Positions 1 to 64,000 of a DNA stretch of 64,000 bases are shown here, piece by piece. This stretch comes from Mesorhizobium sp. 65-26 (GTDB lineage Bacteria; Pseudomonadota; Alphaproteobacteria; Rhizobiales; Rhizobiaceae): the NCBI GenBank assembly GCA_001899205.1, contig MKVL01000017.1, positions 39,227 to 103,226 of the forward strand, written 5' to 3'. The stretch's first letter is position 1; each line of letters begins with the position of its first letter. The notes under the pieces are model-generated. The model was not told the origin of the DNA. It did no database searches and was given only the letters and a program-made list of their open reading frames with translations. The translations under genes were made by a program, and so were the position numbers.

Positions 1-709
1 ACTTGCTGGCGGTGATCGTTCCCCTGGGAGTGGCGATCCGCACCTTGCCGCCGGTCGACGTGATGCCGGTCGACGATGTGCGTTCGAAAAGCTGCGCCCC
101 TGCCTGCGTCGCTACCCTGGCTGTACCGATCACCAGCTTCAGCGGATGTATATGGCCGGTGCCGGTGTCGCGGGTGCCGCCGAAATAGGCCGTCGAGCCG
201 AGCCGCTCCGCCGCCTCCTTCGCGTCCATGAAGGTGAGGTGCGGATAGTTGAAACGCGTCGCCATGACCTCGGCATGCGCCTTGTAGTCGTCGACGTAAC
301 GGGGCTTGTGCGCAACAGACAACTGGCCCGGCACATAGTCGATTTCGATTGCATTGGCGGCGGCGAAGTCGAGAAGATGGCTCTTGGCTTCCTCGGCGAG
401 ATCGAACAGGGCCTTGGCGCGGGAAAAGCCGTACTCGCTCTCCAGTTCCTCGGCCCATGCGCGCTGCCCGGTACCCATCTGGCCGCCATTGCGGCCGGAG
501 GCCCCGTCGCCGAAGCGATGCGCCTCGATCAGCACCACGTTCGTCCCGGCCTTGGCCAGATGCGCGGCCGCCGAAAGCCCCGTGAAGCCGCCGCCGACAA
601 TGGCGACGTCGCAGGAAATATCGCCGTCCAGCGCCGGATACTCAGGACGCGGACCGGCCGTATCCTCATACCAGGAGCGGCCGGGAGAGATGGGGGATTG
701 GTAATTCAT
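1..709 (-). CDS. puuB: Gamma-glutamylputrescine oxidase-like FAD oxidoreductase (3' end outside window)
   Basis: Reading leftwards from ATG at 709 there is no stop down to base 1, so the gene continues outside the window; about 236 residues are visible. Near residue 36 the protein has a Rossmann dinucleotide-binding glycine cluster (VAIVGGGFTGLSAA), followed by GASGRNGGQ, the arrangement of the DAO family of FAD-dependent amine and amino-acid oxidases. In this family PuuB/OrdL oxidises gamma-glutamylputrescine to an aldehyde. The adjacent upstream gene on the same strand is a PuuA-type gamma-glutamylpolyamine synthetase, which supports the specific call over other DAO members. The 123-bp gap between them holds a hairpin repeat, so co-transcription is likely but not shown. 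Substrate is inferred from context. Confidence 0.8.
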   Translation of the reverse strand, partial: MNYQSPISPGRSWYEDTAGPRPEYPALDGDISCDVAIVGGGFTGLSAAAHLAKAGTNVVLIEAHRFGDGASGRNGGQMGTGQRAWAEELESEYGFSRAKALFDLAEEAKSHLLDFAAANAIEIDYVPGQLSVAHKPRYVDDYKAHAEVMATRFNYPHLTFMDAKEAAERLGSTAYFGGTRDTGTGHIHPLKLVIGTARVATQAGAQLFERTSSTGITSTGGKVRIATPRGTITASK

Positions 710-743
710 GGGGTGCCAGGAAGAGTTTAGCGGACAGACAGTA

Positions 744-830
744 GCGAATGGTGAGTGGCGAATAGCGACTATGGCAAAAAGGGACGATGGAGCGACGCTC
801 CCTGCTCTCTATTCGCTACTCGCTATTCCC
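744..830. repeat. Intergenic imperfect palindrome
   Basis: The arm at 744-765 (GCGAATGGTGAGTGGCGAAT and on) pairs with 809-830 apart from a few G-T positions, giving a 22-bp stem. Each arm is itself a degenerate tandem of GCGAATAG/GCGAGTAG units. It lies between puuA and puuB and could act as an RNA processing or attenuation hairpin, or be a small dispersed repeat. Confidence 0.5.
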
Positions 831-832
831 CC

Positions 833-2269
833 TCACACGTTGAGCAGCAGATACTCCCGCTCCCACGGGCTGATCACTTCCATGAAGGTCTCGAACTCCG
901 CGCGCTTGATCGCCGCGTAGGTGGCGGCGAAGGATTTACCCAGGATCGCGCCCAGTTCCTCATCGGCCTCGAACAGGTCGACGGCCTCCAGCAAGCTGCG
1001 CGGCAGGTCGATCTCGTCCTCGTTGGCGGTGGTCAGCACCGGCGGTTCAGCCTTGATCTTGTTGGTGATGCCGATCAATCCGCATGCGAGCGAGGCCGCG
1101 AGAGCGAGATAGGGATTGGCGTCGGAGGAGGGGATGCGGTTCTCGACGCGCCGGGCCGCCGGATCCGAGCGAGGCACGCGGAAGGCCGTGGTTCGGTTGT
1201 CGTAGCCCCACTTGTTGTTGACCGGCGCCGAGGCCGCCTGAGTCAGGCGCCGGTAAGAGTTCACATAGGGCGCGAACATCACCAGCGCGTTCGGCACATG
1301 CTTCTGCATGCCGCCGATGAAATGGAAGAAGTCGTCCGTTTCCGAGCCGTCCTCCGCCGAGAAGACGTTCCTGCCGGTCTTCTTGTCGATGACCGACTGG
1401 TGGATGTGCATGGCCGAGCCGGGCTGGCCCTGGATCGGCTTGGCCATGAAGGTGGCGTAGATCTCGTGCTTCAGCGCGGCCTCGCGGATCGTGCGCTTGA
1501 ACATGAACACCTGGTCGGCGAGCTCGATCGGGTCGCCGTGGCGCAGGTTGATCTCGAGCTGGCCGGCGCCCTCTTCGTGGATCAGCGTGTCGATCTCCAG
1601 GCCCTGGCGCTCGGAGAAATGGTAGATGTCGTCGATCAGCTCGTCGAACTCGTTGACGCCGGCGATCGAGTAGCCGGCGCCGCCGCCGATCGGCCGGCCC
1701 GAGCGGCCGACGGGAGGGGTCAGCGGATAGTCGGGATCGGGATTCTTGCGCACCAGATAGAACTCGATCTCGGGCGCCACGACGGGCTTCAGGCCGCGTT
1801 TGTCGTAGGCGGCAAGCACGCGTTTCAGCACGTTGCGGGGGGTGAACTCGACCGAGCGGCCATCCTGGTGGACAAGATCGCAGATGACTGCCGCCGTCGG
1901 GTCCTCCTCCCACGGCACGACGGTCAGCGTCGAAAGGTCCGGCATCAGCTTGAGGTCGCCATCGTCCTCCGGATAATGGAAGCCATTGCCGTCCTCCGGA
2001 TAGCCGCCGGAAATCGTCGTCATGAACACCGCCGAAGGCAGTGCCAGCGAGGTGTTCGAGGTGAATTTCTTCGACGGCATCATCTTGCCGCGCGCCACGC
2101 CGGCCTGGTCAGGCGTTATGCATTCGATGTCCTCGATGCTGCGCCATTCAAGCCAGTCGCTGGCTTCCTTCCAGTTTTTGACACCGCGTTGGTTCTTGAC
2201 GTAGGCAGGCGTGCGGGTGCGTCCTCCGCGGCTCGACGGACGGACTTCCTTTTTTGCAGGCGGCATCAT
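833..2269 (-). CDS. puuA: Gamma-glutamylputrescine synthetase (glutamine synthetase family)
   Basis: 478 residues, the size of PuuA/GlnA-like enzymes. It ligates glutamate to putrescine using ATP, the first step of the gamma-glutamylated putrescine pathway in the cytoplasm. Glutamine synthetase signatures are visible in order: an EIEFYL metal-binding segment (about residue 168), the HEEGAGQLEIN region (about 235), GSAMHIHQS for ATP binding (about 295), and NRTTAFRVP plus RVENRIPSSDANPYL for glutamate binding (about 365-390). The N-terminus differs from housekeeping GlnA, and there is no conserved adenylylation tyrosine loop of the GlnA type. Two consecutive ATGs (2269 and 2266) are possible starts. 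The puuB-like oxidase lies downstream and the putrescine importer potFGHI is about 8 kb away. Confidence 0.85.
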   Translation of the reverse strand: MMPPAKKEVRPSSRGGRTRTPAYVKNQRGVKNWKEASDWLEWRSIEDIECITPDQAGVARGKMMPSKKFTSNTSLALPSAVFMTTISGGYPEDGNGFHYPEDDGDLKLMPDLSTLTVVPWEEDPTAAVICDLVHQDGRSVEFTPRNVLKRVLAAYDKRGLKPVVAPEIEFYLVRKNPDPDYPLTPPVGRSGRPIGGGAGYSIAGVNEFDELIDDIYHFSERQGLEIDTLIHEEGAGQLEINLRHGDPIELADQVFMFKRTIREAALKHEIYATFMAKPIQGQPGSAMHIHQSVIDKKTGRNVFSAEDGSETDDFFHFIGGMQKHVPNALVMFAPYVNSYRRLTQAASAPVNNKWGYDNRTTAFRVPRSDPAARRVENRIPSSDANPYLALAASLACGLIGITNKIKAEPPVLTTANEDEIDLPRSLLEAVDLFEADEELGAILGKSFAATYAAIKRAEFETFMEVISPWEREYLLLNV

Positions 2270-2470
2270 TCACCAGATTGGGTTGCGGATACCCGAGTAT
2301 AGCCGTGCCTCACGACGGAAGGGAAGGGGAGCCCTTTCTGCCTTCCGTTTGCCGGGCACGGCTCGTGCACCGAGAAAAACGATACTGGCGACAAACCTCG
2401 GTGGCGTCTACATAGGGCCGGCCCGCGCGGCGCCTGGATGCGTCGCCCTGCAAAAGAGCGAGAGTGCCGC

Positions 2471-3178
2471 ATGCCGTCCAAGCTGGTCACGACCATCGGG
2501 TTCGACGCCGATGACACGCTGTGGCAGAACGAGCTCTTCTTCCGCAGCACCGAAAAGCAGTTCGTCGCGATGCTCGCCGATCACGGCGACGAGGCGAAGA
2601 TATCGGCGCGGCTGCTGGAAGCCGAGAAGCGCAACCTCGCAACCTACGGATTCGGCATCAAGGGCTTTACGTTGTCGATGATCGAGACGGCGATAGAGGT
2701 CACGGAGGGGCGTGTGCCCGCCACGGTCATATCGCGGATCCTGGAAGCCGGCCGCGAGATGCTCGCGCATCCGATCGAGGTGCTGCCGCATGCGCGCGAG
2801 ACGATCGAGCGTCTCGCCGGCTCCTATCGCCTGGTCTTGATCACCAAGGGCGATCTGTTCGACCAGGAGCGCAAGCTGGCGCAATCGGGGTTGGGGGATT
2901 TCTTCCAAGCCGTGGAGATCGTCAGCGACAAGAGTGCGCACACCTACGCGCGCCTGTTCGACCGTCATGGCGATGGCGCCGAGCGGAGCATGATGGTCGG
3001 CAATTCGCTCAAGTCCGACGTGGTGCCGGCGATCGAGGCCGGCAGTTGGGGCATCTATGTGCCGCACGAATTGACCTGGGTGCTCGAACATGTCGAGGCC
3101 CCGCGCGAGGCGGCCCGCTTCCGGCAGATCGCCGACCTCGGGCAACTGCCCGGATTGATCGACAGCATAGCGGGCTGA
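2471..3178 (+). CDS. HAD-superfamily hydrolase
   Basis: 235 residues from ATG 2471; an upstream in-frame ATG at 2438 would add 11 poorly conserved residues. Haloacid dehalogenase motifs are present: motif I FDADDTLW near residue 9 (nucleophile and acid/base Asp; the common first D-x-D is D-A-D), motif II LITKGD near 126, a motif III lysine near 160, and motif IV VGNSLKSD near 180. The helical insertion after motif I places it with C1-cap phosphatases of the phosphoglycolate phosphatase type. The substrate cannot be told from the sequence. It is divergent from puuA across a 200-bp gap and no operon partner is evident. Confidence 0.75.
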   Translation: MPSKLVTTIGFDADDTLWQNELFFRSTEKQFVAMLADHGDEAKISARLLEAEKRNLATYGFGIKGFTLSMIETAIEVTEGRVPATVISRILEAGREMLAHPIEVLPHARETIERLAGSYRLVLITKGDLFDQERKLAQSGLGDFFQAVEIVSDKSAHTYARLFDRHGDGAERSMMVGNSLKSDVVPAIEAGSWGIYVPHELTWVLEHVEAPREAARFRQIADLGQLPGLIDSIAG

Positions 3179-3304
3179 GGCGGTCAGCATCTCGCGCTCG
3201 GGCTTCTTCGCTGGGCGCCGCAAAAATACGGTTAAATCAAACGGATAGCATTTGGCAGTCAGGTGATTTCATCTGGCGCAGTGCAAATGCGATCGGCGCT
3301 TGGC

Positions 3305-3766
3305 TCAGTTGCCGCCGCGCCGCACCAGGCGATCGATGACCGGCTGCAGCCGTTCCGTGGTGATCGGCTTCGCCACCACGGCGTCGACCACACTCGACAA
3401 GGACAGGCTCTCGGGCGTGCCGTTCCTGGTGGAAAGCAGGATGACGGGAGGCTGTGACTGGCCCGAGGTGCGCCGCAGCGCGGCGATATCGGATATCAGG
3501 CCGTCGCAGTCCTTGTTGTCGGCGCCGCCATCCAGGACGATGGCGCCGGGGACGAGTGTGGCAAGCGTTCTTGCCGCCACGTCTGGCGATTCTGAAACGG
3601 GCCTGAGGCCGGAACGTTCGACGATCTTGGAAACCACCACCCTGTTGATCGGCGATGTCCCCACCACCAGCACGAGTGAAGGGTCCCGCAACGTTTCGTC
3701 ACGGGAAGCGCGGCCCACCACATTCAGATGTCTTGCGATCCCAGTCCCACGGTTCACAAGGCACAC
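3305..3766 (-). CDS. CheY-like receiver-domain protein, degenerate acidic pocket
   Basis: 153 residues from a GTG at 3766. The fold pattern of a receiver domain is visible: beta-1 LVLVVGTSPINRVVV, a phosphoacceptor-like Asp in AIVLDGG, the T/S position in VILLSTRNG and the conserved Lys in VVAKPIT near the C-terminus. The two acidic residues normally found after beta-1 are replaced by Gly-Thr-Ser, so magnesium-dependent phosphorylation is doubtful. There is no output domain. It may be a phosphorylation-independent receiver or an adaptor; the partner is unknown. Start choice is uncertain because a second GTG follows nine bases later and no strong ribosome site is seen. Confidence 0.6.
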   Translation of the reverse strand: MCLVNRGTGIARHLNVVGRASRDETLRDPSLVLVVGTSPINRVVVSKIVERSGLRPVSESPDVAARTLATLVPGAIVLDGGADNKDCDGLISDIAALRRTSGQSQPPVILLSTRNGTPESLSLSSVVDAVVAKPITTERLQPVIDRLVRRGGN

Positions 3767-3943
3767 AAGTCGACCAAGGTGCTCGCCCCCATTTCAATGC
3801 AGAGTTGAAATCGGTCGACTATTGGCGTGAGATCACGACGCATGTCAAGTTGAAAGGGGCGGCCCCCAGTTTATCGAGGAAATAACCGGATTTGCCGCCA
3901 ACTCTGTACTGATCTGTCCAGAAAACCGCTGTCGAATGACGAA

Positions 3944-3974
3944 GATCACCCGCGCGGAGGTCGCGCGGGTGATC
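3944..3974. terminator. 13-bp perfect hairpin, possible terminator
   Basis: GATCACCCGCGCG (3944-3956) pairs perfectly with CGCGCGGGTGATC (3962-3974) around a 5-base loop. It lies just beyond the stop of the 79-residue minus-strand gene at 3995. It lacks a clear T-run on either side, so it may instead protect the 3' end of the aceA transcript. Confidence 0.5.
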
Positions 3975-3994
3975 TGTCGATATGCATGGATCGA

Positions 3995-4234
3995 TCAGCC
4001 GTGACTCTGGGTCACGATCACCGGGATGAGCAGATCTCCCCAGTTGCCGTCGCCGCCGTGATGGCGTGCCGAGCGCACCAGTTCCACCGAGACGCCGGCC
4101 TCGACGGCCTTCATGACCGACTGGTTGAGCCTGTGCAGGTCATTGGCCAGCATGCGGATGGTCGCCTGCTGGTCGACGCTCATGGCGGAGGACTGCTCTT
4201 CCGCCCGTTCCTTGACGCGACTGATCGAAGCCAT
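3995..4234 (-). CDS. Conserved small hypothetical protein downstream of aceA
   Basis: 79 residues from ATG 4234, preceded by an AGGAGAAG ribosome site. The sequence is hydrophilic, has no signal or membrane segment, and is mostly helical in appearance (MASISRVKERAEEQS..., then LANDLHRLNQSVMKAVEAG). It follows aceA on the same strand with a 154-bp gap and is probably co-transcribed or at least co-inherited with it. I do not recognise a domain. The good ribosome site and strong third-position GC argue that it is real; a role in glyoxylate metabolism is only guilt by position. Confidence 0.6.
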   Translation of the reverse strand: MASISRVKERAEEQSSAMSVDQQATIRMLANDLHRLNQSVMKAVEAGVSVELVRSARHHGGDGNWGDLLIPVIVTQSHG

Positions 4235-4388
4235 TGGTCTTCTCCTTGTTCATCCCGCTTTGCGGGTGTTCCTCTCTGGAGCATCCGGCGGCCCGTGGGT
4301 CAGCCCGGCGTCGCGCGGATGCGGTAAAATCAAGCGGATGCGGGATGTCTCATCTCTCCCTGATGCATCCAGTTCCGGTACCGGCGGC

Positions 4389-5678
<1,290 letters not shown>

Positions 5679-5846
5679 CGGTTACTCCGGATCATTCTGG
5701 CGTTGAACGCGAATGGCACCTTGCAGGGAGGTCTGGGGCCAATCGGATGTGACATGATTTACATTGCGGCGCGAAAAGCGCGAGAATATTCGGGAGAAGG
5801 TCGCCAAAAATAGAGAAAACCTGTGTTGTGTTTGACCGGTTGCTTC

Positions 5847-5916
5847 TGTAAATTTGTCAAAATTGTAAACTCCTCAAATTCACCGCTTGGCCCGATCATG
5901 TGTAAATTCCTGTCAA
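5847..5916. promoter_or_regulatory. Repeated TGTAAATT-TGTCAA operator-like sites between aceA and its regulator
   Basis: TGTAAATTTGTCAA occurs at 5847-5860, a TGTAAA half site at 5864-5869, and TGTAAATTCC-TGTCAA at 5901-5916. The last copy runs into the AAGGAG ribosome site of the regulator gene at 5915-5920. The AT-rich repeats stand out from the GC-rich surroundings. I infer binding by the divergently encoded regulator, with autoregulation through the 5901 copy. Confidence 0.5.
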
Positions 5917-5926
5917 GGAGAGCGAT

Positions 5927-7381
5927 GTGACCGACCGGAAGATTTTCGCCGGGCCGCGCATCAGGCGTCTGCGCAATGCTAGGGGGCTGACCCAGACGGC
6001 AATGGCGGAAGAGCTTGGCATCTCGCCGTCCTATCTCAACCTGATCGAGCGCAACCAGCGCCCGCTCACCGTCCAGCTCATCCTCAAGTTGGCTTCCGTC
6101 TACAAGATCGAGCCCGACGAACTGCAAGCCGAGGCCAGGGGGTCGATATCGGCGCTCAAGGAAATGTTTGCCGATCCGCTGCTGATCGGCGAGTTGCCGG
6201 GCGATCAGGAGCTGATCGAGATCGCCGAAGCGGCTCCCAATGCGGCGGCGGCCATGATCAAGCTGTTTCGCGCCTATCGCGAACAGGCCGAGCGGCTGTC
6301 CGACCTGAGCGAGCTGCTGGCGCGAGAGGGCAGGGTCACGGCGCTTTCCGGCGCCCGCCTGCCGATCGACGAGGTGCACGAGATTTTCGAGCGGCGGCCC
6401 AACCATTTTACCGCGCTGGAGGAGGAGGCCGAAGCCTTCACCTCGGTGCTCAATCCCGGCGACGACCTGCTGGGTGCCTTGAAAGCGTGGCTGAGGCGCG
6501 AGCATGGCATCGTCGTCAAGGTGCTTCCGGTTGCCACCATGCCCAACTGGCGGCGCCGTTACGACCGGCATTCGCAACGCCTGTTCCTGTCGGAACGGCT
6601 GTCGCCGTTCGACCAGTTGCGCGAAGTGGCGATGGAGGCCTGCCTCGTGCGCATGACGGTTGCCGTGGCCGGCGAGATCCAGGCGCTGAAGCTGACGACC
6701 GACGAGGCCCGCCGCCTTGCCCGCTTCGAGCTCGGACGCTACGCGGCGCACGCACTGATGATGCCTTATCAGGCCTTTCAGGCGGCGGCCGTTCGCGCCC
6801 GCTACGACATCGACGTGCTGCGCTCCCGCTTTGGCGTTTCCTTCGAGCAGGCGGCGAACAGGCTTACCATGCTGCAGCGTTCCGGCGCGGCCGGCGTCCC
6901 GTTCTTCATGCTCGAGGTGGACAACGCCGGCAACCGTTTCCGCAGGGCCGGCAGCCAGGGCTTTCCGCACAGCCGCTTCGGCGGCGGCTGTCCGAAACTT
7001 CCAGTGCATGCCGCTTTTGCCCAGCCCGGACAGATACTGGTCGAGGCGGTGGAAATGCCTGACGGGGCCGAGTTCCTGTGCATCGCCCGCACGCTGGAGG
7101 GTCCGCAGGGCGCGTTCTCGGAAAGGCCGCGCCGCACGGCGCTGCTTCTGGGCTGCGATATCGGTTTCCGCGAAGAGATCGTCTATGGCGCGGCGCTCCC
7201 GGGGGCGCCGGCCGCCAGCGGCGGCAAATCCGGGCAGGGCGCCGTGGTGGCCACGCCCGTCGGGCCGGCATGCCGCCTCTGCGAACGCATTGGCTGCCTG
7301 GCGCGGGCGGAGCCGCCGGTCACGCGTCCGCTCGGCCTCGACGAAATGGTCACGGGTCTCAGCGCTTTCGATTTTCAGTGA
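5927..7381 (+). CDS. XRE-family short-chain fatty acyl regulator (ScfR/RamB type)
   Basis: 484 residues starting at GTG 5927; an ATG two bases upstream runs directly into a stop, and AAGGAG at 5915-5920 is well placed for the GTG. Residues 8-65 form a Cro/CI helix-turn-helix (RIRRLRNARGLTQTAMAEELG then SPSYLNLIERNQRP). The rest is the long ImmA/IrrE-related and DUF2083 effector region, ending in a cysteine-containing segment (CRLCERIGCLAR). Family members such as RamB and PrpR-like proteins control acetate, propionate and glyoxylate genes by sensing acyl-CoA. Divergence from aceA supports that target. Activator versus repressor mode cannot be read from sequence. Confidence 0.85.
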   Translation: MTDRKIFAGPRIRRLRNARGLTQTAMAEELGISPSYLNLIERNQRPLTVQLILKLASVYKIEPDELQAEARGSISALKEMFADPLLIGELPGDQELIEIAEAAPNAAAAMIKLFRAYREQAERLSDLSELLAREGRVTALSGARLPIDEVHEIFERRPNHFTALEEEAEAFTSVLNPGDDLLGALKAWLRREHGIVVKVLPVATMPNWRRRYDRHSQRLFLSERLSPFDQLREVAMEACLVRMTVAVAGEIQALKLTTDEARRLARFELGRYAAHALMMPYQAFQAAAVRARYDIDVLRSRFGVSFEQAANRLTMLQRSGAAGVPFFMLEVDNAGNRFRRAGSQGFPHSRFGGGCPKLPVHAAFAQPGQILVEAVEMPDGAEFLCIARTLEGPQGAFSERPRRTALLLGCDIGFREEIVYGAALPGAPAASGGKSGQGAVVATPVGPACRLCERIGCLARAEPPVTRPLGLDEMVTGLSAFDFQ

Positions 7382-7527
7382 CGCTGGCATCACCGATGCG
7401 GCAGCAAGATCATCCGGGCCGGCGGCAAGTGCCGCACATCGGCTACGCCCTGAAGTGTCGATCGAAACATTGATTCACCGCTGATGGCGGGATATCAAAA
7501 AGAAGTAACGCAAGCTGGGGGGCGGCG

Positions 7528-8430
7528 ATGAGCAAAACGGTTTTCTGGCTTGGGCTGGCGCTTGCCCTCTCCACTTCATCTGCTGTCGCTGAGAAATCGT
7601 CGGATTTCTTCAAGGACTACGCACAGTACAATGATGCCGGCAAGGCGTTCCTGGACAAGATCGATCCGAAGACCGGCGTGGTGGATCTCGCCGAGGGCGT
7701 CCATCTGGATCTTAAGGGCAAGTTCTATTTCCTCGACAAGAAGGACAGCGCCGCGGTGCTGACCGAAGCCTGGGGCAATCCGCCGGACGCTAGCGCCGAC
7801 GCGGTCGGCATGATCTTTCCGGTGAATTACGATCCCATCGCCCAGGACAATTGGGGCATAGAACTACGCTGGGAGAAGATCGGCCATGTCGACGACAGCG
7901 ACGCGGCCTCCATCGACTACGACGATCTGCTGCGCAGCATGCAGGCCGATACCTTGTCAAACAACGACCAGCGGACGAAGGACGGTTTTCCGCCCGTCAC
8001 CCTGATTGGCTGGGCCTCGCCGCCGGTCTACGACGCGGTCAACAAGCGCCTGCACTGGGCCAAGGAACTTCAGTTCGGAAACGACGCCGTCCATACGCTC
8101 AACTACGATGTCCGCTTTCTAGGCCGCGAAGGCGTCTTCGTGATGAGCTACATCGCCACGGTGAAGCAACTGCCTGAGATCAAGCAGAGCCTGAACGAGG
8201 TGCTGGATCTGGCGACCTTCAACGCAGGCAAGAAATACGTCGATTTCCAGCCGGGCCTCGACACGGTCGCGGCCGTCGGTGTGGGCGGGCTGATAGCCGG
8301 CAAGCTGGCAGCGAAGGCGGGCCTGCTGGCGGTGGCGCTTGTGGTGCTGAAGAAGTTCGGCGTGATCCTGCTGGTTCCCCTGGCCGGCCTCTGGCGGCTC
8401 ATTCGAGGCAAGAAGGACGCCTCCTCCTAG
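7528..8430 (+). CDS. DUF2167 membrane-anchored protein
   Basis: 300 residues from ATG 7528. An N-terminal signal peptide (hydrophobic residues 5-20, cleavage after AVA near 21) is followed by a soluble periplasmic region of about 220 residues with the DUF2167 pattern: DLAEGVHLDL, FYFLDKKD, GMIFPVNYDPI, and LIGWASPPVYDAVNKRLHWAKEL as separate blocks. Two hydrophobic helices close the protein (about 247-268 and 275-292), and the tail is basic (RGKKDASS). Proteins of this family are found in many proteobacterial envelopes and their function is not established. It is a single gene with no operon partner. Confidence 0.8.
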   Translation: MSKTVFWLGLALALSTSSAVAEKSSDFFKDYAQYNDAGKAFLDKIDPKTGVVDLAEGVHLDLKGKFYFLDKKDSAAVLTEAWGNPPDASADAVGMIFPVNYDPIAQDNWGIELRWEKIGHVDDSDAASIDYDDLLRSMQADTLSNNDQRTKDGFPPVTLIGWASPPVYDAVNKRLHWAKELQFGNDAVHTLNYDVRFLGREGVFVMSYIATVKQLPEIKQSLNEVLDLATFNAGKKYVDFQPGLDTVAAVGVGGLIAGKLAAKAGLLAVALVVLKKFGVILLVPLAGLWRLIRGKKDASS

Positions 8431-8607
8431 GGCAGTTTCCGGTTGGGGCCAGCGTTGCGAAGGTTCCCAATTCGGCAGCCCGCATGTGCGCCAAGTGGAA
8501 CGTGAAACTGGATCACGCCTGTCGATGGCGGATGTATTAGGCGAATACGGCGCGGTTGCGTCGTTCGCCGTATATCGCACCGGCCACGGATCCTCGATAG
8601 TGTCGCC

Positions 8608-9561
8608 ATGACCGACGCCGCTTCATCGCCGATCGCCGTTTCGCCGACTGTCTCGCGGCGCGAGGAGCGCGTCGGCATTCTGCTGGTGTTCCTGTCGGCA
8701 TTGATGTGGAGCTTCGGCGGTACCTTCGCCCGTTTCATCGATGTCGCCGACAGCTGGACGGTCATCTTCTGGCGTTCGGTATGGGCCGCCGCTTTCCTGC
8801 TTTGCTTCATGGCCTGGCGCGATGGCTGGCGCGGCACCGTGGCGCTGTTTCGCGACATGGGGTTGCCGGGCCTCGCGGTCGCCTTCTGCTTTGCCTCGGC
8901 GTCGACCTGTTTCGTCGTTGCCCTCGGCTATACCACCGTCGCCAATATCCTCCTGATGCAGGCCGGTGTGCCCCTGCTGGCGGCGCTGCTCGCCTGGGCG
9001 CTGTTTCGGGAACGTGTATCGATGACGACCTGGTTGGCCATCGCCGCCGTCATCGGGGGCGTCGCCGTCATGGTCTCTGAATCGCTCGGCGGCGCGGTCT
9101 CTCCCATTGGCGACGGACTGGCGCTGCTGATCGCCATCATGTTCTCCGTCGCCACGGTTATCACGCGGCGCTTCGCCCATGTTCGCATGACGCCCGCGAC
9201 CTGCCTTGGGACGATCCTCGCCGCCGCCTTTGCAACGTCGCAGGCCTCGACCTTCGCGGTCTCCGCCCATGACATGGGCTTCCTCTTCGCCTTCGGCGTC
9301 GTCAACCTCGGCCTCGGCCTTGCTTTTTTCGCCACCGGCGCCCGGCTAGTGCCCGCTGCCCTCGCGGCGCTGCTCGGCACCTTCGAGCCGATCCTCGGTC
9401 CGATCTGGGTCTGGCTGGTTCATTCCGAGGTGCCGTCGACGCGCACCATTATCGGGGGCGCGATCGTCATCACCGCGCTGCTGGTCCATCTCGCTCTTGA
9501 ATTCTCGCGCCAGGCGCGTCCCGCAAGGCCCGGCACCACGGGCATGCCGTCGCCGAACTGA
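8608..9561 (+). CDS. EamA-family (DMT) inner-membrane transporter
   Basis: 317 residues with ten predicted membrane helices in two EamA repeats (about residues 25-155 and 165-295). The first repeat starts with LLVFLSALMWSFGGTFAR. The second contains the GxxxP-like segment ALLGTFEPILGPIWVWL typical of the drug/metabolite transporter superfamily. Members export amino acids, purines or other metabolites; the substrate here is unknown. The gene stands alone, ahead of the putrescine importer but separated by 353 bp, so a link to polyamines would be speculation. Confidence 0.85.
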   Translation: MTDAASSPIAVSPTVSRREERVGILLVFLSALMWSFGGTFARFIDVADSWTVIFWRSVWAAAFLLCFMAWRDGWRGTVALFRDMGLPGLAVAFCFASASTCFVVALGYTTVANILLMQAGVPLLAALLAWALFRERVSMTTWLAIAAVIGGVAVMVSESLGGAVSPIGDGLALLIAIMFSVATVITRRFAHVRMTPATCLGTILAAAFATSQASTFAVSAHDMGFLFAFGVVNLGLGLAFFATGARLVPAALAALLGTFEPILGPIWVWLVHSEVPSTRTIIGGAIVITALLVHLALEFSRQARPARPGTTGMPSPN

Positions 9562-9914
9562 CGCGGCTCGATCCAGCCGGTTTTGCCATTGACAACCTCG
9601 TCGCCGCGCGGGCAGGCTGGGATTACGGCAACAACAAGACAGGCGTATCTTGCCAAGCCCCCAAACCGGCCCGATCGAGGCCGGTTCTCGCGACCGCAGA
9701 GCTGGCTCGGTTGCGGCGAAAGCCGCCGACGATGCCGTGACTCAATTTCGCACGGCACACCGCCGCCGCAGGCCCGCCAGCCCGGCTGTAGGGCGCGGTC
9801 GCCTCGGCAATTCATGCTTGTCGGTTTCCGGAAAGCTCAATAGTCTGAACCAGATGGCCAGCCGCGCCTTGCCGTGCAGGGCTGACGAGGGAACACACAT
9901 CAAAGGAGAATAAC
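9562..9914. other. 353-bp intergenic region with one perfect hairpin
   Basis: No convincing gene is seen. AACCGGCC at 9664-9671 pairs with GGCCGGTT at 9679-9686 around a 7-base loop; with no T-run it is at best a weak terminator for the EamA gene. The right part should hold the potF promoter and leader; AAAGGAG just before 9915 is its ribosome site. Open frames here lack ribosome sites and codon bias. Confidence 0.5.
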
Positions 9915-11012
9915 ATGATCCGCAAAGCGCTTTGGCTTTCGGCGACTTCGGTATTTCTGGCGCTCTTCGTACCTTCCGCCCAGGCGGAAGACCGCGTCGT
10001 CAACGTCTATAACTGGTCCGATTATATCGACCCGACGATCATCGACGACTTCACCAAGAAGACTGGCATCAAGGTCGTCTACGACACCTTCGATTCCAAC
10101 GAGATTCTCGAGACCAAGCTGCTTGCCGGCGGCAGCGGCTACGACGTCGTCGTTCCCTCAGCCAATTTCCTTGCGCGCCAGATTCAGGCCAGCGTCTTCC
10201 AGAAGCTCGACAAGTCGAAGCTGCCCAACATCTCGAACATGTGGGACCTGATCCAGGAGCGCACCGCCAAGTACGATCCCGGCAACGAGTATTCGGTCAA
10301 CTACATGTGGGGCACGGTTGGCCTCGGCTATAACATCAAGAAGGTGCAGGCCGCGCTCGGCACCGACAAGATCGACAGTTGGGATGTCTTCTTCAATCCG
10401 GACAAGCTGGCCAAGCTGAAGGATTGCGGCGTCTACGTGCTGGATTCTCCGGCCGACGTGATCCCCGCCGCCCTGAAATATCTCGGCCTCGACCCCAACA
10501 GCACCTCGCCCGACGACATCGCCAAGGCCGAGGAAGCGATGCTGAAGATCAGGCCCTACATCAGGAAGTTCCATTCTTCGGAATACATCAACGCGCTCGC
10601 CAACGGCGATATCTGCATGGCGGTTGGCTGGTCCGGCGACGTCTTCCAGGCGCGCAATCGGGCCCAGGAGGCCAAGCAGGGGGTCGAGATCGGCTATTCC
10701 GTGCCGAAGGAAGGCGCCCAGATGTGGTTCGATCAGATGGCGATTCCTGCCGATGCGAAGCATGTCGCCGAGGCGCATGAGTTCCTCAACTACATGATGA
10801 CGCCGGAGGTGATCGCGAAATCCTCGAACGTCGTGCTTTACGCCAACGGCAACAAGGCTTCGCAGCAGTTTGTCGACAAGGCGCTGCTGAGCGACCCGTC
10901 GGTCTACCCCGACGAGGAAACGGTCAAGAAGCTCTACACTGTCGCGCCCTATGATCCCAAGACCCAGCGCGTTATCACGCGCAGCTGGACCAAGATCGTC
11001 ACCGGGCAGTAG
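9915..11012 (+). CDS. potF: Putrescine-binding periplasmic protein
   Basis: 365 residues. A signal peptide ends at SAQA-ED near residue 24. The mature part opens with VVNVYNWSDYIDP, the hallmark of PotD/PotF polyamine-binding proteins, and contains TFDSNEILETKLLAGGSGYDVVVP-type sequence split over residues 53-77. Trp and acidic residues of the polyamine pocket are suggested by SYxMWGTVG, VGWSGD and DQMAIP. ATG 9915 follows AAAGGAGAATAAC, a strong ribosome site. It is the first gene of potFGHI and delivers putrescine to the PotGHI permease in the inner membrane. PotF rather than PotD is preferred because the putrescine catabolic genes puuA-puuB lie nearby. Confidence 0.9.
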   Translation: MIRKALWLSATSVFLALFVPSAQAEDRVVNVYNWSDYIDPTIIDDFTKKTGIKVVYDTFDSNEILETKLLAGGSGYDVVVPSANFLARQIQASVFQKLDKSKLPNISNMWDLIQERTAKYDPGNEYSVNYMWGTVGLGYNIKKVQAALGTDKIDSWDVFFNPDKLAKLKDCGVYVLDSPADVIPAALKYLGLDPNSTSPDDIAKAEEAMLKIRPYIRKFHSSEYINALANGDICMAVGWSGDVFQARNRAQEAKQGVEIGYSVPKEGAQMWFDQMAIPADAKHVAEAHEFLNYMMTPEVIAKSSNVVLYANGNKASQQFVDKALLSDPSVYPDEETVKKLYTVAPYDPKTQRVITRSWTKIVTGQ

Positions 11013-11086
11013 TCGATCGAGCGGTCCCGGCAGGTTGCTGCCGGGACCGTTTCTCTCAGGGGTTTTGAAGCAGGACGGAGTGGGAC

Positions 11087-12223
11087 ATGAAATCGCTTGG
11101 CAGCATCCGCAGGGCTTTCGCGCCATGGAACGACCCCAATGCCAAGCCGTATATCCAGTTCGAAAACGTCACCAAGAAGTTCGGTGACTTCACGGCCGTC
11201 AACAACCTGTCGCTGACCATTTTCGAGCGGGAATTCTTCGCGCTTCTCGGTGCGTCGGGTTGCGGCAAGTCGACCTTGCTCAGGATGCTTGCCGGCTTCG
11301 AGGAGCCGACGGCGGGACGCATCATGCTCGATGGCCAGGATCTGCGCGGCATTCCGCCCTACAGGCGGCCGGTCAACATGATGTTCCAGTCCTACGCGCT
11401 GTTCCCGCACATGAGCGTGGAAAAGAACATAGCCTTCGGCCTCAAGCAGGAAGGCATGCCTTCGGCCGATATCCAGAAGCGCGTCGCCGAGATGCTCAGG
11501 CTGGTCAAGCTCGAGCAGTTCGCCAAGCGCAAGCCGCACCAGCTCTCCGGCGGCCAGCGCCAGCGCGTGGCGCTGGCGCGTTCCGTCGCCAAGCGACCCA
11601 AGGTGCTGCTGCTGGACGAGCCGCTCGGCGCGCTCGACAAGAAGCTGCGCGAGGAAACGCAGTTCGAGCTGATGGACCTGCAGCAGGAACTTGGCCTGAC
11701 CTTCGTCGTCGTCACCCACGACCAGGAAGAGGCGATGACCATGGCCGACCGCATCGCCATCATGGACAAGGGCGAGGTGATGCAGGTCGCGACGCCGGCG
11801 GAGATCTACGAGGCCCCGACCTCCCGCTTCGTGGCGCATTTCGTCGGCAACGTGAACATGTTCGAGGGTAAGGTCGCCGACCGGACGGCCGGCACGGCAC
11901 GCATTACCGGCGCCAGCGGCGCCCAGATCGTCGTCGACAATGGCGACGCCAAGCCCGGCTCCGACATCGTCTTCGCCATCCGGCCGGAGAAGATCAAGGT
12001 GTCGTCGAAGAAGCCGGCCGAAGGGGTCAACGCCCTCGAGGGCGAGGTCTACGACATCGCCTATCTCGGCGACATGACCGTCTATCACGTCAAGCTGGAC
12101 GACGGGCAGATCGTACGTGCCAGCGCCCTGAACGCGGCGCGCATCAGCGAGGACCCGCTGACCTGGAACGATCGCGCCTGGGTGTCGTTCCGGCCCGACG
12201 CCGGCGTCGTGCTGACCCGCTAG
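11087..12223 (+). CDS. potG: Putrescine ABC transporter ATP-binding protein
   Basis: 378 residues with a complete ABC ATPase: Walker A GASGCGKST (about 61), Q-loop FQSYALFPHM, signature LSGGQRQRVALARS (about 158), Walker B VLLLDEP, and switch His in VVTHDQEEAM. The C-terminal 130 residues form the TOBE/OB regulatory domain (FAIRPEKIKVS...). It powers putrescine import with PotH and PotI. The gene begins 74 bp after potF and ends 9 bp before potH, so one operon is nearly certain. PotG and PotA cannot be separated by motifs; the name follows the potFGHI order. Confidence 0.9.
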   Translation: MKSLGSIRRAFAPWNDPNAKPYIQFENVTKKFGDFTAVNNLSLTIFEREFFALLGASGCGKSTLLRMLAGFEEPTAGRIMLDGQDLRGIPPYRRPVNMMFQSYALFPHMSVEKNIAFGLKQEGMPSADIQKRVAEMLRLVKLEQFAKRKPHQLSGGQRQRVALARSVAKRPKVLLLDEPLGALDKKLREETQFELMDLQQELGLTFVVVTHDQEEAMTMADRIAIMDKGEVMQVATPAEIYEAPTSRFVAHFVGNVNMFEGKVADRTAGTARITGASGAQIVVDNGDAKPGSDIVFAIRPEKIKVSSKKPAEGVNALEGEVYDIAYLGDMTVYHVKLDDGQIVRASALNAARISEDPLTWNDRAWVSFRPDAGVVLTR

Positions 12224-12232
12224 GAGGCGAGC

Positions 12233-13204
12233 ATGTCCGATATCGCCGCCACCGCAAGCGCCGCGCCGCCAGTCGACGTTTCCGCATCGCTGCCCGCGAG
12301 GCTCGCGAAAGGCTTCGTCGGCCGTCTGGTGATCATCGTCCCCTATCTCTGGCTGCTGTTCTTCTTTCTCGTTCCCTTCGTCATCGTCTTCAAGATATCG
12401 CTGTCTCAAAGCGCGATCTCGATGCCGCCCTACACGCCAGTGCTCGATTTCAGCAGCGGCTGGTCCGGCTTCGTCGGCAAGCTGAAGCAACTCAGCTTCG
12501 ACAACTATCTCTGGCTGACGCAGGACGCGCTGTACTTCAAGGCCTATCTGTCGAGCGTCGTCATTGCCGGCATCTCGACCATCCTCACCTTGCTGGTCGG
12601 CTATCCCATCGCCTACGGCATGGCGCGCGCGCCGGCGACGATCCGGCCGACGCTGCTGATGCTGGTGATCCTGCCCTTCTGGACGTCGTTCCTGATCCGC
12701 GTCTACGCCTGGATCGGCATCCTGAAGCCTGAAGGGCTGCTCAATCAGTTGCTCTTGTCCCTGCACGTCATCAGCGAGCCGCTGGTGATCCTCAACACCT
12801 ACACGGCCATCTTCATCGGCATCGTCTATTCCTACCTGCCGTTCATGGTGCTGCCGCTCTATTCGTCGCTGGAGAAGATGGACTATTCGCTGATCGAGGC
12901 GGCAAAGGACCTTGGTTGTCCGCCCACCAGCGCCTTCTGGAAGATAACGTTCCCGTTGTCCCTGCCGGGGGTGATCGCCGGCTGCCTGCTCGTCTTCATC
13001 CCCGCCGTCGGCGAATTCGTCATCCCCGACCTGCTCGGCGGTTCGCAGACGCTCATGATCGGCAGGACCCTGTGGAATGAGTTCTTCTCCAATCGCGACT
13101 GGCCGGTGTCCTCGGCCGTGGCGGTCATCCTGCTGCTGTTGCTCATCGTGCCGATCATGATTTTCCAGCAGGCGCAGGCGCGTGCCCAGGAGCAAGGCAA
13201 ATGA
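12233..13204 (+). CDS. potH: Putrescine ABC transporter permease
   Basis: 323 residues with six predicted membrane helices. The first (residues about 35-60, VIIVPYLWLLFFFLVPFVIVFKI) precedes a large periplasmic loop, as in PotH/PotB. The cytoplasmic EAA coupling loop appears as EAAKDLGCPPTSAFWKITFPLSLPG spread over residues 223-247. It forms the transmembrane channel with PotI. An AGGAGG-like ribosome site (CTAGGAGGCGAGC) lies before ATG 12233. The stop overlaps the start of potI by four bases, pointing to translational coupling. Confidence 0.9.
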   Translation: MSDIAATASAAPPVDVSASLPARLAKGFVGRLVIIVPYLWLLFFFLVPFVIVFKISLSQSAISMPPYTPVLDFSSGWSGFVGKLKQLSFDNYLWLTQDALYFKAYLSSVVIAGISTILTLLVGYPIAYGMARAPATIRPTLLMLVILPFWTSFLIRVYAWIGILKPEGLLNQLLLSLHVISEPLVILNTYTAIFIGIVYSYLPFMVLPLYSSLEKMDYSLIEAAKDLGCPPTSAFWKITFPLSLPGVIAGCLLVFIPAVGEFVIPDLLGGSQTLMIGRTLWNEFFSNRDWPVSSAVAVILLLLLIVPIMIFQQAQARAQEQGK

Positions 13205-14019
13205 ACGCGACCTGGAGCCGTTTCAACATCACCTCGGTCGTGCTGGGCTTTGCCTTCCTCTATTTGCCGATCGTGCTGCTCGTCATCTTTTCCTTCAACG
13301 AATCGAAGCTGGTCACCGTCTGGGGCGGTTTTTCCACCAAATGGTACGTCTCGCTGTTCCAGAACCAGGGCCTCATGGACGCCGCCTGGGTGACGATCCG
13401 CGTCGGGCTTATCTCGGCTACGGTGGCGACCGTTCTCGGCACCATGGCGGCGCTGACGCTGACGCGCTACACGCGCTTCCGGGGCCGGCTGCTGTTTTCC
13501 GGCATGGTCTTCGCGCCGCTGGTCATGCCCGAAGTCATCACCGGCCTGTCGCTGTTGCTGCTGTTCGTCGCCGTCGGCCTCGATCGCGGCTTCCTCACCG
13601 TGACGCTCGCCCACATCACCTTCACAATGTGCTTCGTGGCCGTCGTGGTGCAGTCGCGCCTCGTCAGCTTCGACCGTTCGCTGGAAGAGGCGGCGATGGA
13701 TCTCGGCGCGCCGCCGGTCAAGACCTTCTTCCAGATCACGCTGCCCGTCATCATGCCGGCCATCGTGTCGGGTTGGATGCTGGCCTTCACGCTTTCGCTC
13801 GACGACCTGGTCATCGCCAGCTTCACCTCAGGCCCCGGCGCCACGACGCTGCCGATGAAGATCTACAGCCAGGTGCGCCTCGGCGTGACGCCCGAAATCA
13901 ACGCCGCCTGCACGATCCTGATCGCGGTGGTGGCGATCGGCGTCGTCATCGCCTCGATCGCCAACAAGCGTCGAGAGGTGCAGCGCCTGCGTGACGAACA
14001 GGCGGCGCAGCGCGGTTAG
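13201..14019 (+). CDS. potI: Putrescine ABC transporter permease
   Basis: 272 residues with six membrane helices and an EAA loop (EEAAMDLGAPP near residue 161, then PVIMPAIVSGW). It is the second permease of the importer. ATG 13201 overlaps the potH stop (ATGA). The stop codon TAG at 14017-14019 is the first three bases of a dispersed intergenic repeat, so the repeat defines the end of the reading frame. The same arrangement occurs in the DUF768 gene at 23950. Confidence 0.9.
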   Translation: MNATWSRFNITSVVLGFAFLYLPIVLLVIFSFNESKLVTVWGGFSTKWYVSLFQNQGLMDAAWVTIRVGLISATVATVLGTMAALTLTRYTRFRGRLLFSGMVFAPLVMPEVITGLSLLLLFVAVGLDRGFLTVTLAHITFTMCFVAVVVQSRLVSFDRSLEEAAMDLGAPPVKTFFQITLPVIMPAIVSGWMLAFTLSLDDLVIASFTSGPGATTLPMKIYSQVRLGVTPEINAACTILIAVVAIGVVIASIANKRREVQRLRDEQAAQRG

Positions 14020-14106
14020 AGCATTATGCAGCCAGATGGAGACATTTGGCGTCGCACGGACGCGGCAAAAACAAATAGCTAGAGCGGTTCGGTGCTGAAC
14101 CGCTCT
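14017..14106. repeat. Dispersed intergenic repeat A, copy 1
   Basis: The first 74 bases match 23950-24023 at 66 of 74 positions (TAGAGCATT...ACATTTGGCGTCGCA...GCGGCAAAAACAAATAG). The right end is a perfect 10-bp hairpin, AGAGCGGTTC (14081-14090) with GAACCGCTCT (14097-14106). It could also terminate the pot operon. This element type is, from experience, abundant in Mesorhizobium intergenic DNA. Confidence 0.8.
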
Positions 14107-14272
14107 ACGCGCAGGTCGATCGGGATTTCCGTGATGGCGGGAACTATCGGGCGCCCGCCTGGACAGGCTTGCCGGGAGCAATTCCAGGAATGTGTGAAGC
14201 GCTCATTGTTTGCTTGGGGCGCGACAGGCGAAGCGGGTTGAGCGGCTCGCCGGTTCCGTGAAGCGGTGAACC

Positions 14273-16159
14273 CTATTGGCCAGAGACGCCCCGGCTGATC
14301 GGCGAGATGAACGGCGTGCTCCAGTTTCCCCCGACGAAGAACAGTGACTGGTTGAGCGGCGGCGGGGGCTGGGTGGACGCCTGGCCATTGGCTTGGGCCT
14401 GCGGCTGCGGCGCGGGCTGCTGTCCGGCCGGGACTATGCCGCCCGAGAGCGCCAGGCCGCGCCCGGCATAGGAGGCGATGCCGGACAGCCATATCTTGTA
14501 TTTCGGCGCATTGGCCTCGGCCTTGTCCAGGCGCGCGACGCCTTTCGAGATGCTCGCCTTGATCTCGGCGCCGTCAATCGGCAGCGTGCCGTCGGCGACG
14601 TCGTCCAGCGCGAAGAAGCCGCCCTGTTCGTTGCGCTTGAGGAAGGCTGGCAGGTTGAGCCCGGTGAGCGAGCCCGGGCCGATCGTCGCCGAGAACGATC
14701 CGTCGGCATTCTCGAAAATGGAATTCCAGGACTTGCCGGGTCCCTTCAGGATGATCGACACGGTTCCCGAGCCGACCGGGACCAGCCGGGTCATCCCGGC
14801 TGCTGTGGCGAAGGCGCCCATATCGACGTCCGATGCCAGAAGCCGCATCTCCACCTGGGTGCCTTCGGGCTTGCGGTCGAAGCGCAGGCTGCTCTGGATG
14901 TTGCCGTTGAAGGCGGAGGCGTCGGAAATGTCGAAGACGGCAAGGCCGTTCTTGACCTGCGCGGTGGCGGCCACGTCGGCAAGCTGGACCGGGCCCGCGG
15001 TAGCATGCGCGGCCGAGAGCCTGAGGTCGAGATTGACGCGGTCGGCGAAGCTCGTATCGATTTCCCCCGGACCCGTGCCGCCGGCCGGCGTCAGCGGCGT
15101 GAAGGCGGAAAGGAACGACTGCAGGTCGAGCGTGTCAAAGGCCAGCGTGCCCGAGATGACGGGCCTGGCTTCGGTCAGCGAGAAGTCAAGCGCGCCCATG
15201 CCCGGATTGTTGTCGAGGGCGACCGCCGTGTTTTCGAACTTGATGCGTCCGGCGGCCGCGGTGATCTTGCTCGACACCGTCACCGAACCGATGGCCGCGC
15301 CTGGTGCGATCCCGGCCTGCGACCATTCGAGCAGGCGTCGCAGCGAAGGCGCGGAGAATTTCGCCTGGCCGTCGAGATAGGCGTTCGGCGATATGCCGGC
15401 CGTGCCATCGAACGAGAAGGTCGCCGGCGCGGCCTTGAAAGCAACTGTCATCGGCGCGGCGCCACCGGCAAACAGCACCAACGGTTGCGGCGAGGCGAGA
15501 TCGAGGCTGACGCTTTCGCCGCGCCATATGCCGGTCGCCGACATCGTCGCATTGCTGTTCATGGCCTGCCAGTTCGCCTGGCCCGTGAGGCTGCTGAGGA
15601 TTTCCTGGTCCTTGCCGTCGACTGTGGCGACCACGCGGCCGTCCCGGAATTCCACCGTGCCGAACGGGTCCGATGGCAGCTTGCCCAGGTCCGGCTTGGC
15701 GGGATTGGCGTTGATCAGTCCATGCGCCACATCGATCGAACGCGCGATGCGTCCGCCCGAAGGCATGACCGGCAGGAACAGGCCGGACGCGCCACGCTCG
15801 ACCCTGATCGTCGGCCGCACCAACCGCGCCGCCGAGAACACCACGTCGCCGCGCAGCGCCGCCATGGCGGAAAGATCGATCTCGACACGCTCCGCCTCGA
15901 TCACCGGCGGCGCATCGTTTTCAGTCCATCGCGAAAGGGTGACGTCGCTCAGGATCGCGCGAAATGTCGGCCATACCTCGATGCGCGGCGCACCCGCGAT
16001 GGAAACGCGGAATCCGCTCCAGGCGCTCATCTCCCAGGCGATGCGGTCGCGCACGATCCGGGTGGATGCGATCAGCGGCAGGGCGGCGACGGCCAGCGCG
16101 ATGACGATGACGGCAGCGCCGATCGCCCATATGCCGCGCCGGATCAAAGGTGATGGCAT
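14273..16159 (-). CDS. AsmA family envelope protein
   Basis: 628 residues. A single N-terminal membrane helix (residues 10-32) is followed by a long periplasmic region rich in beta strands. The AsmA N-terminal pattern is seen (RIVRDRIAWEMSAWSGFRV, IEVWPTFRAILSDV), and the C-terminal AsmA_2 region includes LKGPGKSWNSIFENADGSFSA split over residues about 475-495. The extreme C-terminus is proline and glutamine rich. AsmA-like proteins are thought to form grooves that move phospholipid between the membranes. The gene is divergent from aacS across 184 bp. Confidence 0.8.
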   Translation of the reverse strand: MPSPLIRRGIWAIGAAVIVIALAVAALPLIASTRIVRDRIAWEMSAWSGFRVSIAGAPRIEVWPTFRAILSDVTLSRWTENDAPPVIEAERVEIDLSAMAALRGDVVFSAARLVRPTIRVERGASGLFLPVMPSGGRIARSIDVAHGLINANPAKPDLGKLPSDPFGTVEFRDGRVVATVDGKDQEILSSLTGQANWQAMNSNATMSATGIWRGESVSLDLASPQPLVLFAGGAAPMTVAFKAAPATFSFDGTAGISPNAYLDGQAKFSAPSLRRLLEWSQAGIAPGAAIGSVTVSSKITAAAGRIKFENTAVALDNNPGMGALDFSLTEARPVISGTLAFDTLDLQSFLSAFTPLTPAGGTGPGEIDTSFADRVNLDLRLSAAHATAGPVQLADVAATAQVKNGLAVFDISDASAFNGNIQSSLRFDRKPEGTQVEMRLLASDVDMGAFATAAGMTRLVPVGSGTVSIILKGPGKSWNSIFENADGSFSATIGPGSLTGLNLPAFLKRNEQGGFFALDDVADGTLPIDGAEIKASISKGVARLDKAEANAPKYKIWLSGIASYAGRGLALSGGIVPAGQQPAPQPQAQANGQASTQPPPPLNQSLFFVGGNWSTPFISPISRGVSGQ

Positions 16160-16294
16160 CTCGCCCTGTATGCTTTCATTCCGACAAAACGCTCGACGGG
16201 TGTAACTGAGGACGGACGCATTTCAAGTCTTTATGGCCGGGGAAAGGCATTTTGCGCACAGGCGAGGTACCGCCGGCTCAACAAAATCTTGCTC

Positions 16295-16309
16295 TGCTGC
16301 ATTGCAGCA
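16295..16309. promoter_or_regulatory. PhaR-type palindrome upstream of aacS
   Basis: TGCTGC-ATT-GCAGCA is a perfect palindrome with a 3-base spacer, 35 bp before the aacS start. It contains CTGC-N3-GCAG, the class of site described for the PHB regulator PhaR in Paracoccus and Rhodobacter. The same 6-3-6 layout recurs before the phasin gene and at 57160. Confidence 0.6.
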
Positions 16310-16343
16310 TGCATAAGCGAGCATGACCGTGGGAGGAACGATC

Positions 16344-18302
<1,959 letters not shown>

Positions 18303-18439
18303 AGCGCTATGCGAAGAACCGGTCGCGGTGGCGCCGCCGCGATGGTTAACAAAACGTGACGCGCGAATTTACCTAGATTTCATGAGTGGTACACATTGGT
18401 AAACTTTCCATCGGCCAGGTAAGGTTTTGTTAAGGCCTG

Positions 18440-18570
18440 ACGCCGATAGTCACACGTAACTTGAGGGAGAAATCCCGTTCCTCTCATCCCCGAGGACCAG
18501 AATTCGCTCAAGCCCCCGTTGTGACAGCAATCCCATCTTTTAAGGCGTCCCCTTGGGCGCCTTTTCTTTT
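18440..18570 (+). ncRNA. Candidate structured small RNA with its own terminator
   Basis: Nested complementary segments suggest a folded RNA. The outer stem is GTCACA (18449-18454) with TGTGAC (18520-18525). The inner stem is CTTGAG (18460-18465) with CTCAAG (18507-18512). Two hairpins sit inside: GGGA-GAAA-TCCC (18465-18476) and CCTC-TCATCCCC-GAGG (18480-18495). A Rho-independent terminator follows at 18542-18570. No open frame uses the segment. I cannot assign it to a known family, and the 5' end is a guess. An alternative is a long 3' UTR of aacS. Confidence 0.5.
18542..18570 (+). terminator. Rho-independent terminator
   Basis: AAGGCGTCC (18542-18550) pairs with GGGCGCCTT (18555-18563) with one G-U pair and a CCTT loop, then TTCTTTT. 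It ends transcription of aacS and/or the candidate RNA just before it. Confidence 0.8.
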
Positions 18571-18634
18571 AGGTGCAGGGTTCTGCGGCTGGCGCGTGGC
18601 CGCGAAAGCCGGCATCGCCACGTCCTGGAAAGAC

Positions 18635-21600
18635 CTATTCGGCCAGGACGCGGGTGGATGGGAAGGCGACCTCCACCAGCGTGCCTTCGCCCGGCGTCGA
18701 GGTGATGGTGAAGCGGGCGCGATTCGCTTCCACCATGGCCTTGGTCAGCGGCAGGCCGAGGCCGGTTCCGTCGCCGCGTCCCCTTTTCAGCGCGTTGATC
18801 TGCTTGAACGGCTTCAGCGCCTGCTCGATCTCGGCCTGGCTCATGCCGATGCCGGTATCGCGCACCCGCATTGCCACGTCACCGGACGATTCGTAGGCGG
18901 TGGAGACGATCACCTGGCCACCCGCCTGCGTGTAGCGGATGGCGTTGGATAGGATGTTGAGGGCGATCTGGCGTACGCTGCGCAGGTCGGCCACCACGTC
19001 CGGAAGGCGCGAGGCGAAGCTGGACCGGATGATGACCCGCTCGCGGTTGGCCTGGGGCTGCATCATGGCCACGGTTTCGGCGAGCGTGTCGTTGAGCGAC
19101 ACGGCCTCATAGTCCATTTCCTGCTGGCCGGCCTCGATTTTCGAGATATCCAGCAGGTCGTTGACCAGGTCGAGCACATGGTTGCCCGAGCGGTTGATGT
19201 CGCGCAGATAGTCGCGGTAGCGGTCATTGGCCACCGGACCGAACTTCTCGTCGACCATCAGTTCGGAGAAACCGATGATCGCGTTGAGCGGCGTGCGGAT
19301 CTCGTGGCTGATGCGGGCCAGGAATTCGGTCTTCTGCGAGGAGGCGCGCTCGGCCACCGCGCGCGCCTGGGTGAGATCCTCCTCGGCTCGTTTCCACTGC
19401 GTGATGTCGCGCACGACGGCGCAGAAGCCACTGTCGTTGGGCAGCCTGCCGATGGTCATGAACAGCGGGATGAAACGCCCCTGCGCCTCGCGGCCGATCA
19501 CCTCGCGGCCGTCATTGAGCACGCTGGCGACGCCCGGTTCCGACAGGCCGGCAAGATAGTCCTGCGCCGCGCGCTGGCTCTCGATGGCGAAGAGGGACGC
19601 GAAGGATTTGCCGGCCACTTCGTCGCTGTCGAAGCCGAACAAGGCTTCCGCCGGGCGGCTGATGGAACGGATCGTCCCATCGCGGCCGATCAGCACCACG
19701 CCGTCGGTCGCCGTGTCGATGATGGTCCGCATCTCGGCGATGCGGGTCTTGAGTTCCGCTATGTCGGGCTGCGCGGGGTCGTCCGCCATGACGTGCGGCG
19801 CCGTTGCCGTCTCGTCGTCGCCCGAACGCCGCACGACCAGCATCAGCGCCTTGCCGCCAAGCCAGGGGACCGAACGCAGGATAGCCTCGATCGGAAACTC
19901 CTGGCCGTCCCTTGCCCGCATGTGCAGAGCGTGGTCGGTACCGTCAGAGGCCTCGTCATCGGCGTACGGGTCGGCAAAGAGCGCGCCGATGCCGCCTGCC
20001 TCCGCAAGCTCCGCCAGCGTGTCGTAGCCGGTCAGCGCGAGAAACTCCTCGTTGGCGTAGTGAAGCGCGTCGCCGGAATGGATGAGCAACGGTACCGGCA
20101 GCTTGCTGAGGATGGACGTGTCGGGAGCAGTGGCCTCGGCGGACGAAAAGGCCGACGGCAGGAAGCCGTCGGTCTTCGGCGCCGGCGCGGGCTGGGATAT
20201 GTGCGCAGCGGCGAGTATCTCGGCCTTGCCGGTATCCTTGTCGGCGGGCGCGCCGTCGTCGGGCTGCGCCCATTCCTCGTTGTCCTCCGCGTCGCGGAAG
20301 TCATCGGCGGTCATGCTGTCGTCATTGGCCGCGACGGGCTCGTCCTGCCCGGAGGGGGCGGCTGTCTCAGCAGCCAGCGTGCCGGAACCGGCCACGCCAG
20401 GCCTTGCCTCGGGGGTCGGGGAAGCGGCCTGCTCCGGCGGTTTCTCCGTGGAGCCATCCGGCCGTGCTTCGGACGAGGCCGGCGGCACGGGCTCTCCGGC
20501 CTGGGGCGGTGATGGCTCGGCAGGGTGTGTGGGTGTCTCGTGGGGCGCGGATGCAGCCGTGCGTGCCGGCGCTCCCTCCGCCGGAAGCTGCTTGTCCGCC
20601 GCGCCTGCCTCGGCGGCGCTGGAACTGTCCTTCCGCAACCGCTCGCCGATCTCCCGGAAGGCGCTGCGCTCGACGACGGACAATTCCCTGTCGATGGAGC
20701 CCTTCGCGCCCTTGTCGTTGCCTGGCTGCCGGTGCTCGGCGAGGCGGATGACCTTGTCGGCAAAGCGCCGCTCCGGCTTTGGCACGATCGTCAGCGCCGG
20801 CACCTCGCCTTTGAAGGGGTCGCTCGGCGGCGGTTCCTCGCTGATCGTGGCCTCAGGTGCGGTTGGGGCAGGGGGCTGGCCATTGGGCACCAGCGCCATG
20901 CCGATGGCTTCGGGGTCGATCATGGCGTCGCCAGTGCGCGCGACACCGAACCCGCGAAAGCCCTTGAATTCCCTGTTGCGGCCATAGACGGGCAGCGCCG
21001 CCAGATCGACCGGGATCTTGAGGTCGGTCCCGGCCACCGGCCACTGCACGGAGCGTCCCGACCAGGTGTCGCGCCGCTCCAGCAGCCCCGCGATCTCGCC
21101 GGACGGGTCAAGGCCGAATGTGGTGGCGACGTCCCGGAACCGCCTGCCGATGACGTCGGCCGCGGCCTTGCCGACGATTGCGGTGAATTCGGGCGAGAGC
21201 GAGCTGAACCGCCCTTCCTCATCGGTCAGCCAGACGAATCGGATCGGCGCTGCCTGGCGGTCGATTGGCCTCGGCGCGCTCGCGGCCGGTTGCCGAGGCG
21301 GATGATCCGCCGGAGGCGGCGGGGTCACGGTCTGGGCCGCCACGAGCGGGGCGGTTTCTCGCGGCTGGTCGGCGTCGTCGCCAGCGTTGAAATACCAGTG
21401 ATCATGCTGCGCGGAACCGTTTGTGGTTCCGTCTCCCTCCGTCGCGGCGGGCGCCTGGACGGTAGGCATGTCGGCGGTGGTCGTGCGTGCCTCGTCGCCG
21501 CTATGGCCCTGCGGTGCTTCGGTAGCCTCCGCCGTGGGCGCTGTCTCGGCGGGAAACTTCAGTGGTTCCGATTCGCCTGCGGCGTCCTCGACGATAGTGG

Positions 21601-22300
21601 GCTTGTCGGCTGTCGTGGCTGCTTCCCTAGCCGGTTCCTCGGCCAGGTCCTCATCGATCACCATGAGCAGGTGGCGCTGCTCTGTCAGGCGGGCGAGCCC
21701 GGCCGGATACGCGGCCTTGCCGCTGACGATGCGCCTGACGATCCGATGAGGATCGGTCGCCACTTCGGCGACGAGCGCGGCCAGTGTTTCGCGTGTGATG
21801 CCAAGGGCCGAGAAGCCGCTCGACGATGCCTCGATTTCACCCCGGGCGTCGACGAAGGCAATATGGTGGCCGTCCTCGGTGAAGCCGCTGATGGCGCGGC
21901 CGGCTATTTCGGCGGCGCTACGCGACCCGGCTTGCGGCGCCGGCAAGGCAAGCATGATCGCGCTTTCGCCGTCGGGCATGGTCAAGGCGGTCGCCAGGAA
22001 GCCGATCGCGCGACTGGTCAGGCCGCTCGCCAGCCTGACGGTAATGGCCCGGTCGCGACCGATGGCTGGAAAGCCGCTCGTCGCCATGATCTGGCGCCGG
22101 GCGATCAGTGGCAGGCGCGCAGACGCCCCGATGATCGCCTCGATGTCTGAGTAGCCGAACAGGGCGGCCCCTGGCCCGTTCGCCCATATCACCTGCTCGA
22201 GGTCCGCCGCCAATATGGCGATCGCGTCGCCGGCGGCAAAGCGCTGCCGCACCGTGTCCAGCACGGCGACATCGAGGAAGGAATAGGTCTCGGACGGCAT
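18635..22300 (-). CDS. Large PAS-domain sensor histidine kinase (PdhS/PleC/DivJ type)
   Basis: 1221 residues from ATG 22300 (MPSETYSFLDVAVLD); ATG 22381 upstream would add 27 unconvincing residues. No membrane segment is seen, so it is probably cytosolic. Three or more PAS-like regions occur: near the N-terminus (LEQVIWANGPGAALFGY), mid-protein (WLTDEEGRFSSLSPEFTAI), and close to the kinase core (DGVVLIGRDGTIRSISRPAE). Alanine/proline/glutamate-rich linkers separate them. The kinase core has the H-box SHEIRTPLNAIIGFSE, N-box NILSNAIRYT, and G-boxes DTGIGM and GTGLGLPL. The H-box and HATPase resemble Brucella PdhS and Caulobacter PleC/DivJ, which act on DivK in cell-cycle control. A DivK link is inferred. 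Confidence 0.8.
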   Translation of the reverse strand: MPSETYSFLDVAVLDTVRQRFAAGDAIAILAADLEQVIWANGPGAALFGYSDIEAIIGASARLPLIARRQIMATSGFPAIGRDRAITVRLASGLTSRAIGFLATALTMPDGESAIMLALPAPQAGSRSAAEIAGRAISGFTEDGHHIAFVDARGEIEASSSGFSALGITRETLAALVAEVATDPHRIVRRIVSGKAAYPAGLARLTEQRHLLMVIDEDLAEEPAREAATTADKPTIVEDAAGESEPLKFPAETAPTAEATEAPQGHSGDEARTTTADMPTVQAPAATEGDGTTNGSAQHDHWYFNAGDDADQPRETAPLVAAQTVTPPPPADHPPRQPAASAPRPIDRQAAPIRFVWLTDEEGRFSSLSPEFTAIVGKAAADVIGRRFRDVATTFGLDPSGEIAGLLERRDTWSGRSVQWPVAGTDLKIPVDLAALPVYGRNREFKGFRGFGVARTGDAMIDPEAIGMALVPNGQPPAPTAPEATISEEPPPSDPFKGEVPALTIVPKPERRFADKVIRLAEHRQPGNDKGAKGSIDRELSVVERSAFREIGERLRKDSSSAAEAGAADKQLPAEGAPARTAASAPHETPTHPAEPSPPQAGEPVPPASSEARPDGSTEKPPEQAASPTPEARPGVAGSGTLAAETAAPSGQDEPVAANDDSMTADDFRDAEDNEEWAQPDDGAPADKDTGKAEILAAAHISQPAPAPKTDGFLPSAFSSAEATAPDTSILSKLPVPLLIHSGDALHYANEEFLALTGYDTLAELAEAGGIGALFADPYADDEASDGTDHALHMRARDGQEFPIEAILRSVPWLGGKALMLVVRRSGDDETATAPHVMADDPAQPDIAELKTRIAEMRTIIDTATDGVVLIGRDGTIRSISRPAEALFGFDSDEVAGKSFASLFAIESQRAAQDYLAGLSEPGVASVLNDGREVIGREAQGRFIPLFMTIGRLPNDSGFCAVVRDITQWKRAEEDLTQARAVAERASSQKTEFLARISHEIRTPLNAIIGFSELMVDEKFGPVANDRYRDYLRDINRSGNHVLDLVNDLLDISKIEAGQQEMDYEAVSLNDTLAETVAMMQPQANRERVIIRSSFASRLPDVVADLRSVRQIALNILSNAIRYTQAGGQVIVSTAYESSGDVAMRVRDTGIGMSQAEIEQALKPFKQINALKRGRGDGTGLGLPLTKAMVEANRARFTITSTPGEGTLVEVAFPSTRVLAE

Positions 22301-22440
22301 GCGCTTGGCGATCCCCACGGACTTCGGGCAGCTTGCGGTTAACGCTTTGTTAATAAAAGCGGACGGCGCGAAGGTCCACAATCCATAGCGTGCGATGGCC
22401 GAATTCTGGCCTCTTGGTTAACGGCGGGAGCCTGTATTCA

Positions 22441-22474
22441 TGTTGCATCGCAACAAAGATGTTGCATTGCACAA
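22441..22474. promoter_or_regulatory. Tandem PhaR-type operator upstream of the phasin gene
   Basis: TGTTGC-ATC-GCAACA (22441-22455) is a perfect palindrome with a 3-base spacer. A second, imperfect copy TGTTGC-ATT-GCACAA follows at 22460-22474, with centres 19 bp apart. Phasin promoters are the classic PhaR target, so repression relieved by PHB is expected. Confidence 0.65.
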
Positions 22475-22550
22475 AAAATCCTCTATATCTCTTTCCATAC
22501 ATGCACGAGACGGCTTTTCGCAAAAGCCGCTGCCCCGAAAAGGATGGAAA

Positions 22551-23009
22551 ATGTCCAAGACCAAGACCGCCGAGACCATCGAGGGCGTCGAGTTTCCGAG
22601 CTTTGACGCTTCCAAGGCTACCGATCAGTTCCGCACCTTCGCCGAAAAGGGTGTCGAGCAGTCGAAAGAGGCCTATGCCAAGCTGAAGACCGGCGCCGAA
22701 GAGACCCAGAAGGTTCTGGAATCGACCTACGAGACCGCCAAGACGGTTTCCGGCGACCTCTCGCTCAAGACCATTGCCGCGCTGCGCGCCAACGCCGAAG
22801 CCAGCTTCTCGCATATCGAGGCGCTGATCGGTGCCAAGACCCTTTCGGAAGTCGTCGAGCTGCAGACCTCGTTCCTCCGCAAGCGCGTCGAGGCCGGTGT
22901 CGAGCAGGCCAAGGATTTCCAGGCCGTCGCCTCCAAGGCGGTCGAGGACGTCTCCAAGCCGATCAAGGTTGCCTTCGAGAAGGCGTTCAAGGACGTCAAG
23001 GCTGCCTAA
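22551..23009 (+). CDS. phaP: Phasin (PHB granule-associated protein)
   Basis: 152 residues from ATG 22551 with AAGGATGG as ribosome site; an in-frame ATG at 22441 lies inside the operator and is not used. The protein is all-helical and rich in Ala, Lys, Glu and Thr, with heptad-like stretches (SKEAYAKLKTGAEETQKVLE, then SFLRKRVEAGVEQAKDFQ). This is the phasin_2 pattern (FRTFAEKGVEQSKEAY, SFSHIEALIGAKTLSEVVELQ in part). It coats intracellular polyhydroxybutyrate granules. The two upstream PhaR-like palindromes and the adjacent anti-Shine-Dalgarno sRNA suggest transcriptional and possibly post-transcriptional control. Confidence 0.9.
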   Translation: MSKTKTAETIEGVEFPSFDASKATDQFRTFAEKGVEQSKEAYAKLKTGAEETQKVLESTYETAKTVSGDLSLKTIAALRANAEASFSHIEALIGAKTLSEVVELQTSFLRKRVEAGVEQAKDFQAVASKAVEDVSKPIKVAFEKAFKDVKAA

Positions 23010-23079
23010 TTTTTGCGCATGATATGAAGATGCAACAAAAGGTCGCATTTTCTTCGAGACGATCATGTGTAAGATGGCA

Positions 23080-23200
23080 ATCATAGAATACCCGGTGGGT
23101 GGAACCTCCTCCCTCTGCTCGCCGGGGTGACCAGCCAGCTCCTCCTCCCGCTGGCTCGTAACAGGAAAAGGCCGGCACCTCCTCCCGCCGGCCTTTTTCT
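23080..23200 (+). ncRNA. Three-hairpin anti-Shine-Dalgarno sRNA, alpha-r14/NfeR1-like
   Basis: Three consecutive hairpins each display CCTCCTCCC in the loop: 23105-23113 (stem CCCGGTG with CGCCGGG), 23141-23149 (stem AGCCAGC with GCTGGCT), and 23178-23186 (stem AAAAGGCCGGC with GCCGGCCTTTT). The last hairpin plus T-run is the terminator. Three exposed CCUCCUCCC motifs are the described signature of the rhizobial alpha-r14 family (NfeR1 in Sinorhizobium meliloti, about 120 nt), which base-pairs with ribosome sites of transport and metabolic mRNAs. The 5' end at about 23080 is set by family length. No reading frame occupies the region. Confidence 0.85.
23166..23200 (+). terminator. Terminator hairpin of the sRNA
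   Basis: AAAAGGCCGGC (23166-23176) pairs with GCCGGCCTTTT (23187-23197), loop ACCTCCTCCC, followed by more T. It is both terminator and the third anti-Shine-Dalgarno hairpin. Confidence 0.9.
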
Positions 23201-23351
23201 TTGCCCGCAGCATGACGCGGATGTGGGCAAAAGTGCTTTGCGTCGCAAAAGCCTTGAATTAAAATTCAATAGCCCGTATGGACGCATCGCCGAACGACGG
23301 AGCGGGTCCCGGAGAATGAGTTTTTCACTTGGAGCCCGCCCAGGCAGACGT

Positions 23352-23428
23352 GCCGTTGTAGCTCAGCTGGTTAGAGCGCCGGATTGTGGATCCGGAGGTC
23401 GCTGGTTCGATCCCAGCCAACGGTACCA
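23352..23428 (+). tRNA. tRNA-His (GTG), without the G-1 extension
   Basis: A full cloverleaf is present: acceptor GCCGTTG (23352-23358) with CAACGGT (23418-23424), D stem GCTC/GAGC, anticodon stem CCGGA/TCCGG around loop TTGTGGA (anticodon GTG at 23386-23388), T stem GCTGG/CCAGC with TTCGATC. CCA is encoded at 23426-23428. The base before the acceptor is T and the discriminator is A, so the canonical histidine identity pair G-1:C73 is missing. This matches the unusual tRNA-His known for many alphaproteobacteria. Confidence 0.95.
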
Positions 23429-23706
23429 ATTCCCCCTATGATTGGAAGAATGCTCTCCTTGAACCTGGTAATTCCTTCGGCCTTGTGGGTCCCGTGCGGG
23501 ATCGGCTTGCTGGGTGGTGGCGACTCGGTTCGAATGGACATGCATCGCTCGCGGGGGCTGGACGTTATGATTACCAACCGGGTTGGAGCGCCTGGTGTCC
23601 GCGGGACGGACAAGGGACGCGCCAACAACCTAAGTTCACGCATCGTGCCTCGCGACAGTCGGAAGCGATTCTGGGGCCGGTGCGGTGGCCGTAAGGGAAC
23701 AGCAGC

Positions 23707-23952
23707 ATGAGTGAACACGCGATCGAGTTCTTGCGGGAATGGATCGGCGAAAAGGTCCACTGCCAGTCTTCGGCCCATATCGGCAAGCAGGCTGAAACCC
23801 TTGCCAAGGAATGCGCGGCCAAGGCGGCCGAGGCCGGCATCGCGCTGGAAGATATCCAGGAAGAGGTCGGCGACATCCAGGAATTGATCGCGTCACGGCT
23901 GGAGGAAGCCGCCGAAGCGGAAGAAGGCAAGTCCGACAAGGCGTCTGGCTAG
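23707..23952 (+). CDS. DUF768 family protein
   Basis: 81 residues. The sequence MSEHAIEFLREWIGEKV followed by an Ala/Glu-rich helical stretch (LAKECAAKAAEAGIALEDIQEE) matches the DUF768 proteins that I know as a multi-copy family restricted largely to Mesorhizobium. No signal, membrane segment or catalytic motif is seen. The function is unknown. The gene stands alone between tRNA-His and a dispersed repeat, whose first three bases supply its TAG stop. The ATG at 23707 lacks a strong ribosome site (GGGAACAGCAGC). Confidence 0.75.
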   Translation: MSEHAIEFLREWIGEKVHCQSSAHIGKQAETLAKECAAKAAEAGIALEDIQEEVGDIQELIASRLEEAAEAEEGKSDKASG

Positions 23953-24054
23953 AGCATTTTGCAGCCAAATGGAAACATTTGGCGTCGCATAAATGCGGCA
24001 AAAACAAATAGATAGAGCGGTTCCGACGGTTCCATTTCAACCGGAAACGCTCTA
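23950..24054. repeat. Dispersed intergenic repeat A, copy 2
   Basis: It matches 14017-14090 at 66 of 74 positions. The right end (AGAGCGGTTCC...GGAAACGCTCT) forms a longer but imperfect hairpin than copy 1. The first three bases are the stop codon of the DUF768 gene. Confidence 0.8.
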
Positions 24055-24106
24055 GGCAGGACGGGTTACCCGCCCCTTTAGGCGGTCCGCCGCCGCTGCC
24101 CCTTTT

Positions 24107-24133
24107 CGGCGGCTCTGCCGCCGTCTTGTTTTC
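24107..24133 (+). terminator. Hairpin with T-rich tail
   Basis: CGGCGGC (24107-24113) pairs with GCCGCCG (24117-24123), loop TCT, followed by TCTTGTTTTC. It lies between the plus-strand DUF768 gene and the 3' end of the minus-strand peptidase gene. Confidence 0.55.
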
Positions 24134-25253
24134 AAAGTTTTCCGAATTGAGCCGCTAGCCAGCTTTTCGGCAGCGCCGGCACGAAGTTGCCGTCGCGGCC
24201 GGTCATGTCTTCATTGGCGATCATGGCGTTGAGGATGGCTTCCTCGACGCCCTGCACGACGGCGTCGAAGAATGGGTCGATGTCGGTGTCGGGGATGAAA
24301 TCGGCGCTGGCGAGTCGGCCGGAAGGCGCCTTCGCCGCTCCCGGATTGGCGGTCGAGAAGGCAAGGAAGATGTCGCCGGAACTGTGGTAGGCGAAGCCGC
24401 CCGTCATCGCGATGCCCAGCGGTATCCGGCGCGCCAGGCGCTTCATCTGATGCGGCAGGAGCGGTGCGTCGGTGGCGACGACCGCGATGATCGATCCCTT
24501 CTCCGCGCGCGGCGTGCCTTCGCGGATCGCCGGCTCGGCAAGTTCCTTGCCGACGCGGCGCCCACGTATGGTGAAGTTGTGCCGCTTGCCGAAATTGGCC
24601 TGCACGAAGACGCCGAGCACGTGGTCGCGACCCTGCCACGCCACGATGCGCGAGGCGGTGCCTGATCCGGCCTTGAAGCCGAAAGTGATCATACCCGTAC
24701 CGCCGCCGACGCTGCCTTCCTCGATGGCGCCGCTGGTGGCATTGTCGAGCGCGGCCGAGACATGTTCGAAGGTCAGGTGGTGGCCGTTGATGTCGTTGAG
24801 GAAGCCGTCATAGGTTTCTCCCGCGACCGGCAGGCCCCAGGCGCTGTCCAGCGCCGCCGGCAGCACCTTGTGCATCCAGCGCAGCGTTCCGTCGCGCGAC
24901 ACGCCGCAGGAATGCGTGTTGGTGATGGTGATCGGGAAATTGAAGGCGCCGGTCTCCTCGATGATGTGGGACCCGCTCAGCTCGCCATTGCCGTTCTGGC
25001 TGAATATCCCCGCGAACACCGGCGTTGCAAGCTCGGCGACCGGCCTGGGCAGAATGGCCGTGACACCCGTGCGCACCGGCCCCTTGCCGACGGAAAGCGC
25101 GCCTTCGCCTTCGATCAGCGTCGTGTAGCCGACGCTCACGCCGGCGACATCCGTGATGGCGTTGAACGGCCCGGGCTTGCCGTCGAAGGCGATGCCGAAA
25201 CTTCGCGCGCGCGGCTTGCCCGAGGGCGTGGTCAGATGCGGATCGTTGCTCAT
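24132..25253 (-). CDS. P1-family (DmpA-like) aminopeptidase
   Basis: 373 residues. The N-terminal half has NAITDVAGVSVGYTT and FSQNGNGELSGSHIIEETG, and the middle has GSVGGGTGM, all typical of peptidase family S58/P1 (DmpA, BapA). The motif KGSIIAVVATDAPL near residue 260 carries the Gly-Ser bond where family members self-cleave, leaving Ser as the N-terminal nucleophile of the small subunit. Such enzymes remove N-terminal D-amino acids, glycine or beta-amino acids from peptides; the exact specificity is not predictable. No signal peptide is seen, so it acts in the cytoplasm. Its ATG is 10 bp from the xseA stop, indicating co-transcription downstream of xseA. Confidence 0.8.
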   Translation of the reverse strand: MSNDPHLTTPSGKPRARSFGIAFDGKPGPFNAITDVAGVSVGYTTLIEGEGALSVGKGPVRTGVTAILPRPVAELATPVFAGIFSQNGNGELSGSHIIEETGAFNFPITITNTHSCGVSRDGTLRWMHKVLPAALDSAWGLPVAGETYDGFLNDINGHHLTFEHVSAALDNATSGAIEEGSVGGGTGMITFGFKAGSGTASRIVAWQGRDHVLGVFVQANFGKRHNFTIRGRRVGKELAEPAIREGTPRAEKGSIIAVVATDAPLLPHQMKRLARRIPLGIAMTGGFAYHSSGDIFLAFSTANPGAAKAPSGRLASADFIPDTDIDPFFDAVVQGVEEAILNAMIANEDMTGRDGNFVPALPKSWLAAQFGKL

Positions 25254-25263
25254 GTCCGGAAGC

Positions 25264-26844
25264 TCAAAACAGCGATCCCTGGTTGCCGCCTTCCTTGTCC
25301 CTGGCCGGCTGGGATTTACCGGCAGGCCTGGCGGTGGTCTTCGGCCGTGCCGGGCCGCTGGTGGCGACCGCGTCGGCGGTGCCGTCGGCGAACTCCAGCG
25401 ACAACCCCATGCCGGGCGCGAGTTCCGCCGCCTGCTTGATGACGGCGCCGTCGGCGCCTTTCACCAGGGCGAAGCCGCGCGCCAGCACGGCCTTGTGCGA
25501 CAGTGTCGCCAGCAGGCGCTCGGCCTGGGTCAGGCTGCCGCGCAGCCGGTCCAGGCGCCGCGACATGGCCTGGTCCTGCCGGCGCGCCAGCCCCGTCAGC
25601 GCGTCGGCCTGTAATTTCTGCCGCCGGGCGATCGGCGCCGGCGTCAACCGTGTCGAGGCGCGCAGGAAGCGCGCCCGGCGTTCGCGCGCGATGGCGAAGA
25701 ACGCTGCCTGCGCCCGGGCGATGTCGCGGCCCGTCAGCAGGCGTGCCTCGTTGATGCGCCGAGCCAGCGTCGCCGGCGTCAGCCTTTGTCGTTCCAGCTT
25801 CGCGCGTTTGCGCTCGACGCCGACCGTCAGCGCGCGGCCGAGCCGGCTCGTCGCCTCGTCGAGGCGGCGGCGCGGCAGCGCCAGCAACTGGTCGGGCGAG
25901 GGAAGTGCCCTGGCGGCGGCGCGCACGGCCTGCCGCTTACGCTCGAAATTGCGCGAGGCCGCCGTTCTCAACCGAGCGGAAAGGCCAGCCAGGACCGCCT
26001 CCAGATCCGCCTTGACCGGCACCGCCATCTCGGCCGCGCCGGTGGGCGTCGGCGCGCGTCGGTCCGAAACGAAGTCGACCAGCGTCCAGTCGGTCTCGTG
26101 GCCGACCGCCGATATGACGGGAATGGCCGAGGCCGCGACCGCGCGGGCCAGCGCCTCGTCGTTGAACCCCCAGAGATCCTCCAGGCTGCCGCCGCCGCGC
26201 GCCACGATCAGCACGTCCGGCCTGGGAACCGGGCCTTCCCAGGGCAGGGCGTTGAAGCCGGCAACCGCCGCCGTCACCTCCGCGCCAGCGGTCTCGCCCT
26301 GCACGCGGACGGGCCACAACAGCACATGCAGCGGGAACCGGTCCTTGACCCGATGGATGATGTCGCGGATCACCGCTCCGGTGGGCGAGGTGATGACGCC
26401 GATGACGCAAGGCATGAACGGCAACGGCCGTTTGCGCCCGGTGTCGAACAGGCCTTCGGCCTGCAGTCGGCGCTTGCGCTCCTCCAGCAGCGCCATCAGC
26501 GCGCCGGCGCCCGCCGGCTCCAGATTGTCGATGACGATCTGGTAGTTCGATTTCCCTGGATAGGTGGTGAGCTTGCCGGTGGCGATGACCTCCATCCCCT
26601 CCTCGGGGCGGAATTTCAGCCGGCTCATCGTGCCTTTCCACACCACCGCGTCGAGGCGCGCGCGGTCGTCCTTCAGCGTGAAATAGGCGTGGCCGGATGA
26701 ATGCGGTCCGCGATAGCCCGATATTTCGCCGCGCACCCGCACATTGCCGAAGGCATCCTCGACGGTGCGTTTCAGCGCGCCCGAAATCTCGCTCACCGTG
26801 TATTCGGTGGCATTGGTGCGTGATTCGTTTGCCGGATCGCTCAT
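25264..26844 (-). CDS. xseA: Exodeoxyribonuclease VII large subunit
   Basis: 526 residues, longer than the E. coli subunit (456) because of an extended Pro/Ala/Lys-rich tail. The N-terminal OB fold ([25 protein letters not shown] in parts, residues 35-60) is followed by the catalytic region: [14 protein letters not shown] (about 150), [21 protein letters not shown] in parts (about 212-232), and [24 protein letters not shown] in parts (about 245-270). A long coiled coil follows, with the C-terminal [14 protein letters not shown] block. With the small subunit XseB, encoded elsewhere, it degrades single-stranded DNA in repair. Confidence 0.95.
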
Positions 26845-26914
26845 GCGCCGATTGGCGCGCGCCGCATCGCCCGCGTCAAGACGTGTTGGCCGCTGTCCGC
26901 GTCTTCCGTCGGGA

Positions 26915-27871
26915 CTACCAGCCCGGCAGGATCTGGTTCGGCTTCGTGCGCTTCATCTTGGCGAAGGCAAGCGCGGCGAAGTCGAAGCTTCCGGCTTCCT
27001 CGGCGACGGGCACGGAGATGTTGTCGAGGCTTTCCGAGATGTGGCGGGCCAGCGCGTCGACGATCTCCGGCCGCGTCGTCTGGCCGCGCATGATGCCGAT
27101 GCGGCAATCGGGCAGGGCGCCGAAGCCGTCCGCCTCGCCGAGCACGCGCATGCCGGGGCGAAGCGCGCATTCGGGCAGCACCGAGATCGCGAGGCCGGAA
27201 AGAACCGCGGCGGTGATCACCGTCGCCGAGAAGCTGGTGAACAGGATGCGGTAGTCGCGGCGCTGGCGGTCGAGCACGTCGACGGCGGCGCGGCGCCAGA
27301 TACAGTTCGGCCGCCCGAAGGCCATCGGCAGGACTTCCTGCTCATGCGTGGCGTGGTTGACCGAGGTGACCCACAGCAGCGGCTCGCGCCGAACGACCTC
27401 CGACTGGGCGCGCGCATCGTTGTGGGTAACGAGGGCGAGGTCGAGATTGCCGCGCTTGAGGTGTTCGACGAGGCCCGGCGTTGGCTCGCAGATCACGGTG
27501 AGCTCGACGCGCGGATTGGAGCGGGCGAAACGCGCCATGATCTCGGGCAGGAAACGGTCGGCATAGTCGTCGGGCGTGCCGATGCGGATGGTGCCCTCGA
27601 GCCGCTGGTCGTCGAAGGCCGCGAGCGTCTCGCGGTTCAGGTAGAGCAGCCGCCTTGCGTAGGACAGCAGCCTGTCGCCCTCTTCCGTGAGCTTGTTGGT
27701 GCGGCCGTCCTTTTCGAACAGCGGCTTGCCGATCCGCTCCTCCAGCCGGCGCATCTGCATCGACACCGCGGACTGGGTCCGGTGAACCTCCTCCGCGGCG
27801 CGCGTGAAGCTGCCGGAATCGGCGATCGAGACGAATGTCTGCAACTGATCCAGGTCGAGCGGCGCCTTCAT
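26915..27871 (-). CDS. LysR-family transcriptional regulator
   Basis: 318 residues. The N-terminal winged helix-turn-helix ([33 protein letters not shown] in parts, residues 5-40) is classical LysR. The substrate-binding domain covers residues 95-295 ([31 protein letters not shown]). The sequence type is near the LrhA/HexA group. It is divergent from the DUF1127 gene with 172 bp between starts, and LysR proteins often control the divergent neighbour. It lies 70 bp upstream of xseA on the same strand, but a joint transcript is not evident. The effector is unknown. Confidence 0.85.
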
Positions 27872-28043
27872 CGGTCCAATCCATCATTGTTCTTGATGTT
27901 AAAGATTAGAAACATTCGTTGGATTAATCAATGCGCCGATGGCACATAGGGATTGTCCACATCAAAGGCATGTGAATCGGGCCGGCGGCGATCGTCGTTG
28001 CCGATGATTGCTCATGGCCTGTCCGATTGTGAAGGAGATCGAA

Positions 28044-28334
28044 ATGACCACGTATGACTTCGCCGCCGATAGCTCGCGCATCTCGTCGCGTCCGGCCGTT
28101 GCGATGCGCGTGGCCAATACCGTCTTCAATTTCTATCGCGCATGGAAAAATCGCCGCGCCTTCTACCGGCTTGGCGAGATGTCCGACGCCGAGCTCGCCG
28201 ATATCGGGCTGACACGCGCCGACCTGCATGTCGCGATCGACGTGCCCTTCGGCAGCGATCCCACCGCGAGGCTGCGCACGATCGCCACCGATCGCGTCGA
28301 GACCATCGAGGATCACGCCCGCAAGGTTGCGTGA
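28044..28334 (+). CDS. DUF1127 small protein
   Basis: 96 residues from ATG 28044 with AAGGAG at 28032-28037; an in-frame ATG at 28008 has no ribosome site. The DUF1127 core is at residues 30-65 (FNFYRAWKNRRAFYRLGEMSDAELADIGLTRADL in parts), a basic helix followed by an acidic 'LADIGL' helix. In Rhodobacter sphaeroides the DUF1127 protein CcaF1 binds RNA and is made from the same transcript as the CcsR small RNAs. Here, too, a row of C-rich hairpins follows the stop codon, which makes an RNA-related role plausible. The long C-terminal extension after the core is less conserved. Confidence 0.85.
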   Translation: MTTYDFAADSSRISSRPAVAMRVANTVFNFYRAWKNRRAFYRLGEMSDAELADIGLTRADLHVAIDVPFGSDPTARLRTIATDRVETIEDHARKVA

Positions 28335-28393
28335 CCGCGCCTGAAATTCAGCTCGCCCTGAACCTTTTGCCGGTTCGTCGCGACGCAAAGTTC

Positions 28394-28475
28394 TGCAGGC
28401 TCCCACTCCCTGCCGGTATCCCCACCGGCCCGCCTGCACCCTTGCCCGGTCCTCCCAGGATCGGGCATTTTCTTT
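28394..28475 (+). ncRNA. C-rich hairpin array after DUF1127, possible processed sRNA
   Basis: TGCAGGC (28394-28400) can pair with GCCTGCA (28432-28438), enclosing GCCGG-TATCCCCA-CCGGC (28412-28429); alternatively GCAGG-CTCCCACTC-CCTGC forms (28395-28413). A terminator hairpin with a TCCCA loop ends the array. Loops carry CTCCC, TCCCC and CTCCC runs able to face Shine-Dalgarno sequences. Its position right behind a DUF1127 gene mirrors the CcsR locus of Rhodobacter. It may also be only the 3' UTR. Confidence 0.5.
28443..28475 (+). terminator. Rho-independent terminator after DUF1127
   Basis: TGCCCGGTCC (28443-28452) pairs with GGATCGGGCA (28458-28467) with one G-U pair, followed by TTTTCTTTT. 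Confidence 0.85.
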
Positions 28476-28502
28476 TGTACGTCCGGAAAATGTCGAGCCG
28501 CT

Positions 28503-29558
28503 CTAGCGCCGGTCCATGCCGCGCTTGAACTGATCGAAAATCGATTCCACGCCCTTCTGGTATTCGTCGCGCTGCTGCGCGCCGGTCTCGAACATCTTGC
28601 CGAAGACGTCGTCGAACGGATTCCTCGGCCTGCCGCTCGGGTTGGTCTGCTGTGCCTGTGGCTGTTGCGGTGAAGCCTGCGTCTGTTGCCCGCCACCCAG
28701 CATGTCCTGCAGCACCTTGCCGAGCGGATTGTTGCCGAAGGGGTCCGGCGCCTGCTGCGGCTGACCTTGCGGCTGTTGCGCACCGCCGCCGAACATGTCC
28801 TGCAGCACCTTGCCGAGCGGATTGCTGCCAGAGGTGTCGGGTGTCTGCTGCGGCTGGCCTTGCGGCTGTTGCGCGCCGCCGCCGAACATGTCCTGCAGGA
28901 CCTTGCCAAGCGGATTGTTGCCAAAGGGGTCTGGTGCCTGCTGGGGCCGGCCTTGCGGCTGTTGTGCGCCACCGCCGAACATGTCCTGCAGAACCTTGCC
29001 GAGCGGATTCTCACCATAGGGGCTCGATGGCTGTTGCTGCTGTGAAGGTTGTGCAACGCCTCCTTGCCGCATCATCTGCTCGATGATCTCACCAAGGGGA
29101 TTGCCCCCAGCGCCGAACCCGCCGGCTCCTTGCATCTGGTTGTTCGTCTGCTTGAAAAGGCCCCCCATCATCATGGAGGCCATGGACGGCAGCATCTGCT
29201 GCAGAACCTGCTGGCTCAGGCCGGTCGCTTGCGCCGCCTGCGCGGCCACGGCGCGTGAAAGATCCTTCGAGCCGAACAGGTGGCCAAGGATGCCATTGCC
29301 CTCGTCGATGCCCTGCGGCGAGAAGGCCCGGCTCGCGTCGTCGAAATACTTGGCGTGCTGGCCGCTTGCCATCGCCGTCATGAAGGCGCCGAGGCCATAG
29401 GGATCGGCCGTGTTGCGCTGCAGCCCTTGCGAGAACGCCGGCAGCAGGGCCTGCACCGCCGCCTGGGTCTGCTGCATCGAAAGCCCGTATTGCTGGGCAA
29501 GCGCCTGCATGCCGTTGCCGTTCTGGGCTTGCGCGAAAATATCGAACAGGGAAGGCAT
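28503..29558 (-). CDS. DUF937 protein with 31-residue tandem repeats
   Basis: 351 residues from ATG 29558 with a GGAGGAGATCC ribosome site. The N-terminal 150 residues (SLFDIFAQAQNGNGMQALAQ, VQALLPAFSQGLQRN, GHLFGSKDLSRAVAAQAAQA) form the helical DUF937 domain, related to YidB-like proteins. The second half is low complexity: about four repeats of a 31-residue unit beginning NPLGKVLQDMFGGGAQQPQG, rich in Q, P and G. A short charged tail (DVFGKMFETGAQQRDEYQKG) closes the protein. No signal or membrane segment. The function is unknown; the repeat part looks like a disordered multivalent region whose copy number could vary between strains. Confidence 0.75.
   Translation of the reverse strand: MPSLFDIFAQAQNGNGMQALAQQYGLSMQQTQAAVQALLPAFSQGLQRNTADPYGLGAFMTAMASGQHAKYFDDASRAFSPQGIDEGNGILGHLFGSKDLSRAVAAQAAQATGLSQQVLQQMLPSMASMMMGGLFKQTNNQMQGAGGFGAGGNPLGEIIEQMMRQGGVAQPSQQQQPSSPYGENPLGKVLQDMFGGGAQQPQGRPQQAPDPFGNNPLGKVLQDMFGGGAQQPQGQPQQTPDTSGSNPLGKVLQDMFGGGAQQPQGQPQQAPDPFGNNPLGKVLQDMLGGGQQTQASPQQPQAQQTNPSGRPRNPFDDVFGKMFETGAQQRDEYQKGVESIFDQFKRGMDRR
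28670..29009 (-). repeat. 93-bp in-frame tandem repeat within the DUF937 gene
   Basis: Three full units start at 29009, 28916 and 28823 and a diverged fourth at 28730. The segment encoding GKVLQD recurs exactly 93 bp apart (AGNACCTTGC at 28990, 28897, 28804, 28711). The length is a multiple of three, so copy changes keep the frame. Confidence 0.9.
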
Positions 29559-29590
29559 CGGATCTCCTCCGCAACAATGTCACGGAGAGC

Positions 29591-29673
29591 CTAGCGCATG
29601 ACCCCAAGAATCGGAATCGATTTTCGGAAGGGGATCATGCGCCAAGCAAAACATGACCCCAAAATCGGAATCG
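29591..29673. repeat. Dispersed intergenic repeat B, copy 1 plus partial copy
   Basis: 29591-29627 (CTAGCGCATGACCCC...ATTTTCGG) matches the reverse complement of 55268-55304 at 34 of 37 positions. A second partial copy, CATGACCCC-AAAATCGGAATCG, follows at 29652-29673 in the same orientation. Confidence 0.75.
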
Positions 29674-29721
29674 TGCCTTAGCCGCGCGACCTTTCAGCTT
29701 CCGAAGGGCAGCCTTCAACGG

Positions 29722-31095
29722 CTAGTAGGCATATTCCATGAATACCGGCTCGATCGAGCCGCCCCAGCGGGTGTGGTAGGCCGACAGCATCTCCTCGGCG
29801 CTGGTCGTGCCGCGCGCCACGACCTCGTCGAGCGTGTTGAGGAAAGAGGTCTCGTCGTAGCCGTCGCGGTTCTTCCGGGCGCGGTTCTTCAGCCCCGTGC
29901 GCGAGATGGCGAGCACGTCGCGGGCGATCTCGCGCAAGGTGGTGTTGCGGAACGGGGCAGAGATGCCTTGCTCCGGCACCTCGTTGCGCATCGCCAGGGC
30001 TTCCGCGTAGGTCCAGCTCGAGGTCAGCGTCTCGGCCGCGTCCAGCGCCTGCTCGTCATAGAGCAGCCCGACCCAGAAGGCGGGCAGGGCGCAGATGCGC
30101 CGCCAGGGCCCGCCGTCGGCGCCCCGCATTTCCAGGAAGCGCTTCAGCCGCACGTCGGGGAACAGCGTCGACAGGTGGTTGGCCCAGTCGCCCATGGTCG
30201 GCAGCCCGTCGGGCACTTCGTTGCGGGCGGCGCCGGCCATGAACTGGCGGAAGGTGTAGCGCGTCATGTCGTGATACTGGCCGTCGCGGATGACGAAATA
30301 CATCGGCACGTCGAGCGCCCACTCGACATAGTCGGCAAAGCCGAACTCCGGCGAGAAGCAGAATTCGAGCATGCCCGACCGCTGGTTGTCGGTGTCGCGC
30401 CAGATGTCGCCGCGCCAGCTCTGAAGCCCGTTCGGCCGGCTCTCGGTGAAGGGCGAGTTCGCGAACAGCGCCGTCGAAAGTGGTTGCAGCTTCAGCGACA
30501 CCTGCATCTTGCGGCGCATGTCGGCCTCGCTCTCGAAGTCGAGATTCACCTGGATCGTGCAGGTGCGGTACATCATGTCGAGGCCCTTGGTGCCGACCTT
30601 CGGCATGTAGCGCGTCATGATGTCGTAGCGCGATTTCGGCATTCTGGGCGTCTCGGCCAACGACCATTTCGGGCTGCCGCCGAGACCGAGGAAGCGGATG
30701 CCGAGGGGCTCTGCGATCTCGCGCACCTGCGCCAGATGCGCGTTGCCCTCGCGACAGGTCTGGTGGATCGTCTCCAGCGGCGCGCCCGAGAGCTCGAATT
30801 GCCCGCCGGGTTCCAGCGAGATCGCGCCCTGGCCGGTCGGTTCGACAAGACCGATGATGCGGCCGTCATCGATGATCGGGTCCCATCCCAGCTTATGCTG
30901 CATGCCTTCCAGGATGGCGCGGATACCGCGCTCGCCGCCATAGGGGACGGGGCTGTTGCCGTCGACATAGAAGGGGAATTTCTCGTGCTCGGTGCCGATG
31001 CGCCATTTGTCGCGCGGCTTGTTGCCCGCGGCCAGATAGTCGACGAGTTCGTCGACGCCTTCGATCGGTCGGGAATCGGTTGTGTCGCGCGCCAT
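29722..31095 (-). CDS. gshA: Glutamate-cysteine ligase
   Basis: 457 residues from ATG 31095, preceded by AGGAGGGGCTTG; the TTG three bases upstream is less likely. It joins glutamate and cysteine, the first step of glutathione synthesis in the cytoplasm. The sequence is of the proteobacterial/plant type (class 2-like): WRIGTEHEKFPF near residue 30, GAISLEPGGQFELSGAP near 92, MMYRTCTIQVNLDFESE near 173, and FANSPFTESRPNG near 213. Length and motifs match rhizobial enzymes. It lies downstream of rsmE on the same strand across a 316-bp gap filled by repeat sequence. Partner gshB is not in the window. Confidence 0.9.
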   Translation of the reverse strand: MARDTTDSRPIEGVDELVDYLAAGNKPRDKWRIGTEHEKFPFYVDGNSPVPYGGERGIRAILEGMQHKLGWDPIIDDGRIIGLVEPTGQGAISLEPGGQFELSGAPLETIHQTCREGNAHLAQVREIAEPLGIRFLGLGGSPKWSLAETPRMPKSRYDIMTRYMPKVGTKGLDMMYRTCTIQVNLDFESEADMRRKMQVSLKLQPLSTALFANSPFTESRPNGLQSWRGDIWRDTDNQRSGMLEFCFSPEFGFADYVEWALDVPMYFVIRDGQYHDMTRYTFRQFMAGAARNEVPDGLPTMGDWANHLSTLFPDVRLKRFLEMRGADGGPWRRICALPAFWVGLLYDEQALDAAETLTSSWTYAEALAMRNEVPEQGISAPFRNTTLREIARDVLAISRTGLKNRARKNRDGYDETSFLNTLDEVVARGTTSAEEMLSAYHTRWGGSIEPVFMEYAY

Positions 31096-31298
31096 CAAGC
31101 CCCTCCTGGCGGATGACCGGCGTCGATTGTTGCCGGGATCATGCGCAAGATAAAACTGCTACAGCGTTCCTTGCGCGTCCGGAAGGGGCGTGCGGTGCTG
31201 CAGGCGGCCGGACGACCGCCGCGCTAGATGGACGAAATGCCGCCGGCCGATCAAGCGAAAAATCCTGAGCCACGGCTCAACAGGATTTGATGATCGAA

Positions 31299-31395
31299 GC
31301 GATTCCGGCAAAAGTGCACAGCGGTTTTGCCGGGAAAAGCGCGCAACGCTTTCCCATGGGAACTGCGGAAGGAAGAAGCAATTCCCGCAAAACGG
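31299..31395. repeat. Dispersed repeat C, double copy in the rsmE-gshA gap
   Basis: The gap 31096-31411 holds no gene. ATTCCGGCAAAAGTGCACAG...TTTTGCC (about 31302-31331) and GGGAAAAGCGC-GCAACGC-TTTCCC (about 31332-31355) are variants of one unit; ATTCCCGCAAAACGGGGCC follows near 31381. A related unit lies at 45164-45195. Each unit can form a short hairpin. Confidence 0.55.
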
Positions 31396-31411
31396 GGCCG
31401 CTGGGCCGAAG

Positions 31412-32146
31412 CTACCAGTCGCCGATCGTCGCCTGCATCACGGCGAGCGCCGCCACGGCGGCCGTATCGGCGCGCAGGATACGCGGACCGAGCGGAATGG
31501 CGGTGACGAAGGGCAGGGCGCGCAGCATTCGGCGCTCCTCGTCGGAAAAGCCACCCTCCGGACCGACCAGCAGGGCGAGCTTCTTCTCCTTTACGGCCTG
31601 CAGCGCCGGCAGCGGATTGTTGGTCGAGGCATCCTCGTCGCAGAAGACCAGTCGCCGTTCCTTGTCCCAGCTGGACAGAAGCCGCTCGAATTTCTCCGCC
31701 GCGCGCACCTCGGGCACGGCGAGGATTCCGCACTGCTCGGCAGCCTCCACCACATTGGCGCGCAGCCGCTCGATCCCTGGCTTGGCCACCTGCGTGTGCT
31801 GTGTGATGACGGGCTGCAGGACGCCGGCGCCCATTTCGACCGCCTTCTGGACGAGATAGTCGAGCCGCCCCTGCTTCAACGGCGCGAAGCAGTAGACGAG
31901 ATCTGGAAGGGTGGGCTGCGGACGCTGTTCGTCCAGCACCTTCAGGCGAACCGCCTTCTTGGACTTCGCCGCGATCGCCGCCGACCATTCGCCGTGGCGT
32001 CCGTTGAAGAGCAGGATCTCCGCGCCTTCGGAAAGCCGCAGCACATGCGTCAGGTAATGGCTCTGCTGTGGCCCCGCATCCAGCTCGACATCTGGTCCAA
32101 GGTCGTCCGGCACGAACAGCCGCTGCATCTTGTAATTGGCGCGCAT
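31412..32146 (-). CDS. rsmE: 16S rRNA (uracil1498-N3)-methyltransferase
   Basis: 244 residues from ATG 32146 ([16 protein letters not shown]); the frame is open 123 bp further upstream but without family similarity. It methylates U1498 of 16S rRNA using S-adenosylmethionine. The N-terminal PUA-like domain ([26 protein letters not shown] in parts) is followed by the SPOUT knot: [33 protein letters not shown], the SAM-binding loop [13 protein letters not shown] near residue 190, and [12 protein letters not shown] at the C-terminus. These blocks are diagnostic for RsmE. Monocistronic or leading into the gshA region. Confidence 0.92.
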
Positions 32147-32382
32147 GACCGAGGAATGAGCGAGCCGGCCGCCGGCGTCAAGCCGCCCGCGAGGCATCGG
32201 GTCCAAAAGTGGAAGCGCAGTTTTCAGGGCAACCCGAGCGCAAGAGGCGGAGTGCAAACTCAGGTCCAATAGGGGGCGCCGCTTCAGGAGACAAAGACGA
32301 CGCCGGCCCGTCGCTATCGCGATGCCAGCAGGCGCCCTGGCATCGCAGTCTATTGACGGAGCATGAAGCGGGAGATGTCGCG

Positions 32383-32778
32383 ATGGACAAGATTACACAA
32401 GGCGGCTGCCTGTGCGGCAGCGTTCGCTATGAACTGCGCGGAGCCTTGCGTCCGGTCGTCGCCTGCCACTGCACGCAGTGCCGCAAGAGCAGCGGCCACT
32501 ATGTCGCCGCCACCCAGGTCGCGAGCAAGGATGCGGCAATCGAGGGTGGGACACTGCGCTGGTTCAGGTCCTCGCCCGAAGCGGAACGCGGCTTCTGCTC
32601 GGCTTGCGGCAGCAACCTGTTCTGGCGCCGGATGGACAACCCCTTTATCTCTGTCATGGCCGGCTCGATCGACGGCGACACCGGGCTGCGGATGGAAAGC
32701 CAGCTCTATCCGGAATCGGCAGGCGACTACTACGATCTCCCCGATGTGCCAGCCATTCCGCAATCCGAGCTGAAATAG
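32383..32778 (+). CDS. GFA (glutathione-dependent formaldehyde-activating-like) zinc protein
   Basis: 131 residues from ATG 32383 with GGGAG nearby. Zinc-binding cysteines appear in family order: [11 protein letters not shown] near residue 7, [15 protein letters not shown] near 29, and [13 protein letters not shown] near 74. This is the CENP-V/GFA fold. The founding member was proposed to speed S-hydroxymethylglutathione formation, but most members have no proven activity. It is divergent from rsmE and lies close to gshA, an association with glutathione metabolism that may be accidental. Confidence 0.85.
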
Positions 32779-32831
32779 GTCACACTGGGCATCCTGTCGC
32801 CAGGCGGAATGCCCGCGTCGTCACGCGCGCG

Positions 32832-33470
32832 TCAATCCGCCCAGGCCGGTCGGTAACCGGCACGCAGCACCGCCAGCGTCGTCGCGGGCGTGATCGAAAG
32901 CGCATCGGCAAGTCCTTTCGGGTCGACGGGCTGACCGTAACCGCGAAAGCCCCAGGGCAATGCCGTGCCTTCGCGCAATGCATAGGCCTTGCCCTTCGAG
33001 GAGATCATCGCGCCGTCGGGCAGGGCCGCCAGCGCCTGGCCTCCCAGCGGGACGGCTCGTCCACCGGAGGCCAGCCGCTCCTTATGGAGCCGGTCGTCCA
33101 ATGCGGGCGCGCGCGGCTCGTCAATGCCGTACGCCGCACCGAAGCGCCCGATGAAATCCGTCGCGCGCTCACGGCGGCAGAAGAAGCAGGGGCGGTGGCC
33201 GGCCGCCAGCGCCGTAACCTCGTCGAGGAAGAACAGTTCGGTCCAGCCCGCCCGGCGCTCACCGTCGACCACTCGATTGCTGCCCATCGGCACCCGGCGA
33301 ACGCCGCGGAAATCGCACACGCAGATGATCCAAGCCTTGAGCGCCCAGCGCTTCTTCAGCAGCGTCCTGGTGTGCGGATCATGGATGATGCCACGATTGC
33401 CCATCAAGCTGCCGCGTTCGGGCACGGCATGGATGGTGCCGAACGGATCGACCCGATTTTGCAGTGGCAT
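32832..33470 (-). CDS. Conserved hypothetical protein with a CxxC motif
   Basis: 212 residues from ATG 33470. No signal peptide or membrane segment is seen. Visible features: a CVCDFRGVRRVPMG segment near residue 50, RPCFFCRRERA near 93 (single CxxC pair), an acidic patch WTELFFLDEVTAL, and PWGFRGYG near 172. The GC3 bias and the dense, balanced sequence argue for a genuine gene. I do not recognise a named family. With only one CxxC pair, zinc binding would require other ligands such as His or the two upstream cysteines. It is divergent from the amidotransferase gene. Confidence 0.65.
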   Translation of the reverse strand: MPLQNRVDPFGTIHAVPERGSLMGNRGIIHDPHTRTLLKKRWALKAWIICVCDFRGVRRVPMGSNRVVDGERRAGWTELFFLDEVTALAAGHRPCFFCRRERATDFIGRFGAAYGIDEPRAPALDDRLHKERLASGGRAVPLGGQALAALPDGAMISSKGKAYALREGTALPWGFRGYGQPVDPKGLADALSITPATTLAVLRAGYRPAWAD

Positions 33471-33654
33471 GGCTCGTTCTCCTGGGCCGAGCCCGAAACC
33501 GCCTCGCGGTTTTCGGGGATGTATGCACGCTCAAAAAGTCCTGGCGACGGTTCCGTCGGCGTACCGAGGAATGTCCGCCCGGCATGTCTTGGCTCTGGTG
33601 CCGCCGACATGATATCGCTCTCGCCATCGTTTTCATGTCAGCAGGATTTTCGGG

Positions 33655-34353
33655 ATGCGGGTGCTGGTGGTTCACAATTATGACAACACCATGCTTGGCC
33701 AGGTTGGTGTCGCCCTTGCCGAGGCGGGCGCCGATCTCGACGTGCGCCGCGCCCATGAAGGCGATCCGCTGCCGAAGGACTCTGCCGGATATGACGCCAT
33801 GGTGCTGATGGGTGGCGGCCAGAATGCCCTGGCTGACAGCGAATACCCTTATTTCCCCGACTTGCTTGATCTGACGCGCGACTTCGCCAGCAAGGATCGC
33901 TCGGTGCTCGGCATCTGCCTGGGAAGCCAACTGGTGGCGCGCGCCTTTGGCGGCAGCAACCAGGTCGGCGGCGCCACCGAATTCGGCTGGCACCGGGTCT
34001 CGCTGGAGCCGGCCGCCAAGGACGATCCGGTCCTGGCCGAACTGCCGGACAGTTTCCCCATCTTCGAATGGCATGACGACACTTTCGCGCTGCCCGAGGA
34101 TGCTGTGCGGCTGGCCGGCAATCCCGCCGTCAGGAACCAGGCGTTCCGCATCGGCCGCGCGGTCTACGGCTTCCAGTTCCATTTCGAGGCCAACCGTCCG
34201 CTCGTGCTCGACTGGAGCACCTCCTTCGCCGATACGATCGCCGAGCGCCATCCCGACTGGGCCGACCGGCTCGACGACGAGATGGCCCGCAACGGAGCGG
34301 ATGCCGATGCCGCGGGCATAGCCATCGCTCGTGCCTGGGTGGCGACGATCTAG
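33655..34353 (+). CDS. Class I glutamine amidotransferase-like protein
   Basis: 232 residues. The GATase1 triad is present: nucleophile Cys in LGICLGSQLVARAFGG near residue 85, His in FQFHFEA near 178, and Glu in the same motif. The start MRVLVVHNYDNT and the GGGQNALAD segment resemble GMP synthase-type stand-alone amidotransferases such as those in gamma-glutamyl-polyamine (PuuD-unlike) or heavy-metal-linked contexts. No partner synthase is adjacent, so the acceptor is unknown; it may instead hydrolyse gamma-glutamyl compounds. Monocistronic. Confidence 0.8.
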   Translation: MRVLVVHNYDNTMLGQVGVALAEAGADLDVRRAHEGDPLPKDSAGYDAMVLMGGGQNALADSEYPYFPDLLDLTRDFASKDRSVLGICLGSQLVARAFGGSNQVGGATEFGWHRVSLEPAAKDDPVLAELPDSFPIFEWHDDTFALPEDAVRLAGNPAVRNQAFRIGRAVYGFQFHFEANRPLVLDWSTSFADTIAERHPDWADRLDDEMARNGADADAAGIAIARAWVATI

Positions 34354-34723
34354 CGACCTTCTCCCGCTGCCGAAGCCGGCGCCCCGGGCACCGGCCCATG
34401 GCGCCTGAAGCAGCGTCACGTGCCCGGCGGCGCGACCGCGTGACCGGACTGTTGCCTCGATGCGACGTGGCATATTTGGCACGCGCTCATGAATCCGTCG
34501 GGGACAACCGCTTTCATCCTTGGCTTGTGTCCGCTCTCCCCTCTAGGGAGACCCGCGCCTGCATCCGGTGTGAAACGTGATGAACCTTTTGTGTGACCCA
34601 CGCGACACACCGCCGATACAGAATCCGCCTAGAAGCGCAAAATTATCGAAACTTTGAAGCGCATTCTTCGTTTCAACGCATTGGTAACCGCCTCGTGCAC
34701 AGATGCAGAAAGTTCAACCAGAG
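34354..34723. other. 370-bp region without a clear gene
   Basis: A short hairpin TCTCCC-CTCTA-GGGAGA lies near 34537-34553. The right part (from about 34600) turns AT-rich and should hold the promoter of the small secreted peptide at 34724. Open frames on both strands lack ribosome sites and family resemblance. Confidence 0.5.
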
Positions 34724-34864
34724 ATGACTTCCGTGAAAGCAGCTCTTCTGTCCTTCGCCATGCTGTCCGCGATCGTGATCTGCGGCCTCGGCATCTACGC
34801 CGCCGACGCGGCCAACAACCACAACGCTGTCGATGGCTACGGCGTCACCGCCAGCCTCCACTAG
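34724..34864 (+). CDS. Small secreted or membrane peptide, 46 residues
   Basis: ATG 34724 to TAG 34862-34864. A basic start (MTSVKA) is followed by a hydrophobic helix (LLSFAMLSAIVICGLGIYAA) and a short polar tail with Asn, His and Gly. A signal-peptidase site after YAADA is plausible, which would leave a peptide of only about 18 residues; otherwise it is a single-pass membrane peptide. Codons have strong third-position GC. GTG 34733 is an alternative start. No family is recognised. A C-T-rich run (CCCCCTCTTTTTT) follows 40 bp downstream. Confidence 0.5.
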   Translation: MTSVKAALLSFAMLSAIVICGLGIYAADAANNHNAVDGYGVTASLH

Positions 34865-35067
34865 GCGACGAGGCGCGCTCCCGCGCCGACGATCCAGGGT
34901 GTAAACCCCCTCTTTTTTCCTGATTTCTCAAGCCCGTATCGATTCCGGAATCGGCATTCGTCGTCGCTCCGGTGTTCTGGGGCGTGAGCGGCGGTAGCTG
35001 TTGGCGAGGGGATCCGGCCGAAAGCGGAGGTCTCCTTCGCCGGGCGGCTGAGACGCGAGTGACAGCC

Positions 35068-35901
35068 TCAGCCCGGAGCGGTCACCGTCATGATCACTTT
35101 CTCGGCTCCCTCCACCACGAGCGCGGTGAGATTTCCCGACTGCCAGGCAAGCGTGTCGACATTGACGCGGTTGGCCGTCACCTCTGCCTCCGCCGCCGGC
35201 GTATGGCCGTGCACGATGATCTTCGGGAAGAGGCCCGGATATTGCAGGAAAACGTCGCGGATCCAGGTCAGGTCCTGCGGGTTCTGGTTCTCCAGCGGCA
35301 CGCCCGGCCTCACACCGGCATGGCAGAAGAAGAAGTCGCCGAAGCTCACCGAGAAGGGCAGGGACTGCAGGAAGTTGATGTGGGCCTGCGGCACCGCCTC
35401 GACCAGGGCAGCGTGCCCCCTCAGCAAGGCGGACTCCGATGTTCCGAACCAGCCGGTCAGGCCTTCGTCGATGGCTACGCCGTAGGAATGCCCGGTCTGC
35501 ACGCCCCCGAAGCGGATGAACAGTGAGTCAACGGTCGGGGTATCGAGGAAATCGAGGAAGCCGATGTCGTGGTTGCCGGCGAGCACGATGTTGCGTCGGT
35601 CGCGCTTGCGCGCCTTGATCAGGAAATCGATGACGCCCTTTGAATCCGGGCCTCTGTCGACATAGTCGCCAAGATGAATGATCCGCCAGTCGGGCGTCGG
35701 TCGCAGCTGAAGCTGGCTTTCGATCTGACGATGCATGGCGGCGAGCAGGTCGAGCCTGCCGTGGACGTCGCCGATTGCGTAGATGCGCATCCCGTCCGGT
35801 CCGCGCGCGTCGATAAAATGAATGCCGTCAGTCAAAGCCAGCGTCGCCTCCTGGCCCGGCGCATCGCCCTCAGAAACCGGATCGATTTCTGGAGGGATCA
35901 T
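35068..35901 (-). CDS. PPP-family metallophosphatase (serine/threonine phosphatase-like)
   Basis: 277 residues. All metal and phosphate motifs of the calcineurin-like PPP superfamily are seen in order: GDVHGR near residue 43, GDYVDRGPDS near 78, GNHD near 109, a histidine in FFFCHAG near 193, and IIVHGHTPA near 229. These proteins hydrolyse phosphoserine/threonine or dinucleotide polyphosphates; rhizobial homologues are usually annotated as serine/threonine protein phosphatase 1. No signal peptide. It is downstream of lldD on the same strand (73-bp gap) but likely separate in function. Confidence 0.85.
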   Translation of the reverse strand: MIPPEIDPVSEGDAPGQEATLALTDGIHFIDARGPDGMRIYAIGDVHGRLDLLAAMHRQIESQLQLRPTPDWRIIHLGDYVDRGPDSKGVIDFLIKARKRDRRNIVLAGNHDIGFLDFLDTPTVDSLFIRFGGVQTGHSYGVAIDEGLTGWFGTSESALLRGHAALVEAVPQAHINFLQSLPFSVSFGDFFFCHAGVRPGVPLENQNPQDLTWIRDVFLQYPGLFPKIIVHGHTPAAEAEVTANRVNVDTLAWQSGNLTALVVEGAEKVIMTVTAPG

Positions 35902-35974
35902 ACGCCAGATTCAAAGTGCCACAGCGTCCGCCGCGCGCCCGAATCGCGCGCGACGCCGCAGGTCGCCCACCGCC

Positions 35975-37111
35975 TCAACGACGAAGCTGCTCCTTGCCCA
36001 TGTCGGTGACAAGTCGCTTTCCGCACAACGCCATGGTTATATCCATTTCCTTGCGGATGATTTCGAGGGCCTTGGTTACGCCTTCCTTGCCGAGCGCGCC
36101 GAGGCCGTAGAGGAAAGGCCGCCCGATGAACGTGCCCTTGGCGCCGAGGCAGAGCGCCTTCAGCACGTCCTGGCCGGAGCGGATGCCGCCGTCCATATGC
36201 ACCTCGATCCTGTCGCCGACAGCGTCGGCGATCTCTTCCAGCACCGAGATCGAGGAAGGCGCGCCGTCGAGCTGGCGTCCGCCATGGTTGGAAACGATGA
36301 TCGCGTCGGCGCCGGTATCGGCCGCCATCAGCGCGTCTTCCTTGTCAAGCACGCCCTTCAGGATCAGCTTGCCGCCCCAGCGCTCCTTGATCCAGGCGAC
36401 GTCCTTCCACGAAAGCTGCGGATCGAACTGCTCCGTCGTCCACGAGGACAGCGAGGCGACGTCGCCGACCCCCTTGGCGTGGCCGACGATGTTGCGGAAG
36501 GTCCGGCGCGGCGTGCGCGCCATGCCCAGGCACCAGCGCGGCCGGATCGCCATGTCGACGAGGTTGGCGATCGTCATCTTGGGGGGCGCCGAGAGCCCGT
36601 TGCGGACATCCTTGTGGCGCTGGCCCAGGATCTGCAGGTCGAGCGTCAGCACCAGCGCCGAGCATTTCGCGGCCTTCGCCCGGTCGATGAGGTTGAGCAC
36701 GAAGTTCTTGTCGCGCAGCACGTAGAGCTGGAACCAGAACGGCTTCTTCGTCACCGAGGCGACGTCCTCGATGGAGCAAATGCTCATCGTCGAGAGCGTG
36801 AACGGCACGCCGAACTCTTCCGCCGCCTGCGCCGCCAGCATCTCGCCGTCAGCGTGCTGCATGCCGGTCAGCCCGGTGGGCGCTAGCGCCACGGGCATGG
36901 CGACCTTTTCGCCGATCATGGTCGATTCCAGCGAACGGTTGCTCATGTCGACCAGCACGCGCTGGCGGAACTTGATCTTCTGGAAGTCCTCTTCGTTGGC
37001 GCGGTAGGTGCCCTCCGTCCAGGCGCCGGAATCGGCGTAGTCGAAGAACATCTTCGGCACCCGCTGGCGGGCGAGGTCCTTCAGGTCGGCGATGGTCAGG
37101 ATGGTGCTCAT
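35975..37111 (-). CDS. lldD: L-lactate dehydrogenase (FMN, quinone/cytochrome-linked)
   Basis: 378 residues from ATG 37111 (MSTILTIADLKDLARQRVPK). FMN-dependent alpha-hydroxy-acid oxidase family: FDYADSGAWTEGTYRANE at the N-terminus, APTGLTGMQHADGE, FQLYVLRD, LTLDLQILGQRHKD, the catalytic SNHGGRQLDGAPSS near residue 280 containing the active His and Arg, and HMDGGIRSGQDVLKALCLGAKGTFIGRP in parts near 305-335. It oxidises L-lactate to pyruvate at the inner membrane face. The start is 11 bp from the stop of a GntR regulator on the same strand, so both form one operon. Other substrates such as glycolate are possible for the family. Confidence 0.88.
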   Translation of the reverse strand: MSTILTIADLKDLARQRVPKMFFDYADSGAWTEGTYRANEEDFQKIKFRQRVLVDMSNRSLESTMIGEKVAMPVALAPTGLTGMQHADGEMLAAQAAEEFGVPFTLSTMSICSIEDVASVTKKPFWFQLYVLRDKNFVLNLIDRAKAAKCSALVLTLDLQILGQRHKDVRNGLSAPPKMTIANLVDMAIRPRWCLGMARTPRRTFRNIVGHAKGVGDVASLSSWTTEQFDPQLSWKDVAWIKERWGGKLILKGVLDKEDALMAADTGADAIIVSNHGGRQLDGAPSSISVLEEIADAVGDRIEVHMDGGIRSGQDVLKALCLGAKGTFIGRPFLYGLGALGKEGVTKALEIIRKEMDITMALCGKRLVTDMGKEQLRR

Positions 37112-37122
37112 GGGAGTCTCGT

Positions 37123-37932
37123 TCAGCTTCGGGATCGTTTGCGCGCGGGTTCGATGTCGCCGCTGTCGGTGCGCTGGCGCAGCCGCAGCCGGGAGACGCG
37201 ACGCCAGTCGCCGGTGCGTTCCGCCTCGGCCATCGACCGTTCGACATAGGTGATGTGGTCCATCGCCGCCTGTCGCGCGGCGGCCGGGTCGCCGGCCTTG
37301 ATGGCGGCGTGGATGGCGCGGTGCTGCTGAAGCAGCGTCTCGCGCGCGCCGGGCACGCCGAACACCAGCAACCGGTTCTGGAACACACCTTCGGATAGCA
37401 GCCTGTAGCAGGCGCGTAGCGTGTGCAGCAGGATGATGTTGTGCGCGCACTCGCAGATCGCGTGGTGGAACTCGACGTCGATCTCGGCCTCGTCCTCGAA
37501 GTCGCCGGTGCGGTGCGCCTCGTCCATGCGCGTCATGATCTGGTCGAGCAGCGCGAGGTCATCCGGCGTGGCGCGCCGCGCCGCGTATTCCGCCGCTATC
37601 GCCTCCACTTCGCGGCGGTACTCCAGGTAATCCGTCACCGCCTTGCGATGCGTAGAGATGAGATCGGTCACCGGCGGCGTGAACAACTGCCCGATGATGT
37701 CGGCGACATGCGTGCCGCCGCCAGGTCTCGTCGTCAGCAGCCCCCGGCCTTCGAGGACCTTCAGCGCGTCGCGCAGGATCGGCCGCGACACGTCGAACTG
37801 GCGTGCCAGCTCGCGCTCTCCCGGCAGGCGGTCGCCGGTGCGCAGAACGCCTTCGAGGATCAGGCTCTCGATCTGCTGCACCACCTCGTCGGCGGTCCGC
37901 GAATGCTCGATCCTGGAGAAAATGTCGCTCAA
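37123..37932 (-). CDS. lldR: GntR/FadR-family regulator of the lactate operon
   Basis: 269 residues from a TTG start at 37932. The winged helix (ADEVVQQIESLILEGVLRTGDRLPGERELARQF in parts, then VSRPILRDALKVLEGRGLL) is followed by a FadR C-terminal helical domain with metal-ligand-like residues (D-x-E-FHHAICE near residue 148, and HRAIHAAIKAGD near 200). It sits directly upstream of lldD. Family members such as LldR and PdhR repress until lactate or pyruvate binds. A candidate operator lies 55-80 bp upstream, and an identical 12-mer occurs before glcD. The basic C-terminal tail (RKRSRS) is unusual. Confidence 0.8.
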   Translation of the reverse strand: MSDIFSRIEHSRTADEVVQQIESLILEGVLRTGDRLPGERELARQFDVSRPILRDALKVLEGRGLLTTRPGGGTHVADIIGQLFTPPVTDLISTHRKAVTDYLEYRREVEAIAAEYAARRATPDDLALLDQIMTRMDEAHRTGDFEDEAEIDVEFHHAICECAHNIILLHTLRACYRLLSEGVFQNRLLVFGVPGARETLLQQHRAIHAAIKAGDPAAARQAAMDHITYVERSMAEAERTGDWRRVSRLRLRQRTDSGDIEPARKRSRS

Positions 37933-37986
37933 CGGCGTGCCTGGGGAATTGTCGATATGTCGCCCAGATTAAAGCCTGCGTCGCCA

Positions 37987-38013
37987 ACTGGTCAAATTAT
38001 TTATCCAATTGGT
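37987..38013. promoter_or_regulatory. Candidate GntR operator upstream of the lldR-lldD operon
   Basis: ACTGGTCAAATT at 37987-37998 is the exact reverse complement of AATTTGACCAGT upstream of glcD (39572-39583). A second half site, CCAATTGGTC, follows at 38005-38014, giving two TGGTC units 21 bp apart. FadR-type regulators bind TGGT/ACCA-containing sites. Confidence 0.6.
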
Positions 38014-38142
38014 CCTCGGCCGTCGCATCCGGCACGGCGTTGGCATATCCGCGACTGCTAAACTTTGGTGTTTACGTCTGCTGGCGATTGTTTCTAGTGG
38101 ACGCCATCACACGAAAGGTCAGGAAAGCCAGGGGGACCGCCC

Positions 38143-39465
38143 GTGTCGGACAATCCGTCCAATCTCGAATTCCAGCCGCGCGCCCAGGGCAGCGTCATGG
38201 GGTTCCCGGCGCATGAAGGGCGCCCCGGGGCGCTGGGCGAGGTGCATGCCCGGCCGCATCCGATGGTCGACAAGCCGCGGGTGCTCGTACAGCTTTCCTT
38301 CATGACCGAGGGCGGCTCCGGCGTCGACCACGCCGTGCTGTCGGAACTGTCGAGACGGCTCGGCATCGCCGCGCCGGACCGCTCCGCCCGCCACCATGCC
38401 ATGAAGTGGGGCAAGGGCTCGCTGCGCTGGGAGCGGCACACCGAGTTCTCGACCTATCTGTGGGAGGGGCCGCTTTCGGAGAATGGCCGCATGCAGGAGG
38501 ATTCGCCGTTCGGCAACGGCTTCTGTCCGCCGGGAACGGTGATATCGGGCATTCGGCTCGAGATCCGCAAATGGACCCAGGTGAGTGAGAAACTGATTGC
38601 CGGCTTCGATCCGACCAGCCTGTGCTATTCGCTGGTCGAGCGCGGCAATGCCGCCATCGTCACCGACTTTCGCCAGGATGGCGACGGGTTGACCCGCATG
38701 CTGGTGCTCGATCGCGGCCTGACGCCGGCCAGCACCGGCGCGCTGTCGCAGCGGCTGATCGACATCGAAACCTACCGCACTCTGGCCATGCTGGGCCTGC
38801 CGCTGGCGCAGACCCTGTCCGGCCGCGCGCGACGCATCGAGGACAGGCTCGCCCAGACCACGCTCGAGATGAAGGCGGCCGAGACGCGCGACAGCCAGAC
38901 GCTGCTCGCCGACCTTACCGAGCTCGCCGCCGAACTGGAGGCGGATGCCGCGTCCAGCCTTTATCGCTTCGGTGCCTGCCGCGCCTATGACGGCATCGTG
39001 CGCGAGCGGCTGGAGGCGCTGGAAGAGGAGGCTGTGCCTGGCTACGACACCTGGGCCGGCTTTCTGCAACGGCGCGTCGCGCCCGCCATGCGAACCTGCC
39101 GCTCGGTCGAGGAGCGCCAGGCCAATCTGTCGCGCAAGCTGACCCGCGCCACGACGCTGTTGCGCACCTGGGTCGACGTCGAGGTGGAGAAGCAGAACCG
39201 CGATCTGCTGGCTTCCATGAACAACCGGGCGCGCCTGCAACTTCGGCTGCAGCAGACGGTGGAAGGCCTCTCCGTGGCCGCCGTCTCCTACTATGTGGTC
39301 GGTCTCATCGGCTACATCGCCAAGGGCGCCTCGTTCTTCGGCCACGCCTTCGCGCCGGAGGTCGTTACCGCCGCGTCGGTGCCGGTCGCGGTGCTCTTCG
39401 TCTGGTGGGGCGTGCGCCGCATCCGCCAGTCGCATTCCGAGCCGGCGAAGCATCCGGGCGAATAG
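38143..39465 (+). CDS. DUF3422 membrane protein
   Basis: 440 residues from GTG 38143. It begins with a GALGEVHARPHP motif typical of DUF3422, then a large soluble region with two coiled-coil-like stretches (about 225-290 and 330-380). Two closely spaced C-terminal membrane helices end it (about 375-398 and 405-425), with a short basic tail. The topology resembles CorA-type or Bacterial membrane-scaffold proteins, but no CorA GxN motif is present. Its function is unestablished. It is transcribed towards the glc operon but is separated from it by 138 bp that hold a likely promoter. Confidence 0.8.
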   Translation: MSDNPSNLEFQPRAQGSVMGFPAHEGRPGALGEVHARPHPMVDKPRVLVQLSFMTEGGSGVDHAVLSELSRRLGIAAPDRSARHHAMKWGKGSLRWERHTEFSTYLWEGPLSENGRMQEDSPFGNGFCPPGTVISGIRLEIRKWTQVSEKLIAGFDPTSLCYSLVERGNAAIVTDFRQDGDGLTRMLVLDRGLTPASTGALSQRLIDIETYRTLAMLGLPLAQTLSGRARRIEDRLAQTTLEMKAAETRDSQTLLADLTELAAELEADAASSLYRFGACRAYDGIVRERLEALEEEAVPGYDTWAGFLQRRVAPAMRTCRSVEERQANLSRKLTRATTLLRTWVDVEVEKQNRDLLASMNNRARLQLRLQQTVEGLSVAAVSYYVVGLIGYIAKGASFFGHAFAPEVVTAASVPVAVLFVWWGVRRIRQSHSEPAKHPGE

Positions 39466-39561
39466 CCCCGCTTCGCCAGCGGCAGATTGACGCTGGGGAA
39501 GTCACGCCCGGCGTCGCCGCGCGGCGTCCATCCACGCGGCATTTGCAACACGTCGCCGGCG

Positions 39562-39583
39562 CTGGTAAAACAATTTGACCAGT
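39562..39583. promoter_or_regulatory. Candidate GntR operator upstream of glcD
   Basis: CTGGT-N11-ACCAG (39562-39582) is an inverted repeat, and AATTTGACCAGT (39572-39583) matches the lldR upstream region exactly in reverse orientation. The glcD start is 20 bp away, so a bound protein would block the promoter or the ribosome site. Confidence 0.6.
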
Positions 39584-39603
39584 CAAGCGGAGTGAGGGCT
39601 GCC

Positions 39604-41100
39604 ATGTCCGGCCTGACCATGCCGAAGCCAGATGAAGCCACGATGCGTCGCCGCGACGAGATCGTCGCCGACATGCGTATCATCGTGCCGGGCGAGGGAG
39701 TGGTCGACGCGCCCAACGCCATGCGGGCTTTCGAAAGCGATGGGCTTACAGCCTATCGGCAGTTGCCGCTCGTCGTGGTGCTGCCGGAAACTGTGGCCCA
39801 GGTCTCGCGCGTCCTGAAATACTGCAACGAACGCAACATCCGCGTGGTGCCGCGCGGTTCCGGAACGTCGCTGTCCGGCGGCGCGCTGCCGCTCGAGGAC
39901 GCGGTGCTTCTGGTGATGAGCCGCTTCAACCGCATCATCCGGATCGACTATCCCAACCGTGTGGTCGTCGCCCAGCCCGGCGTCACCAATCTTGGCATCA
40001 CCACCGCCGTCGAGCAGGAGGGCTTCTACTACGCCCCCGATCCATCCTCCCAGATCGCCTGCTCGATCGGCGGCAACGTGGCGGAGAATTCCGGCGGCGT
40101 GCATTGCCTAAAATACGGGCTCACCGCCAACAATGTGCTGGGCATCGAGATGGTGCTGATGAATGGCGAGGTCGTACGTCTCGGCGGCAGCCATCTCGAT
40201 CAGGAAGGCTACGATCTGCTTGGCGTCATGACCGGCTCGGAAGGCCTGCTCGGCGTCGTCACCGAGGTCACCGTTCGTATCCTGAAGAAGCCCGAGACGG
40301 CGCGCGCGCTGCTCATCGGCTTCCCGACCAGCGAGGAGGGCGGCCAATGCGTCGCCGACATCATCGGCGCCGGCATCATCCCGGGCGGCATGGAGATGAT
40401 GGATCGCCCGGCGATTCACGCGGCCGAGGATTTCGTCCATGCAGGCTATCCGCTCGATGTCGAGGCGCTGCTCATCGTCGAACTCGACGGTCCCAGCGTC
40501 GAGGTCGACCATCTCATCGGGCTGGTCGAGGCCATCGCCTATCGCAACGGTTCGACCACCTGCCGCATCTCGCAATCGGAGCAGGAGCGGCTGAGCTTCT
40601 GGGCCGGGCGCAAGGCGGCCTTCCCCGCGGTCGGCCGTATCTCGCCGGACTATTACTGCATGGACGGCACCATCCCGCGCAAGGAACTGCCGCGCGTGCT
40701 GGCCGGCATGCGTGAGCTGTCGGAAAAGTACGGGCTCGGCGTCGCCAATGTCTTCCACGCCGGCGATGGCAACCTGCACCCGCTGATCCTCTACGACGCC
40801 AACGTGCCGGGTGAACTCGACAAGGCCGAGAGCTTCGGCTCCGACATATTGCGCCTCTGCGTCGCGGTTGGCGGCGTCCTGACCGGTGAGCACGGCGTCG
40901 GCGTCGAGAAGCGCGACCTGATGCCGGAAATGTTCAACCAGATCGATCTCGACCAGCAGATGCGCGTCAAATGCGCGTTCGATCCCAACCACCTGCTCAA
41001 TCCCGGCAAGGTCTTCCCGCAACTGCGCCGCTGCGCTGAGCTGGGGAGGATGCATGTTCATCGGGGACAGGTGGCCTTTCCGGATATTCCGAGGTTTTGA
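39604..41100 (+). CDS. glcD: Glycolate oxidase FAD subunit
   Basis: 498 residues from ATG 39604; the frame is open upstream but crosses the operator. It is a FAD-linked oxidase of the PCMH/VAO fold: VVVLPETVAQVSRVLKYC near residue 57, PRGSGTSLSGGALP near 82, GVTNLGIT, and NVAENSGGVHCLKYG near 160 for FAD binding, then the C-terminal FHAGDGNLHPLILYD near 382 and TGEHGVGVEKRDLM near 427. With GlcE and GlcF it oxidises glycolate (or D-lactate) to glyoxylate at the inner membrane. Its TGA overlaps the ATG of a foreign-looking small gene (TGATG), not glcE as usual. Confidence 0.92.
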   Translation: MSGLTMPKPDEATMRRRDEIVADMRIIVPGEGVVDAPNAMRAFESDGLTAYRQLPLVVVLPETVAQVSRVLKYCNERNIRVVPRGSGTSLSGGALPLEDAVLLVMSRFNRIIRIDYPNRVVVAQPGVTNLGITTAVEQEGFYYAPDPSSQIACSIGGNVAENSGGVHCLKYGLTANNVLGIEMVLMNGEVVRLGGSHLDQEGYDLLGVMTGSEGLLGVVTEVTVRILKKPETARALLIGFPTSEEGGQCVADIIGAGIIPGGMEMMDRPAIHAAEDFVHAGYPLDVEALLIVELDGPSVEVDHLIGLVEAIAYRNGSTTCRISQSEQERLSFWAGRKAAFPAVGRISPDYYCMDGTIPRKELPRVLAGMRELSEKYGLGVANVFHAGDGNLHPLILYDANVPGELDKAESFGSDILRLCVAVGGVLTGEHGVGVEKRDLMPEMFNQIDLDQQMRVKCAFDPNHLLNPGKVFPQLRRCAELGRMHVHRGQVAFPDIPRF

Positions 41101-41492
41101 TGGGGAAGCCAGCCGCGCTAGCTTTGCCGTTGTCCAAGATCATCAAGGATCGCCTGGCCGACACGCGGTTGGCTGGCAATTGGAGATACGGCCCCGATCC
41201 GAAGCCGATTGTTTCTCCACCGTCTTTGCGCCGTATGGGTGCTTTGCTGTGGGTATTCACGGAGCGTTACGGTGAAGTAGGGATGGCGGTCGGAAGCTCT
41301 CGCTGTCCACCCTATACGCGTGATCTGCAATCCATGGTGCGCCTCGGCTTGCTGACGTTGAAGCGGGAGTTCCCTGGAACGAATGTGCTCAGAATCTCCG
41401 CTTCCGGTCGAACTCGATTGAGCCAATTAAAGGTATCGGAGGCTGATAAACTTTGGGTTCTCCGTGCGATCGCCGGATGCGCATTGGAATGA
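41100..41492 (+). CDS. Unknown small protein with winged-helix-like C-terminus, inserted in the glc operon
   Basis: 130 residues from ATG 41100, overlapping the glcD stop (TGATG) and using GAGG at 41091-41094 as ribosome site. The end overlaps the next start (ATGA). Base composition is visibly less GC-rich than glcD. Residues about 77-115 (LQSMVRLGLLTLKRE, then NVLRISASGRTRLSQL) have the look of a recognition helix plus beta wing as in MarR-type domains; this is pattern reading, not a family match. A VFTERYGEVG segment precedes it. The strict overlaps on both sides suggest it is translated with glcD and the DUF559 gene. Confidence 0.5.
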   Translation: MGKPAALALPLSKIIKDRLADTRLAGNWRYGPDPKPIVSPPSLRRMGALLWVFTERYGEVGMAVGSSRCPPYTRDLQSMVRLGLLTLKREFPGTNVLRISASGRTRLSQLKVSEADKLWVLRAIAGCALE

Positions 41493-42052
41493 AGACGCGA
41501 GCACAGCCACCGACGTTGCTTCGAGGTTTTCGAGGAATGGTAAGGTCTCAGGACTTGGGTTCCTCGCCCCCGCAAAGCGGGGGAGAGGTGGCTCGGGCAA
41601 AGCCCGAGACGGAGAGGGGGGCGGCCTATCAGCCAAGCCGCCGCTCGCCCGAAAAGATTGTCCGGGCCCGTGAGCTTCGCCATGGAGAAAATCAGGCGGA
41701 AGCTACTCTCTGGAATGAGTTGAAAGCCAAAAAGCTGGGCGGATACAAATTCGTCCGCCAGATGCCTATTGGTCCTTATTTCGCGGATTTCGCCTGTCGG
41801 GGCCAAAGGTTGATTGTTGAGATCGATGGCAGTCAGCACGCCGGGAGTAGTTACGACGGGCAGCGTGACGAGTTCATGCGTGGCGAAGGCTTCTCCGTCC
41901 TGCGGCTCTGGAACTTCGATGTGTTGAAGAACACGAGGAGTGTTTGCGAGACGATCCTTGCAGCTTTGGAAGGGCGGCTTGCCGAAGATGTGGCTGCTGC
42001 CGATCTCAGGTTTGTATTCGCCGCCAGGAAAATTGGAGACAACGCTCTATGA
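41489..42052 (+). CDS. DUF559 endonuclease-like protein, framed by inverted repeats
   Basis: 187 residues from ATG 41489 (ATGA overlap with the preceding gene); ATG 41537 and TTG 41453 are alternatives. The DUF559 domain spans about residues 60-160: RELRHGENQAEATLWNELKAKK in parts, FRQMPIGPYFADFAC, LIVEIDGSQHAG, and VLRLWNFDVL. This is the restriction-endonuclease-like fold related to Vsr, with D, E-x-D residues in PYFADFA and VEIDGSQH as likely metal ligands. Residues about 25-45 are encoded by the left arm of a 62-bp inverted repeat whose right arm lies just after the stop. The real substrate is unknown. Confidence 0.75.
   Translation: MKTRAQPPTLLRGFRGMVRSQDLGSSPPQSGGEVARAKPETERGAAYQPSRRSPEKIVRARELRHGENQAEATLWNELKAKKLGGYKFVRQMPIGPYFADFACRGQRLIVEIDGSQHAGSSYDGQRDEFMRGEGFSVLRLWNFDVLKNTRSVCETILAALEGRLAEDVAAADLRFVFAARKIGDNAL
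41559..41620. repeat. 62-bp inverted repeat, left arm (REP-like)
   Basis: It is the exact reverse complement of 42056-42117. Internally it holds two hairpins, CCCCCGC-AAA-GCGGGGG and GCTCGGGC-AAA-GCCCGAG, the arrangement of rhizobial palindromic REP elements. It lies inside the 5' part of the DUF559 gene and is read in frame. Confidence 0.9.
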
Positions 42053-42055
42053 TGG

Positions 42056-42117
42056 CCCCCTCTCCGTCTCGGGCTTTGCCCGAGCCACCTCTCCCCCGCT
42101 TTGCGGGGGCGAGGAAC
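42056..42117. repeat. 62-bp inverted repeat, right arm (REP-like)
   Basis: It begins 3 bp after the DUF559 stop and ends 11 bp before the glcE start. It is the reverse complement of 41559-41620 without a mismatch that I can see. The two arms could pair in the mRNA over the whole DUF559 gene. Confidence 0.9.
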
Positions 42118-42128
42118 TGGGTGCACTC

Positions 42129-43394
42129 ATGACCACCTTCACCCCATCCACCTCAACGGAAGTCCTCTCCACCGTTCAATGGGCGGCGGCCGAAGAGGCG
42201 CCGCTTGAAATCCTCGGCCATGGTTCCAAGCGCGGCATAGGCCGCCCGCTGCAGACCGAGCATACGCTCGACTTGTCGAAGCTTACCGGCGTCACGCTCT
42301 ACGAGCCGGCCGAACTGGTGCTGTCGGCGAAGGCCGGCACGCCGCTCGCCGAGATCGAGCAACTGCTGACGGAAAACGGTCAGCAATTCGCCTTCGAGCC
42401 GATGGATTACGGCCCGCTGCTCGGCGGCGAGCCGGGCCAAGGGGGCAAGAACGGAACGATCGGCGGCGTGCTTGCCGCGAACTTGTCCGGGCCACGGCGG
42501 CTGAAGGCGGGTGCCGCGCGCGACCATATCCTCGGTGTCGGCGCCGTCTCGGGGCGTGGCGAGGCCTTCAAGTCGGGCGGGCGCGTCGTCAAGAATGTCA
42601 CCGGCTATGATCTCTCCAAGCTGATGGCCAATTCCTGGGGCACGCTCGCCGTGCTCACCGACGTCACCTTCAAGGTGCTGCCGGCGGCCGAGACCGAGGT
42701 GACCTTGGCCATTCGCGGCCTGCTCGACGATGCCGCCGTTGCCGCCATGGCGCTGGCGCTCGGCTCCAGCGCCGAAGTGTCGAGCGCCGCCCACCTGCCG
42801 GAGCGGATCGCGGCGCGTGTCGCCGGTGGCAGGCTTGGCAGCGATGCGGCGACGCTGCTGCGTGTCGAGGGTTTTGGCCCGTCGGTCGTCTACCGTACGG
42901 AGGCGCTCCGGCAACTGCTCGGTAAGGCCGGACCTCTGGAGGACATCGCCGGCGAGGCGTCCAGGACTATCTGGCGCGATATCAGGGATTGCGTGCCCTT
43001 CGCATCGACCCAAGGAGCGGTCTGGCGCGTGTCGATGGCCCCGGCCGAGGCGCATCACATGGTGATGACCTTGCGCATGCAGGCGGCGGTCGACGCCTTC
43101 TACGACTGGCAGGGCGGGCTGGTGTGGCTCTCGATGCGCGAGAACGATCCCGAGGCAGAGCTGTTGCGGGGATTGATCCGCAAGCATGGCGGCGGCCACG
43201 CCACGCTTGTTCGCGCCGCGGCGGCGCATCGTGCCGCCGTTCCGGTGTTCCAGCCGCAGCCGCCGCATCTGGCCGCGCTTTCAGCCCGGCTCAAGGCCGA
43301 ATTCGATCCCAAGGCTATCCTCAATCCCGGCCGCATGGCGCTGCCGTCGGTCTCTGCTACTGTGAGCCCGGCAACAGAGGGAGGGGTATCATGA
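42129..43394 (+). CDS. glcE: Glycolate oxidase FAD-binding subunit
   Basis: 421 residues from ATG 42129. A GlcD-related, shorter FAD-binding protein: LEILGHGSKRGIGRP near residue 28, VLSAKAGTPLAEIEQLL near 61, GGEPGQGGKNGTIGGVLAANLSGPRR in parts near 103-125, VKNVTGYDLSKLMANSWGTLAVLTDVTFKVLP in parts near 157-185. The C-terminal FDPKAILNPGRM is typical. It assists GlcD in the membrane complex. Its ribosome site is poor (GAACTGGGTGCACTC) because the right repeat arm ends just upstream; expression may therefore depend on coupling or read-through. Confidence 0.9.
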   Translation: MTTFTPSTSTEVLSTVQWAAAEEAPLEILGHGSKRGIGRPLQTEHTLDLSKLTGVTLYEPAELVLSAKAGTPLAEIEQLLTENGQQFAFEPMDYGPLLGGEPGQGGKNGTIGGVLAANLSGPRRLKAGAARDHILGVGAVSGRGEAFKSGGRVVKNVTGYDLSKLMANSWGTLAVLTDVTFKVLPAAETEVTLAIRGLLDDAAVAAMALALGSSAEVSSAAHLPERIAARVAGGRLGSDAATLLRVEGFGPSVVYRTEALRQLLGKAGPLEDIAGEASRTIWRDIRDCVPFASTQGAVWRVSMAPAEAHHMVMTLRMQAAVDAFYDWQGGLVWLSMRENDPEAELLRGLIRKHGGGHATLVRAAAAHRAAVPVFQPQPPHLAALSARLKAEFDPKAILNPGRMALPSVSATVSPATEGGVS

Positions 43395-43774
43395 GCAATC
43401 AGGACAACGGCATTTCACCGCGCCAGACCGATCGCTGGCTGGAGCCGGGCGCCACCAACGCGCTGGTCATCTACATCCTTTATCTCGCCGGCCTCGTGAT
43501 CGGCGTTTCCGGCATCGTCGGCATCGTGCTTGCCTACGTCAATCGCGGCAAGGCGGGCGGTTTCGTCGAAAGCCACTACACCTTCCTGATCAGGACCTTC
43601 TGGATCGGGCTGCTCTACGCCCTGATCTCAGTCGTGCTCATGATGCTCGTGGTCGGCTTCCTGCTGATGTTCGTCGTCGCGGTCTGGTTCATCGCGCGCT
43701 GCGTCCTCGGCCTGCAGGCGTTGCAGCGGGGCGAGCCGGTCAAAAATCCGCAAAGCTGGCTCCTCGGCTCGTAG
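43391..43774 (+). CDS. DUF4870-like small membrane protein within glcEF
   Basis: 127 residues from ATG 43391 with AGAGGGAGGGG as ribosome site, overlapping the glcE stop by four bases (ATGA). Three or four membrane helices are seen: about 25-50 (NALVIYILYLAGLVIGVSG), 68-95 (YTFLIRTFWIGLLYALISV) and 92-115 (MMLVVGFLLMFVVAVWFIARCV). The helix-loop pattern with FVESHYTFLIRTFW matches the DUF4870/YtcA-like membrane proteins of Rhizobiales. The end LQRGEPVKNPQSWLLG is common in the family. Its place between glcE and glcF suggests a passenger or an accessory of the membrane oxidase; no experiment is known to me. Confidence 0.75.
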   Translation: MSNQDNGISPRQTDRWLEPGATNALVIYILYLAGLVIGVSGIVGIVLAYVNRGKAGGFVESHYTFLIRTFWIGLLYALISVVLMMLVVGFLLMFVVAVWFIARCVLGLQALQRGEPVKNPQSWLLGS

Positions 43775-43835
43775 GGACGACGTCCCGAGCGGGCGCTTTC
43801 GGGACCATCATGCTCGGGCATTAAGGGTAACTCAG

Positions 43836-45161
43836 GTGCAGACCAATTTCTCAGCCGCACAGCTTGCCGATCCGCATGTCGCGGAATCGGAGAAGATCCT
43901 GCGCAAATGCGTGCATTGCGGCTTCTGCACCGCCACCTGTCCCACCTATGTGACGCTCGGCAACGAGCTCGATTCACCGCGCGGCCGCATCTACCTGATC
44001 AAGGACATGCTGGAGAACGGCCGGCCGGCGGACAAGGAAATCGTCACCCATGTCGACCGCTGCCTGTCCTGCCTTGCCTGCATGACGACATGCCCTTCGG
44101 GCGTGAACTACATGCATCTGGTCGATCATGCCCGCGCCCATATCCATGAGACCTACCGGCGGCCGCTGCCCGACCGGCTGACGCGCGCCCTGCTGGCCTT
44201 CGTGCTGCCTTACCCCGGACGCTTTCGCGCGGCGCTGAAGCTCGCCGGGCTCGGCCGTCCCTTCATTGGCTTGTTCGAGAAGCTGCCGGCGCTGAAGCCG
44301 GTGGCGGCAATGCTCAGACTGGCGCCGACCTCGATCCCGTCGGCGTCGGCGAAAGCGTTGCCAGGCGTGCACCCCGGACAGGGGACGAAGCGAGGGCGTG
44401 TCGCCATTCTCACCGGCTGCGCGCAGTCGGTTCTCGACCCGGCCATCAACGACACGACGATTTCGCTGCTGACGCGACTGGGCGTCGAGATTGTCGTGCC
44501 GGAAGGCGAAGGTTGCTGTGGCGCGCTGGTCCACCATATGGGCCGCGAGGAGGCGGCACTTGCCTCGGCCAGGCGGAATGTGGACGCCTGGACGCGCGCC
44601 ATCGAGCAGGGTGGCCTCGATGCCATCATCATAACGGCATCCGGCTGCGGCACCACGATCAAGGACTATGGCTTCATGTTGCGCCTCGACCCCGCCTATG
44701 CGGAGAAGGCCGCGCGTGTCTCGGCGCTCGCCAAGGACATTACAGAGTACCTGGCGACCATCGATCTGCCGGAGCCGGTGCGCAAGCCGGGCACGGTCGT
44801 TGCCTATCACTCGGCCTGCTCGATGCAGCACGGCCAGAAGATCACGCGCCAGCCGAAGGAGCTGCTGGCCAAGGCGGGCTTCGTCGTGCGCGAGCCGCGC
44901 GAGGGCCATCTGTGCTGCGGCTCGGCCGGAACCTATAACATCCTGCAGCCGGAGATTTCGGCGAAGCTGCGCGACCGCAAGGTGAAAAACATCGAGGCGA
45001 CCGGCGCCGAAATCGTCGCCACCGGCAACATCGGCTGCATCACCCAGATCGCGTCCGCCGCCAAACTGCCGGTCGTGCACACGATCAAGCTGCTCGACTG
45101 GGCCTATGGCGGTCCGAAGCCGGAAGGCGTTTCGGACGAGAGACTGGTTGCTGCGGAATAG
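43836..45161 (+). CDS. glcF: Glycolate oxidase iron-sulfur subunit
   Basis: 441 residues from GTG 43836. Two 4Fe-4S ferredoxin clusters are at the N-terminus: CVHCGFCTATCP near residue 25 and CLSCLACMTTCPSGV near 76. Two CCG-type cysteine-rich domains follow (GEGCCGALVHHMGRE near 225 and HLCCGSAGTYNI near 360), as in GlcF, LutA and HdrD. It passes electrons from GlcDE to the quinone pool. A 61-bp gap separates it from the DUF4870 gene; the ribosome site is weak. It closes the operon. Confidence 0.92.
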   Translation: MQTNFSAAQLADPHVAESEKILRKCVHCGFCTATCPTYVTLGNELDSPRGRIYLIKDMLENGRPADKEIVTHVDRCLSCLACMTTCPSGVNYMHLVDHARAHIHETYRRPLPDRLTRALLAFVLPYPGRFRAALKLAGLGRPFIGLFEKLPALKPVAAMLRLAPTSIPSASAKALPGVHPGQGTKRGRVAILTGCAQSVLDPAINDTTISLLTRLGVEIVVPEGEGCCGALVHHMGREEAALASARRNVDAWTRAIEQGGLDAIIITASGCGTTIKDYGFMLRLDPAYAEKAARVSALAKDITEYLATIDLPEPVRKPGTVVAYHSACSMQHGQKITRQPKELLAKAGFVVREPREGHLCCGSAGTYNILQPEISAKLRDRKVKNIEATGAEIVATGNIGCITQIASAAKLPVVHTIKLLDWAYGGPKPEGVSDERLVAAE

Positions 45162-45163
45162 GG

Positions 45164-45195
45164 CAATTCCGGGAAAAGCGCCGAACGCATTTCCC
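45164..45195. repeat. Dispersed repeat C, single copy
   Basis: CAATTCCGGGAAAAGCGCCG-AACGCATTTCCC resembles the unit at 31332-31355. It starts 3 bp after the glcF stop and can fold as GGGAAA...TTTCCC, a possible terminator between convergent glcF and folD. Confidence 0.6.
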
Positions 45196-45211
45196 GTCGA
45201 AATGGCCTCGA

Positions 45212-46132
45212 TTACTCAGCCGCGAGCTTGTCCGCTGTCCCGTAGGTCGCCTGGTAGAGCGCGCGCTGCCGGTTGAGCGCCACCATCGTGTTACGCAACA
45301 GGATGGCGACCGTGATCGGGCCGACACCGCCCGGTACTGGAGTGATCCAGGAGGCCACTTCCTTGACGCTGTCGGTGTCGACGTCGCCGACGATGCGGGT
45401 GGAGCCGTCGGGCAGGGTTTCCGAATTGATGCCGATGTCGATCACGGCGGCGCCCGGCTTGACCATGTCGGCCTTGATCAGGCGTGGCTTGCCGACAGCG
45501 ACGAACAGCGCGTCGGCGCGCCGCGCGTGTGCCGCCACCGATCGCGTCATGTGGTGGCAGACCGTGACCGTCGCGCCCTCGCTCATCAGAAGAAAGGCGA
45601 TCGGCTTGCCGACGATCTCTGAATGGCCGACGACCACCACCTCCAGCCCCTTCAGGTCGAGGCCGGTCTCCTTGAGCAGTTCGACCGATGCGGCCGCCGT
45701 GCAGGGCGCGAGATCGAGCTGGTTGTAGACGATGTTGCCGATCGAGGCCGGGTGCATGCCCTCGACATCCTTCAGCGGATGCACCGCCGCCTGCAGCGTC
45801 TTGATCGGAATATGCGCCGGGACCGGCCGCTGGATGATGATGCCGGTGACGCGCGGGTCGGCATTGAGCCCGTGGATCGCCGCCTCCAGCTCGCCGGCCG
45901 TGATCGTCGCCGGAAAGCGCCTTTCCTCGAAATCGATGCCGGCCAGTTCTGCCTTGGCGCGCTGGTTGCGCACATAGACGTCGACCGCGGCGGTGTCGCC
46001 GACCGTGATCGAAACGAGCTTCGGCGGAAAACCTTCGGCCTTCGCGATGGCCGCGTCCTCGCGCACGGATGCGATGATGCGCTTGGCGACCGGGCCACCC
46101 CGGAGATAGCGGCTGTCGTCGGAGAGCGACAT
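45212..46132 (-). CDS. folD: Methylenetetrahydrofolate dehydrogenase/cyclohydrolase
   Basis: 306 residues from ATG 46132 (MSLSDDSRYLRG). It interconverts 5,10-methylene-, methenyl- and 10-formyl-tetrahydrofolate, supplying one-carbon units. Motifs: VGDTAAVDVYVRNQRAKAE near residue 43 with the catalytic Lys region, GIIIQRPVPAHI near 95, PLKDVEGMHP near 117, VVVGHSEIVGKP near 165 (NADP binding), and TPVPGGVGPITVAILLRNT in parts near 270. The dinucleotide loop has Ser-Glu where many have Arg-Ser. Convergent with the glc operon, so no shared control is likely. Confidence 0.93.
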   Translation of the reverse strand: MSLSDDSRYLRGGPVAKRIIASVREDAAIAKAEGFPPKLVSITVGDTAAVDVYVRNQRAKAELAGIDFEERRFPATITAGELEAAIHGLNADPRVTGIIIQRPVPAHIPIKTLQAAVHPLKDVEGMHPASIGNIVYNQLDLAPCTAAASVELLKETGLDLKGLEVVVVGHSEIVGKPIAFLLMSEGATVTVCHHMTRSVAAHARRADALFVAVGKPRLIKADMVKPGAAVIDIGINSETLPDGSTRIVGDVDTDSVKEVASWITPVPGGVGPITVAILLRNTMVALNRQRALYQATYGTADKLAAE

Positions 46133-46265
46133 GGCTGGATCCTTCAAAGTGGAATTTGGCGCCGACATAGCAAAGGATGCGGGGAAAAGGCAGCACGAAA
46201 GCGAACCTTCATGCTTTCCCAACGACCTGCGCGGATTGCACGCGGGCATCGTCGGCGCGGGCAAT

Positions 46266-46300
46266 GAAAAAGGGCAGCGCGGTTTCCCGTGCTGCCCTTC
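46266..46300 (-). terminator. Rho-independent terminator of the L,D-transpeptidase gene
   Basis: On the minus strand AAGGGCAGCACGG, a GAAA tetraloop and CCGCGCTGCCCTT form a 13-bp stem with one mismatched pair, followed by TTTC. It lies 100 bp beyond the stop of the gene at 46400. Confidence 0.75.
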
Positions 46301-46399
46301 CGTGACCGGCCGCATCCCCATACGGCCCGTCCCCCGGTGTCTTCGAATGGCTTTTGAGGCTGTTCTACGCCTTCTGGGCCAAGTGATTCGCTGTGCCGA

Positions 46400-47137
46400 T
46401 CATATCACTTCGACGGTGGTTCCGATATTGACCCGCTCGTAGAGGTCGACAACATCCTCGTTGCGCATGCGGATGCAGCCGGACGACACGGCCCCGCCGA
46501 TGGTCCAGGGCTGATTGGTGCCGTGGATGCGATACTCCGTGGATCCGAGATAGAGCGCGCGCGCACCAAGCGGGTTTTCCATGCCGCCGGCCAGGTAGGT
46601 CGGCAGGTAGCGGCCCTTGGCGGCCTCTCGCTTGATCATTGCCGCCGGCGGACGCCAGTCGGGCCACACCCGCTTGTTGGTGATCTTGTGCGTGCCGGCC
46701 CACTCGAACCCCGGCTTGCCGGTGCCGACGCCGTAGCGCCGCGCCTTGCCGTCCTTTTCAACGAGGAAGAGGAAATTCTGCTTGGTGTCGATGACGATCG
46801 TACCCGGCTTCTGGTGGCCGCCATAGGCGACTTCCTGGGGCAGGTAGACGGGGTTGATCTGCGGCCGCATCACCATGCGTCGGGCCGGCGCCTGCACGGC
46901 GGCGGTGCGCTGCTGGCCGGGCTGCGTCTGGATATAGCGCTGCGGCTGCTGCGCTGCCTGGCGGCTTGGACGCACGATGCCGGGCGCATGGCCGAGCTGC
47001 AGCAGCCAGGGCGCCGAAAGATCGGGGCTCACCATCACGGGCGGCCGGTCCGCATAGCGGTCACCGCCGAGGGAGGGCGTGGCGCCGGTGGCCAGGACGG
47101 CCATCGCGCCGAGCAGGGAAAGCAACGCTGTCTTCAT
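46400..47137 (-). CDS. L,D-transpeptidase (YkuD domain)
   Basis: 245 residues from ATG 47137 (MKTALLSLLGAMAVL), which gives a proper signal peptide cleaved near residue 20-24; the longer frame from 47224 would hide it. A Q/P-rich linker precedes the catalytic YkuD domain (residues about 110-245): IVIDTKQNFLFLVEKDG, then HGTNQPWTIGGAVSSGCIRM, in which His, Ser-Gly-Cys and Arg are the catalytic set. It makes 3-3 peptide cross-links in peptidoglycan or anchors outer-membrane proteins, in the periplasm. Rhizobiales carry many paralogues, so the individual role is unknown. Confidence 0.88.
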   Translation of the reverse strand: MKTALLSLLGAMAVLATGATPSLGGDRYADRPPVMVSPDLSAPWLLQLGHAPGIVRPSRQAAQQPQRYIQTQPGQQRTAAVQAPARRMVMRPQINPVYLPQEVAYGGHQKPGTIVIDTKQNFLFLVEKDGKARRYGVGTGKPGFEWAGTHKITNKRVWPDWRPPAAMIKREAAKGRYLPTYLAGGMENPLGARALYLGSTEYRIHGTNQPWTIGGAVSSGCIRMRNEDVVDLYERVNIGTTVEVI

Positions 47138-47350
47138 CGAAACGCACCTTGGATCGTCGAACTCGTCCGGGGCGGAGAGGCCCCCGGCTTCGCGATCCTT
47201 GGCGCGGACCAGCAACTGAAACATGAATCGGAATGCGTAAAATGCCGCTTTGTCAGTAAACCTTTTGGTGTGGTTACCGGCCGGTTCAGGAATCTGGTAA
47301 AGCCGGAGTAAAATTGGTGCCGCAGCGCATTAACAAATGGATTTTCTGCG

Positions 47351-47989
47351 ATGGCAAATGAGAATACGGGCATTATCGCCGGCCCTGACGGCATCTCGCG
47401 CTGTTTCTGGCACGGCAACCTGCCGGATTATCTCCACTATCACGACCATGAATGGGGCAGGCCCGTGGCCGACGATCGCAGGCTGTTCGAGAAAATCTGC
47501 CTCGAAGGTTTCCAGTCCGGCCTGTCATGGCTGACCATCCTGCGCAAGCGCGAGAATTTTCGCGAGGCCTTCGCCAATTTCGAATTCGACAGGGTCGCGG
47601 CCTTCACCGATGCCGATGTCGAGCGCCTGCTCGGCAATGCCGGCATCATCCGCCATCGCGGCAAGATCGTCTCGACCATCAACAATGCCAGGCGCGCACG
47701 CGAACTGGCCGACGAGGCTGGCTCTCTGGCCGCTTGGTTCTGGAAGTTCGAGCCCGGCCCGGACGAGCGGCCGGCGATCGTCGACCTCGCGCATCTGCGC
47801 GCCAACCCGACCACCGCCGTTTCCGTCAGGATCTCCAAGGAGCTGAAGAAACGCGGCTGGAGCTTTGTAGGCCCGACCACCGTCTATGCCTTCATGCAGG
47901 CCATGGGGCTGGTCAACGATCATCTCGAGGGCTGCGTCTGCCGGCCGGAGGTTGAAGCCGAACGCAAGGCATTCAAGCGTCCGAAGTAG
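47351..47989 (+). CDS. tag: DNA-3-methyladenine glycosylase I
   Basis: 212 residues. The Tag family signature is clear: CFWHGNLPDYLHYHDHEWGRPVADD in parts near residues 18-42, the LFEKICLEGFQSGLSWLTILRKRENFREAF region in parts (about 46-75), NAGIIRHRGKI near 96, and the zinc-linked C-terminal segment FVGPTTVYAFMQAMGLVNDHLEGC in parts near 170-196. It excises 3-methyladenine from alkylated DNA. Cys/His zinc ligands are retained near both ends. Monocistronic, followed by a palindromic repeat. Confidence 0.93.
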   Translation: MANENTGIIAGPDGISRCFWHGNLPDYLHYHDHEWGRPVADDRRLFEKICLEGFQSGLSWLTILRKRENFREAFANFEFDRVAAFTDADVERLLGNAGIIRHRGKIVSTINNARRARELADEAGSLAAWFWKFEPGPDERPAIVDLAHLRANPTTAVSVRISKELKKRGWSFVGPTTVYAFMQAMGLVNDHLEGCVCRPEVEAERKAFKRPK

Positions 47990-48003
47990 AGCGTGGCCTC
48001 TTA

Positions 48004-48045
48004 CCTCCCCCTTGTGGGGAGGCCGCGCCGCAGGCGCGGGTGGGG
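48004..48045. repeat. Palindromic REP-like element
   Basis: Two adjacent hairpins: CCTCCCC-CTTGT-GGGGAGG (48004-48022) and CCGCGCC-GCA-GGCGCGG (48023-48039), then GTGGGGG. It differs in sequence from the DUF559 arms but has the same two-hairpin plan. It also can stop tag transcription. Confidence 0.7.
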
Positions 48046-48116
48046 GACAGAAAAGAGTCTTCCGGCCCCCACTCCGCAGCCGTGCGTCTCTCTCCACAAG
48101 ACGGCGAGGGTCGGCG

Positions 48117-48500
48117 CTACTTCTCGTATCGTCCCTTGTGGCCGCTTTCGTTGATGTTCCAGACCAGGCCGGAGCCGGAGATGGTCAGCACCAGGCCGCT
48201 GAAGCCGCGATCGTCAGGTGTCTGGTGTGTCGAGGCCGAACTTCGGCCTGCCGGGATGACTTCGACGGTCGAGCCCTTTCGCACCCAGCAGCCCTTGCCG
48301 TACTGGTCGTTGGCGCCATAGGCGAGCATGAATTCGAAGCTGCCATCCTTGCGCAGCAGCAGTTCGGAGCCGACCTCCATCACACCGTTGAGATAATAGT
48401 GCCCGGCAAGCCTGGAATCCCCGGCCTGGCAGGCGTTCGCCGCCCCGGTCGCGCCAAGCAAAAGCACGCCACAAAGCGTGCCTGTGCATATCGTCCGCAT
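48117..48500 (-). CDS. Secreted hypothetical protein
   Basis: 127 residues with a signal peptide (residues 1-23, cleavage after ANA) and a mature cysteine at the new N-terminus region (CQAGD). The remainder is beta-rich: LAGHYYLNGVMEVGSELLLRKDGSFEFMLAYG in parts, then GCWVRKGSTVEVIP and SGLVWNINESGHKG. Two cysteines could form a disulfide. The pattern suggests a small periplasmic beta-barrel or lipocalin-like protein, but no family is recognised. It lies downstream of the small membrane protein gene on the same strand, 43 bp away. Confidence 0.65.
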   Translation of the reverse strand: MRTICTGTLCGVLLLGATGAANACQAGDSRLAGHYYLNGVMEVGSELLLRKDGSFEFMLAYGANDQYGKGCWVRKGSTVEVIPAGRSSASTHQTPDDRGFSGLVLTISGSGLVWNINESGHKGRYEK

Positions 48501-48542
48501 GATATCCCCCGGGTAGAACGCGCACTTGCCGCGCGGATCGGC

Positions 48543-48791
48543 TCAGGCGCCGCCGGCGCCGGCCAGGAAGAGCCCTACCACGATGGCCGCCACCGTGGCA
48601 AAGGCCGGATAGATGACCAGCAAGCCCGTGATCAACACATCGCGCATGCCGGACCCCTTGCGGTCCTCCGGCGCAACCTCGAAGGGGCCGGCGACCTGGC
48701 TGGCGCGTGACTGCGAGTGGCTGTCGGCTCTCAGGCCGATGCCGCGCGCATGAACGCTGTCGATGATGTCGAAATTCGCTGACGCGGGCAT
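48543..48791 (-). CDS. Small single-pass membrane protein
   Basis: 82 residues from ATG 48791. A polar N-terminus of about 48 residues is followed by a hydrophobic helix (MRDVLITGLLVIYPAFATVAAIVVGLFLAG) that ends the protein, so it is a tail-type membrane protein or has a re-entrant pair. No family is recognised. It is upstream of the secreted hypothetical gene and divergent from hisS. The real start could also be the internal ATG at 48647, giving only the membrane part. Confidence 0.5.
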   Translation of the reverse strand: MPASANFDIIDSVHARGIGLRADSHSQSRASQVAGPFEVAPEDRKGSGMRDVLITGLLVIYPAFATVAAIVVGLFLAGAGGA

Positions 48792-48994
48792 GACCCCTGC
48801 AACCCCTTGTTATCGGGCGCTTTATTCACTTCGATTGTGTCGGCACGATGCCGCCTCGGTGGCGGAATTGTTTCTTTTGTGGCTCGTTTGTTTCGGAGAA
48901 GGGAAGGCGCACTCCCTTGCCGCACCAAGCTGCATCGGTTAGGAAACGCGCGCTCGAACACGTCGATATTGACCTAGCGAAAAGACCTCATCCC

Positions 48995-50563
48995 ATGGCC
49001 GACAAATCGGAAAAGACGAAAGCGCGGCTGCCGCGCGGTTTTGCCGACCGCAGCGCCGAAGACATCCGCGCCGTCGAAAAGATGATGGTGACGATCCGCT
49101 CGGTCTATGAGCTCTATGGTTTCGAGCCGGTCGACCAGCCGATGATCGAATACACCGATGCGCTGGGCAAGTTCCTGCCCGACCAGGATCGGCCGAACGA
49201 AGGCGTGTTCTCTTTCCAGGACGACGACGACCAGTGGCTGTCGCTGCGCTATGATTTGACCGCGCCGACGGCCCGTTTCGTCGCCGAGAACTTCGACAAG
49301 CTGCCGAAGCCCTATCGCAGCTATCGCTCCGGCTGGGTGTTCCGCAATGAAAAGCCCGGTCCCGGACGCTTCCGCCAGTTCATGCAGTTCGACGCCGACA
49401 CGATCGGCACGCCGAACGGCGTGGCCGGTGCTGCTGCCGACGCCGAGATGGCGATGATGATGGCCGACGTCATGGAAGCGCTCGGCATCAAGCGCGGCGA
49501 CTATCTGATCCGCGTCAACAACCGCAAGGTGCTCGACGGCGTGCTGGAGGCGATCGGCCTCGGCGGCGACGCCAATGCCGGGCGCCGGCTGATCGTGCTG
49601 CGCGCCATCGACAAGATGGACAAGGTCGGCCCCGAAGGCGTGGCGCAACTGCTGGGCGCCGGCCGCAAGGACGAAAGCGGCGACTTCACCAAGGGCGCCG
49701 GGCTGGAGCGGCAGGCGATCGAGACCGTGCTTCGCTTCATGAACTACGCGCCGGCGGGCGAGGCCGGATCGTGGGTGAATATGAAGGAGGGCGGCGGCAT
49801 CTCGTCCAATGCCGCGCAGATCGCGCGGCTGCAATCGCTCGATTTTCTTGCGGGCGTTGGCCGTGAGGGCATCGACGAACTGGCCGCGATCGCCTCTATG
49901 GTCGACACCGCCGGTTATGGTGGCCGGGTGATCATCGACACCTCGATCGTGCGCGGTCTTGAATATTATACCGGTCCTGTCTTCGAGGCCGAGTTGCTCG
50001 CCGAAATCCCCAACGAGGATGGCCAGATCGTGCGCTTCGGCTCGGTCGGCGGCGGTGGCCGCTATGACGGCCTGGTCTCGCGCTTCCGGGGCGAGCCGGT
50101 GCCGGCGACGGGGTTTTCGATCGGCGTCAGCAGGTTGATGACGGCGCTGAAGAACCTCGGCAAGCTCGATACATCGGACGTGATCGCGCCGGTCATTGTG
50201 CTGGTCATGGACAAGGACACGGAAAGCCTCGGCCGTTATCAGAAAATGGTCGCCGATCTGCGGGCCGCCGGCATCCGCTCCGAAATGTATCTTGGCGGCG
50301 CCGGCATGAAGGCCCAGCTCAAATATGCCGACCGGCGCGGTAGCCCGGTGGCGGTCATTCAGGGTGGCGACGAGCGCGCCCGGGGCGAACTGCAGATCAA
50401 GGACCTGATCGAGGGCGCCCGCATGTCGGCCGAGATTTCCGACAATGCCGAGTGGCGCGCCGCGCGCCCGGCCCAGGTGACCGTCCCGGAGAGCGAACTG
50501 GTCGTCGAGGTGCGGAAAATCCTGGCGGCGCAGGCTGCGGACCGGGTGAAGGGTGGCGCATGA
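48995..50563 (+). CDS. hisS: Histidyl-tRNA synthetase
   Basis: 522 residues from ATG 48995, longer than the E. coli enzyme (424). Class II synthetase motifs: [14 protein letters not shown] (about 86, motif 2 start region), [29 protein letters not shown] in parts (about 108-136), the histidine-specific [14 protein letters not shown] (about 322), and [17 protein letters not shown] in parts (about 348) for motif 3. A C-terminal anticodon-binding domain follows. It charges the tRNA-His encoded at 23352, which lacks G-1. Alphaproteobacteria with that tRNA carry a divergent HisRS, and the extra length here fits. First gene of hisS-hisZ-hisG. Confidence 0.93.
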
Positions 50564-50582
50564 GCTCGCGCCCTGCCGATCA

Positions 50583-51704
50583 ATGACCTCCCGCTACCCG
50601 GCCATCGCCGCCGAGATCACCAAGCTCTTCGCCGAACGCGACACGCATGCTGTTGACGTGGCTGTGCTGCAGCCGGCCGACCCGTTCCTCGACATGGCGG
50701 GCGAGGATTTGCGGCGCCGCATCTTTCTGACCGAGAGCGAAACGGGAAAGACGCTGTGCCTCCGGCCGGAGTTCACCATTCCCGTCTGCCTCGACCATAT
50801 CGCCAGCCAGGCCGGCACGCCGCGCCGTTATTCCTATCTCGGCGAAGTGTTTCGCCAGCGCCGCGAAGGCGGCAACGAGTTCTTCCAGGCCGGCATCGAG
50901 GATCTCGGCGATCGCGATACGGCCAGGGCGGACGCCCGTTCGCTGGCCGACGCGCACGCCTTGCTGAGCCTGGCGCTGCCAGGCCGGCCACTGGCCGTGA
51001 CACTCGGCGACCAGGCTGTCTTCGAGGCGGTCCTGGCCGCGCTCGGCCTGCCGCGTGGCTGGCGCATGCGCCTCGCCCGCGCCTTCGGCTCGGCGGCAAT
51101 GCTGGAAGCCGCGCTCACCGACCTCGCCAATCCGCCACGCAACGGTCAACTCGCCGCCGAGGTAGCCACGCTGGTCCTCGATGGCGATCTGGAGGGGCTT
51201 TCCGCGCATATCGCCGCCGGCATGGAAGACGCCGGGCTTTCGGCGTCCTCCGGACGGGCGCCGTCCGACATCGCGCGACGCCTGATCGAGAAGGCCGAGC
51301 TGCGCAGCGTGCGGCTGTCGAACGACGCCTTCTCGGCGCTGAAATCGTTCCTGGCCATCGATGTCACGCTGGATGGCGCCACGCGCGCCCTTGAAGATTT
51401 TGCCGGCGCCGCCGGCCTTTCGCTCGGCCGCGCCCTGGACAATTTCGCCGCGCGCGCCGAAGCCGTCGCCGCGCACGGCCTTCCCGCCGGCACCATCCGC
51501 TACGATGCCGCCTTCGGCCGCCCGCTGGATTACTACACAGGCCTGGTGTTCGAGATCGGTGCCCGAGACGGAGCTCCGCCGCTGGCCGGCGGCGGCCGCT
51601 ACGACAGGCTGCTGACGCTGCTTGGCGCGAAGGCGACCATACCGGGCGTAGGCTTCTCCGTCTGGATCGACCGTATCGAGGCCCTGCGCGGGGACGCGTC
51701 ATGA
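50583..51704 (+). CDS. hisZ: ATP phosphoribosyltransferase regulatory subunit
   Basis: 373 residues from ATG 50583. It is a HisRS paralogue without tRNA charging activity: [23 protein letters not shown] in parts, [11 protein letters not shown] near residue 60, [23 protein letters not shown] in parts near 86-106, and [11 protein letters not shown] near 310 with [10 protein letters not shown] near 335. It forms the hetero-octamer with short-form HisG and is required for its activity and feedback control by histidine. The start lies 19 bp after hisS, and its TGA overlaps the hisG ATG, so the three genes are an operon. Confidence 0.92.
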
Positions 51705-52402
51705 TCACGCTGGCGATCCCCTCGAAAGGCCGTCTCAAGGAACAGGCGCTGGAAGTACTGGCCAAGGCGGGCCTTGCCGTCAGCCTGCCCGACGACGACC
51801 GCAAATACCGGGCGCGCCTCGAGGGCGTCGACGGCGTCGAGGTGGCGTTCCTGTCCGCCTCGGAAATATCGGGCGAGATCGGGCAGGGCGCCATCGACCT
51901 CGGCATCACCGGTGAAGACCTGCTGCGCGAGAACGTCGCCGATTGGGAGGCGCGCGCCGAGATCGTCGCCAGGCTCGGCTTCGGCCACGCCGACGTCGTG
52001 GTCGCGGTCCCCGAGATCTGGCTCGATGTCGACACCATGGCCGACCTCGACGACGTCGCCGCCGATTTCCGCCAGCGCCACGGCCGGCGACTGCGCATCG
52101 CCACCAAATATTGGCGCCTGACGCAGCAATTCTTCTCGCAGAAGCACGGCATCCAAGTCTATCGCATCGTCGAAAGCCTTGGCGCTACCGAGGGCGCGCC
52201 GGCCGCCGGGCTCGCCGATGTCGTGGTTGACATCACCACCACCGGATCCACCTTGCGCGCCAATCTTCTCAAGGTCCTCGGTGACGGCGTCGTCTTGAAG
52301 TCCCAGGCCTGTCTTGTCGCCTCGAAGAAGGCCCGTGACGCCACCGATGAGGCGCTGCTGCGGGATATCGCCGCCAAGGTGAGCGCCCTCGCTCTCTCTT
52401 GA
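51701..52402 (+). CDS. hisG: ATP phosphoribosyltransferase, short form
   Basis: 233 residues. It catalyses the first step of histidine biosynthesis, joining ATP and PRPP. It lacks the C-terminal regulatory domain of long HisG proteins, in agreement with the neighbouring hisZ. Motifs: [19 protein letters not shown] in parts at the N-terminus, [13 protein letters not shown] near residue 65, [15 protein letters not shown] in parts near 130, and [21 protein letters not shown] in parts near 172 with the phosphoribose loop. ATG 51701 overlaps the hisZ stop by four bases. Confidence 0.93.
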
Positions 52403-52530
52403 GGGGAGGGGTGGACAGCCGCCGAAGGCGGATGGACGGGAGGGGCGCTGCGGTAGTGCTCGACGCGATACGATCCCACCCGCCTCGCTGCCCGAGGCCC
52501 CTCGCCCTCGAGGGGAGGGAGACTATCGGC
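52403..52530. repeat. REP-like palindromic region after hisG
   Basis: GAGGGGAGGGG near 52401 and CCCTCGAGGGGAGGG near 52505-52525, together with GCCGCCGAAGGCGG near 52419, give GC-rich palindromic modules like those at 48004 and 41559 but more diverged. No gene is seen between hisG and 52588. Confidence 0.5.
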
Positions 52531-52587
52531 GGGATTTCCATAGTCGAAGCGTGCTGGTAGGCTCGTCCTGTCTGGGAGGAAACGGCC

Positions 52588-54354
<1,767 letters not shown>

Positions 54355-54378
54355 GCCGGTCCGCCGATCAGCCAAATG

Positions 54379-54412
54379 AAGAAGGGTGCGGCCTGGGGGC
54401 CGCGCCCTTCTT
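54379..54412. terminator. 15-bp bidirectional terminator between acyl-CoA synthetase and aqpZ
   Basis: AAGAAGGGTGCGGCC (54379-54393) pairs with GGCCGCGCCCTTCTT (54398-54412) around a TGGG loop with one G-U pair. Both flanking genes converge on it. The plus side continues TTCTTGCTTG. Confidence 0.85.
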
Positions 54413-54433
54413 GCTTGTCGATAGCTTCGAGGC

Positions 54434-55111
54434 TCAGTCCTTCTCGAAGATGCGCGCCTTGGCGACGATGCCGGCAATCGCGCCGCCGATCAGCGGCGCG
54501 ACGATGAACAGCCAGAGCTGGCCGATCGCCGCGCTACCCGAGAACAGTGCCGGACCGATCGAGCGGGCCGGATTGAGCGACGTGCCCGTGACCGGGATGA
54601 TGGCGAAATGCAGCCCGGCCAGCGTCAGGCCGATCACCAGTCCGGCAAACGCCGTCGCATGCTTTTCAGCCGTAACGCCGAGGATCACCGTGACGAAGGT
54701 GAAGGTGCCGATGACCTCCCAAAGGAACGCCGAGCTGACGCCCCACTTAGCCACGTCCCAGCCATTGGCTCCGAAGCCGCCGGTATGGCCGCCGACCTGT
54801 CCGGAAACGATGATCCAGAGCGCAAGCGAGGCGATGATACCGCCGATGACCTGTGCGATCCAATAAGGGACGACGTCTTTTGCCGGCATGCGGCCGGCCA
54901 GGAACACACCGAGCGTCACCGCCGGGTTGAGATGCGCACCCGAGATCGGGCCGATGGCATAGGCCGCCGCGATGAGGCCGATGCCGAACGCCAGGCCGAT
55001 GCCTTCCTGCCCGAGCGGCAGAGCGCCGCCAAAGCCACCGGTCACCACTGAAGCCGTGCCGATAAAAACCAATAAAAACGTGCCAAGAACTTCCGCCAGA
55101 TAAGTCTTCAT
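54434..55111 (-). CDS. aqpZ: Aquaporin Z
   Basis: 225 residues from ATG 55111 (MKTYLAEVLGTFLLV), with AGGAGAGGGCA as ribosome site. Six membrane helices and both NPA boxes are present: SGAHLNPAVTLG near residue 60 and TGTSLNPARSIGPALF near 178. The selectivity filter region has the His and Arg expected for a water channel (LHFAIIPVTGTSLNPAR in parts). It allows rapid water flow across the inner membrane in osmotic change. Confidence 0.93.
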   Translation of the reverse strand: MKTYLAEVLGTFLLVFIGTASVVTGGFGGALPLGQEGIGLAFGIGLIAAAYAIGPISGAHLNPAVTLGVFLAGRMPAKDVVPYWIAQVIGGIIASLALWIIVSGQVGGHTGGFGANGWDVAKWGVSSAFLWEVIGTFTFVTVILGVTAEKHATAFAGLVIGLTLAGLHFAIIPVTGTSLNPARSIGPALFSGSAAIGQLWLFIVAPLIGGAIAGIVAKARIFEKD

Positions 55112-55267
55112 TGCCCTCTCCTGGTCATTTCTTGCGATCAGCATTCAGTTCTTTGCGAATCGCAGTGAAAGAGTAGGCGGAACTGGAAAAGTTGCAAAGC
55201 ATTACACAGGCGCCCGGTCCAGCAAGCAAGGGGCGTCGCCACGCGTTGAAATTGCGCCTGATCCCGG

Positions 55268-55304
55268 CCGAAAATTGATTCCGATTCTCGGGGCCATGCG
55301 CTAG
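55268..55304. repeat. Dispersed intergenic repeat B, copy 2 (inverted)
   Basis: CCGAAAATTGATTCCGATTC...GCGCTAG matches the reverse complement of 29591-29627 at 34 of 37 positions. It lies just upstream of the methyltransferase gene. Confidence 0.75.
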
Positions 55305-55343
55305 AGCATGGCTGGAAGCGGGTTGGTGGAGTACGAAGATAGA

Positions 55344-56633
55344 ATGAGATTGGGCGGAAGGCTGGCTGCGGCGATCGAGGTGCTGGAAGATATCGGCCGG
55401 CGTCACCGGCCGGTGGCCGATGCGCTGAAGGATTGGGGCCTGTCGCATCGCTTCGCCGGTGGCGGCGATCGCGCGGCGATCGGCAACATCGTCTATGACG
55501 GGCTGCGTCGAAGGCGTTCCGCGGGCTGGCTGCTGGGCGCCGAGACGCCGCGCGCCGTCGGCTTCGGCGCCCTGCTGCTCGAATGGAACGAGACGGCGCG
55601 CTCGCTCAACGACGCCCTCGACGGCGACAAGTTCGCGCCGCCATTGCTCGACGCGGGTGAGCTGGAGGCGATCGCCAGCCACCGTCTTGCCGACGCCCTA
55701 CCGGCAGTGCGGGCAGATATACCCGACTGGTGCGTACCGCTGTTCGAACGGGCCTTTGGCGATGCCTGGGTCGAGGAAGGCGCTGCGCTGGCAACGCGGC
55801 CGCCCCTCGATCTCAGGGTCAACACGCTGCAGGCGAACCGCGACAAGGTGCTCGATGCCCTGGGCCAGACCGGCGCCAGGCCGGCCCGTATCGGGCCGCA
55901 AGGCATCCGCATCCCGCCGATCGAGGGCGATGGCAGGCACCCCAATGTGCAGGTCGAGCCGGCTTTCCAGAAGGGCTGGTTCGAGGTGCAGGACGAGGGT
56001 TCGCAGATCGCCGCTGTCCTTGCCGGTGCCGAGCCGGGCATGCAGGTGCTCGATTTCTGCGCCGGCGCCGGCGGCAAGACGCTTGCTCTGTCCGCCGCCA
56101 TGGACAATCGCGGGCAGCTCTTCGCCCACGACGCGGAGAAGGCGCGGCTGGCGCCGATCTTCGATCGCATGCGCCGCTCCGAAAACCGCAATGTGCAGAT
56201 CGTGTCGAAGCCCGGCGAGCTCGCTCCGCTCACCGGCCGTATGGACATCGTGCTTGTCGACGCACCCTGCACCGGAAGCGGCACGTGGCGCCGCCGGCCG
56301 GACGCCAAGTGGCGGCTTTCCCAGAAGCAGCTCGATGCGCGCCGGGGCGAGCAGGCCTCGATCCTCGACGCAGCCTCCGCCTTTGTCAGGCCGGGCGGGC
56401 TCCTGGTCTACATCACCTGCTCGGTGTTCGAGGAAGAGAACGGCGATCAGGTCGCTGCCTTCCGGGAACGCCGGGACGGCTTTTCCCCTGTCGACCATCG
56501 GCAGCTCTGGGACATCCACTTCCCTGACCACTCAACGGCCGCGCGTGTCGCCGATGCGGGCGGCATTTCCTTGTCACCGGCTCTGAGCGGCACGGACGGC
56601 TTCTATTTCCACGCCCTTCGCAGGACCGTCTGA
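55344..56633 (+). CDS. RsmB/NOP2-family RNA (cytosine-5)-methyltransferase
   Basis: 429 residues from ATG 55344 (MRLGGRLAAAIEVLED); ATG 55308 lies at the edge of repeat B and is less likely. An N-terminal NusB-like helical domain precedes the SAM-dependent core: LDFCAGAGGKTLALSA near residue 235, VLVDAPCTGSGTWRRRPD near 300 with one catalytic Cys, and LVYITCSVFEEENGDQV near 350 with the other. The DG-FY-F ending (GTDGFYFHALRR) is typical. It probably methylates C967 or another cytosine of 16S rRNA. Confidence 0.88.
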   Translation: MRLGGRLAAAIEVLEDIGRRHRPVADALKDWGLSHRFAGGGDRAAIGNIVYDGLRRRRSAGWLLGAETPRAVGFGALLLEWNETARSLNDALDGDKFAPPLLDAGELEAIASHRLADALPAVRADIPDWCVPLFERAFGDAWVEEGAALATRPPLDLRVNTLQANRDKVLDALGQTGARPARIGPQGIRIPPIEGDGRHPNVQVEPAFQKGWFEVQDEGSQIAAVLAGAEPGMQVLDFCAGAGGKTLALSAAMDNRGQLFAHDAEKARLAPIFDRMRRSENRNVQIVSKPGELAPLTGRMDIVLVDAPCTGSGTWRRRPDAKWRLSQKQLDARRGEQASILDAASAFVRPGGLLVYITCSVFEEENGDQVAAFRERRDGFSPVDHRQLWDIHFPDHSTAARVADAGGISLSPALSGTDGFYFHALRRTV

Positions 56634-56702
56634 CGAGCTGTTGACGATGGGCAGCGGCGCCCCAGTTCTGGTGTCAGGTAGGTCACTGACGCGGGGGCGC
56701 GC

Positions 56703-57155
56703 TTGCAAAAATATCCATCTCTCGTCGTCTTTCTCATTCTCGTCCTCGGCGGCGGCCTGCTGATCGGCTACGCCACCTTGCCGGGGGCTTGGTATGCCGC
56801 GCTGGCGAAACCTTCCTTCAATCCACCGAACTGGGTCTTCGGCCCCGTCTGGTCGGTGCTCTACATGCTCATAGCCATAACGGGCTGGCGGACATGGCAA
56901 CGGCAGTCCGCGGGCACGTCCATGCGTATCTGGACCAGCCAGCTTGTGCTGAATTTCCTCTGGTCTCCCACCTTCTTCGGCGCCAAGCTGATCGGGCCGG
57001 CGCTGATCGTCATCCTGCTGCTGCTGGCCAGCATCCTGCTGTTCATCATCCACGTCTGGAAACGTGACAGGCTCTCGGGCTTGCTGTTCGTGCCCTATGG
57101 CGCTTGGGTCGCCTTCGCGACGCTGCTCAATGCCGCGATCCTCCAGCTCAATTGA
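56703..57155 (+). CDS. tspO: TspO/MBR family tryptophan-rich sensory protein
   Basis: 150 residues from a TTG at 56703 (TTGCAAAAATATCC); no ATG fits the N-terminal helix. Five membrane helices and the signature KPSFNPPNWVFGPVWSVLYMLIAITGW in parts (about residues 36-62) plus QLVLNFLWSPTFF near 83 are TspO/PBR hallmarks. The Trp and Asn residues line the porphyrin/cholesterol pocket. In alphaproteobacteria TspO affects tetrapyrrole export and oxygen-dependent gene control, and in Sinorhizobium it takes part in a nutrient-deprivation response. Outer-membrane or inner-membrane placement is debated. Confidence 0.88.
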   Translation: MQKYPSLVVFLILVLGGGLLIGYATLPGAWYAALAKPSFNPPNWVFGPVWSVLYMLIAITGWRTWQRQSAGTSMRIWTSQLVLNFLWSPTFFGAKLIGPALIVILLLLASILLFIIHVWKRDRLSGLLFVPYGAWVAFATLLNAAILQLN

Positions 57156-57159
57156 CAGT

Positions 57160-57174
57160 TGTTGCGCTGCAGCA
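57160..57174. promoter_or_regulatory. PhaR-type palindrome between tspO and the thioesterase
   Basis: TGTTGC-GCT-GCAGCA has the 6-3-6 layout of the sites before aacS and phaP, with one mismatched pair between arms. It lies 67 bp before the thioesterase start. Confidence 0.5.
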
Positions 57175-57241
57175 ATTGCCGATTGCGCATGCCTTCCCGC
57201 TCTGCAATAAGCTTCGCCAGCAAAGGTGAAAGTCTGAGGCC

Positions 57242-57700
57242 ATGGCAGCAAAGATCGAACCCGCTCCGGACTATGAGAGCCGTGTCAGGACGTCCTTCTC
57301 GCGCCAGCAGGCAATGGCCACCATCGGCGCCGAGCTGACCCTGGTGACGCCCGGCATCATCGAGATCGAGATGCCCTATTCGCAGGCCCTGACCCAGCAG
57401 CATGGTTTCCTGCATGCCGGCGTCATCTCGACGGCGCTGGACTCGGCCTGCGGCTATGCGGCCTTTTCGCTGATGCCGGAAAATTCCGGCGTGCTCACCA
57501 TCGAGTTCAAGGTCAATCTGCTTGCGCCGGGCAGGGGCGAGCGCTTCCTGTTCCGTGGCTCGGTGACCAAGCCCGGGCGTACCATCATCGTCGCCGATGG
57601 CCAGGCCTATGCCTTTGCCGCCGATGGCGAGGCCAAGCTGATCGCCACCATGACCGGCACGATGATGACGGTGGTCGGCCGCGACGGCATAGAGGGGTGA
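57242..57700 (+). CDS. PaaI-family hotdog thioesterase
   Basis: 152 residues. The hotdog fold pattern is seen: QQHGFLHAGVISTALDSACGYAAFSLMP in parts (about residues 55-80) with the catalytic Asp in LDSACG, then VLTIEFKVNLLAPGRGERFLFRGSVTKPGRT in parts (about 85-118). It likely hydrolyses acyl- or aryl-CoA esters in the cytosol. The upstream PhaR-like palindrome raises the possibility of a role in 3-hydroxyacyl-CoA balance, which is inference only. A terminator hairpin follows the stop. Confidence 0.85.
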   Translation: MAAKIEPAPDYESRVRTSFSRQQAMATIGAELTLVTPGIIEIEMPYSQALTQQHGFLHAGVISTALDSACGYAAFSLMPENSGVLTIEFKVNLLAPGRGERFLFRGSVTKPGRTIIVADGQAYAFAADGEAKLIATMTGTMMTVVGRDGIEG

Positions 57701-57720
57701 GGAGCGGTCCGCGTAGCGGA

Positions 57721-57746
57721 CGAAAAGCCCCCAAATGGGCTTTTCG
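57721..57746 (+). terminator. Hairpin after the thioesterase gene
   Basis: CGAAAAGCCC (57721-57730) pairs perfectly with GGGCTTTTCG (57737-57746) around CCAAAT. The stem itself carries the T-run on its right arm. Confidence 0.65.
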
Positions 57747-57841
57747 AGCGACGAACGCCCGGAGCCATGGCGAAGGGCCGGGGGCAGCGAAAGCACGTAG
57801 CCCTCATCCTTTCCTCAGGGGCGACGAGCAAGGGGTAGGTT

Positions 57842-58483
57842 ATGACCGGTGAAGTGTCGCGCATTGCGGGAAAATCCGTTCTCTTCGTGATGGCCGTCGA
57901 GGCCGAATACGGTCCCCATCTGAGGCGGCTCTTCTCGCCGCTGATGACAGGCGTCGGGCCGGTCGAGGCCGGCGTGCGGCTGGGCGTCGAGCTTGCGGCG
58001 TTGCGGGCCGGAAACGCGTTGCCGGATCTGATCGTCTCGCTCGGTTCGGCCGGCAGCCGGACCCTCGAGCAGACCGAGATCTATCAGGCCTCTTCGGTCA
58101 GCTACCGCGACATGGACGCCTCGCCGCTTGGTTTCGAGAAGGGCGCCACGCCGTTTCTCGATATGCCGGTGACGGTGCCCTTGCCGTTCGTCATTCCCGG
58201 CGTGAAGAGCGCCAGCCTGTCGACCGGCGGCGCGGTCATCTCCGGCGCCGCCTATGATGCGATCGATGCCGAGATGGTCGACATGGAGACTTTCGCCTGC
58301 CTGCGTGCCTGCCAGCTCTTTGGTGTGCCGTTGGTCGGCTTGCGCGGCATTTCCGACGGGGTCGCCGAACTCCGGCACGTCAACGACTGGACCGAGTATC
58401 TGCACGTCATCGACGAGAAACTGGCCGCTGCCGTGGGCTCTCTGGAGCAGGCGATCACCTCGGGCGCGATCCGCTTCGCATAG
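57842..58483 (+). CDS. mtnN: 5'-methylthioadenosine/S-adenosylhomocysteine nucleosidase
   Basis: 213 residues. PNP/MTAN fold: VLFVMAVEAEYGP at the N-terminus, TGVGPVEAGV near residue 36, IVSLGSAGSR near 63, and VDMETFACLRACQLFGVPLVGLRGISDG in parts (about 146-170), including the Glu of VDMET that contacts ribose and the catalytic Asp of SDG. It removes adenine from methylthioadenosine or S-adenosylhomocysteine, recycling by-products of methylation and polyamine synthesis. The gap of 73 bp to guaA suggests possible co-transcription of two purine-linked genes. Confidence 0.82.
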   Translation: MTGEVSRIAGKSVLFVMAVEAEYGPHLRRLFSPLMTGVGPVEAGVRLGVELAALRAGNALPDLIVSLGSAGSRTLEQTEIYQASSVSYRDMDASPLGFEKGATPFLDMPVTVPLPFVIPGVKSASLSTGGAVISGAAYDAIDAEMVDMETFACLRACQLFGVPLVGLRGISDGVAELRHVNDWTEYLHVIDEKLAAAVGSLEQAITSGAIRFA

Positions 58484-58556
58484 GCCGAAAAGGACGGAAA
58501 GACGCAGGGCGCGGGAGCCCATTGCGCCGAATCGGTTCTTTCTTTAAAGGCTCGCC

Positions 58557-60113
58557 ATGACGACACATCCCGACACCGTTCTGATCATCGACTTCGGCAG
58601 CCAGGTCACGCAGCTGATTGCGCGACGCGTTCGCGAAGCCGGCGTCTACTGCGAAATCGTTCCGTTCCAGTCCGCCGCGGAGGGCTTCCGCCGCACCCGG
58701 CCAAAGGCGGTGATCCTGTCGGGCAGCCCGCATTCCACTGTCGACATCGGCTCGCCCCGCGCCCCCGACGAGGTCTTTTCCGCCGGCATTCCGGTGCTCG
58801 GCATCTGCTATGGCGAGCAGACCATGTGCGCCCAGCTCGGCGGCAAGGTGGAGGCGGGCCACCACCGCGAGTTCGGCCGCGCCTTCCTCGAGATAGAGAA
58901 CGACTGCGCGCTGTTCGACGGCATCTGGGCCAAGGGCACGCGTCACCAGGTCTGGATGAGCCATGGCGACCGCGTCACCGCCATTCCCGACGGCTTCAAG
59001 GTGGTCGGCACGTCCAATGGCGCTCCCTTCGCGGCGATTGCCGACGAGGAACGCCAGTTCTATGCCGTGCAGTTCCACCCCGAGGTCGTCCACACGCCGG
59101 ACGGCGCCAAGCTGCTTGGCAACTTCGTCCACCGGATTGCGGGTCTCAGCCGTGGCTGGACCATGGCGGCCTATCGCGATCACGCCGTCGAGACGATCCG
59201 CCAGCAGGTGGGCAAGGGCAAGGTGATCTGCGCGCTGTCGGGCGGCGTGGACTCCTCCGTTGCAGCGCTGCTGGCGCACGAGGCCATCGGCGACCAGCTC
59301 ACCTGCATCCTGGTGGACCACGGCCTGATGCGCAAGGACGAGGCCGCCAACGTCGTCGCGATGTTCCGCGAGCATTACAATCTGCCGCTCATCCTGGTCG
59401 ACGCGTCGGACCGTTTCATCTCGGCCCTGGAGGGCGAGGCCGACCCGGAGACCAAGCGCAAGACGATCGGACGCCTGTTCATCGAGGTTTTCGAGGAAGA
59501 GGCCAGGAAGCTCGGCGGCGCGGACTTCCTCGTCCAGGGGACGCTCTATCCCGACGTCATCGAAAGTGTCTCCTTCTCCGGTGGCCCGTCGGTGACGATC
59601 AAGTCGCATCACAATGTCGGCGGTCTGCCCGAGCGCATGAAGATGAAGCTCGTGGAGCCGCTGCGCGAACTGTTCAAGGACGAGGTCAGGGCGCTGGGCA
59701 AGGAACTGGGCCTACCCGCGAGCTTCATCGGCCGGCATCCGTTCCCTGGCCCTGGCCTTGCCATACGCTGCCCCGGCGGCGTCACCCGCGAGAAGCTCGA
59801 GATCCTGCGCCAGGCCGACGCGATCTATCTCGACGAGATACGCAAGGCTGGTCTCTACGACGCGATCTGGCAGGCCTTCGCCGTATTGCTGCCGGTGCAG
59901 ACCGTCGGCGTCATGGGCGACGGGCGCACCTACGAATTCGTCTGCGCGCTGCGCGCCGTCACCTCGGTCGACGGCATGACGGCCGACTTCTACCACTACG
60001 ACATGAATTTCCTCGGCGCCGCCGCCACCCGCATCATCAACGAGGTGCGTGGCATCAACCGCGTCGTCTACGACGTCACGTCGAAGCCGCCGGGCACGAT
60101 CGAGTGGGAATGA
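58557..60113 (+). CDS. guaA: GMP synthase (glutamine-hydrolysing)
   Basis: 518 residues. GATase domain: [17 protein letters not shown] in parts near residue 82 with the nucleophile Cys, and QFHPEVVHT near 175. ATP pyrophosphatase domain: [18 protein letters not shown] in parts near 222 (PP-loop). The dimerisation domain ends with the fully conserved [21 protein letters not shown] in parts. It aminates XMP to GMP. The 3' end of guaA is a known insertion site for integrative elements in many bacteria, and here a tyrosine integrase follows; the reading frame remains intact. Confidence 0.96.
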
Positions 60114-60278
60114 TTCAGGCCTACCCAAATGCCGCCGGAAATACGCCAATCTGCGACGTAACGCACTGAAAACACAAATAAATCCTTCCAGAGACAATCA
60201 GCGACAATCGGCACGCAGAGATCGGCTCTGACGGACCGCTTGACGGACCTCCCGCATATTGCCCACCCGAATCTTTCC

Positions 60279-60320
60279 AAGTACCGTCGGAGCCAAAGAG
60301 GCTCGTGACGGTACTTTTTT
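60279..60320 (+). terminator. Strong terminator after guaA
   Basis: AAGTACCGTC (60279-60288) pairs with GACGGTACTT (60307-60316), with inner GAGCC/GGCTC (60290-60294, 60300-60304), followed by TTTT. The right arm GACGGTACTTTT recurs at 60380-60391 just before the integrase gene. Confidence 0.85.
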
Positions 60321-60360
60321 GTGCCTTAAGGCATTGAAGAAAAAAGGAATTTCCTGTCAC
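60307..60360 (+). pseudogene. Probable relic of an integrase 5' end
   Basis: GACGGTACTTTT followed by TGCCTTAAGGCATTGAAG (from 60322) resembles the intact sequence GACGGTACTTTT (60380) and TGCCCTTAAGGCACTGAAAC (60421) at the start of the integrase gene. With one base added it would read A-L-K-A-L-K-K-K-G, close to the integrase A-L-K-A-L-K-P-K-E. The ribosome site and start codon are missing. Confidence 0.45.
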
Positions 60361-60406
60361 GAAGCCTCGAAATTGTGCTGACGGTACTTTTCAGGAGGCA
60401 ATGGGT

Positions 60407-61663
60407 ATGTTGACGGACACTGCCCTTAAGGCACTGAAACCAAAAGAAAAAATCTACAAGATTGCTGACCGTGACGGCATGTACGTTCGCGTCATGCCCA
60501 GTGGCGCGATCTCGTTTCGGCTGGATTACAGGCTACATGGACGCCGTGAGACCGTCTATCTAGGCAGATATGGCAGAGACGGAATCTCGCTCGCTTTGGC
60601 CCGAGAGAAGTGCCTCGACGCCAAGCGCGCCATTAGCGAGGGGCGATCACCGGCAATCGAGAAGCAGCGCGACAAGCGTCGCCTGAAAGAGGCAAAGAGT
60701 TTTGGCGAGTTCGGGGAGAAGTGGCTCACCGTCGCGCCGATGGCCGACAGCACGCGCGCCATGCGGCGCGCCATCTTCGAGCGGGAGCTTCTTCCGGTCT
60801 GGCGCAACCGCCTCCTGCCGGAGATCACGCCAGACGACTTAAGGACCCTATGCGCCAAGATCGTTGAACGTGGTGCCCCGGCGACTGCAATTCACGTACG
60901 AGATATCGTGAAGCAGATTTACGGCTTCGCGATCCTGCATGGGGAGAAGGTCGCCAATCCGGCTGATGAAGTCGGGCCCGCGTCAATTGCCACATTCGTG
61001 CCAAAGGACCGCTCACTTTCTCCCTCGGAAATTCGGGTGATGCTGAAGCAGCTGGAGCATGTGGCCACACTCCCCACGATCCGTTTGGGAATGCGGCTTT
61101 ACCTTCTGACGATGGTGCGGAAGAGCGAGCTGCAGGACGCGGTATGGGACGAGATCGACTTCGAGAACGCGGTCTGGACCATCCCGAAAGAGCGGATGAA
61201 GCGTTCGAAGGCTCACAACGTCTATCTGTCGCGCCAGACCCTCGACATCATGATCGCTTTGAAAACCTGTGCAGGCAATTCAAGGTATCTTCTGCCCTCT
61301 CGGTATGACGCCGATGCTCCGATGTCACGCGCCACCTTCAACCGGGTGACCTATGCGGTTGTCGAACGGGCCAAGGTGCAGGGGCTGCCCCTGGAGCCGT
61401 TTACCGTTCACGACCTGCGGCGGACGGGTTCGACGCTGCTGAACGAGCTCGGCTTCAACAGCGACTGGATAGAAAAGTGTTTGGCGCACGAGGATGGACG
61501 CTCGTCGCGTGGCGTCTACAACAAGGCCGAATATGAGGTGCAGCGTCGGCACATGATGCAGGAATGGTCGGATATCATTGATGCCTGGGTGGATGGCAGG
61601 ACGCACCTGCCGACTCTCATCCCGCCGTCGATGCAGATCCTGGCGCCCGATCCGGCGCTTTGA
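60407..61663 (+). CDS. int: Tyrosine integrase, P4/DUF4102 type
   Basis: 418 residues from ATG 60407, which is spaced 8 bases from AGGAGG at 60393-60398; ATG 60401 is too close. The N-terminal arm-binding domain (LTDTALKALKPKEKIYKIADRDGMYVRVMPSGA in parts) is DUF4102. The catalytic set is complete: Arg in LTMVRKSEL (about residue 238), Lys in ERMKRSK, His-Arg in VHDLRRTGS (about 335-338), His in CLAHED, and nucleophile Tyr in GVYNKAEY (about 371). It should excise and integrate the element at guaA. Convergent with the XRE gene. Confidence 0.92.
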   Translation: MLTDTALKALKPKEKIYKIADRDGMYVRVMPSGAISFRLDYRLHGRRETVYLGRYGRDGISLALAREKCLDAKRAISEGRSPAIEKQRDKRRLKEAKSFGEFGEKWLTVAPMADSTRAMRRAIFERELLPVWRNRLLPEITPDDLRTLCAKIVERGAPATAIHVRDIVKQIYGFAILHGEKVANPADEVGPASIATFVPKDRSLSPSEIRVMLKQLEHVATLPTIRLGMRLYLLTMVRKSELQDAVWDEIDFENAVWTIPKERMKRSKAHNVYLSRQTLDIMIALKTCAGNSRYLLPSRYDADAPMSRATFNRVTYAVVERAKVQGLPLEPFTVHDLRRTGSTLLNELGFNSDWIEKCLAHEDGRSSRGVYNKAEYEVQRRHMMQEWSDIIDAWVDGRTHLPTLIPPSMQILAPDPAL

Positions 61664-61756
61664 TCCCACACAGGAGCGGATAGCTTACCACATGTTCCGG
61701 CTTGAGAATCGGCGAGTTCGTTTCTCCCGCTACGCATCAGGACGCCGACTAGCTTG

Positions 61757-62026
61757 CTACCTACCCAAACGCGCAGCTTCATCTTCCTCCATGATGTCTT
61801 CGAGTGTGGGGCGCTTGTTGTTGAAGGTCGTCAGCCGGAAATCCAGTCCGACAATGTTCATGAGCGTGAGTACGCGTTTGAAACCCATGTCGGCTACCCT
61901 GCCGTTCTCAAGCGCCTCGATCCTCGCCCGACTGAGCCCGGAAAGTTCGGCGAGCTTTTCCCGTGTCAGCTTACGCTGCTTTCTGGCATTCTTGATCTCA
62001 TTGCCAAGATCGTTCAGGTCGATCAT
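61757..62026 (-). CDS. XRE/HipB-like helix-turn-helix protein without HipA
   Basis: 89 residues from ATG 62026 (MIDLNDLGNEIKNARKQR); the frame extends upstream through AT-rich promoter sequence, so the longer start is rejected. The Cro/CI helix-turn-helix (residues about 7-60) reads KLTREKLAELSGLSRARIEALENGRVADMGF in parts. The C-terminal tail (RLTTFNNKRPTLEDIMEEDE) resembles HipB antitoxins, where it contacts HipA. No hipA follows: after the stop there are only 93 bp before the integrase end. It may control the element's own promoter. Confidence 0.75.
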   Translation of the reverse strand: MIDLNDLGNEIKNARKQRKLTREKLAELSGLSRARIEALENGRVADMGFKRVLTLMNIVGLDFRLTTFNNKRPTLEDIMEEDEAARLGR

Positions 62027-62039
62027 TTTCGCCTCAAAA

Positions 62040-62100
62040 ATTAGCTGTTTCGAGCTTTTGTGAGGAAAATAGCTTATATAATGGCTGTTTTCGAGGGTCT
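62040..62100 (-). promoter_or_regulatory. AT-rich promoter/operator of the XRE gene
   Basis: On the minus strand TCGAAAACAGCC and TCGAAACAGCTA repeat about 34 bp apart, flanking a TATATAAG box that can serve as -10 element. Such paired sites around the promoter suggest autoregulation by the encoded XRE protein. Confidence 0.45.
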
Positions 62101-62113
62101 GATGACGTGACAT

Positions 62114-62439
62114 CAGACGGCATCATGCCGATCATAAGCAGCAAGTTCAGCACGCTTTTGCTCCTGATCATCATCGCCATCATGCCGCCGGCGTGATCGT
62201 GCCGACGTGACCATCAGCGATCTTCGGCAGGGTGGATGGTTATCATAGATGTCCCGAATCTCGGGAGCAGCTTTCGACGTTCGCGACCGCTCAATCTGGT
62301 TTCACGGACGGTTACCTGAAGCCTTCACTGGGGCGTTGGACTTGCCAGTGGACTCTGCGGCTCCATCCGTCCGCCGCAGCGGCAAATGTGCCCGAACGGA
62401 TTGATCATCGACACCGCACAGTGGCAGTCGTCCCCTATG
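62114..62439. other. 326-bp region without a supported gene
   Basis: An open frame from 62232 encodes 79 residues but lacks a ribosome site, codon bias and recognisable motifs. A CATCATCAGACG-like short direct repeat is present near 62100-62180 (CATCAGACGGCATCATGCC, ATCATCATCGCCATCATGCC). I see no other feature. Confidence 0.4.
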
Positions 62440-62721
62440 CTACGGTATTTGTGCGCGATCTCGCGCTCTGACAGGAGAGGTTTTCCGTAAACGCACATCA
62501 GGAGGACTCGCTCGGGTGAGGGGAACCGCCCTGCGAGCCTGGAGCCAGGCTTCTACTTCGGCCAGATCCCAAACAACGCACCGAGGGGTCAGAGCGAAGC
62601 GTCGTGGAAATTGCCCGCGTTGCTCCATTTCATAGATTGTGCTGTCGGCCAGAGGTACGATTTCGCGCAGCTCCTTTCGGCGGATCGTCCGCTTTGTTGC
62701 ACCTTCCCTGGGACCAGTCAT
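62440..62721 (-). CDS. AlpA-family DNA-binding protein (excisionase-like)
   Basis: 93 residues from ATG 62721 (MTGPREGATKRTIRRKELREI). The winged-helix MerR-like core is clear: ELREIVPLADSTIYEMEQRGQFPRRFALTPRCVVWDLAEVEAWLQAR in parts, matching AlpA (phage P4 Vis / prophage CP4-57 regulator) in which a helix-turn-helix is followed by the 'WxxxEVxxWL' helix. Such proteins activate the integrase or act as recombination directionality factors. It lies 777 bp from the integrase on the same element. The C-terminal 25 residues are basic and variable. Confidence 0.8.
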   Translation of the reverse strand: MTGPREGATKRTIRRKELREIVPLADSTIYEMEQRGQFPRRFALTPRCVVWDLAEVEAWLQARRAVPLTRASPPDVRLRKTSPVRARDRAQIP

Positions 62722-62796
62722 GGCGCCATTCCTCCATCGCTGAGCAGACGATTGAAGCCGATAGTCTTCAAGGGTGGAACGGGTGAAAGCCGCCAA

Positions 62797-63216
62797 GCGT
62801 ACGCCGGGCGGTCATTTCGTAGATATCGGCCGGTGAGGGACAACCATGGCCCGGACCGACCAAGCGTCATGCGCTGCGGATCGCTTCCTGCTCTGCGATC
62901 AAGTTAGCAAGCATCGTTTCATATGGCGCCCTTCGCCGGGGGCGGTCGGTCCCGCATCCCGCCTCACGGCGGCGCTATGCTGATGCTCCTTCGGCCGCCC
63001 TGTTGAACCGGTCTCAGGGCCACGAACGTGCTCCAGCACCGAACTGACTTATTCCCGCTGACGGACATTTCGGTGCTTCCGCCTTGTACGCCCTTTTTTC
63101 ACATTGGTCGGGAGAGCAGGGGCTCTCCCGACGGAGAGTCAGAGGAGGGGGCGGGTTTTTCGCGACGGGTTGTAAGCGGGAGGAGAGGCCTCCGGCGCCC
63201 GTCGCGGAGAACCACG
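62797..63216. other. 420-bp region upstream of ardC without a supported gene
   Basis: No frame has both a ribosome site and recognisable sequence. GGGAGAGC-AGG-GGCTCTCCC near 63110-63129 is a good 8- to 9-bp hairpin (GGGAGAGC with GCTCTCCC) and CCGCCTCACGGCGG near 62962 is a second; they may belong to the ardC promoter and leader or to a terminator. Confidence 0.45.
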
Positions 63217-63963
63217 ATGTCTGTTCGGACCAATCGAACCCATGCCGTCGCCGACCGGTCGAACCTCTACGACGAGATCACCAGCAAGATAATTGCGGAG
63301 CTGGAAGCGGGTTGTTTTCCCTGGGTTCAGCCATGGGGGACGTCCGCGGCAAAAGCCTCGCTTTCCCTGCCGCAGAATGCCAGCACCCGTCGCGCGTACA
63401 GCGGGATCAACGTGCTTATCCTTTGGGGCGCGGTCGTGGAACGCGGGTTCCCAACACAGAATTGGATAACCTATCGACAGGCTTTCGCACTCGGCGGGAA
63501 TGTCCGCAGAGGCGAGCACGGGACAACGGTCGTTTATGCCGATCGTTTTGTCCCGGATCACGAGAAGAAGCGCGCTCGCGAGACGGGCGAGGATGCCCAG
63601 GCCATCCCATTCCTCAAGCGCTTCACCGTTTTCAATATCGAGCAATGTGAAGGGTTACCTGGCGAAGTCGCAGCTTCGGCTCCGCTGCGGGTGGCAAGCC
63701 CGATCAAACCGCGGGTCGAGGCGCTGATCAAGGCCACCGGTATCGACTTCCGTATTGGCGGCAACAGGGCGTTCTATATGCCTGCCCACGACTATATTCA
63801 GGTGCCTCCGCCCCAAGCTTACTTCGAGCCGATTAATTGGCATCGGACAGCCTTGCATGAGCTCGGACATGCCACCGGTCACGGTTCGCGCCTGGACCGC
63901 AAATTCTCGGGCTCTAACGGCTCCAGAAAGTATGCGTTCGAGGAACTCGTGGCATTATCCTGA
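63217..63963 (+). CDS. ardC: ArdC-like antirestriction protein, C-terminally truncated
   Basis: 248 residues from ATG 63217 with GGAGA as ribosome site; related proteins are about 290-310 residues. The N-terminal ssDNA-binding domain has LYDEITSKIIAELEAGCFPWVQPW in parts and RAYSGINVLILW, ITYRQAFALGGNVRRGEHGTTVVYADRF in parts. A zincin metallopeptidase domain begins with WHRTALHELGHATGHGSRLDR in parts (HELGH zinc motif, about residue 222). The frame ends abruptly at EELVALS, where relatives continue EELVAE followed by a further helical segment of about 50 residues. It protects incoming DNA from restriction or modifies host proteins; activity here is doubtful. Confidence 0.85.
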   Translation: MSVRTNRTHAVADRSNLYDEITSKIIAELEAGCFPWVQPWGTSAAKASLSLPQNASTRRAYSGINVLILWGAVVERGFPTQNWITYRQAFALGGNVRRGEHGTTVVYADRFVPDHEKKRARETGEDAQAIPFLKRFTVFNIEQCEGLPGEVAASAPLRVASPIKPRVEALIKATGIDFRIGGNRAFYMPAHDYIQVPPPQAYFEPINWHRTALHELGHATGHGSRLDRKFSGSNGSRKYAFEELVALS

Positions 63964-64000
63964 CTCTGTGATCCTGTCTCAGAATCAGGCATGGGGAGGC

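Follow-up and report, generated by a model that had tools for sequence, protein, structure and literature searches.

A small RNA of the ar14 family lies behind the phasin gene phaP in the 64,000-nucleotide stretch of Mesorhizobium sp. 65-26 DNA analysed here (the window), and this place is kept in many relatives, a hint that carbon storage and gene silencing may be coupled. We consider it reasonably probable that the phasin mRNA, transcribed from a promoter with PhaR boxes, ends in this trans-acting sRNA of about 113 nt, which would serve as its 3′ UTR and terminator. Computation showed the family membership and structure of the RNA, its conserved linkage to phaP, where the terminator lies, and the PhaR boxes. 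Since the ar14 family (NfeR1; kin of the cuckoo and CcsR RNAs) has already been described, the RNA is new only as a member, and the novelty lies in the link of ar14 to phaP. The features of the locus are as follows:

22444–22488, + strand: predicted phaP promoter region, with two PhaR-type boxes and a −10-like hexamer
22444–22455, + strand: PhaR-type box 1 of phaP, TGCATCGCAACA, 11 of 12 positions matching the consensus, read by eye
22463–22474, + strand: PhaR-type box 2 of phaP, TGCATTGCACAA, exact match to the PhaR consensus TGCRNYGCASMA
22483–22488, + strand: −10-like hexamer CTATAT of phaP, read by eye
22551–23009, + strand: phaP, phasin of 152 aa (translation; Pfam Phasin_2, PF09361, E 2.7e-15)
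23031–23047, + strand: conserved NtrC-type box TGC-N11-GCA (TGCAWCAAAASGTCGCA), possible operator of the RNA's own promoter in Mesorhizobium
23070–23075, + strand: putative weak −10-like hexamer TAAGAT (TATGAT in many relatives), read by eye
23087–23199, + strand: ar14 small RNA with three hairpins (limits of the Rfam RF02344 match, 71.2 bits, E 7.7e-11, model positions 1–123)
23091–23126, + strand: hairpin 1, with CCTCCTCCC in its loop at 23105–23113 (fold, covariation)
23133–23156, + strand: hairpin 2, with CCTCCTCCC in its loop at 23141–23149 (fold, covariation)
23163–23200, + strand: hairpin 3 and Rho-independent terminator, with CCTCCTCCC in its loop at 23178–23186 (fold, terminator scan)

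With phaP at 22551–23009, the Rfam match starts 77 nt past its stop codon; a tRNA-His is found downstream of the RNA, at 23352–23428. In a covariance-model search (Rfam release 15), the match to ar14 spans the full-length model and its score lies above the cut-off of 58.8 bits. The assignment to the alpha-r14 (NfeR1) family made in the preliminary description therefore holds, and the small RNA behind phaP is an ar14 member.

The RNA strand folds into three successive hairpins with all three CCTCCTCCC copies unpaired in the loops (minimum free energy −60 kcal/mol, z −4.89; none of 200 shuffles equally stable), and the hairpins stay intact when the whole 3′ region is folded. The identical nine-base motif that had been described in three hairpin loops (at 23105, 23141 and 23178) was thus confirmed, both in its exact positions and in being unpaired. 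The window holds four exact copies of CCTCCTCCC on both strands against a shuffle mean of 0.74, and none of 100 shuffles reached four; since the motif is expected 0.74 times in 64 kb, three copies inside 82 bases are not due to chance. The fourth copy stands isolated on the + strand at 1903–1911, with no ar14 match there.

Covariation was assessed in an alignment of 22 chosen sequences, namely the window, seven Mesorhizobium loci and 14 loci from 13 other genera. In the three helices 93.2% of the cells were paired, with 65 double-change cells, and 16 of 34 pairs showed changes on both sides, a count that none of 500 shuffles equalled. Slid registers paired only 39–62% of cells, a comparison in which the tested structure is favoured because it is the window's own fold. 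Stem sequence varies across genera, yet pairing is kept through compensatory changes.

Conservation within the genus was followed in two ways. A DNA query of phaP plus RNA found a match in all 99 genus genomes, and by the author's reading of the table the best alignment reached the RNA (query position at least 624 of 657) in 91 of them; in the remaining eight it ended before the RNA, one of these loci (G062) being split over two contigs. A Mesorhizobium-type set was then made of the best 80 of 166 relatives from a protein scan of named genomes, and so contains the closest phasins. All but two of its loci (L075 and L140) are titled Mesorhizobium (78/80), and L098, whose contig ends 56 nt past the stop codon, was left out of the motif count and the alignment. 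Each of the 79 usable loci among these best 80 of 166 carries exactly three motifs, starting 85–99, 121–135 and 158–172 nt past the phasin stop codon.

Over 80 rows (the window and the 79 loci, again from the best 80 of 166 relatives), mean column identity reached 1.000 for the loops and 0.999 for the 5′ arm of hairpin 3; both arms of hairpin 2 stood at 0.998, the 3′ arm and T run of hairpin 3 at 0.936, and hairpin 1 at 0.87–0.89. For the last 20 phaP codons it was 0.924, for the spacer 0.71–0.81 and for the post-terminator stretch 0.695. The stems, whose retention in related Mesorhizobium genomes had been set as a test, are thus retained. Among phasin paralogues on plasmid records, the motif was present in none of the five inspected out of 82 records with a match.

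The linkage extends beyond the genus. From the GTDB family, 121 genomes were drawn, two of them Mesorhizobium, and 89 had a phasin match. Taking the best phasin locus per genome and exact motifs up to 200 nt past the stop codon, at least one motif was found behind phaP in 33 of the 89 and none in 56; 17 of the 33 loci had three motifs, eight had two and eight had one. Outside Mesorhizobium, 29 of the 31 loci with a motif have the first one 26–47 nt past the stop codon, the exceptions being L167 (66 nt) and L176 (77 nt), each with one exact motif. Despite differing stems, at least eight of the nine motif bases were unpaired in 74 of 75 motifs when the 33 loci were folded. At the Rfam gathering cut-off, ar14 was recovered in 13 of 20 loci scanned; of the other seven, L165 has three motifs and scored 63.1 bits in the genome search, and the remaining six have one motif or none.

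All 33 motif-bearing rows of the phasin protein tree (88 rows; L233, which is short, was left out) fall in one clade of 47 with support 96/92, and none of the 41 rows outside that clade has the motif. Within the clade 14 of 47 rows lack an exact motif, and no fewer than 11 changes between motif and no-motif labels are required on the tree, five of them forced by well-supported branches, which indicates that the module is dispensable in some lineages. This fits a putative single acquisition followed by partial loss, on a tree with few columns and many open forks in the clade. A tRNA-His stands downstream of phaP in all 18 loci scanned, with or without the RNA and including L188 and L195 from outside the clade; it is therefore the same locus throughout. 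In L156 and L160, from other genera, the hairpin 2 stem is kept and its loop motif lost, the hairpin 1 motif is kept, and hairpin 3 carries a one-base variant, a state of apparent stepwise erosion of the module.

In nine of 11 other genomes checked, the nine being of other genera (G149, G126, G136, G106, G165, G168, G205, G158 and G105; sub-cut-off in G205 with 58.5 bits and in G158 with 52.1 bits), the Rfam match starts only 9–29 nt past the phaP stop codon. The two others, G152 with a phaP lacking the motif and G175 with no phasin match, have ar14 only elsewhere in the genome. Spacers this short leave no room for a full promoter, so the phaP transcript is the simplest source. A promoter overlapping the end of phaP is possible in those genera. 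For Mesorhizobium we considered a promoter inside the end of phaP and rejected it: synonymous entropy at codons 136–150 is 0.54 of that expected, within the 0.32–0.69 of the other 15-codon blocks (the last block, 0.08, is a single codon), and variation that is not specially low speaks against a promoter there.

The PhaR consensus TGCRNYGCASMA lies within 250 nt upstream of phaP in every one of the 80 Mesorhizobium-type loci (the best 80 of 166 relatives) and in 28 of 28 other-genus loci; as the latter include loci without the RNA, the box belongs to phaP generally. With four matches in all on both strands of the window, a chance match within 250 bases is unlikely, though the loci are related. 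Elsewhere in the window, two overlapping matches on both strands lie at 16295–16309 (16295 and 16298). In Bradyrhizobium, PHB is described as abolishing DNA binding by PhaR, with this consensus, in vitro (PMC6201568).

In Mesorhizobium the spacer between phaP and the RNA is longer, about 77 nt, and holds TGCAWCAAAASGTCGCA, whose TGC and GCA arms are invariant in 80 of 80 rows; TGC-N11-GCA is present in 78 of 79 Mesorhizobium-type spacers against two of 79 equal-length post-terminator stretches (all from the best 80 of 166 relatives). With at most one mismatch allowed, a single copy of the block is present in each of 11 of 13 Mesorhizobium genomes, and eight genomes of other families have none. 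We also tried 23027–23051 as an RNA stem, and rejected it: the three innermost pairs alone are kept throughout the 80 rows (best 80 of 166 relatives) and the outer pairs often break, so we take the block for a DNA box. A putative NtrC motif of this form, TGC-N11-GCA, has been named for the nfeR1 promoter (PMC10746234). Given its conservation here, the RNA may plausibly have a second, nitrogen-linked promoter of its own in the Mesorhizobium spacer, with this predicted NtrC-type box.

Carried further, these observations would make the RNA an independent sRNA gene, transcribed in Mesorhizobium from its own sigma-70 promoter under TGC-N11-GCA control as with NfeR1 and NtrC, with phaP as a neutral site. 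The conserved box, the −10-like hexamer seen by eye 12 nt ahead of the Rfam start, and the own promoter of NfeR1 in S. meliloti all count in this direction and against an origin in the phaP 3′ UTR. However, TGC-N11-GCA alone is weak, its 22 window matches (31 expected) being no excess over chance, and a consensus scan listed no sigma-70 promoter, nor the TAAGAT at 23070–23075. The NfeR1-type promoter CTTAGAC-N17-CTATAT is absent from 23010–23086. Moreover, the spacer is too short in most other genera, where the box occurs in one of 28 loci, and a neutral site leaves unexplained why one phasin clade retained the linkage. On balance we regard an independent gene as rather unlikely, and an RNA derived from the phasin mRNA remains our preferred reading.

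The position of the terminator agrees with the preferred reading. Hairpin 3 continues into TTTTTCTTT, and the proposal that the last hairpin is a Rho-independent terminator gained support from our own scan, which admits its 10-nt loop and classed it as terminator-like in all 79 loci (best 80 of 166 relatives); a fixed-rule scan limited to loops of 3–8 does not have hairpin 3 in its list. A terminator-like stem ahead of hairpin 3 appears in two of the 79 loci and in none of the other 77 (same best 80 of 166), and hairpin 3 is probably the common terminator of phaP and the ar14 RNA.

It could be argued that the hairpins do no more than this, i.e., that they terminate the phaP mRNA and stabilize its 3′ end, with no separate RNA and no action in trans. 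Indeed, in 77 of 79 loci (best 80 of 166 relatives) phaP has no evident terminator other than hairpin 3, and inspection by eye shows a plain terminator-like hairpin in the corresponding place behind many phasin genes outside the clade. Yet a plain terminator needs neither three hairpins nor one nine-base motif per loop, and the loops are invariant while the stems vary with compensation. The arms of hairpin 2 and the 5′ arm of hairpin 3 also exceed the coding end of phaP in conservation, whereas the 3′ arm and T run of hairpin 3 about equal it (identities above, best 80 of 166 relatives). Together with the reported silencing of mRNAs by NfeR1 (PMC10746234), this makes a purely terminating role improbable.

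Three ar14 copies in the source genome score over the cut-off, and a further match is weak (32.9 bits); ar14 was found in all 99 genus genomes drawn, over the cut-off in 98, with one to nine matches each. The best copy begins directly past the stop codon of a DUF1127 gene (L001:57-348, contig C31; Pfam), and the phaP-side copy is a locus distinct from it. A second DUF1127 gene upstream of the best copy gives the CcsR/ccaF1 layout in Mesorhizobium. Such redundancy, together with the report that one of six ar14 loci of S. meliloti is reliably detected by Northern blot (PMC7143759), might suggest that the phaP-side RNA is a degenerate copy kept there by chance. Its near-invariance in 79 loci (best 80 of 166 relatives) and its retention across genera contradict this, and we give the idea very little credence.

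Under the preferred reading, PhaR would leave the phaP promoter as PHB granules form, and transcription of phaP would run through the three hairpins to the hairpin 3 terminator. By analogy with CcsR, an endonuclease such as RNase E may then cut the unpaired stretch ahead of hairpin 1 and free the RNA. With three CCUCCUCCC loops similar to the 16S anti-Shine-Dalgarno sequence, the freed RNA could bind G-rich ribosome sites on other mRNAs and so silence these. In Mesorhizobium, a possible additional spacer promoter with an NtrC-type box may feed in nitrogen status. Co-transcription with phaP, processing and silencing in trans are what we infer.

In S. meliloti, NfeR1 is reported to silence mRNAs by pairing at ribosome sites, with its three motifs redundant, and reporter assays confirmed ntrB and two ABC-transporter mRNAs as targets (PMC7143759, PMC10746234); by homology the phaP-side RNA should silence mRNAs likewise. 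We examined phaP and ntrB as outstanding targets and rejected both. In a simple duplex calculation, which leaves aside accessibility and pairing beyond the nine bases, the loop pairs with the phaP translation start at −7.1 kcal/mol and with the ntrB start at −8.0 kcal/mol, energies that 17% and 10%, respectively, of 3000 random 30-mers from the window equal or beat; neither is therefore put forward as a target. Here ntrB was taken by position, as the ORF between the nifR3/dusB match and the ntrC match. We also ranked the gene-like ORFs of the window more broadly, but discarded the result as too crude, with guessed start sites and with phaP missing from the ORFs. The earlier remark that the position behind phaP is of interest has turned out stronger than first put, since several genera preserve the linkage; as a target of the loops, though, phaP is a poor prediction.

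We hypothesize, tentatively and with less confidence than doubt, that in one Rhizobiaceae (GTDB) clade the 3′ end of the phasin mRNA is an anti-Shine-Dalgarno sRNA, such that PhaR-released granule coating makes a broad silencer, and that the NtrC-type promoter added in Mesorhizobium turns it into a carbon/nitrogen switch. Few ar14 copies have known signals and targets, and the copy in the phaP 3′ region offers a candidate input, the PHB state via PhaR. If true, the carbon-storage programme would be linked directly to the silencing of other messages, and the locus would show how a single loop module serves behind more than one host gene, phaP in this case and DUF1127 at another site of this genome.

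Among the papers covered by the literature searches, none puts ar14 behind phaP in its title or abstract; as the 2015 cuckoo RNA paper was outside that scope, the linkage may be in print. The word "phasin" is absent from the accessible parts of two ar14-related texts (PMC3927594 and PMC10746234), and a review of post-transcriptional PHA control covers MmgR, its available portion being without the word NfeR1. In a section of a study on M. huakuii (PMC5596092), a table of 40 sRNA candidates has none named ar14, and its coordinates are not mappable to phaP, so that it counts neither for nor against a transcript. The closest known systems are found among rhizobial and related sRNAs.

NfeR1 (Smr14C2) of Sinorhizobium meliloti has the same three hairpins, with CCUCCUCCC in each loop and hypervariable stems. 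The name CcsR stands for this CCUCCUCCC motif. NfeR1 has its own promoter with LsrB and NtrC sites (PMC10746234), whereas the RNA studied here lies in the phaP 3′ region. CcsR1–4 of Rhodobacter sphaeroides are reported to arise from the ccaF1 3′ UTR through RNase E (PMC8625941, PMC10253847), like the origin from a protein-gene 3′ UTR proposed here; their host gene is a DUF1127 gene, while ours is a phasin gene. It is the best ar14 copy of the source genome that directly follows DUF1127, as CcsR does in ccaF1 (PMC10253847). The cuckoo RNA family (Reinkensmeier and Giegerich 2015) is alike in having 2–4 hairpins whose loop motif is conserved while the stems vary, and the associated locus quoted for it is DUF1127, CIN1 (PMC10253847). 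The same hairpin architecture is described for SmelA075/SmelA099 (PMC3927594). Finally, MmgR (ar8) is a rhizobial sRNA tied to phasin and PHB level and described as being under NtrC and AniA/PhaR; it belongs to a different family and acts on the phasin level from a separate locus, whereas the ar14 RNA sits behind the phasin gene itself.
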